Source: Rickettsiales bacterium (lineage in GTDB: Bacteria; Pseudomonadota; Alphaproteobacteria; Rickettsiales; JABIRX01). From it: a stretch of 34,529 nucleotides of DNA. Below the pieces are notes generated by a model. That model was not told where the DNA came from. It did no database searches and worked only from the letters and a program-made list of their open reading frames with translations. Both the position numbers and the translations under genes were made by a program. Positions 1-34,529 of the stretch are shown here, piece by piece; the stretch's first letter is position 1, and the number at the start of each line of letters is the position of its first letter. Location of the stretch: NCBI GenBank assembly GCA_018659605.1, contig JABJMA010000071.1, forward strand, positions 1-34,529. Reading direction: 5' to 3'.

Positions 1-1233
<1,233 letters not shown>

Positions 1234-1234
1234 T

Positions 1235-1283
1235 TTGTTTGGTGGTTATTATTCCTTTTGAGTTTAATAATCCATACAAACAA
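1235..1283 (+). other. hairpin just after 16S rRNA (processing stem or terminator)
   Basis: Outer arms TTGTTTG (1235-1241) and CAAACAA (1277-1283) are complementary. Inside them GGTTATTA (1244-1251) pairs with TAATAATCC (1265-1273) with one bulge. There is no U-run after the stem, so a classic intrinsic terminator is not supported; a 3' processing structure for the stand-alone 16S transcript is an alternative. From 1284 to 1517 only AT-rich sequence is seen, including a short TA then TG/TC simple-sequence run near 1413-1433. No tRNA and no 23S sequence are visible there. Confidence 0.45.
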
Positions 1284-1517
1284 CAAAATATAGAGCACTT
1301 TACTGTCCTTGTTTCTTACTAATATTCATATTTAATTTAGATGATCAATTTTTCCCGTAAAATAATTATTTTTAAACTTTTCTATACTTAGTTATGTGTA
1401 TAGAACTTATTATATATATATGTGTGTCTCTCTATAGAAATGATGAATGTATAATTAATAAAACTGCTTATACTCTTATTTAGAGAGCGAGATATTAAAG
1501 ATTTTAAATTATATCAT

Positions 1518-2318
1518 ATGAATAAGGTAAGAAAAATGCTGATATCATTTTTAGTGATTTATACAATCTTATGTATTGTCATATTTTTTATGCAGCGCAA
1601 ATTACTATATGTACCTTTTGGCAATGCTGTTACTCCTGAAGAAGTTGGGCTTGATCAATATAAACAGATATTTATCACTACGTCAGATAATCAGAAGTTA
1701 AGGGCCTGGTATCATGAGAGTAAAAAATCAGATGATGTTATTCTTTATTTTCATGGTAATGCAGCTAATTTAGAAAATCGAAACAATAAATATCATGAAT
1801 TTGCAGAAAACTCAAATTATTCAATTTTAGCAATAACCTATAGAGGCTATCCAGGTAGTACAGGCTCGCCATCAGAGCAGGGCTTTTATCTTGATGCAGA
1901 AGCAGCAATTAAGTTTCTTAATGATTCTGGATTTAAAAATCAGAATATAATTTTATATGGAGAGTCTATAGGCTCAGGAGTTGCCACAGAAATGGCAACT
2001 AGGATTAATGCAAAAGCACTTATATTAGAATCCCCTTTTACTTCAGCAGAGGATGTGGCTAAAAAGATTTATTGGTTTTTACCTGTGTCTTTAATGCTTA
2101 AGGATAAATTTGATAATAAAACAAAATTGCAAAAATTGGATTTACCTATTCTAATTATTCATGGGAAAAAAGATAAAATAGTACCAGTTAAATTAGGCAT
2201 TGAGTTAGCTAATAGTTACAAAGGAAGAAAGCAATTGATTATCACTGAACATGAAGGTCATATGGATTTTAGTGGTAAGTTTTTAATTGAGAAAATTAAT
2301 CAGTTTTTAGAAAATTAG
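1518..2318 (+). CDS. membrane-anchored alpha/beta hydrolase (Bem46/ABHD13-like)
   Basis: This 266-residue protein is a serine hydrolase of the alpha/beta fold. Residues 8-25 are a hydrophobic N-terminal segment, so it is probably anchored in the inner membrane with the catalytic domain outside the cytoplasm. HGN at 79-81 is the oxyanion-hole motif, GESIGSG at 148-154 is the nucleophile elbow with Ser150, Asp219 lies in KKDKIVP, and His248 lies in EHEGHMDF, giving a complete triad. The layout matches the Bem46/ABHD13/ABHD17 group, whose bacterial substrates are mostly unknown; esterase or thioesterase activity is likely. It stands alone between 16S rRNA and a convergent kinase gene. The start has no strong Shine-Dalgarno sequence. 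Confidence 0.88.
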   Translation: MNKVRKMLISFLVIYTILCIVIFFMQRKLLYVPFGNAVTPEEVGLDQYKQIFITTSDNQKLRAWYHESKKSDDVILYFHGNAANLENRNNKYHEFAENSNYSILAITYRGYPGSTGSPSEQGFYLDAEAAIKFLNDSGFKNQNIILYGESIGSGVATEMATRINAKALILESPFTSAEDVAKKIYWFLPVSLMLKDKFDNKTKLQKLDLPILIIHGKKDKIVPVKLGIELANSYKGRKQLIITEHEGHMDFSGKFLIEKINQFLEN

Positions 2319-2413
2319 CCTCGCGACATTTCATTTTTTCTGTTATCTTTTATCTAGAATAATCTTGTGATTTAAAAATTATATACAAAAATACCCACTA
2401 ATTTTAGACATAA

Positions 2414-3289
2414 TCACCCTATAATATTCTGTATAATCTTAACCCAAGAAATATAACTGTCTGAACTTTTATTTTCTGAATTTATTATTTCAAAGCTTGC
2501 TTTCCACAAAGCCCAGCCTCTAGCTCTATTCCATGTATCTTTATCTAGATCTAATTCTGACCTGAATATATCTTTTGATCCTTTATCAAACAAATTCCAA
2601 TATAGCACTATGTCACAAGCAGGATCACCAATTGCCATACCACTAAAATCAATAATGGCATTTACCTTATTGTCTTTTATCAAGATATTGCCAATAGCTA
2701 AATCTCCATGAATCCAAACAGGGTTTTTTTCCCATTCTGAATTTATGGCATTTTCCCATATTTTTAGTGCTTTTGGGTAATCTATAATATTTCTTAATTT
2801 ATCTAGATAATTTCTAGTATCATCGTCATAAAATTTAGGGCTACATCCTCTGTAAAAAGTAGACTTCCCTGCTTTTGGAGCCCCGCTAACATCAATTTTA
2901 TGTAACTCCTTTATAAACTTAGCCAAGTTTTTCGCTACTTCTTCTAAATTAACTTTATCCTTTGGAAGTAAATTTAATGATTCTCCGGGGATCCATTCAT
3001 AAATTGACCAATTATATGGATAATCTTTTGAGGGCTTTCCAATATGAATTGGTTTCGGAATTTTAAATGAAACATTAGGTGAAATCTTTGGTAGCCATTC
3101 TTGCTCTTTGCTAACTTTTTTAGCATATCTTTTTGATGATGGGACTCTAATAAGCATTTCATTACCTAAATGAAATGTCCTATTGTCATGACCTTGTTGC
3201 TTTACTGGCGTTATTGATAGATTAGAATATTTAGGGAACCCCGATTCGATTAAATTCTTTACAAGATTTTCATCAATTAATTTTTTCAT
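2414..3289 (-). CDS. aminoglycoside phosphotransferase (APH) family kinase
   Basis: This 291-residue protein has the APH/choline-kinase fold. HGDLAIGN at 194-201 is the catalytic loop (Asp196 as base, Asn201 for metal). IDFSG at 213-217 holds the second metal-binding aspartate (Asp214), and GDPACD at 221-226 is the conserved APH(3'')/APH-type follow-on motif. The family phosphorylates aminoglycosides, macrolides, homoserine, choline and other small hydroxylated compounds, and the sequence does not tell which applies. In a host-associated bacterium a metabolic kinase is at least as likely as drug resistance. It is transcribed on the minus strand, 52 bases downstream of waaA, and may be the last gene of that operon. 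Confidence 0.87.
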   Translation of the reverse strand: MKKLIDENLVKNLIESGFPKYSNLSITPVKQQGHDNRTFHLGNEMLIRVPSSKRYAKKVSKEQEWLPKISPNVSFKIPKPIHIGKPSKDYPYNWSIYEWIPGESLNLLPKDKVNLEEVAKNLAKFIKELHKIDVSGAPKAGKSTFYRGCSPKFYDDDTRNYLDKLRNIIDYPKALKIWENAINSEWEKNPVWIHGDLAIGNILIKDNKVNAIIDFSGMAIGDPACDIVLYWNLFDKGSKDIFRSELDLDKDTWNRARGWALWKASFEIINSENKSSDSYISWVKIIQNIIG

Positions 3290-3341
3290 AGATTTAGTTC
3301 TTGATTACCTAAAAAAATGTTAGTTATTATATTTTAACTTC

Positions 3342-4592
3342 TTAATTCAAAAATAATTTAATCTGTTCTAGGTAGAATTTTCTAATTTGAGCAAATTCTT
3401 TTTGGATGAGATTTTGGTTTTCAATCTGAAGTTCTCTTTGTTCTGGATTGTTTAATAGATGCTTTAATTTAGCGGTAAGGTCCTGATAATCATCAACAAT
3501 AATTATGGCATTTTTGGCCTCAAATTCTTTAATTAAATCACTAAAGTTTTGATTATATTTTCCGATAATAACCAAGCTTTGATGTTGGACCGCCTCTAAA
3601 ATGTTATGACCACCAACATTAACGAGTGAACCACCGATGAATGAAATAGGGCTTAATTTGAAAAATAATCCCATCTCACCGATAGTATCAGCAAGATAAA
3701 TATCTGTTGCTTCAGTTATTACTTCATTTTTTGATCTTTGGCTAAAATTTAACTTATGCTTTTTAAAAACTTGGATGATTTTATCCGCACGATTTGGATG
3801 TCTTGGTGCAATGATAGTTAGAAAATTTGGATGAGTGTTTCGAAGATCTTTATGACATTTAGCAATTAATTCTTCCTCATTATCATGAGTGCTTGCAGCA
3901 AAAAAAACAATCCTATCTTTAGTTAGATTTTGCAGCTCTGTATAGTGTTCGACTTTGTAGGGTAGAGCCTCATTACCAAGTTTTAAGCTATTTATATTTG
4001 AGAGTTGTTGTTCGTTGCTGATCGGTTTGTAGAAATCGTAAGTAAATTGATCCTGAGGAATGATTAAATCGATATATTTTGTAAAAGATTTGAAAAAGCT
4101 TTGTTGTAATTTTATTTTAAAATTATTCTTAGGCGTTATTCGAGCGCTTCCTAATATAACAGGTATATTTTTTCTCTTTGATTCGCATAGAAGATTTGGC
4201 CAGATTTCTGATTCAACAAAAAAGGCTAAATCAGGTTTGAAATGGTTAAGAAATTTTCTGACATATTTTTTTCTATCAATTGGTACAAATTGATGAATAG
4301 TATTTTTAGGCTTTCGGTTAGAGATGATTTCTGCTGATGTGACTGTTCCTGATGTGATTAAAATATTATATTCCTCAGCTAGATCTACAACAAGGTTAAT
4401 TATAGATATTGATTCTCCTACAGAAGCAGCATGAAACCAGAGTAATTTTCCGTCAGGTCGTTTTTGCTTCGATATGCCTTTTCGTTCATTGAATCTTTTT
4501 TTGTCTTCTTTGCCGATTTTAATTCTATGTCTAAGATATAGGTAAATTATAGGCCATAAAATTAACATTAATATGTTATAAATTTTGATCAC
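3342..4592 (-). CDS. waaA: 3-deoxy-D-manno-octulosonic acid (Kdo) transferase WaaA/KdtA
   Basis: WaaA moves Kdo from CMP-Kdo onto lipid IVA at the cytoplasmic face of the inner membrane, the first sugar of the LPS core. The protein is 416 residues, normal for the family. It has an N-terminal membrane segment (about 5-20), the HAASVGE motif at 54-60 with the catalytic Glu60, ESEIWPN at 127-133, the APRHP donor-domain motif at 262-266, and GGSLVNVGGHNILE at 320-333 for CMP-sugar binding. The start is GTG at 4592; the upstream acyltransferase gene ends only 6 bases before it, so the two form an operon. The gene implies that this organism makes a Kdo-containing lipopolysaccharide. Confidence 0.95.
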   Translation of the reverse strand: MIKIYNILMLILWPIIYLYLRHRIKIGKEDKKRFNERKGISKQKRPDGKLLWFHAASVGESISIINLVVDLAEEYNILITSGTVTSAEIISNRKPKNTIHQFVPIDRKKYVRKFLNHFKPDLAFFVESEIWPNLLCESKRKNIPVILGSARITPKNNFKIKLQQSFFKSFTKYIDLIIPQDQFTYDFYKPISNEQQLSNINSLKLGNEALPYKVEHYTELQNLTKDRIVFFAASTHDNEEELIAKCHKDLRNTHPNFLTIIAPRHPNRADKIIQVFKKHKLNFSQRSKNEVITEATDIYLADTIGEMGLFFKLSPISFIGGSLVNVGGHNILEAVQHQSLVIIGKYNQNFSDLIKEFEAKNAIIIVDDYQDLTAKLKHLLNNPEQRELQIENQNLIQKEFAQIRKFYLEQIKLFLN

Positions 4593-4598
4593 CTCTAA

Positions 4599-5288
4599 TT
4601 AACCTTGATCAATTTTATTATGATCATATTTAGCATCTAAGCGCCAGGTTATTTCATTCATTTCATCTTCTATTTTTTTTTGAATTTCGGTTTTATCATC
4701 TTTCTCACCTGGTTTATATGTGGATCCATATTCAAATGTAATGTCATTAAATATAGTGGGTAGCATAAATCTATCCCAGCTTTTGAATATTTTAGCCTTT
4801 TTGCATGAGAAAGTAATTGGTACAATATGCGATCCAGTCTTCTGAGCAATTGCAACAAATTCTGAGCTTATACGCATTCTTGGACCTCTAGGGCCATCTG
4901 GAACAATTGATAGGCAGTTATCTTTCTCTTTTAGAGCTTTAAGTGATTGTCTAATTACTTTTGTTGCACCTTGTGACGATGATCCCCTAATCACTTTTGA
5001 TCCTAGCATACTAATTACTCCAGCAACAATATTACCATCCTTATGACCTGATGTGACAGAATGAATTTGGGTTTTTAACCTCGTAATAAAAATTGTCAGT
5101 AGATATAATCTACCATGCCAAAATACGAAGATAATATTTTCGTTATTCTTAATTAATTTATCTAGATTGTTTTTATTATTTATATGTTTTGTACTAGTTA
5201 AGTACACAATCCAGATATAGAAATATAACAGGGTTATAACAATCTTTTGAATGATAAAATTATAGAGGATTTTACGTCTGAGTTTCAT
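4599..5288 (-). CDS. DUF374 lysophospholipid acyltransferase-like protein (LpxJ-like)
   Basis: This 229-residue protein has an N-terminal membrane helix (about 14-32), then FWHGRLYLL, SGHKDGNIVAG, IRGSSSQGATKVIR and IVPDGPRGPR, which are the signature blocks of the DUF374 branch of the PlsC-type acyltransferase superfamily. DUF374 members include LpxJ, the late lipid A acyltransferase known from epsilonproteobacteria and proposed for Rickettsia. Its position 6 bases upstream of waaA supports a role in adding a secondary acyl chain to lipid A; that role is inferred from context. It acts at the cytoplasmic face of the inner membrane. A general lysophospholipid acyltransferase is the main alternative. 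Confidence 0.85.
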   Translation of the reverse strand: MKLRRKILYNFIIQKIVITLLYFYIWIVYLTSTKHINNKNNLDKLIKNNENIIFVFWHGRLYLLTIFITRLKTQIHSVTSGHKDGNIVAGVISMLGSKVIRGSSSQGATKVIRQSLKALKEKDNCLSIVPDGPRGPRMRISSEFVAIAQKTGSHIVPITFSCKKAKIFKSWDRFMLPTIFNDITFEYGSTYKPGEKDDKTEIQKKIEDEMNEITWRLDAKYDHNKIDQG

Positions 5289-5376
5289 ATTCTCTTAATT
5301 CTTCAGGTCTATCGGAATCTAAAGTATTGCAATGCTAAAAGCAATAGATAAAGCTTAGGTGTTTTTTATAAAAGGC

Positions 5377-5404
5377 TTTACAAATATCATGTGATAAATA
5401 TGTT
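5377..5404 (+). promoter_or_regulatory. possible sigma-70 promoter for the 340-residue gene
   Basis: TTTACA (5377-5382) is followed after 16 bases by TATGTT (5399-5404), 29 bases before the ATG at 5434. Both boxes are near consensus. In an AT-rich spacer this can occur by chance, so it is only a candidate. Confidence 0.35.
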
Positions 5405-5433
5405 GCGCTGCTTAATTTTGTATTTAGTCATTT

Positions 5434-6456
5434 ATGCGAAGATTCTCTTCAATAGTAAAAAAACCTAGTCGTATAACTGATTCTATGTTTTCCAAACCTG
5501 GTGGGCCCTTGAATGGTTACGTAGCTCGAGCAGAAGATAGTAAAAATTATAAAACTCCTCATGATAAATATGGCAAAGGCTGGGTAGGGTTTTGTGCGGA
5601 CTCAAGATTATCCCGTGAGAAAGTAGAGCTAATAATTACAGAATTTACCGGTTTGTCTCATAGTGATAACCTTAGCTTTGCATTTCCAACTACTCATATA
5701 AGTAATGAAGTTTTGGAATCCTATTTAGGCGTTTTGGATATAGCAGATAAGCCAACATTAGCAGCATTTTTAGTACATAGTAATTGTGCAGGTGCTTATT
5801 ATACTTTGAGCAGGAACTCACCTTTAAGTTATGCGTTGGAGGAAGGATTATGGGCAGAAACTTTGCAATATAGTGCTACTAATACAGAGATAGAAATATT
5901 AAGAAATATTGTTAGTAATGGGATTAATAATAAAGAGTCTTTGACAGCGGTAGATTTACAAGTGTTTGAACATTATGCAGAGAAAGTTAAGTCTAAATTT
6001 GATAAGGGCGAGAAGGCGTTACGTCTAGAAATAGAGGCTTATGCAAATGGTTTAGAATTACCAGATGAAAGTAAAAAAGTATATTTAAGTCATTTACGTA
6101 GAAATGCTCAAAGATTAATACAGCATGAAATGTGCAATATAGCTCCAGAGAATTTATTATTTTTCTTTTATCAGCATGGTAATATAGTTCCTTATAATAC
6201 AGTTACTGCATTTGTGGGTAATAAGGAGTCTATGTTAGAGGAAATAGGCAGCAAGCAAATAGCTAAGGATATATCTGATAGTAAAGATACTGTTAAAATC
6301 TTTAATTTACCAAGAGCAGGTGAATTTCAAATAGAGGATAGGGGGCTTAAGGTGTTACAAGGGGTTAAATTATTGCAGCAGGAATCAATGTTAAATAATC
6401 ATTTGGTAGGGATGGTCAAGGGTGGTCCTGAAGGTAGGCAGGAAGCCTCTAGGTAA
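5434..6456 (+). CDS. unrecognised protein, 340 residues
   Basis: I do not recognise this protein. It is a full open frame with codon use like its neighbours, starting at ATG 5434 with a candidate promoter upstream, so it is very likely real. It has no signal peptide or membrane helix. The first 35 residues are basic and polar and the last 20 are low in structure (GGPEGRQEASR end). The middle looks mixed alpha/beta up to about residue 130 and mainly helical from about 130 to 260. Visible landmarks are GKGWVGFCADSR (47-58), HSNCAGAYY (114-122) and FFFYQHGN (243-250). It lies between the divergent lpxJ-waaA operon and purE, and nothing in the context gives a function. A lineage-specific protein or secreted effector is possible but unsupported. 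Confidence 0.75.
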   Translation: MRRFSSIVKKPSRITDSMFSKPGGPLNGYVARAEDSKNYKTPHDKYGKGWVGFCADSRLSREKVELIITEFTGLSHSDNLSFAFPTTHISNEVLESYLGVLDIADKPTLAAFLVHSNCAGAYYTLSRNSPLSYALEEGLWAETLQYSATNTEIEILRNIVSNGINNKESLTAVDLQVFEHYAEKVKSKFDKGEKALRLEIEAYANGLELPDESKKVYLSHLRRNAQRLIQHEMCNIAPENLLFFFYQHGNIVPYNTVTAFVGNKESMLEEIGSKQIAKDISDSKDTVKIFNLPRAGEFQIEDRGLKVLQGVKLLQQESMLNNHLVGMVKGGPEGRQEASR

Positions 6457-6527
6457 TTGCTAAACAATTATTCTTGTGTTTAGATGTTATCCTGTGATAA
6501 TATTTCACTTATTTTTAAATTTTGATT

Positions 6528-7019
6528 ATGTCTAATAGAGAAATCTTAGTTAGTATAGTGATGGGAAGTAGGTCAGATTGGCCGACTATGCAGAAAGCTG
6601 CTGATATTCTAGATGAGTTATCTATAGCCTTTGAAGCTAAGGTTATTTCAGCACATAGAACCCCAGATAGATTATATGAATTTGCTAAGAATGCTGAAGA
6701 TAGAGATATTAAGGTTATTATAGCTGGTGCTGGTGGTGCTGCACATTTGCCAGGTATGATTGCGGCAATGACTAATTTGCCAGTCCTAGGTGTGCCAGTA
6801 AAAAGTAAGGCATTAAGCGGTCAAGACAGTTTGCTGTCAATTGTTCAGATGCCTGCTGGTGTTCCAGTAGCAACATTTGCAATTGGTGAGCCTGGCGCCA
6901 AAAATTCAGCTATTTTTGCTGCATCAATTCTGGCTATAGATAATCTTAGAATCAGAGAAAATCTAGCAAAATATCGAAAGAATCAAACGGAATCAGTGCC
7001 TAATTTACCAGAAGATTAG
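6528..7019 (+). CDS. purE: 5-(carboxyamino)imidazole ribonucleotide mutase PurE (class I)
   Basis: PurE converts N5-CAIR to CAIR in de novo purine synthesis, working with PurK. The family blocks are all present: GSRSDWPTM (13-21), the SAHRTP loop (41-46) with the catalytic His43, [11 protein letters not shown] (67-77) and [14 protein letters not shown] (96-109). These are class I features, consistent with a separate PurK next door. I chose ATG 6528; a TTG two codons upstream (6522) would add only two residues and has no better ribosome site. purK begins 7 bases after the stop, so the genes are co-transcribed. The length of 163 residues is normal. Confidence 0.96.
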
Positions 7020-7026
7020 AATCCCT

Positions 7027-8106
7027 ATGAGCAATTTAAAAGATAAAGCTAAAATTATAGGAATATTAGGTGGTGGTCAGTTAGCCCAGATGACAATAGA
7101 TGCTGCACATAAGCTTGGTTATAAGGTACATGTCTATAGTGATAAGGAGGGTTCCATAGCATTTGCAAATAGTGATTATAAAACTAAAGGCAGCTACTCT
7201 GATATTGAATTAATTAAAGAGTTTGCTGAGTCGGTTTCAGTTATTACTTATGAATTTGAAAATATACCAAGAGATATAGTGGTATTTTTAGAAAAGAATT
7301 ATAATTTAAGGCCAAATTCTAAAGCACTTGAGGTATGTCAGAAGCGTAGTTTAGAAAAGACTTTTATAAATATGATTGGTATTGAAACTGCTAAATTTAA
7401 AGCTATAGCGTCAATTGATGATGTTGAGGAGTTCTTATCAACTTATGGAAGTGCAATTTTAAAAACTAATAGCTTAGGTTATGATGGTAAAGGGCAATTT
7501 ATATTAAACTCAGTTCTAGATATTGCTCAAATTGAAGATATTGATTTCACATCCCAAGAGTTTATTATTGAAGAGAAACTTGCTTTTGAATCTGAAATAT
7601 CAGTTTTAATTGCGCGTAATAATGCTGGAAAGGCTGAAATTATGCCTATCACCCAAAATTTTCATGAAAATGCCATTTTGGATTACACGGTCTATCCTTC
7701 GGATTTGTCAGAAAGCCTTTTGGCTGATGCAGCCAATATGGCTGATAAAATTGCTATGGAGTTAGATTATGTAGGTATTCTAGCAGTTGAGATATTTGTT
7801 ATGCCTGATAATAGCTTGCTTGTTAATGAATTGGCCCCACGTCCACATAATACGGGTCATTGGTCTATGGATGCGTGTAATCATAGCCAGTTTGAGTTAT
7901 TTATACGTGCCATTACTGATCAAGATTTGCCAAAAGTAGTTGCAACTCATAAAGCTGATATGGTTAATTTGCTAGGAGATGAGATTTATAATATAGAAGA
8001 TTTAAAGCAAAGCTCAGATATTTTTGTACATGATTACGGAAAGGGCGAAGCAAAGCCAGGCCGCAAAATGGGACATTACACGATCTTGCGTTCCGTTATT
8101 GAATAA
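7027..8106 (+). CDS. purK: N5-carboxyaminoimidazole ribonucleotide synthase PurK
   Basis: PurK uses ATP and bicarbonate to carboxylate AIR to N5-CAIR, the substrate of PurE. At 359 residues it is a normal-length ATP-grasp enzyme. Visible motifs are the N-terminal GILGGGQLAQM (12-22), YEFENIP (75-81), RPNSKALEVCQKRSLEK (about 97-113), the glycine-rich ATP-lid LGYDGKGQF, and the C-terminal NELAPRPHNTGHWSMDAC metal/ATP-binding block. It is the second gene of the purE-purK operon. The pair implies de novo purine synthesis, present in Anaplasmataceae but lost in Rickettsia. Confidence 0.96.
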   Translation: MSNLKDKAKIIGILGGGQLAQMTIDAAHKLGYKVHVYSDKEGSIAFANSDYKTKGSYSDIELIKEFAESVSVITYEFENIPRDIVVFLEKNYNLRPNSKALEVCQKRSLEKTFINMIGIETAKFKAIASIDDVEEFLSTYGSAILKTNSLGYDGKGQFILNSVLDIAQIEDIDFTSQEFIIEEKLAFESEISVLIARNNAGKAEIMPITQNFHENAILDYTVYPSDLSESLLADAANMADKIAMELDYVGILAVEIFVMPDNSLLVNELAPRPHNTGHWSMDACNHSQFELFIRAITDQDLPKVVATHKADMVNLLGDEIYNIEDLKQSSDIFVHDYGKGEAKPGRKMGHYTILRSVIE

Positions 8107-8156
8107 ATTATTAAAAGGGATACAAGCTATAATCCTGGTTATAAAGGCGAAGGGAG

Positions 8157-8748
8157 TTGGTAGACTTCGGAAAAATAAAAAGTGCAAGACATTCTAGGTC
8201 ACAGGGATCAGCAAGTTATTTAGGGGAGGGATATTTTGTTACAGCTAGGCATGTTGTTAATGGTTGTGATCTCGATGCTATATATCACTACCCAAATAGC
8301 GATATATCAATTTTTAGGAAGGAGGTTGAATTAGATGAGAGCTTAGCTGTTAGAGTAAAGAATGAACATATGTTTGATAATGATTATATAGTGGGATTTC
8401 CTTCAGGTGAGGCTGCGTCTGCCAAGGCAGAAAATCAGAGGTGATTATAAAGTAGATACAAAGGTTTTGGTTTGGGCTTTTTATGATTTAAATATAAGAA
8501 TCACGAGGCTAAGTGGTATGAGTGGAGGAGCTATTCTGGATTGACAAGGAAACCTAATCGGAGTGTTATCTGGTGAGGTTATTAGAAGGGGAAGGGTTAT
8601 AACAACAACATTAGAAATTGTTAAGTCAGCTATGGCTACTAATAATATTGAATATGTAAGAATGTCAGGTAGTGAAGAGGTAGAAATAAATCAAAAAGAG
8701 GCTTTTGTCTATATTAAGAAAAAAAGGATTGTAAAAATAGATTGTTAA
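8157..8748 (+). pseudogene. decayed trypsin-like serine protease gene
   Basis: Translation in two frames gives one small trypsin-like (S1 family) domain. The first part, from TTG 8157, has the catalytic histidine in YFVTARHVV and a likely catalytic aspartate in NSDISIF. It stops at 8442-8444. The +1 frame continues with DYKVDTKVLVWAF and the catalytic-serine block GMSGGAILD, meets an in-frame TGA at 8542-8544, then resumes as QGNLIGVLSGEV to a natural stop at 8748. One frameshift near 8435-8445 plus one nonsense codon break the gene, yet all three triad residues remain readable, so decay is recent. A GAAGGGAG ribosome site lies directly before the TTG. It follows purK by 50 bases. A sequencing error could explain one lesion but hardly both. 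Confidence 0.8.
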
Positions 8749-8765
8749 CAACTAGCTAAAGACTC

Positions 8766-9059
8766 TTATTTAGTAGTTAATTTTTTCTGAATTTTTAAGA
8801 TAGTTTTTTTGAGCTTTATTGATGTGCTGCTTAATTTTGAATTTTTTGTCTTAAGCAAATAATCGTCTAAACCGCCATTAATTTCAACAGTTCTAATAGC
8901 GCTAGGAGATACCTTAAGTTGGATTTTTCCTATATATTTAGATATAAAACTTACATTTTGGATATTTGGTAGAAAGGTTCTACGAGTTTTCCTTTTCGAA
9001 TGAGATACATTATTCCCAAACTGTAATTTTTTTTCTGTGATTTGACAACTATTAGACAT
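8766..9059 (-). CDS. rpmB: 50S ribosomal protein L28
   Basis: This 97-residue basic protein matches L28: the N-terminal CQITEKKLQFGNNVSHSKRK corresponds to the family's CQ-TGK-..GNN-SHA pattern, followed by RRTFLPNIQ (the RRFLPNL block) and the LKVSPSAIRTVEINGGLDDYL C-terminal core, seen in parts. L28 sits at the subunit interface near the E site of the 50S ribosome. The length matches the roughly 97-residue alphaproteobacterial form rather than the shorter 78-residue E. coli form. It is a single gene on the minus strand with no co-directional neighbour close by; rpmE, often adjacent in Rickettsia, is not here. Confidence 0.93.
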   Translation of the reverse strand: MSNSCQITEKKLQFGNNVSHSKRKTRRTFLPNIQNVSFISKYIGKIQLKVSPSAIRTVEINGGLDDYLLKTKNSKLSSTSIKLKKTILKIQKKLTTK

Positions 9060-9196
9060 AAACTTAAATAAAAAAGGAGTGAGAAAGATAGGATATATTT
9101 GGCTATTGTCAATATAAAATCTATTATCATTTGTGAGTATTAGAATTTAAGGTAATTCCCTCTGTTGGATATAATTACATATTAGGTAATTACAAG

Positions 9197-9225
9197 TTGA
9201 AACTTATAATATATTGGTATATAAT
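9197..9225 (+). promoter_or_regulatory. strong sigma-70 promoter of the small RNA
   Basis: TTGAAA (9197-9202), a spacer of exactly 17 bases, and a perfect TATAAT (9220-9225) form the best-matching promoter seen in the window. The predicted start is about 9232. It reads away from rpmB toward a strong terminator only about 60 bases further on. Confidence 0.75.
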
Positions 9226-9231
9226 TACTAC

Positions 9232-9298
9232 AGTCTAAATCTGGAGAGATGATGATGTGCGATGCCCTTTATATTTTTTATATAAGGGGCATTTTTTT
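9232..9298 (+). ncRNA. candidate stand-alone small RNA, about 67 nt
   Basis: A near-consensus promoter (9197-9225) and an intrinsic terminator (9262-9298) enclose a unit of about 67 nucleotides with no protein gene on the plus strand downstream; the next gene, the CDGSH protein, is on the opposite strand. The 5' part (9232-9261) is single-stranded in simple folding and contains CTGGAGAG followed by three ATG triplets, so it could bind ribosomes or act as an antisense seed. The 3' half is the terminator stem itself, the usual layout of a trans-acting small RNA. I do not recognise it as 4.5S, 6S, tmRNA or RNase P RNA. The 3' end would point toward the convergent CDGSH transcript. Confidence 0.6.
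9262..9298 (+). terminator. intrinsic terminator of the small RNA
   Basis: ATGCCCTTTATAT (9262-9274) pairs with ATATAAGGGGCAT (9280-9292) over 13 base pairs, with one G-U wobble, closing a 5-base U loop. Seven T residues follow at 9292-9298. This is a textbook plus-strand Rho-independent terminator. Confidence 0.88.
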
Positions 9299-9338
9299 GT
9301 GGGGAGAGAGACTTTGTATAGATCTTGATAGGAAGATC

Positions 9339-9560
9339 TTATTTTGAATGGGAGCCGTCGCAAAAGGGAGGGTTCTTGGTTTTTTTGCATGTACAGAAGT
9401 AAACGGTCTTCGATTCGCTAGCAGTATATTTTAAGGATTTTAGACTAGTATCATTATCGCGATGCATACCGTTACAGAATGGTTGTGTCTCAGAAAATCC
9501 ACAACTGCACCAGGGGTAAGTTTTTCCTTTTTCGACATTAAATTTAATAGGTGATTTCAT
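9339..9560 (-). CDS. CDGSH-type iron-sulfur protein with two CDGSH motifs
   Basis: This small 73-residue protein has two CDGSH-type iron-sulfur domains. The first uses Cys18, Cys20, Cys29 and His33 (WCSCG ... FCNGMH); the second uses Cys56, Cys58, Cys67 and His71 (FCTCK ... FCDGSH). Each three-Cys/one-His set binds a redox-active, pH-labile [2Fe-2S] cluster. The tandem layout in one short chain is that of the mitochondrial CISD3 (Miner2) type, which also exists in alphaproteobacteria; the exact bacterial role is unsettled, with electron transfer or cluster delivery suggested. It is a single minus-strand gene between the small RNA and groEL. The groEL terminator at 9575-9607 separates it from the chaperone operon. 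Confidence 0.93.
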   Translation of the reverse strand: MKSPIKFNVEKGKTYPWCSCGFSETQPFCNGMHRDNDTSLKSLKYTASESKTVYFCTCKKTKNPPFCDGSHSK

Positions 9561-9574
9561 GTTGTTAGATAATA

Positions 9575-9607
9575 AAAAACCGTGTTATTATTTTATTAAT
9601 AACACGG
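9575..9607 (-). terminator. intrinsic terminator of groES-groEL
   Basis: A perfect inverted repeat (CCGTGTTATTA arms, about 9581-9591 and 9597-9607) with a short loop is followed, reading on the minus strand, by TTTTTTATT. It lies about 35 bases after the groEL stop codon. Confidence 0.88.
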
Positions 9608-9641
9608 CTTCTTATTTTGTTAAGCTTTTTTAATGGATGGT

Positions 9642-11626
<1,985 letters not shown>

Positions 11627-11659
11627 TTTATTAAACAAAAAAAGTTATTAGGATTAAGT

Positions 11660-11687
11660 AATATAGTACGCAGATAGCCTAAGTCAA
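11660..11687 (-). promoter_or_regulatory. groESL promoter
   Basis: On the minus strand TTGACT (11687-11682) is followed after 16 bases by TATATT (11665-11660), about 34 bases before the groES ATG. The CTTGACTTAGG context around the -35 box partly resembles a heat-shock (RpoH) -35, but no matching CCCCAT-type -10 is seen. Confidence 0.55.
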
Positions 11688-11701
11688 GATGTAGGCATAA
11701 T

Positions 11702-13117
11702 TTATTTGATAAATTTCCTTACATCAGTGAGTTTTCCGGTTATTGCAGCAGCGGCAGCCATTTCAGGGCTCATTAAATGTGTTCGGCTGTCTCGACCTTG
11801 TCTCCCTTCAAAGTTTCTATTTGATGTTGATGCACAACGTTCTTTGGGTTTTAACTTGTCATTATTCATTGCTAGACACATTGAGCATCCAGGTTCACGC
11901 CAGTCAAACCCAGCTTCAATAAATATCTTGTCTAAACCTTCTTCTTCAGCTTGTTTCTTTACTAGGCCGGAACCAGGTACAATCATAGCATATACCGATT
12001 TTACAACATGTTTATTCTTAACAATCGATGCTACTGATCTTAGGTCTTCAATTCTTGAATTTGTACATGAGCCGATAAATACTTTGTCAATTTCTATATC
12101 TTCCATTGGAGTTCCAGCGGTTAGTCCCATATATTCTAATGCTCTTTGCTTTGTGATTTTTCTTGCAGGGCTTGGCTCTTGGTCAGGTGATGGGACATGA
12201 CCTGTTATTTGGACGACATCTTCAGGGCTGGTGCCCCAAGTTACAAGCGGTATTATATCTGAGCTATTAATAAAAACTTCTTTGTCATATTTTGCGCTGT
12301 TATCACTATTAAATTGTTTCCAGAATGTTACGGCTTTTTTGAACAATTCGCCTTTCGGAACCATATTTCGACCTTTTAGATAATCAAATGTTTTCTGGTC
12401 TGGAGCTATTAGTCCTGCTCGGGCTCCAGCTTCTATTGACATGTTACATATTGTCATACGACCTTCAATTGAAAGCTCTTTGATGATATTTCCAGTATAT
12501 TCTATTACAAAGCCTGTTCCGCCAGCTGTTCCAATTTTTTTGATAATAGCTAAAACAATATCTTTTGCAGTAACTCCTGGTGTCATAATGCCGCTAACAT
12601 CAATCCGCATATTTTTGGCTTTTTTGTGAATAAGTGTTTGTGTAGCCAGTACATGCTCAACTTCACTGGTTCCGATACCAAATGCCAATGCCCCAAAAGC
12701 TCCATGAGTTGCAGTATGAGAATCTCCGCAAACAATAGTCATTCCGGGGTGGGTAAATCCTTGCTCTGGTCCTATAACATGCACTATACCTTGTCTGATG
12801 TCGCTAGCAGAAAAGTAATTAATGTTAAAATCTGAGCAGTTTTTCTCTAGGGTTTTTATTTGCAGCTCAGCTACTTTATCCTCTATGTAATCGTTTCGAT
12901 CTTTAGAAGTTGGGATGTTATGATCTGCAACAGCTAGAATAGTTTCGGGGCGTCTAGCTGATCGGTTTGCAGATTTTAATCCATCAAATGCTTGGGGGCT
13001 GGTAACTTCGTGAACTAAGTGATGATCTATATATAGTAAAGCTGTACCATCATCTCTTTCATCGACTAAATGTTTATCATATATTTTGTCGTATAGAGTT
13101 TTAGCCTTTGCGTTCAT
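11702..13117 (-). CDS. leuC: 3-isopropylmalate dehydratase large subunit LeuC
   Basis: LeuC, with LeuD, isomerises 2-isopropylmalate to 3-isopropylmalate in leucine synthesis, using a [4Fe-4S] cluster. At 471 residues it is full length. The three cluster cysteines are visible: Cys351 in FIGSCTNSR, and Cys411 and Cys414 in [23 protein letters not shown] (130-142) and [11 protein letters not shown] near 433-443 are the substrate-site blocks. It follows rplS by 28 bases, an alphaproteobacterial gene order (rpsP-rimM-trmD-rplS-leuC), so it looks vertically inherited. leuD, which usually follows, is absent; groES comes next instead. An intact leucine pathway is unusual for Rickettsiales and would need leuA, leuB and leuD elsewhere. 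Confidence 0.96.
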
Positions 13118-13145
13118 AATTGATTATAGACTTTTGTTTTGATGC

Positions 13146-13589
13146 TTAACTCTTCTTGTCCGCAGCTTCTTTTGTTGATGGTTTCTCAGTTTGTACTTTT
13201 GCCGAGGCAGTAGTTTTCTTTTTTGGCTTCATTGTGATTTTCTCGCGTATTCTTGCAGATTTTCCAGATAGCTCTCTAATGTAATAAAGTTTAGCTCTAC
13301 GAACGATACCTTGTTTTAAAACTTCGATGGATTCTATCTTGCTTGAGTATAAAGGGAAGTTTCTTTCAACGCCTTCACCACTAGTTACTTTTCTTACGGT
13401 GAAGCTTGAGTGCAACCCTTGGCTTCTTCTAGCAATACAAAGTCCTTGGAAATATTGGGTCCTTTCGTTTTTGCCTTCGCTGATACGAACTCCAACTTTT
13501 ATTGTATCCCCAGATTTGAATACAGGAATGGTTTTGTTTTCTTTTAAATTTTTTAACTGTGAGTTGTTGAACTTATCTATAAGGTTCAT
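13146..13589 (-). CDS. rplS: 50S ribosomal protein L19
   Basis: L19 lies at the 30S-50S interface. The 147-residue chain has the core FKSGDTIKVGVRISEG, RTQYFQGLCIARRSQG, SFTVRKVTSGEGVERNFPLYS and RRAKLYYIRELSGKSARI blocks up to about residue 118, seen in family order. The remaining 30 residues are a lysine/alanine/threonine-rich low-complexity extension (from about KPKKKTTASAK) that E. coli L19 (115 residues) lacks. It follows trmD by 14 bases and precedes leuC in the same operon. Confidence 0.97.
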   Translation of the reverse strand: MNLIDKFNNSQLKNLKENKTIPVFKSGDTIKVGVRISEGKNERTQYFQGLCIARRSQGLHSSFTVRKVTSGEGVERNFPLYSSKIESIEVLKQGIVRRAKLYYIRELSGKSARIREKITMKPKKKTTASAKVQTEKPSTKEAADKKS

Positions 13590-13603
13590 TTTAGTACCAT
13601 AAA

Positions 13604-14299
13604 TTATTTTAATAAATCAGGTCGCTTTGCTTTAGTCGTGTTTAAAGCATCTTCTAAGCGCCATTCTTTTATTTTTGCATGATTGCCAGATAATAAAATA
13701 TCATTAACAACCATATCTCTCCATCTTAAAGGTCTAGTATAATGAGAATATTCAAGTAAATTCTCAAAATTAGAATCTGGTGTAAAGCTTTCTTCAGATA
13801 AAGATTCACTATCGCCAATAACATTAGGTAGTAACCTAACTGCGGCATCAATGAAACCCATAATCGGAATGTCTCCACCAGTTAAAACAAAGTCTCCAAT
13901 ACTAAACTCGAATATATCGTAATAATCTAGGATTCTTTGGTCAATTCCTTCAAAACGTCCAGAAATCGCTAATATATTATTATTTTCTTTTACAATTTCA
14001 ACTAATTTCTTTTGTTTTAATATTTGCCCCCTTGGTGAAGGGTAGATTATTTGGGTTTTGCCTGAGCATTTTTTGAGGATGTCATCTATGGCATCGCCCG
14101 TCACGTCTGCCCTTGTGACCATGCCGGAGCCTCCGCCATAAGGAGTGTCATCAACTTGGTTATTTATTGCATAATTGGCAAAGGGAAATGTTTCTAAAGA
14201 AAAAATTTCTTTTTCTAAGGCTTTCCCAATCAACGATGACGCTAAAGGGCCTGGATAAATATCTGGTATGTATGTCAAGATTTTGAAGTTCAGACTCAT
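13604..14299 (-). CDS. trmD: tRNA (guanine37-N1)-methyltransferase TrmD
   Basis: TrmD methylates G37 next to the anticodon, preventing +1 frameshifting. This 231-residue SPOUT-family protein has the deep-trefoil-knot motifs: DDTPYGGGSGMV (about 51-62), YPSPRGQ, SGRFEGIDQRI and SIGDFVLTGGDIPIM, which together bind S-adenosylmethionine and form the dimer site. ATG 14299 gives MSLNFKILTY, the normal N-terminus. It lies between rimM (6-base gap) and rplS (14-base gap). Confidence 0.98.
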   Translation of the reverse strand: MSLNFKILTYIPDIYPGPLASSLIGKALEKEIFSLETFPFANYAINNQVDDTPYGGGSGMVTRADVTGDAIDDILKKCSGKTQIIYPSPRGQILKQKKLVEIVKENNNILAISGRFEGIDQRILDYYDIFEFSIGDFVLTGGDIPIMGFIDAAVRLLPNVIGDSESLSEESFTPDSNFENLLEYSHYTRPLRWRDMVVNDILLSGNHAKIKEWRLEDALNTTKAKRPDLLK

Positions 14300-14305
14300 C
14301 GTAAT

Positions 14306-14821
14306 TTAAATAATCTCTGGTGGTGTGAGGATAACGTAATTTTTTTCGATGTGAATTTTAGGAAAGTTCTCATCTGTAAAATTAAAAAGCTCTGTTGAAT
14401 TATTTGTGAATGTTACCTCTATAATGTCTGAGGCACCATAATTATCTACATTTGAAATAGTTCCTAGAGTTTCTAAGTCGGTAGATTTTACATCCATCCC
14501 AATTAGGCTCTGGTAATAAAACTCATTTGCGGAGATGGTCTCTGTAAGATTTATGAAGATTTCTTTATTTTTGAGTCTCTCAGCTTTTGTTCGAGAATCT
14601 ATATCAGCTATTGTGGCTATTATGATATTGCCTTTTATGCTTTTTATTTTGATATTGGCAGCTGTTCGGTCATCAAAAAAGCACTCATTATCCTCAAAGG
14701 AAGAGGTGTTGTTGTATATGTGTATCTTTACCTCACCCTTTATACTGTGAGCTGATGTTATTTTACCAATAGGAACAAAAGAGTTAGGGTAGTTTGCGTT
14801 GCTATCGGCAATATCCGTCAT
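14306..14821 (-). CDS. rimM: ribosome maturation factor RimM
   Basis: RimM helps 30S maturation around the 16S head and binds S19. The 171-residue protein has the N-terminal RimM domain (VPIGKITSAHSIKGEVKIH, about 17-35) and the C-terminal PRC-barrel-like domain with YYQSLIGMDV and NYGASDIIEV blocks. Sequence identity to the family is modest outside these motifs, which is usual for RimM, and the position between rpsP and trmD settles the call. Confidence 0.95.
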   Translation of the reverse strand: MTDIADSNANYPNSFVPIGKITSAHSIKGEVKIHIYNNTSSFEDNECFFDDRTAANIKIKSIKGNIIIATIADIDSRTKAERLKNKEIFINLTETISANEFYYQSLIGMDVKSTDLETLGTISNVDNYGASDIIEVTFTNNSTELFNFTDENFPKIHIEKNYVILTPPEII

Positions 14822-14835
14822 GATAGATAGGTGTA

Positions 14836-15438
14836 TTATGCTTTAGCTTCAGTTTTGTCTGCTGCTTTTTCGGCATTAGTATCATCCTTTGCTTTAACTT
14901 CTTCAGGTGCTTCTGTTTTTGCATCAGTGCCTTCTTTATCTTTGGCTTCTGTTGCAGCTTTTGCGGCATCTTCCTCTTCTTTAGCCTTGGCGTCAGCTAC
15001 AGCTTTTGCGGCATCTTCCTCTTCTTTAGCCTTGGCGTCAGCTACAGCTTTTGCGGCATCTTCCTCTTCTTTAGCTTTAGCGTCAGCTATAGCTTTTGCG
15101 GCATCTTCTACGGCTTTAGCTTTTTGAGCTATTTCTTTTCTAGCTTCTTCTGTTTTTGGGAATCCTGTAGGTAAGTATTTTTCAACTTGCTTTAACCCAT
15201 TATTAAAAAATAATATTGCAGCTTTCTCAGAAGGAATAGCGCCTTGACTTAGCCATTTTTCAGCCTTTTCTACATCAAAGGTAAATCGGTCTTTATGATC
15301 TTTAGCTAGCATTGGGTTGTAAGAGCCAATTCTTTCTATAAATTTTCCATTTCTTGGTGAACGTGCATCAGTTACTACTAATTTGTAGAAAGGTTTTTTC
15401 TTTGCACCATGTCTTGCAAACCGAATTTTTGTTGCCAT
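14836..15438 (-). CDS. rpsP: 30S ribosomal protein S16 with long repetitive tail
   Basis: The first 85 residues are ordinary S16: KIRFARHGAKKKPFYKLVV, DARSPRNGKFIERIGSYNP and AEKWLSQGAIPSEKA blocks. S16 helps 30S assembly by binding the 16S 5' and central domains. Family members are usually about 80-165 residues; this one has 200 because of an alanine/lysine/glutamate/aspartate tail from about residue 105 onward. The tail contains a 15-residue unit (DAKAKEEEDAAKAVA) repeated three times, encoded by 45-bp DNA repeats at 14956-15120, and then degenerates to an EAPEEVKAKDD-type acidic end. It is first in the rpsP-rimM-trmD-rplS-leuC operon. The tail should be a highly charged helix or disordered. 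Confidence 0.97.
   Translation of the reverse strand: MATKIRFARHGAKKKPFYKLVVTDARSPRNGKFIERIGSYNPMLAKDHKDRFTFDVEKAEKWLSQGAIPSEKAAILFFNNGLKQVEKYLPTGFPKTEEARKEIAQKAKAVEDAAKAIADAKAKEEEDAAKAVADAKAKEEEDAAKAVADAKAKEEEDAAKAATEAKDKEGTDAKTEAPEEVKAKDDTNAEKAADKTEAKA
14956..15120. repeat. 45-bp in-frame tandem repeat inside rpsP
   Basis: Units begin at 14956, 15001, 15046 and 15091, exactly 45 bases apart. Copies 1 and 2 are identical over all 45 bases, copy 3 differs at 3 positions, and copy 4 is only partly alike and runs out after about 20 bases. Because 45 is a multiple of three, each unit adds 15 residues to the S16 tail without breaking the frame. Identity of the first two copies points to recent duplication. 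Confidence 0.95.
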
Positions 15439-15524
15439 ACTAACTATACTAATTATTAAACTATACTTTAAAAGAGTGTCAGCTTATAAAGTGACTCTCG
15501 TAAATATGCAATAAAAATATGTAA

Positions 15525-16055
15525 ATGGACAAAGAGTTATTAAAAGAGATCTTATCTCTTGTGCGTGATGATAAGGATAAGCACAATGTTAAGGATGGTG
15601 ATCAACCAACTTTGTCAGAAGTTATTTATGGTCTAAAATATGGCGATAAGGATCCAGGCGATGAGCGCTTAAAGTCACAGAAGAAGGAGTCAGAAATAGA
15701 TAATTCTGATATTGAGGCTCAATTAGGTGGGCAAGAACAAATATTTGACGAAAAGGCTGTCTCTAAGAAATTAGCAAAAAAGATGGGCCGTAGTAAAAAA
15801 GAAATATTAGAGTTTTTGCAAGAGGAACAGGTGGTAGGTATTATGGATGCTGTATCATCTCTGAGTGCTTCAGATATTTCTTCCCCTGAGTTATTATTAG
15901 AGTTAGAAAAGTTGTTACTTTATAAAGATGTTAAAGTTTTGCATCAAGTCTTACAAAATAATGAAAAATACAAGGAAGCCATGTCTAATAAATTAAATGT
16001 AGCAGCTTTTAATATTGTTAATAATAGTAAAACAGGTCAAGAATTTGCTAGATAG
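15525..16055 (+). CDS. unrecognised helical charged protein, 176 residues
   Basis: I do not recognise it. The chain is rich in Lys, Glu and Asp, has no signal peptide or membrane segment, and is predicted by eye to be helical, with a polar linker (about 20-75, DKHNVKDGDQ to SKKLAKK) and a helical C-terminal half (about 85-176, including VVGIMDAVSSLSASDISSPELL). It begins 86 bases from the divergent rpsP gene and is followed after 19 bases by another unrecognised protein with a similar acidic helical style, so the two form an operon and may act together. No catalytic motif is visible. Confidence 0.75.
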   Translation: MDKELLKEILSLVRDDKDKHNVKDGDQPTLSEVIYGLKYGDKDPGDERLKSQKKESEIDNSDIEAQLGGQEQIFDEKAVSKKLAKKMGRSKKEILEFLQEEQVVGIMDAVSSLSASDISSPELLLELEKLLLYKDVKVLHQVLQNNEKYKEAMSNKLNVAAFNIVNNSKTGQEFAR

Positions 16056-16074
16056 TTGAAAATAGGGTTAAATT

Positions 16075-17223
16075 ATGTCGGAACAAGTATATACAAAATT
16101 ACTAGAGATAACGTCAGCAGCATCTCCTGATTTGTTAAAGAATCACGTTAGAGAGCTACAGCAAGAAGGTCAGTTAAACTCCATATTATCCACCTTTATT
16201 AGCTCTTGGTCTAATAGTGGAAATCAAGATGACATAGAAAATACGCAATATAATTTGAAAGGGATATCGCTTTTGATGAATAATATAGGGTTAGATTCTA
16301 TGGATTCTATTATTGAGGATCTAGAAAAAGGTGGTTTGTCAAAAGATATAGAAAAAATGATTGGCGAATCAGCTACTGATTTTGTTAGTTTGTTTGAGAT
16401 AGAAAAAAATCCGGAAAATGCTTTTGCATTATTACTAATGGTTAACATTGTTGATGTTGAAGCAAAAGCAAAGCTTATGGAAGAAATTAAAAAATTAGAT
16501 ATAGATATTTTCATTAAAAACCCAGAAATTAGTGAGTTCTTCAGATATACATTACAGAATTATATAGATGCTCTAGAGCAAGATCAGGAAAAGAAACTAC
16601 AACATGGTATTGCTTTAGAGTTAATGTCAGAATTACATGAAAAGAGGGATAAAGCTTCTGAGGAAAATTACGTGTCGGTGATAGATCAATTGCTAGAAAG
16701 AATTGCATCTAACAAAATAAGCAATATTGAGCTGAACTTTGCTATGACTACAATGCCGGCTTTAGCTATAATTGTTGCGCAAAATTTCACATCATTTCCT
16801 GAAAATGTAAAAGGTAATTTGGCGGATAATGTTTTTCCTGCTTTAGGAAATACTCCGATAGGCAGATTATGTAACGATATAGTGGAATCTAGATCTGATT
16901 TGAAAGTTGACTTGCCAAATGAGGCTTCAAAGCAAGTAAAGGCTCCTAAAAACAAGGTTGTTGATAAAGCGATAGCAGATGTTAAAGCTATCAAAACGGA
17001 TTTATCTGAAGGTAAAATTAATAAAGTAGAAGCAGCTGGAAAAATTGATGCTGCTATTGCTCCGGTAAAGCCAGAGCTGGTTAAATCTGCGGTGCTTGAT
17101 AAGGGTAGCAAAGGCAGCAAAGATACGGGTGTAAAAGTTTCTACTGTTTCAAATGCGTCTCCAAAGGCTCCTGAAGTTCAAGGGAATATACCAGAGTCTA
17201 AAGGCTCAGAAATTGGCAAATGA
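16075..17223 (+). CDS. unrecognised helical protein with lysine/alanine-rich tail, 382 residues
   Basis: I do not recognise it. Residues 1-280 look like an all-helical bundle with short hydrophobic stretches (for example AFALLLMVNIVDVEAKAK near 116-133 and LNFAMTTMPALAIIVAQNF near 220-238), not convincingly membrane-spanning. From about 285 to the end the chain is low complexity, with Lys, Ala, Val, Pro and Ser (KVDLPNEASKQVKAPKNK, then KGSKGSKDTGVKVSTVS), likely disordered. It starts 19 bases after the 176-residue gene and ends 45 bases before gltX. Ribosome or nucleic-acid association, a scaffold, or a secreted effector are all open. Confidence 0.78.
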   Translation: MSEQVYTKLLEITSAASPDLLKNHVRELQQEGQLNSILSTFISSWSNSGNQDDIENTQYNLKGISLLMNNIGLDSMDSIIEDLEKGGLSKDIEKMIGESATDFVSLFEIEKNPENAFALLLMVNIVDVEAKAKLMEEIKKLDIDIFIKNPEISEFFRYTLQNYIDALEQDQEKKLQHGIALELMSELHEKRDKASEENYVSVIDQLLERIASNKISNIELNFAMTTMPALAIIVAQNFTSFPENVKGNLADNVFPALGNTPIGRLCNDIVESRSDLKVDLPNEASKQVKAPKNKVVDKAIADVKAIKTDLSEGKINKVEAAGKIDAAIAPVKPELVKSAVLDKGSKGSKDTGVKVSTVSNASPKAPEVQGNIPESKGSEIGK

Positions 17224-17268
17224 TTTTTCCCGTATTATAAAATTAAATTACTAAATTATTTATAATAA

Positions 17269-18663
17269 ATGACTAATAAAATTGTAACAAGATTTGCGCC
17301 TTCTCCAACAGGCATGCTTCATGTTGGTGGAGCTAGAACAGCTCTTTTTAATTTTCTTTTTGCAAAAGCTAATAATGGTAAATTTTTGTTACGTATTGAG
17401 GATACCGACAAAGAGCGTTCAACAGACCAGGCTAAGGATGTTATTCTTGGGGGGTTGGAATGGTTAGGCTTGGATCATGATGATGAGTTAGTTTATCAAT
17501 CTCAGCAATATAAAAGACATCAGGCAATAGTAGATCAGTTAATTGCTCAAGGTAAAGCTTATAAATGTTTTGCCTCAAAGGAAGAGCTTGCTAAACTTAG
17601 AGAGGATTCTGCCAAAGAAAATAAGCGATTTAAATATGATAGGAGATGGCGTGATCGTGATCCAAAAGATGCCCCAGAGGGTATTGAGCCTGTAGTTAGA
17701 ATTAAAGCTCCGCTTGAAGGAGTTACGGTTTTTAATGATTTGGTTCAAGGCGAGATTACTATTCCTAATGATGATTTAGATGATTTTATCATTCAAAGAT
17801 CTGATGGAACTCCAACATATATGCTTGCTGTAGTAGTTGATGATCATGATATGGAAGTTTCCCATGTGATAAGAGGAGATGATCATTTAGCAAATGTTGC
17901 AAAGCAGGTTATTATCTATCAGGCATTGGGGTGGGTTATTCCAGAATTTGCACATATTCCTTTGATATATGGCGAAGATGGTAAAAAATTATCCAAAAGG
18001 CATGGAGCAACATCTATAACAGAGTTTAAGGATATGCATTATTTGCCTAAAGCGATGCGTAATTATCTTTTAAGGCTTGGCTTTTCACATGGGGATGATG
18101 AGATAATTTCTGATGCTCAGGCCATTGAGTGGTTTAATCTTAAAGCTATAGGGAAATCTCCTGCTAGATTTGACTATAAGAAGTTAGATTCTCTAAATGG
18201 TCATTATTTTCATCAGATTCCGGATGCTAAATTAATCAATCATCTAGGTGCTTTGCTTGATCGTGATTTCACAATAGAAGAAGCTAGGCGTTTTGAGGCT
18301 TTGATATCAGAATTAAAATCGCGCGCTTGTAATATTGAAGAGTTATTTCTCTCAAGTAAGTTTTTACTTGAGAGCTTTAATCCTGTTGATGAAATATCTG
18401 AGAAAGCAAATAAAATAATTACTGAAAATAAAGATTTAATCCTGCCTATTATAGAGTTTTTACAAAAGCTACCAGAGTTTAGGCATGATAATTTATATTC
18501 AGATTGTAAAGTCTTTGCAGAGGATAAGGGGGTTAAGATGAAGAATGTAGCTGGAATAATAAGGGGGGCGTTAACAGCTTCTCATATTTCTCCAAGTATA
18601 TTTGAGGTAATGGAAGTCCTGGGTCGTGATGAAGTTATTCTGCGTTTACAAAAGTTTATTTAG
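17269..18663 (+). CDS. gltX: glutamyl-tRNA synthetase
   Basis: This class I synthetase attaches glutamate to tRNA-Glu (and, in organisms lacking GlnRS, often to tRNA-Gln). The 464-residue chain has the HIGH-type motif PSPTGMLHVGG at 11-21, the RIEDTDKERS block at 42-51, and the KMSKS-type motif KKLSKRHG at 239-246, with a helical anticodon-binding C-terminal half. Many Rickettsiales carry two gltX genes, one acting on tRNA-Gln; which type this is cannot be told from the motifs alone. It is downstream of the two unknown helical genes and may share their transcript. Confidence 0.97.
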   Translation: MTNKIVTRFAPSPTGMLHVGGARTALFNFLFAKANNGKFLLRIEDTDKERSTDQAKDVILGGLEWLGLDHDDELVYQSQQYKRHQAIVDQLIAQGKAYKCFASKEELAKLREDSAKENKRFKYDRRWRDRDPKDAPEGIEPVVRIKAPLEGVTVFNDLVQGEITIPNDDLDDFIIQRSDGTPTYMLAVVVDDHDMEVSHVIRGDDHLANVAKQVIIYQALGWVIPEFAHIPLIYGEDGKKLSKRHGATSITEFKDMHYLPKAMRNYLLRLGFSHGDDEIISDAQAIEWFNLKAIGKSPARFDYKKLDSLNGHYFHQIPDAKLINHLGALLDRDFTIEEARRFEALISELKSRACNIEELFLSSKFLLESFNPVDEISEKANKIITENKDLILPIIEFLQKLPEFRHDNLYSDCKVFAEDKGVKMKNVAGIIRGALTASHISPSIFEVMEVLGRDEVILRLQKFI

Positions 18664-18700
18664 ATAAGAGATACCTGTAAAAGAGTGTTAATATTTTTGC

Positions 18701-19228
18701 CTAGTTTAGATTAGCGGGTCTGTTTGTAAATTCATCTACTTGTCTAGCAGTGTGATTTCTTATTTCGTAATTTGATATTTCTTTACCGTTATTAATACCT
18801 TCTTTTAAGCCTTGGGCATAAGTTTTAAACCATGGCCCATTTTGGATATGAGTCATTTCGGCTAATATGCTGCCGCTATAATTTGAATATTTGTCAAAAG
18901 TTTCATTAAGGATTTTATTTGTTTCGACATCATCATCTGGAACATAAAGTATTTTCCACGTTAAATCATTCTCTTCCATAACCAACTCAGATGTATAATG
19001 ATCAACCGGGTTATTACCGTATTTTTTATATTCATGGTATATTGAGGTGATTAATGGGCCAAAGCTAAAAGCATGGAATGGCTCAGTTATCAGAATCTGA
19101 TTACGCTCTAGCAGTGATTTGCAATGAGCAAAATAAATTATTTTTTGTAACTTAAGCGGATCTAAATTGATTTTATAAGATCTTGCTATACGAATTATAG
19201 AATTGGCAATTTTAGCTGGACTATACAC
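18701..19228 (-). CDS. DUF4065 (Panacea/SocA-like) domain protein
   Basis: The 175-residue protein has the DUF4065 signature: LKLQKIIYFAHCKSLL (about 26-40) and FHAFSFGPLITSIYHEYKKYG (51-71, shown as the family's F-AW-GPV-Y pattern), then a divergent C-terminal half. The domain occurs in Caulobacter SocA, a proteolytic adaptor for SocB toxin, and in Panacea antitoxins that pair with many toxin types. Here no toxin gene lies on either side: gltX is convergent (37 bases) and hisF is divergent. The start is GTG 19228, supported by a perfect AGGAGG 8 bases upstream, the strongest ribosome site in the window, which suggests high translation. It may be an orphan antitoxin, a solitary adaptor, or a phage/plasmid-derived gene. 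Confidence 0.85.
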   Translation of the reverse strand: MYSPAKIANSIIRIARSYKINLDPLKLQKIIYFAHCKSLLERNQILITEPFHAFSFGPLITSIYHEYKKYGNNPVDHYTSELVMEENDLTWKILYVPDDDVETNKILNETFDKYSNYSGSILAEMTHIQNGPWFKTYAQGLKEGINNGKEISNYEIRNHTARQVDEFTNRPANLN

Positions 19229-19316
19229 GAATCTTTCCTCCTCATAGAAAATTCTATATGAATTCTAGAAATTTCTTTTAAATTGTCAAACTCATTAATT
19301 AAGTAATGTTATTTTT

Positions 19317-20075
19317 ATGCTTAAAATTAGGATAATCCCATGTTTAGATGTTAAGGACGGTCAAGTTGTTAAAGGCATTAATTTTGTTAATTTGAGGCAG
19401 GCTGGTGACCCTGTGGAGCAGGCCAAATTATATAATAAGCTTGGAGCTGATGAGTTATGTTTTTTAGATATTGCTGCAACAAGAGAAGGTAAAGATACTA
19501 TTTGTGATGTAGTAGAAAAAGTTGCTAAAGAGTGTTTTATCCCACTAACTGTTGGAGGCGGTATTAAAACTATTGCAGATATTAGAAAGATATTAAATTC
19601 TGGTGCAGATAAAGTTTCAATTAATTCAGCAGCAGTATTTAATCCAGAATTTGTTAGAGAAGCATCATTGGAATTTGGCTCACAATGTATTATTGCTGCA
19701 ATTGATGCAAAAAAAAATCCTGAAGGTAATTTTGAAATTTATACCCATGGTGGCTCTAAGTCAACTGGTATTGACGCAATAGAGTGGGCAGAAAAAATGG
19801 TTGCATATGGTGCTGGTGAATTATTAGTGACTTCAATGGATCGCGATGGAACAGGCGATGGCTATAATCATGAGTTAAATAGGGCAATTACTGATAGAGT
19901 AGGAGTTCCCGTTATTGCTTCTGGAGGGGTAGGGAATTTAGAGCATTTTAAAGATGGTGTTAAAAAAGGCAATGTTTCTGCATTACTTGCAGCTTCTGTC
20001 TTCCATTTTGGTAAATATAGGATAGAAGAAGTAAAACAATATTTACACAATAACGATATTCCGGTAAGGTTATGA
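19317..20075 (+). CDS. hisF: imidazole glycerol phosphate synthase cyclase subunit HisF
   Basis: HisF is the (beta/alpha)8-barrel subunit that uses ammonia from HisH to convert PRFAR to imidazole-glycerol phosphate and AICAR. The two catalytic aspartates are Asp11 (IPCLDVKDG) and Asp130 (AAIDAKK). Phosphate-binding loops TVGGGIKT (about 78-85) and ASGGVGN near 199-205 are present, and the length (252) is normal. It opens a tight operon: its TGA overlaps the hisE ATG by four bases (ATGA at 20072-20075). hisH and hisA, often next to hisF in alphaproteobacteria, are not in the window. Confidence 0.97.
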
Positions 20076-20389
20076 ATAAAGAATTTGGTGATAACTTTTT
20101 GAAAGAACTGGCTTTGTTAGTTGAAAATAAGGCTTCTGAGAATGAGCATGATTCATATACAGCTCAGTTGGTAAATGGCAAGTTAACTAGAGTGACGCAA
20201 AAAGTTGGAGAAGAGGCCACGGAGGTGATAATTGCTGCTCTTGCAGAGGATAAATCATCATTAATATCTGAAAGCTGTGATTTGATCTATCATCTTTTAT
20301 GTCTGCTTAAAGCAAAGAATATGACCTTAGAGGATTTGCGTTTGGAAATGTCCTCAAGGAATCACAGTAACTTGGATAAGATTTTGTAA
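20072..20389 (+). CDS. hisE: phosphoribosyl-ATP pyrophosphatase HisE
   Basis: HisE removes pyrophosphate from phosphoribosyl-ATP, the second step of histidine synthesis. The 105-residue all-helical protein has the MazG-like acidic metal-binding signature: [20 protein letters not shown] (the EE-E pattern that binds magnesium) and [11 protein letters not shown]. The start codon overlaps the end of hisF, pointing to translational coupling. hisC follows after 6 bases. Confidence 0.95.
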
Positions 20390-20395
20390 GGAAAA

Positions 20396-21469
20396 ATGAA
20401 GTTTGTTAGTAAAAAAACTATAGCAGAAATAGCTCCATATAAACCTGGTGAGGGAAATATATTTGATAGTGAGGTCATTAAATTATCCTCAAATGAGAAT
20501 CCATTTGGGTGTTCACCTCTGGCCAAAGCCGGTTATATTAAAGCTGCTGGTTATTTAAATAGATATCCAGAAGGTGGCTCTAGTGATTTAAGAGAAGCTA
20601 TAGCTAAAAAACATGAAGTTAGTTTAAATCAAATTATTTGTGGTAATGGTTCGGATGAGATTTTTGGTTTATTAATATCTGCTTTTACATCAGCTGGAGA
20701 TGATATTATTTATTCTCAGCACGGCTTTTTAATGTATAAATTTTACGCATTAGCTAATGGAGTTAATCCTATATCTGCGCCGGAAATAAATTTACGTGCA
20801 CATATTGAAAATATTTTAGCAAAGGTAACAGAGAAAACCAAGATCGTTTTTATAGCTAATCCCAATAATCCAACAGGCACTTATTTAAGTAAATTGGAGC
20901 TATTGGAGTTAAGGCAAAAATTACCAGAAAATATAATTTTAGTTATTGATGGTGCTTATGCTGAATATGTTACTAATGATGATTACGAAGATGGATTTGG
21001 ATTAGTTGAAAAATATTCCAATATTGTCGCAACACGAACCTTTTCTAAAATTTATGGCTTAGCAAGTCTAAGGATTGGCTATTGTTATGCTGATTCTGAG
21101 ATAATAGAGGTCTTAAATAAAGTAAGAGGTCCTTTTAATGTAAATCTAGCTGCGCAAATGGCCGCGCTAGCAGCTATTGAAGATGAAGAGTTCTGTGAGC
21201 AATCTAGGGTTCATAATAAAAAATGGCTAAAAATTTTTAATACTGAATTTGCCAATTTAGGTATTCAAACTATTGATTCTGTAGCTAATTTCTTTTTGAT
21301 AAAAATTTCTAATGATAGACAGGATAAATATCTTGCTTTTCTTGATAAGCATAAGCTAAAAATTCGAAAAGTTGTAGCTTATGGTTTGCCAGAATATCTA
21401 AGAATTACTATTGGCACAGCAGCAGAAAATGAAAGGTTAATTCAGTTATCAAAGGAATTTTGGTTATAG
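20396..21469 (+). CDS. hisC: histidinol-phosphate aminotransferase HisC
   Basis: HisC is a PLP enzyme that transfers an amino group from glutamate to imidazole-acetol phosphate. The 357-residue chain carries ANPNNPTG (154-161), DGAYAEY (185-191), the PLP lysine Lys218 in TFSKIYGLASLR, and the substrate-carboxylate arginine in the C-terminal LRITIGTAAEN block. Some HisC proteins also serve in tyrosine and phenylalanine synthesis, but the hisF-hisE context favours histidine. AAGGA lies just before the ATG. alaS begins 3 bases after its stop. Confidence 0.95.
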   Translation: MKFVSKKTIAEIAPYKPGEGNIFDSEVIKLSSNENPFGCSPLAKAGYIKAAGYLNRYPEGGSSDLREAIAKKHEVSLNQIICGNGSDEIFGLLISAFTSAGDDIIYSQHGFLMYKFYALANGVNPISAPEINLRAHIENILAKVTEKTKIVFIANPNNPTGTYLSKLELLELRQKLPENIILVIDGAYAEYVTNDDYEDGFGLVEKYSNIVATRTFSKIYGLASLRIGYCYADSEIIEVLNKVRGPFNVNLAAQMAALAAIEDEEFCEQSRVHNKKWLKIFNTEFANLGIQTIDSVANFFLIKISNDRQDKYLAFLDKHKLKIRKVVAYGLPEYLRITIGTAAENERLIQLSKEFWL

Positions 21470-21472
21470 ACT

Positions 21473-24112
21473 ATGAAAAGAGTATCAGAAATTAGATCAG
21501 TATTTTTAGATTATTTTGAAAGGAATAACCATATGGTTGTTAAGTCAGCGCCCCTAATACCCGAAAATGATCCTACTTTATTATTTGTAAATGCAGGAAT
21601 GGTGCCGTTTAAACATTATTTTACTGGTGAGCTAATTCCAGAGTCTCCGCGTTTGGTTACATCACAAAAATGTGTCAGAGCTGGTGGTAAGCATAATGAT
21701 TTAGAGAATGTCGGATATACGGCGCGCCATCATACTTTTTTTGAAATGTTGGGTAATTTTTCCTTTGGAGATTATTTTAAGGAAGAGGCGATTTACTACG
21801 CTTGGAATTTTCTTACTAAAGAACTGGGTTTAGATGTAAATAAACTATTAGTAACTATATATCACAGTGATGATGAAGCGAATAAATTATGGCAGAAAAT
21901 TTCAGGTCTTTCAGAAGATAGAATCCTCAAAATTAATACGAATGACAATTTTTGGTCAATGGGAGATGTAGGTCCTTGTGGACCTTGCTCAGAGATATTT
22001 TATGACCATGGCTCCCACATTCCTGGCAGTAAACCAGGTCAAGGAGATGAAGGAGATCGTTTTATTGAAATTTGGAATTTAGTATTTATGCAATATCAAA
22101 TGCTTAAAAATGGCGATAGAATAGATTTGCCGAAACATTGCATTGATACAGGCATGGGTTTAGAGCGAGTTGCTTCTATCATGCAAGGTAAGAGTAATAA
22201 TTATGATATTGATTTATTTCAAGAGCTTATCGAAGCCTCAATTCAAATAACCGGAAACAATTCTCCAGATCTTATAGCTTCACATAGAGTTATAGCTGAT
22301 CATTTAAGATCTAGCTGTTTCTTGATAGCTGATGGTATCACGGCTTCAAATGAAGGTCGTGGATATGTTGTTAGAAGAATTATTAGGCGTGCAATTAGAC
22401 ATATAAATAAATTAGGTGGAGGTGATAACATACTCAGTAAGCTTGCACCATATCTTATTGATAGAATGGGTAATCATTTTGATGAATTGGAAGTAGCGAG
22501 AGAAAGTATTCTTGCGGAATTATCGAGAGAAGAAGAAAATTTTTCACAAACCTTGGATAAAGGAATTAAGATATTAGATTCAGAACTCAGCAACTTGAAG
22601 GGTAATAAGCTATCAGGAGAAGTAGCTTTTAAACTTTATGATACTTACGGTTTTCCACTTGATTTAACGCAAGATATCTTACGTGAGAAGAATTTAGTTG
22701 TTGATGAAGAGGGGTTTAATTCTTTAATGAAGGAACAAAAAGTTCGAGCTAAGGCTAATTGGAAGGGTTCTGGAGATATAGCGGATGATGAATTATATGC
22801 AGGTCTAACTAAAGCAATTTCGGCTACTGAATTTTTAGGTTATGATAATGACAATATCATAGCTGAAGTAAAAGCTATTATAGCAAATAATAAAATCCTT
22901 GAAAAAACTTCTGATCAAGAAGCTGATATTTATGTTATAACAGATAAGACAGTTTTTTATGCTGAATCTGGAGGTCAGATTGGAGATAGTGGAATTGCAA
23001 AATCTGTTAATTGCGAAATTGAAATTCTTGATTGTCAGAAAAAGTTAGGTGGTTTATTTGTTCATAGAGCTAGAATAAAATCAGGACAGGTTATTAAGGG
23101 GGATCTGTTAGATTTAACTATCTCAATAGAAAAAAGAACTAAAATTAGAGCTAATCACTCTGCAACACATTTACTACATTCAGTATTAAAAAATGTACTG
23201 GGTAATCATGTTGTGCAGAAAGGTTCATTTGTTAATGATGAGTTATTACGTTTTGATTTCTCGCATAATAAATCTTTGAGTAAGGAAGAATTGCTTGAGA
23301 TTGAGTATAGAGTAAATCAAATGATTTGGCAGAATATTCCCGCTAAAACAGAAACCATGAAAATCGACGATGCCAAAGCTAAAGGTGCGGCCGCACAATT
23401 TGGTGAAAAATATGAAGATATTGTAAGGGTTGTATCTTTTAATGCTAGAGAGCAGAAAGACAAATTAGATGATTCAATAGAGTTATGTGGTGGTACTCAT
23501 GTCAATCAAACTGGAGATATTGCAGTTTTTAAAATTATTTCAGAAGGCTCAATAGCATCTGGGATTAGAAGGATTGAGGCTATAACAAGAGATGCTGCTT
23601 TTTTAAGATTAAGCTCTGCATATAGCGATATTGTTGAGATTAGCCAAAAATATCAAATTGAGAGGGGCAAGATAGATGATAAGATAGCAGCTCTTATTAA
23701 AGATAAAAAAGCTTTAACTAAATCTATTAGTAAATATAAAATTTCTGAGTTTAGAGAAGCTGCTTTAAATTCATCAGATAAAATCAATGGACAAAGAGTT
23801 TATATTGTTAAATCTAAAGATTTGGAAATGGGTGATTGTCGAGATTTGGTCGGCCAAATTATAAAGAAGGAGCCATCGATTACCATTTTGTTTAATATTT
23901 CAGCTGATAATAAAGTTAATGTTATTATTGCTAAGGATCAATCTATTGAAAAGTTTAAGGCGGGTGATTTTATTCGCGAAGTGACACCACTTATTGGAGG
24001 CAAGGGTGGAGGAGGTAAAGATACCTTTGCTCAAGGTGGAGGTAATGACCCTGGAAAAATAGATAATGCAACTATAGAGGTAAAAAAGCTTCTGTTAAAT
24101 AAAACTTTCTAA
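21473..24112 (+). CDS. alaS: alanyl-tRNA synthetase
   Basis: This class II synthetase charges tRNA-Ala. The 879-residue chain is full length: aminoacylation domain at the N-terminus (NAGMVPFKHYFTGE near 41-54, the FWSMGDVGPCGPCSEIFYDHG block near 160-180), tRNA-binding middle (HRVIADHLRS, RGYVVRRIIRRAIRH), the editing domain with HSATH near 562 and CGGTH near 672, and the C-Ala domain ending in a glycine-rich segment with GGKGGGGKDTFAQGGG. It is the last gene of the hisF-hisE-hisC-alaS operon, 3 bases after hisC. Confidence 0.98.
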   Translation: MKRVSEIRSVFLDYFERNNHMVVKSAPLIPENDPTLLFVNAGMVPFKHYFTGELIPESPRLVTSQKCVRAGGKHNDLENVGYTARHHTFFEMLGNFSFGDYFKEEAIYYAWNFLTKELGLDVNKLLVTIYHSDDEANKLWQKISGLSEDRILKINTNDNFWSMGDVGPCGPCSEIFYDHGSHIPGSKPGQGDEGDRFIEIWNLVFMQYQMLKNGDRIDLPKHCIDTGMGLERVASIMQGKSNNYDIDLFQELIEASIQITGNNSPDLIASHRVIADHLRSSCFLIADGITASNEGRGYVVRRIIRRAIRHINKLGGGDNILSKLAPYLIDRMGNHFDELEVARESILAELSREEENFSQTLDKGIKILDSELSNLKGNKLSGEVAFKLYDTYGFPLDLTQDILREKNLVVDEEGFNSLMKEQKVRAKANWKGSGDIADDELYAGLTKAISATEFLGYDNDNIIAEVKAIIANNKILEKTSDQEADIYVITDKTVFYAESGGQIGDSGIAKSVNCEIEILDCQKKLGGLFVHRARIKSGQVIKGDLLDLTISIEKRTKIRANHSATHLLHSVLKNVLGNHVVQKGSFVNDELLRFDFSHNKSLSKEELLEIEYRVNQMIWQNIPAKTETMKIDDAKAKGAAAQFGEKYEDIVRVVSFNAREQKDKLDDSIELCGGTHVNQTGDIAVFKIISEGSIASGIRRIEAITRDAAFLRLSSAYSDIVEISQKYQIERGKIDDKIAALIKDKKALTKSISKYKISEFREAALNSSDKINGQRVYIVKSKDLEMGDCRDLVGQIIKKEPSITILFNISADNKVNVIIAKDQSIEKFKAGDFIREVTPLIGGKGGGGKDTFAQGGGNDPGKIDNATIEVKKLLLNKTF

Positions 24113-24217
24113 CTAAAGTGTTTTAAGAGGCTTGACAGTAATAAAAAACTAAATAGTAAAGATATCTTCTTTTATTAATACAAACTTTAACAATTTTTAA
24201 AAATAAGGAGTTTCTTT

Positions 24218-25312
24218 ATGACATTATGTATAGCAGAATATTTATGGCTTGATGGTTCTAATCCAACAGCCCAAATACGTTCAAAAACGAAAATTATACC
24301 AACATCAGCAAATCCATCAATAGAGGATTTCACTGAATGGGGCTTTGATGGTTCTTCAACTGAGCAAGCAACCGGAGATGATTCTGATTGTGTCTTACAA
24401 CCTGTAAATTTTGTAAAAGATTCAATTAGGGGCGGAAATAACTTTTTAGTTTTATGTGAAGTTCTTAATCCAGATGGTACAGCACATAAAAGTAATACTA
24501 GAGCCAAATTACGTAATATTTTAGATAATGGAGCTAAATCATTAGATCCATGGGTTGGCTTTGAACAAGAATATACCTTGCTTCAAGGTGGTAGACCATT
24601 AGGTTGGCCAGAGACTGGTTATCCAGCTGCACAAGGACCTTATTATTGTGGTGTTGGTAATAAGAATGTAGATGGTAGAGAATTAGTAGAAGCTCATATA
24701 TATGCTTGTTTAGATGCTGGCATCATGATTTACGGAGTCAATGCAGAGGTTATGCTTGGGCAATGGGAATTCCAAGTAGGTTATCGTGGTATAGAGGGCG
24801 AGAAGTCTGATGTATTAACAATTTCTGATCATATGGTGATAGCTAGGTGGTTATTACAAAGATTGGGTGAAGATTATGGCATAGATGTTTCATTTGATAA
24901 TAAACCAGTAAAAGGTGATTGGAATGGAGCTGGTATGCATACAAATTTCTCAACAAATGCAACTAGAGATAAAGCGAGTGGTATGAATGCTATCAATCAG
25001 GCTATTGAATTACTATCTAAAAAACATAATGAGCATATAGTACTTTATGGTGCATCTTTAGATCAAAGATTAACCGGTCTTCATGAGACTTGTGATATTA
25101 ATACATTTAGACATGGAGTTGCAGATAGAGGTTGTTCTATTAGGATTCCTCAATCTGTTAGTTTAAGTGGTTATGGTTATTTTGAAGATAGAAGACCTGG
25201 AGCCAACTCAGATCCATTTTTGGTAGCAGCAAGGTTATGCGCAACAGTTGCTGGTGTAAATGATAGTATTTTAACAGAAGACACTAATAATATTAAGCTA
25301 AAAGTTGCATAA
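24218..25312 (+). CDS. glutamine synthetase type II (eukaryote-type GSII)
   Basis: The enzyme joins ammonia to glutamate with ATP. At 364 residues it is much shorter than the usual bacterial GSI (about 470) and matches the decameric GSII of eukaryotes and some Rhizobiales. Visible motifs: WGFDGSSTEQATG (41-53), GFEQEYT (114-120), NAEVMLGQWEFQVG (175-188), NGAGMHTNFST (236-246), and NTFRHGVADRGCSIRIP (295-311). There is no GSI adenylylation loop. AAGGAG lies 7 bases before the ATG and TTGACA at 24132-24137 is a candidate -35 with a weak -10. It is followed by a glutaminase, so the pair interconverts glutamate and glutamine. Confidence 0.96.
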   Translation: MTLCIAEYLWLDGSNPTAQIRSKTKIIPTSANPSIEDFTEWGFDGSSTEQATGDDSDCVLQPVNFVKDSIRGGNNFLVLCEVLNPDGTAHKSNTRAKLRNILDNGAKSLDPWVGFEQEYTLLQGGRPLGWPETGYPAAQGPYYCGVGNKNVDGRELVEAHIYACLDAGIMIYGVNAEVMLGQWEFQVGYRGIEGEKSDVLTISDHMVIARWLLQRLGEDYGIDVSFDNKPVKGDWNGAGMHTNFSTNATRDKASGMNAINQAIELLSKKHNEHIVLYGASLDQRLTGLHETCDINTFRHGVADRGCSIRIPQSVSLSGYGYFEDRRPGANSDPFLVAARLCATVAGVNDSILTEDTNNIKLKVA

Positions 25313-25324
25313 TATTAAATCATA

Positions 25325-25352
25325 ATAATGGGGGCTGTATGTCCCCTATTAT
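25325..25352 (+). other. hairpin between glnA and glutaminase gene
   Basis: ATAATGGGGG (25325-25334) pairs with CCCCTATTAT (25343-25352) over 10 base pairs with one G-U, closing an 8-base loop. No T-run follows, so it could be a weak terminator, an mRNA 3' stabiliser, or an attenuation point that lowers readthrough into the glutaminase gene. Confidence 0.5.
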
Positions 25353-25385
25353 ATTCATAAATAAAACCCATATTTTTATAAAAGA

Positions 25386-26981
25386 ATGACCCAGCAGAAT
25401 GAAAATATAAAAAGTCATGAAGAATTTAAAGAATTATTTGCAGTTATAGCAATTAATAATGAGAATTTCGTTACTAAAGCACAAATATTAGATTTCTTTA
25501 ATAGATCTGGTATTTTAGCAAAAGATCAAAGAATTTCTGATATTATAGCAATATTAGAGAATAATAATAATAATGACAAAATTTATTTTGAAGAATTTAT
25601 TGATATAACCAGATCAAATTTTTCTATTTTACAGAAATCAGTAAATGAGCAGTTAATAATTCCTGAATTTGAAACATTTAAGAAAGAGATAACAAAGATT
25701 TTTAAAAAAGTAAAAGATAACAAATCTGGTAATGTTGCTAGCTACATACCGCAGCTTGCTAGAGTTTGCCCAGATAAGTATGCAATGAGTATTTGTACTA
25801 TTGATGGTCAAAAGTTTAATATAGGTGATAGCGATGAACATTTCTGCATACAATCGGTCTGTAAACCAATTAATTATTGTATAGCCCTTGAGCTAAATGG
25901 TGAGGATAAGGTTCATAACCATATAGGTAGAGAGCCAAGTGGAAGAGGTTTTAATGAAATTACTTTAAATAGGCGTAGCCTACCTCATAATCCAATGATT
26001 AATGCTGGAGCAATAATGTCCTGTTCTTTAATTAACCCTAAGGATAGTTTGGCTGATCGGTTTGATAAAGTTATGTCATATTGGCAGGATTTATCAGGTA
26101 GTATTAAGCCTGGTTACAATAATTCAGTATATCATTCTGAGAAAGCAACTGCAGATAGAAATTTTGCTTTAGCTTACTTTATGAAAGAGCTAAAATCCTT
26201 TCCTGAAGGAGTGAATCTATATGAAACATTAGATTTCTATTTTCAATGCTGCTCTATTGAAGTTAACACAAATTCAATGTCAAACATTGCTGCAACTCTA
26301 GCTAATTCTGGTATTTGTCCAAATACGGATAAAAAAGTATTTTCTCCAGAAACTGTTAAACATTGCCTGTCATTAATGTATTCATGTGGAATGTATGATT
26401 TTTCTGGTGAATTTGCTTTTTCAGTTGGTATTCCTGCTAAGTCAGGAGTTGCAGGAGGACTAATGATAGTTGTTCCAAATTTAATGGGAATTGCAGTTTG
26501 GTCACCGAGATTGGATGAAATGGGCAATACAGTTAGAGGTGTAGAATTTTGTAAAGAGCTTGTAAAAACATTTAATTTTCATAATTATGATAGTTTAATT
26601 GGGGCCTCACAAAAAATAGATCCACGTATTAAGAGTAATAACAAATATATTAATCAGATTTTCTCATTCATTTTTGCTGCAAGTCAGGGAGATTTAAAAG
26701 AAGTAAAACATCTAATTGCTCATGGGGCTGATATTAATAGTTGTGATTATGATGGTAGAACAGCAATACATCTGGCCTCAGCTGAAGGTGAAATAGATCT
26801 TGTGAAGTTTTTAATAGCTAATAATGTTAATATTAGTGTTAAAGATCGCTGGGGCAATACTCCTTTGGATGATGCAAAAGCTAATAACCATACAGAAGTT
26901 ATAGCAATATTAGAATCTATTCTTGGTAAGAATAAGAAGGATGGAGCCCTAGTTAATAAAGGTAAGAAAGTTGCAGCTTGA
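25386..26981 (+). CDS. glutaminase with EF-hand-like N-terminus and C-terminal ankyrin repeats
   Basis: The enzyme hydrolyses glutamine to glutamate and ammonia by a serine mechanism. The 531 residues fall in three parts. Residues 10-110 are helical with an EF-hand-like segment (NENFVTKAQILDFF, NNNDKIYFEEFID). Residues 115-400 are the glutaminase domain: CIQSVCKP with Ser157 and Lys160, GREPSGRGFN, PHNPMINAGAI and AKSGVAGG. Residues 422-515 are ankyrin repeats with DYDGRTAIHLASAEG and KDRWGNTPLDDA. Typical bacterial glutaminases are about 310 residues and lack the flanks; this order is that of animal GLS/GLS2, including the DYD-RTA and KDRW-NTP wording. It follows glnA by 73 bases. A purely metabolic enzyme and a host-directed one are both possible; no signal peptide is seen. 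Confidence 0.95.
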   Translation: MTQQNENIKSHEEFKELFAVIAINNENFVTKAQILDFFNRSGILAKDQRISDIIAILENNNNNDKIYFEEFIDITRSNFSILQKSVNEQLIIPEFETFKKEITKIFKKVKDNKSGNVASYIPQLARVCPDKYAMSICTIDGQKFNIGDSDEHFCIQSVCKPINYCIALELNGEDKVHNHIGREPSGRGFNEITLNRRSLPHNPMINAGAIMSCSLINPKDSLADRFDKVMSYWQDLSGSIKPGYNNSVYHSEKATADRNFALAYFMKELKSFPEGVNLYETLDFYFQCCSIEVNTNSMSNIAATLANSGICPNTDKKVFSPETVKHCLSLMYSCGMYDFSGEFAFSVGIPAKSGVAGGLMIVVPNLMGIAVWSPRLDEMGNTVRGVEFCKELVKTFNFHNYDSLIGASQKIDPRIKSNNKYINQIFSFIFAASQGDLKEVKHLIAHGADINSCDYDGRTAIHLASAEGEIDLVKFLIANNVNISVKDRWGNTPLDDAKANNHTEVIAILESILGKNKKDGALVNKGKKVAA

Positions 26982-27006
26982 CCCACAGTTTTTCTGGATA
27001 TTTGGG

Positions 27007-27492
27007 CTAAGTCTTTTTGTTAATCTCTGCTATAACAGATTTCGTTACTAAGTTTGAGACATCACCATTTAATTTTGCAATTTGTTTGACAAAGCGTGAT
27101 GAAATAAAATGGTAATTATCAGAAGAGGGTAAGAATATAGTTTCTATATCTTTAGCTAATTTGTTATTCATACAGGCCATTTGGAATTCATATTCAAAAT
27201 CAGATACAGCTCTTAAACCACGAATTACAATGTTAGAATTTTCTTGTTTAACAAAATCAACTAGCAATCCTTTGAATGATTTAACGATAATACGTTCAGG
27301 GTCATATAGTCCAACATCTTTGAGTGACATTTCAACTATTTCTCTGCGTTCATCATGAGAGAATAAAGGATCCTTATCGCTATTTTCAGCAACTGCAATA
27401 ATTAAGTTACCAAAAATTTTAAGTGATCTTTTGATAATATCAATATGACCAATTGTAATTGGATCAAAGGTTCCTGGATAAATTGCAGGCAT
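27007..27492 (-). CDS. coaD: phosphopantetheine adenylyltransferase CoaD
   Basis: CoaD transfers AMP from ATP to 4'-phosphopantetheine, the penultimate step of coenzyme A synthesis. The 161-residue nucleotidyltransferase has YPGTFDPITIGHIDI (5-19) with the TxGH motif at 13-16, FKGLLVDF, NIVIRGLRAVSDFEYEFQM and the C-terminal ISSRFVKQIAKLNGDVSNLV, all family signatures (read in parts). It is a single minus-strand gene, convergent with the glutaminase gene and 88 bases downstream of the AIM24-family gene. Confidence 0.97.
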   Translation of the reverse strand: MPAIYPGTFDPITIGHIDIIKRSLKIFGNLIIAVAENSDKDPLFSHDERREIVEMSLKDVGLYDPERIIVKSFKGLLVDFVKQENSNIVIRGLRAVSDFEYEFQMACMNNKLAKDIETIFLPSSDNYHFISSRFVKQIAKLNGDVSNLVTKSVIAEINKKT

Positions 27493-27580
27493 ATTAAAAC
27501 TAATGTTATTATTCCAATAGTATATTTGCTATCTGTTTTAAACTCCAGGCCTTTCTGTACGCAATAACTAATTTAATAAT

Positions 27581-28321
27581 TTATTTTTTAATTTGCTTTA
27601 AAATTCCAGATTTAGCGATTACTTGTTCGGATAGGCTTGAGAAGGATAAAGATTGCAGGATTACTTTACCGGGGCCGGTGAGTTTTGATAGGAATAAACC
27701 TTCTTTGGCAAATAAGGCGCTTTTGAGACCACCGACTAATTTGATTGAAAATTTAATGCTAGTTTCAAATGCCACAATTGATCCACTAGCCACAACTAAT
27801 GTTTCCCCGGCTTTAAGGTTTTTGGGATAGATCGCGCCTCCAGCATGTAAGAAGGCCATGCCATCACCTTCAAGCTTCTGCATGATAAAGCCTTCACCAC
27901 CAAACATTCCAGTTAGTAATTTTTTCTGAAAATAGATCCCAATAGCCACTCCCCTTGCGGCACATAAAAATGAATCACTTTGGCAGATAAATTGTGATCC
28001 GTGATTTTTGAGATTTATAGGGATGACTTTCCCCATATAAGGCCCTGTAAAGCAAACTGTTTTTTTCTCATCAGATTTATTGGTAAATAATGTAAGACAT
28101 AGACTCTCGCCAGTTATTAATCTTTTTCCAACAGAAGCTAAATTGCCAAATATCCCAGAATCATAGCTACCATTACCAAAAATGGTAGTAAGTTTTACGC
28201 CTTCATCCATTGCCAGCATAGCTCCCGCTTCTGCGATTATTGATTCCTTTGGATCTAACTCTACTTCAACATATTGTGAATCATGGCCATGAATTTTGTA
28301 ATCTATTTCATCATATTGCAT
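27581..28321 (-). CDS. AIM24/TIGR00266-family protein
   Basis: The 246-residue protein matches the AIM24 (TIGR00266) beta-sandwich family by its N-terminal YKIHGHDSQYVEVELDP, IAEAGAMLAMDEGV, GGEGFIMQKLEGDGMAFLHAGGAI and LKAGETLVVASGSIVAFE stretches (read in parts). The yeast member Aim24 is mitochondrial and linked to the MICOS complex; bacterial members have no settled function. No signal peptide or membrane helix is seen. A candidate promoter lies about 175 bases upstream, giving a long, GC-rich leader (28322-28490). Confidence 0.88.
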   Translation of the reverse strand: MQYDEIDYKIHGHDSQYVEVELDPKESIIAEAGAMLAMDEGVKLTTIFGNGSYDSGIFGNLASVGKRLITGESLCLTLFTNKSDEKKTVCFTGPYMGKVIPINLKNHGSQFICQSDSFLCAARGVAIGIYFQKKLLTGMFGGEGFIMQKLEGDGMAFLHAGGAIYPKNLKAGETLVVASGSIVAFETSIKFSIKLVGGLKSALFAKEGLFLSKLTGPGKVILQSLSFSSLSEQVIAKSGILKQIKK

Positions 28322-28379
28322 TCTTTTGCCTTTTTACTTTATAAACTGTCTTTAGATATTCGCAGTATGTTATGATGTT

Positions 28380-28490
28380 GGCAAGGTAAAAGAATGCTTG
28401 ATGCAAGAGAAGGTTTGAGTGACTCTTGTAGAGGGTGGTACTCCAACCGCATTAAACCAAACTCAATGCTCCCTGGTAGGAGAACCCCGC
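28380..28490. ncRNA. GC-rich candidate structured RNA or mRNA leader, strand uncertain
   Basis: This stretch is clearly richer in G and C than its surroundings and carries no recognised gene. Short complementary arms are present, for example CAAGAG/CTCTTG, TTGAGT/ACTCAA and CTCC/GGAG. On the minus strand a sigma-70-like promoter (28523-28494) points into it and leads toward the AIM24-family start at 28321. On the plus strand an extended -10 (TGTTATGAT, 28368-28376) also points into it. No U-rich terminator is visible at either end. A minus-strand frame open for about 60 codons crosses it but resembles no known protein. I do not recognise the RNA family. Confidence 0.35.
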
Positions 28491-28493
28491 CCC

Positions 28494-28523
28494 TATAAAT
28501 CTTGTACAACTATACAAAGTCAA
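28494..28523 (-). promoter_or_regulatory. possible promoter for the AIM24-family gene leader
   Basis: On the minus strand TTGACT (28523-28518) and TTTATA (28499-28494) are separated by 18 bases. The predicted start is near 28488, at the edge of the GC-rich island. It overlaps the 3' end of the decayed oxidoreductase gene. Confidence 0.4.
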
Positions 28524-28860
28524 TAAGGCTGACGTCCCATGGTTAAATTAAGTTCATTTTGTAAGTTGGTAAAAGTAGTTCTAATGCCTTCTTCTATTGC
28601 CGGATGATATAAAGGGCTATTTAGTATTTCGCTAACGGTTAAATTGAGGCGAGCAGGTGCGTAATATTATTAGTTCTAGAGCCAGTCATCTCAGATCCTA
28701 GGAATTTACCAGTTTTAGTATCTGCGTAAACACGGAGCATGCCTTTATTCATAAGCATGACCCTGGACCTGCCTTAGCTTTTGAAATTTACTTCACCAAT
28801 TTTAAAATCACCATCTTTGGTTTGAGAATTTAAAGTATGATCAGATTCAAGTAAAATCAA
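28520..28860 (-). pseudogene. C-terminal remnant of dihydrolipoamide dehydrogenase-family oxidoreductase
   Basis: Minus-strand translation gives the family's dimerisation domain in two frames. Upstream part: DFKIGEVNFKS, an in-frame TAA where the family has a residue such as Gln, then GRSRVMLMNKGMLRVYADTK and TGKFLGSEMTGSRTNNITHLLA. After a frameshift near 28645-28655 the next frame reads LTVSEILNSPLYHPAIEEG and IRTTFTNLQNELNL, ending at TGA 28520-28522. These correspond to GEVSFEGQGRSRVM, LLRVYADKKTGKLLGAEM and LTVEEIL-MPFYHPT-EEGLRTALR of soluble pyridine-nucleotide disulfide oxidoreductases. The FAD and NAD domains and the CxxxxC site are gone. One nonsense codon, one frameshift and N-terminal loss make it a dead fragment. 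Confidence 0.82.
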
Positions 28861-29111
28861 TTGTTACTTAGGGCTATAATTATTGAATTGAATCACGGTT
28901 TAACTAATAAATGTTCTTGAGTTTAGTTATAATCTGTATCAAACACTATCTCATAATATGGAAAAAAGATTGTCGTATCGGTAGCGTGACTTTCAGGAAA
29001 TATGGCCTAAGCCACTAAAGATGGTAACCAATGTCCTTACGGCTAGTAAAACTTTTCTTGAGGTTTCTCAAAATTTGCCAGACATACAAGTGATTAAGGG
29101 GTAGTAATTAG
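28861..29111 (+). other. gene-free decay zone with one broken short frame
   Basis: No intact gene is seen. A plus-strand frame from ATG 28958 to TAG 29102 would encode 48 codons but is interrupted by TAG at codon 9 (28982-28984); the part after the stop (RDFQEIWPKPLKMVTNVLTA, then SKTFLEVSQNLP) looks protein-like but I do not recognise it. A TATAAT lies at 28928-28933 without a good -35. Together with the oxidoreductase remnant next door this looks like a degrading segment. Confidence 0.4.
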
Positions 29112-30140
29112 ATGGATCCATTCTCGCAAGCATTACTAGGCTCGGTATTTTCTAGCTGTTTTGCACAAAAAATAAAAAAAACAAAAAAGGCCCAAAAGTC
29201 AAAAATAAAAACAGCTGCTTTTTGTGGGGCAATTGGTGGTGTGGCTGCGGATTTAGATGTGTTGATTAAATCTTCACATGATTCATTATTTGCAATTGAA
29301 TATCATCGTCATTTTACCCACTCAATTTTTTTCATACCATTTGGCGGCTTGATAATTGCTACATTATTGTGGCTAATCTTTTATCGGAATAAGATTGGTT
29401 ATAAGGCGATATATTTGTTTACCACAATAGGATATGCAACGCATGGAATCTTAGATAGCCTGACTAGCTATGGGACAAGTCTTTTTTGGCCGATATCAAG
29501 TGCTAGAATTTCATTAAATATAATCTCTATCGTTGATCCTATTTTTACCTCCATTTTATTAATTACTTTAATAGTAACGCTAATAAAGAAATCTTCAAAA
29601 GCTGCTATTTACGGCTTATTAATTACAATCTTATATTTGTCTTTTGGTTATTATCAGAAGCATCAAGTAAATAATTTTATGCATGATATTGCTAATTCCC
29701 GGGGCCATAAAATTGAAAGAAGTCTGCTAAAACCCACTATTGGAAATAATATTTTATGGCGTAGCGTCTATCAATCAGATAATTATTATTATGTTGATGC
29801 AGTAAGAAAAACTCCTTTTTCTGGATTCCTCTTTAAAGAAGGAGCAAGAGTGAATACCATAGACCCGAATAAAGTATTTCCAGAGTTTCTAGAAAATTCT
29901 AAACAGCGAGACGATATTAAAAAATTCGCAGCTTTTTCACAAAATTATATTTACCTTCTAGCGGACCAGGGTAATGTGATTGGAGATCTGCGATATGGCA
30001 CGCTGCCGTATGATTTGAGAACTTTATGGGGGCTTAAAGTTAACCCAGCTCCTAATACGCCCTCAACATTTCTGAAGCTCGGAAATTTTCAGGAGAATGA
30101 TTATATAGAATTTAAAGAGATGTTAAAAGGTCAATTCTAA
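29112..30140 (+). CDS. DUF457 (YdjM-type) inner-membrane metal-dependent hydrolase
   Basis: The 342-residue protein belongs to the DUF457/YdjM group of membrane-bound putative metal-dependent hydrolases. Candidate metal ligands are Asp47 and Asp49 in AADLDVL, His65, His67 and His70 in HRHFTHS, and HGILDSLTSYGT (111-122) before LFWPIS. Several transmembrane helices follow (about 73-91, 101-110, 144-158, 165-181), after which a soluble C-terminal domain of about 160 residues probably lies on one face of the membrane. E. coli YdjM is LexA-regulated, but no LexA box is recognised here and the substrate is unknown. It stands alone, convergent with the outer-membrane protein gene 19 bases away. Confidence 0.88.
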   Translation: MDPFSQALLGSVFSSCFAQKIKKTKKAQKSKIKTAAFCGAIGGVAADLDVLIKSSHDSLFAIEYHRHFTHSIFFIPFGGLIIATLLWLIFYRNKIGYKAIYLFTTIGYATHGILDSLTSYGTSLFWPISSARISLNIISIVDPIFTSILLITLIVTLIKKSSKAAIYGLLITILYLSFGYYQKHQVNNFMHDIANSRGHKIERSLLKPTIGNNILWRSVYQSDNYYYVDAVRKTPFSGFLFKEGARVNTIDPNKVFPEFLENSKQRDDIKKFAAFSQNYIYLLADQGNVIGDLRYGTLPYDLRTLWGLKVNPAPNTPSTFLKLGNFQENDYIEFKEMLKGQF

Positions 30141-30159
30141 TATACTCAAATATAAGATC

Positions 30160-30759
30160 TTAAAAGTGATAAGTTAAGCCAAGCTTTAATGTAACAATGC
30201 TAGTATCAACGGTTGTACTATCTGGAGTATCCAAATCTACATTAGTAATATTTACTTCTAGATTGAGGCTTAATAAATCAATGATTGGAGGGGTAAGGTT
30301 CATTCCAACGCCAGCAATATAACCCTGCGCGGTGCCGCCTTTATGTTGATTGCTAGCTTGCCAATTCACGTCATAATCAATAAAGTTAATTCCTGCTGTT
30401 ACATAGGTATCAATAATCCCCAGCACACTCATTCCAGCATTAACTTTACCACCAAATTGGTAGTTTAGATCAATAGTGTTATTTTGCGTTGTGGTTTCAT
30501 ACGAATCTAAACCGATATAATCAGCATAAATTTCAGGGGTTATAAATAATCCTAATAATGAAATATTATATCCAGCTCTAACTCCTCCAGCCATAATCTC
30601 TTCTGACTCTAAATCTCCGCTTGTTATATTACGATCTGCACTAGCATAATATTGGTTAATATTAACACCAACATAAGGCCCAAATTCAGCGGCTTTACCA
30701 GAAGTGGAAAATGAGGCTATTAGAGCAATAGACATTCCAAAAATTTTTTTCATCATCAT
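30160..30759 (-). CDS. outer-membrane beta-barrel protein (small porin-like)
   Basis: The 199-residue precursor has a signal peptide (KKIFGMSIALIASFSTSGKA, cleavage likely after residue 23 at GKA/AEF). The mature chain, from EFGPYVGVNINQYYAS, shows alternating hydrophobic and polar residues and ends in LTYHF, the terminal aromatic signature recognised by the BAM complex. Size fits an 8-stranded barrel of the OmpA/OMP_b-brl type, like small surface antigens of Rickettsiales. Three ATG codons in a row (MMM) open it; the third, giving MKKIF, may be the used start. No ligand can be assigned. Confidence 0.88.
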   Translation of the reverse strand: MMMKKIFGMSIALIASFSTSGKAAEFGPYVGVNINQYYASADRNITSGDLESEEIMAGGVRAGYNISLLGLFITPEIYADYIGLDSYETTTQNNTIDLNYQFGGKVNAGMSVLGIIDTYVTAGINFIDYDVNWQASNQHKGGTAQGYIAGVGMNLTPPIIDLLSLNLEVNITNVDLDTPDSTTVDTSIVTLKLGLTYHF

Positions 30760-30850
30760 TTAAATCAAATTATTACAGGATCACCCTATAGGTGTTTTGT
30801 TTTAGAGGGCAAGGGATAAATTAAAGATCTGAGAGCGCTAGAGCTAAAAT

Positions 30851-30902
30851 AATTAAGTATACTGTCCCCAGATCTTAATTAAGTATACTGTCCCCAGATC
30901 TT
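30851..30902. repeat. 26-bp exact tandem pair (repeat family copies 1 and 2)
   Basis: Two identical 26-base units, 30851-30876 and 30877-30902, begin AATTAAGTATACTGTCCCC and end AGATCTT. Where copies join, AGATCTTAATTAAG is formed. The ATACTG-YCYC-GATCTT core is shared with the sites at 31014 and 33461. The GGGGACAGTATACTT wording on the other strand resembles tags I recall beside IS200-type (REP-associated) transposase genes, but no transposase is present. The wider interval 30760-31142 has no gene; besides these repeats only AT-rich sequence is seen. Confidence 0.85.
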
Positions 30903-31013
30903 ATTTAGTTAGAGGTTATTTGTTTCACAGGTAATTTTTCTATTCGTTAGATGCATCTTATGATAGAGCTTAAAACTAATAGAGTTTTGAGTCTTCAAAC
31001 ATCAGGGTCTCAG

Positions 31014-31036
31014 AATAATTAGGTATATTGCCTCGG
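31014..31036. repeat. left 23-bp flanking repeat of the 751-residue gene
   Basis: The site begins AATAATTAGGTATATTGCCT and ends CGG at 31036. It matches 33461-33483 at 21 of 23 positions in direct orientation and shares the ATAcTG-CcTCgG core with the tandem pair at 30851. Partial similarity continues upstream (CAGGGTCTCAG here, CAGGTCCAAGG at the right copy). Confidence 0.75.
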
Positions 31037-31142
31037 TTATTACAGCTTGTCGATATGGTTTTTTAGTATAATTGAGTGGTGGCGTTAGTTTATCAAGATG
31101 ATAATACTGGCGTATAACACTATATTAAGAGGAGAGTTGTTT

Positions 31143-33398
31143 ATGTATCTGACCGAGGCGCAAATCCTTAATTTGGAAGTAAAATTTACTGAATTAAGTG
31201 AGAGATATCCGAGTTATCGTGACAATGGATTACTTGAAGTTATTAAGGGTGTAATTCAGACTTTGGATTACCGAACTTTGCCGAATAGTGAGCAAGGTAT
31301 TTTGAGTGTTGCTGCGCGAGGTTTTTTATCAAATCATTTTCAGGTTAATCTAAATCAGCATCCTTCTATAGTAGGGTTTTTGGTTGATACATTGTATGCG
31401 GAGATATTAGGTAAGGCTGAGTTAAATGCTTTTCGGAAGCAATTATCAAATCCTGTGACTTTTGAAAAACTATTGCTGGAGCGGGTGTTTTTTGATAAAG
31501 AGTTATTTGCAGATGTAGATAAATTAGATGGCTTATTAAGCGGGTTTGTTGATTTGCAAAGGCTACAAAGGCAGATTCCAGAAGCCAAAATTGATAATGA
31601 TGCTAGAATTTTAAACCAGATTATATTTTTCTTCGGTGCACCATTTGATTTCTATATCAATTCCGCTGCTAGAGAGTCTGATGATGGACATTTAAGGGGT
31701 GTAGCTCAAGCCGTTCAGCTTTGTTATGATAAAATGATTAGCGGGGATTTTAATATAGGTGATATTGTTGAAGATATTTTATTCTGGCCGGAAAACTTGC
31801 CTAACTCACTGAATAGTTTTTTTGACAAACTTGCAGCTGATGCCGGCTTTGGTTTGAGTGCGCAAGATCAGAGAAAAATATCTGGATTTATGAACCATCT
31901 TAAAGACATTCTCATAGCATATTATCCAGAACATCCTTCGCCTTTTGTATTATTAAAACCGCGTTATGCAGAAAATCTAGCAAGTGAGAGCGATCTTCTG
32001 CTAATATGGCCAGCGGTAGCGGAATTAAAGCAAGCTGAGGCGAAGGCATCAAGCGGATGCGATAACCAGAAAGCCTTGAATATGCCGGCACAGAGACCTC
32101 AATATTTTTCTAAGAAAGAACTTAAGTTTATGGCCGTAACGGAAAAACTATCCAGTCACCTCTCTAAAGAGTGGCAGTTATTATCAATAGAGCTTCTAAA
32201 TATTTATAGTAAGCAACTCGCTATTCCGGAGACGCGGGAAATTTTTGGCAAATTGCCGGTTATAGGTTTTACAATAGAGCTATTCTTGCGTCATTATAAA
32301 ATTGGGAATGGAGAGAGGTTATATAGGACATTTAATATCCAATTAGATAAAATTTTAGCAATAGTTGGGGAACTGCATATAATTAATGGTGGCAAAGATC
32401 TTCTGGGGATTCAGACATATGCTAGTAGATTGCAACAAGAGATAAAAGGTCTCAAAACTAAAAGGCAAATCAATGATAAGGTTGCGGCATATTTTCGATC
32501 AGGGCTGCATGATCGAATAATAAATGCTATCGAACATCACTTAAAGCCTTTTGCTAGAGTAATAGCTGAGCATGCTCCTTATACCATAATAGGAGGAGAG
32601 GGTGGTAGAGGAGGATTGTTATCAGAGATAGATGTCGTGATTCGCAAAACGTCTGAGATTTCTAATCATTTTAAACAGAGGTACCAGGAGGTTAGTGATG
32701 AGATCGTAGCAAGGCAAGAGCATGAAGAATTAATCGAGCTAACAAGGCAAGCTGAATACTCGGCTAAACTGGATAAAGAAGCGGCAGAACGACAAAAGGT
32801 TTTTGCTGAAATGGCGGCTAAGAAAGAGGCGGCAAAACAGCAAAGTGAGATAATATCATATGGTGAGCAAAGCTTGGGTAATGGAGGATTAGTCGAGCTT
32901 CAGTGGGAACTAAAAGGTGATCAAACAAGAGCTGACACTACTTATAAGCAAGACAGTTACAGAGTCGTCATAACTAAAAAGCTTTATGACTTGATTAGTG
33001 ATGCTAAGAACAGCTTATCTCAGGACATTAAAGATGCTGTGGAATCAGGTTTTATACCAACCGTAGGTCGGGGAAAATCTGGAGTTAAGCCAATGGATAA
33101 TGGCGAAGTAGTGGAAGGCTATGTGGTGCTTGAGGTAAAGCTCAAAGGCTCTAAACCGATTACTAATTTCTTAGGAAATTCTTCTGTTACTATAGGTGAT
33201 ATTCGGCTGTGTGGGGTTTTAAAGGATGGAGTTTTCTTAATTAGCGAGATATCTCAACATGGGAAGAATAATGTTGATCTCGGCAATAATGTTCAGCGCA
33301 TCAAAGGAAATATCATGAATGGATCCATAGAGATAAAGCTAGCCGATACGGAAAGATCGGCGACGGAATTATCAAGTGTTGCTAGTTACGGAAGATAA
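31143..33398 (+). CDS. unrecognised large multidomain protein, 751 residues
   Basis: I do not recognise this protein. I chose ATG 31143, preceded by AAGAGGAGAG at good spacing, over ATG 31098, which has no ribosome site. There is no signal peptide or membrane helix. Residues 1-310 and 330-505 look mainly helical, joined by a polar linker. Residues about 509-566 are a charged coiled coil (EVSDEIVARQEHEELIELTR onward). A glycine-rich loop (IIGGEGGRGGLLSEID) precedes it. The last 170 residues form a separate alpha/beta region: strand SYRVVIT near 604, two helices, then YVVLEVKLKG and the hairpin GDIRLCGVLKDGVFLISEIS near 685. That order recalls RelE/BECR-type nuclease toxins, an inference without motif proof. 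The gene is alone and bounded by direct repeats. Confidence 0.82.
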   Translation: MYLTEAQILNLEVKFTELSERYPSYRDNGLLEVIKGVIQTLDYRTLPNSEQGILSVAARGFLSNHFQVNLNQHPSIVGFLVDTLYAEILGKAELNAFRKQLSNPVTFEKLLLERVFFDKELFADVDKLDGLLSGFVDLQRLQRQIPEAKIDNDARILNQIIFFFGAPFDFYINSAARESDDGHLRGVAQAVQLCYDKMISGDFNIGDIVEDILFWPENLPNSLNSFFDKLAADAGFGLSAQDQRKISGFMNHLKDILIAYYPEHPSPFVLLKPRYAENLASESDLLLIWPAVAELKQAEAKASSGCDNQKALNMPAQRPQYFSKKELKFMAVTEKLSSHLSKEWQLLSIELLNIYSKQLAIPETREIFGKLPVIGFTIELFLRHYKIGNGERLYRTFNIQLDKILAIVGELHIINGGKDLLGIQTYASRLQQEIKGLKTKRQINDKVAAYFRSGLHDRIINAIEHHLKPFARVIAEHAPYTIIGGEGGRGGLLSEIDVVIRKTSEISNHFKQRYQEVSDEIVARQEHEELIELTRQAEYSAKLDKEAAERQKVFAEMAAKKEAAKQQSEIISYGEQSLGNGGLVELQWELKGDQTRADTTYKQDSYRVVITKKLYDLISDAKNSLSQDIKDAVESGFIPTVGRGKSGVKPMDNGEVVEGYVVLEVKLKGSKPITNFLGNSSVTIGDIRLCGVLKDGVFLISEISQHGKNNVDLGNNVQRIKGNIMNGSIEIKLADTERSATELSSVASYGR

Positions 33399-33460
33399 GT
33401 TGGTTGTTTTTGAAAGATCTAGCTAATAGGATTTTGGATCCCCAAGAACCAGGTCCAAGG

Positions 33461-33483
33461 AATAATTAGGCATACTGCCTCGG
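33461..33483. repeat. right 23-bp flanking repeat of the 751-residue gene
   Basis: The site begins AATAATTAGGCATACTGCCT and ends CGG at 33483, followed by ATCTTAGAGAGG, so it shares the GATCTTA end with the tandem pair at 30851-30902. It is the direct-orientation partner of 31014-31036 (two mismatches). The rest of 33399-33574 shows no gene. Confidence 0.75.
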
Positions 33484-33574
33484 ATCTTAGAGAGGGTGAC
33501 AGTTCTTAGCTGATAAATCTAAGGATATGGAAGGTAATTTTATGTCAAGATTTGAGGCCTTCTAAGCAGGGAGT

Positions 33575-34529
33575 TTATATCCTCTCTGCCTCTGGAGTAA
33601 AAATGCTCTCAAAAACCTTCATTTGCTTAAATGTAAAAGTAGCAGAAACCATAATTCTTTCACCTTCATTTTTTACATCAACATTTTTGCCATTTTGATA
33701 AATCCATGCAAGTTTTTCACCTTCTGAAACATGAAGATCAAGGTTAATTACAAGATCTTTTTCATCAAAAAAATCATCTATTTTTTTTAATAAGCTTTCA
33801 ATATTATACTCTGTTTTTGCAGAAATCTTTATGGAGTTAGCCTCAGGTGAATCAGCCGTGGTAGAACCGCCCTCAGGTGAGTCACCCTTGGGCGCCTCAT
33901 TTGATTCATTCAAACTATCTTGCTTGAATAAATCTATTTTATTATGAACCTCATATATATTGTCTTCTCTAGTATTATCATCAAGCAAATCTTTTAACAC
34001 TTTTAAAACATCAACTTTCTGCATCTCACTGTCAGGAGATGAAATATCTCGTATATGCAAAATTAAATCTGCATCAACCACTTCTTCTAATGTAGCTCGA
34101 AATGAAGCTATTAGCTCGGTTGGAAGTTTAGAGATAAAGCCCACTGTATCAGAAAGTATAATTTTACGTTTTGAAGGCAAAACAACTTCTCTCATGGTAG
34201 GGTCTAATGTCGCAAACAAGGCATCTTCAGCATAAACATCAGCACCTGTTAACTTGTTAAATAAGGTTGATTTACCAGCATTTGTGTAGCCAATCAGAGC
34301 AACTATAGGATAAGGAATTTTGGCTCTGGTACTTCTATGTAAACCTCGGGTTTTTTTAACAGCTTCAAGTTGACGTTTAATTTTAACTATATCTTCACTT
34401 ATCATCCTACGGTCTGATTCAATCTGTCTCTCACCAGGGCCGCCCATAAAACCTCTACCACCACGTTGACGTTCTAAATGAGTCCAGCTTCTAACCAAGC
34501 GTGACTTTTGATAAGTTAAATGTGCAAGC
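33575..34529 (-). CDS. hflX: GTPase HflX, N-terminus beyond window
   Basis: HflX is a ribosome-binding GTPase that splits stalled 70S ribosomes under stress. The reading frame continues to the window edge (LAHLTYQKSRLVRSWTHLER), so the first roughly 100 or more residues are outside. Visible parts are the HflX hallmark ERQRGGRGFMGGPGERQIE with the coiled SDRRMISEDIVKIKRQLE, the P-loop GYTNAGKST, switch region FATLDPTMREV, DTVGFISKLP and NKIDL (G4). Between G4 and the ISAKT G5 block is a low-complexity insert of about 25 residues (SNEAPKGDSPEGGSTTADSP) not typical of the family. The TTG at 34498 is an internal leucine, not the start. Confidence 0.96.
   Translation of the reverse strand, partial: LAHLTYQKSRLVRSWTHLERQRGGRGFMGGPGERQIESDRRMISEDIVKIKRQLEAVKKTRGLHRSTRAKIPYPIVALIGYTNAGKSTLFNKLTGADVYAEDALFATLDPTMREVVLPSKRKIILSDTVGFISKLPTELIASFRATLEEVVDADLILHIRDISSPDSEMQKVDVLKVLKDLLDDNTREDNIYEVHNKIDLFKQDSLNESNEAPKGDSPEGGSTTADSPEANSIKISAKTEYNIESLLKKIDDFFDEKDLVINLDLHVSEGEKLAWIYQNGKNVDVKNEGERIMVSATFTFKQMKVFESIFTPEAERI

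Follow-up and report, generated by a model that had tools for sequence, protein, structure and literature searches.

A rare, repeat-flanked gene from a Rickettsiales bacterium encoding a protein with a predicted helical body and a predicted RelE-like tip

Cami1, an effector of type III CRISPR systems, consists of a CARF sensor fused to a RelE-like domain. Residues important to RelE-type ribonucleases have been listed for several members. A passage of PMC2807027 superposes E56, R67, R71 and H86 of RNase Sa2 on K52, K54, R61 and R81 of RelE. One section of PMC12620021 gives K58, E66, R68, R77 and K95 of HigB1 and E46, R65 and H83 of YoeB as mRNA-interacting or essential residues, another section of the same paper matching HigB1 K95 differently. 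A 2012 survey of polymorphic toxins reported a classical RelE in a single case (PMC3482391). A survey of multidomain BECR proteins mentions, in one of its parts, that many such proteins were omitted as no antitoxin was found or as they had too few members (PMC11980606).

The protein described here shares with the HigB/Gp49 and YoeB branch of RelE/ParE toxins the predicted fold order, a spacing of 18 residues between the arginine of strand 3 and the residue that follows strand 4, and the K, E-x-[KR], R and final H/K residues. Unlike these toxins, it is unrecognisable by sequence profile, is predicted to carry an extra hairpin between strands 2 and 3, and has its tip joined to about 600 residues with no adjacent antitoxin. 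As in Cami1 (8phj/8phb), the RelE-like domain is C-terminal in a larger single protein, whereas the body is here predicted to be helical and has no CARF-like Pfam match. As in the Tox-RelE of polymorphic toxins (PMC3482391), a RelE-like domain tips a larger protein, whereas here neither a Pfam match to RHS or HINT nor an adjacent immunity gene is found. As with CRCT/A, the protein is large, likely comes from the same bacterial order and has a C-terminal tip predicted to be nuclease-like; here, however, haemagglutinin and Rhs repeats gave no Pfam match, and the four full-length members share one conserved tip instead of carrying swapped ones, that of a fifth, truncated copy (G314) being lost at a contig end. 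No type II antitoxin gene lies next door and no antidote or immunity gene of the CRCT/A or polymorphic-toxin kind is adjacent. Because these defining features failed, the protein was not assigned to Gp49, RelE, the toxin-antitoxin systems or CRCT/A.

The gene, its setting and its distribution

The stretch analysed (the window, 34,529 nucleotides) is contig C46 of an assembly of 1.28 Mb in 78 contigs, 86.7% complete. It starts with a partial 16S rRNA gene, and no tRNA was found in it. The genome is small and AT-rich and contains three VirB4-family matches, one VirB4 gene adjoining a VirB3 gene (PF05101, E 1.5e-24), traits that together suggest Rickettsiales; the bacterium is likely small and host-dwelling. 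The features of the locus are as follows.

30850..30875 and 30876..30901, plus strand: two identical 26-nt repeats in tandem (core AATTAAGTATACTGTCCCC), from the repeat search
30976..31045, plus strand: left 70-nt direct repeat with its 24-nt core at 31013-31036, from the repeat search
31130..31134, plus strand: likely ribosome-binding site AGGAG, 8 nt ahead of the start codon, its function presumed from the sequence
31143..33398, plus strand: orphan gene of 751 aa, without a known family at trusted score, from the frame and from homologue and family searches
31143..32612, plus strand: residues 1-490, body predicted to be helical, in large part with low confidence, from predicted secondary structure
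32616..32813, plus strand: residues 492-557, single long predicted helix, coiled-coil-like stalk
32943..33347, plus strand: residues 601-735, C-terminal alpha/beta tip with a predicted RelE/HigB-like (BECR) fold, from structure models
Within 32943..33347, plus strand: candidate active-site residues K649, E664, K666, R688 and H706 of the tip, as putatively mapped
33423..33492, plus strand: right 70-nt direct repeat with its 24-nt core at 33460-33483, from the repeat search

The first-pass annotation had pointed to a 751-residue gene in this place, and the open frame is confirmed, running from the ATG at 31143 to the stop at 33398 between the direct repeats. Its start is consistent with the AGGAG motif and with three homologues that begin in the identical alignment column; an alternative upstream ATG at 31098 would give 766 aa. 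Predicted secondary structure (helices to about residue 477, a long helix at 492-557 and an alpha/beta tip at 583-725) agrees with the helical regions, long coiled coil and alpha/beta C-terminal domain noted earlier. Among 29 window ORFs compared, the gene ranks fourth both in GC (0.385) and in third-position GC (0.319), and its codon use has the second-lowest fit to that of the remaining ORFs. Composition and codon use give mild support to a foreign or recently acquired gene. Promoter-like sites number nine, against 9.1 in shuffles, and terminator-like sites three, against 1.3.

The gene is flanked by a beta-barrel gene and hflX. The ORFs of at least 25 aa between these neighbours and outside the gene include none that is antitoxin-like, being one of 29 aa (30909-30998) and one of 48 aa overlapping hflX (33552-33698); antisense ORFs inside the gene reach 77 aa. 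Elsewhere in the window, a SocA/Panacea-domain antitoxin-like gene lies at 18701-19228 (PF13274, E 1.5e-13), 12 kb from the orphan gene, and any link between the two would be speculation. A single gene at 25386-26981 combines EF-hand-like, glutaminase and ankyrin domains, an order known from animal glutaminases. Two genes of 340 and 382 aa, at 5434-6456 and 16075-17223, have no Pfam match at E 0.001.

Searching a set of 5.8 billion proteins returned three full-length relatives besides the query (P0002-P0004), which measure 734-771 aa and show 46-48% identity when aligned over 99-100% of the length. Two further searches of about 5.8 billion proteins brought no additional relatives; the method needs shared five-residue words and scored about 8,000 candidates each in runs one and two and 461 in run three. 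Searched by profile, 343 genomes of the order yielded the present gene, a 412-aa piece in G314 and one chance-level match. The G314 piece aligns to residues 1 to about 447, the C-terminal rest being lost at the contig end, so that, of the order's 342 other genomes, one carries the gene, as a contig-truncated copy. The gene was found neither in a genome of the same genus (85% complete) nor in one of the same family (84% complete), and among 385 genomes of the class a profile search returned the window's own gene and three matches at E about 0.005. No relative was found in viral contigs, plasmids and phages, nor by a profile scan of named genome contigs. Scanning the latter with the G314 piece gave as sole match 'MAG: uncultured Alphaproteobacteria bacterium isolate KTt_bin-0923', the contig of which, 3433 bases long, matches one of G314, itself from the same order. 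Rejected as chance were the match in the order, in G033 (E 0.0054, in a PAS/GGDEF ORF), the three in the class, in G599, G603 and G676 (E 0.005-0.006), and, with the G314 piece as query against the 343 genomes, those in G247, G253 and G256 (E 0.002-0.005, with three stops inside), one of these last three being on inspection antisense to an Hda-like ORF.

No trustworthy match for the protein came from Pfam, PHROGs, NCBIfam, PADLOC or PDB sequences, no curated family reaches its trusted score with any of the four full-length proteins, and the 751-aa protein itself (P0001) meets no Pfam family at E <= 1. Weak matches were rejected: the Pfam families UPF0270, at the tip end of two homologues (E 0.031 and 0.16), and Cap4_nuclease, on the body of a third (E 0.083), phrog_492 on the stalk of P0004 (E 0.00022) and a LysR model on the G314 piece (E 0.0027). 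Among the literature matches listed, no title or abstract opening described this protein family or a RelE-tipped effector in Rickettsiales. Judged from these sequence searches, the protein is rare and lineage-restricted, without a trusted match to known families.

The predicted tip and its candidate active site

In the tip model, the C-terminal 135 residues adopt the RelE/HigB/YoeB (BECR) ribonuclease fold at modest confidence. The full-length model assigns the tip to the same superfamily, the two predictions not being independent because method and sequences are common to both. The best 24 VIA rows for the tip all belong to the RelE/ParE (BECR) superfamily, and Foldseek ranks CorA first. The structural matches include chains 8phj and 8phb of Cami1 as well as ParE chains. 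Both models, which have low pLDDT and draw on four to five sequences, predict the element order of the BECR fold as given in part of PMC11980606, plus an extra hairpin after strand 2.

For a profile comparison, 30 Gp49 loci were fetched, of which 24 were kept: L065, L067, L069, L073 and L079, being partial, interrupted by a stop or very short, were removed before alignment, and L080, which did not prove to be a Gp49 reading, afterwards. Aligned to these with hhalign, the tip scored 12.0, whereas column-shuffled tips reached up to 20.9 in 100 trials; the best local alignment, with a score not above the shuffles, falls in the expected strand-2 register. The protein reaches no cut-off of the Gp49, HigB and RelE Pfam families. 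Thus, the earlier suggestion of a nuclease or toxin tip of RelE/BECR type draws support from the two predicted models and the placing of the invariant residues, whereas sequence profiles, including the profile-profile comparison with Gp49, do not confirm it. A BECR ribonuclease tip is likely but unproven. The tip (601-735) is 57-60% identical to that of P0001 in the three full-length relatives, against 29-52% for other segments; among the three relatives themselves it is 79-90% identical and is not the best conserved part.

K649, E664, K666, R688 and H706 are invariant in the four full-length homologues, in effect a two-lineage comparison because three of the four proteins are closely related, and are part of 31 invariant polar or catalytic-type residues in 570-735. 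E664 and K666 lie within the predicted strand 660-666, R688 within the strand 687-694 and H706 directly after the strand 697-705, K649 standing ahead of strand 2 in the least certain stretch of the model. The span from R688 to H706 is 18 residues, like YoeB R65-H83 and HigB1 R77-K95 by numbering, whereas it is 20 in E. coli RelE (R61-R81) and M. tuberculosis RelE1 (R65-R85). Among the Gp49 proteins, a simple pattern that allows spans of 16-22 and takes the first fit gives 18-19 from the arginine to the final residue in 17 of 24, L058 being caught at a doubtful E, with no fit in the other seven. The gap between strands 2 and 3 is 22 here, against 8-10 in 16 of these 17 proteins, and is longer because of the predicted inserted hairpin. 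From topology and spacing, the five invariant residues would fall where RelE/HigB/YoeB toxins keep their RNA-contacting residues.

Direct repeats and the neighbouring bracketed segment

The direct repeats flanking the gene, described at first as 23 bp, proved longer: 24-nt cores identical at 22 of 24 positions lie inside a 70-nt pair of 73% identity, and the tandem pair noted outside the left end was also recovered, at 30850-30901. The best ungapped score of flank against flank is 32, the maximum in 500 dinucleotide shuffles being 15, and the window holds four motif matches at up to three mismatches, where 100 shuffles averaged 0.36. At one mismatch or fewer, the genome has eight copies of the core, of which the window holds four, the start of contig C55 two and C23 two; two more copies appear at two mismatches, a number equal to the total from the reversed control pattern. 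The exact 17-base form of the repeat, present six times in this genome, was not found in any of the order's 342 others, and viral contigs and phages gave no match to the repeat. A plasmid match in Candidatus Thiodictyon syntrophicum (E 4-6) is about at chance level; it covers no gene, and no transposase is annotated immediately next to it.

The last 60 bases of the window (34470-34529) are the first 60 of C55 and lie inside hflX, which forms a single frame of 450 residues across the join, so that this assembly break can be bridged. Six of the eight good motif copies then stand within about 6.1 kb (30851 to about 36927). Beside the window end, a second segment (C55:542-2498) is bracketed by 68-nt direct repeats identical at 66 of 68 positions, 1.9 kb apart around a DUF167 gene and a radical-SAM gene. 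In each copy, the 38 nt that close a gloB-like gene (36 identical) are followed by two bases and then the motif. The two pairs thus define two adjacent segments bracketed by direct repeats that carry flanking sequence, and as read from the bases this bracketing resembles integration at a gene end, or segmental duplication. On C23 (10155-10295), two inverted motif copies about 120 nt apart lie beside two ankyrin-repeat genes.

As in a mobile cassette, direct repeats stand at both ends of the gene segment. One gene lies within, between the flanking beta-barrel gene and hflX, and neither integrase nor transposase was found in the segment or beside it. In the genomes G001 and G002, hflX was not found (best GTPase matches 30% identical), and YdjM was found in G002 alone, in a different setting. 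An accessory nature of the gene, as first proposed, agrees with its not being found in 341 of the order's 342 other genomes, with its unusual codon use and with a private repeat; the same count excludes the contrary case of a gene that every relative carries at this locus. Mobility of the segment is no more than plausible, and the direct repeats may be scars of the acquisition or duplication of the gene.

Such a history has an alternative that is compatible with any role of the protein, namely that the repeats are a short interspersed element that has multiplied locally between genes, frames some of them by chance and is unrelated to the arrival of the gene. The eight good copies, some of them inverted or tandem pairs without cargo, and the lack of an integrase beside the gene fit this alternative, whereas the flank carried by the repeats (37 nt left of the core here, the end of the gloB-like gene at C55) argues against clean hopping of such an element, which stays a distinct possibility if well short of probable.

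Possible roles of the protein

A host-directed effector is the best of several readings. In full, and with a tentative confidence a little short of even, the lineage-restricted protein would be an antidote-free effector with a long helical body and a RelE/HigB/YoeB-like tip, exported by type IV secretion and cutting RNA of the host cell. The predicted helical body would carry a C-terminal tip folded like these ribonucleases, the protein would leave through the type IV secretion system of the bacterium, of which VirB3 and VirB4 genes are present, and the tip would cut RNA inside the host cell. H706 may then serve as general acid, as H83 does in YoeB, with K649, E664, K666 and R688 in the places of K58, E66, R68 and R77 of HigB1.

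The same tip might instead act in its own cell, as a self-gated abortive-infection ribonuclease whose body senses invasion and releases the RelE-like domain, as in Cami1. Gating would explain the missing antitoxin, the Cami1 chains are among the structural matches, and both the patchy occurrence and the flanking repeats suit a defence gene; nevertheless, the protein has no PADLOC match, its body has no recognised sensor domain and the searched collections of viruses, phages and plasmids returned no relative, which leaves this role rather unlikely. The fold could also have been kept without a ribonuclease function, for ParE-like binding of a protein or nucleic acid partner, the protein being a factor that binds a host or cell structure. 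ParE chains among the matches and a sequence outside every RNase family searched are in line with this, whereas the invariance of the five residues, at what would be RNA-contacting or essential positions of HigB1 and YoeB, speaks against it; this reading is decidedly improbable. Finally, the tip may be an unrelated alpha/beta fold in an ordinary lineage-specific gene, its match an artefact of a weak model. This is unlikely: low pLDDT, the few sequences, the lack of sequence support and the first rank of CorA speak for it, and the single superfamily of the best 24 VIA rows and of the full-length model, as non-independent predictions, against it. A wider proposal, in which a symbiont of Rickettsiales type has its own site-specific gene capture, with 70-nt attachment-like repeats copying the end of a neighbour gene and bracketing cargo that includes an antidote-free YoeB/HigB-like ribonuclease effector against host translation, would be a long shot.

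If the host-directed reading is right, a very rare new protein family would join the RNA-cutting effectors of intracellular bacteria, and a RelE-type tip without an adjacent antidote would bear on how the producing cell itself stays unharmed. The five named residues make the idea directly testable. The private repeats and the two side-by-side bracketed segments would offer a case for studying gene gain in small symbiont genomes with no integrase in sight.
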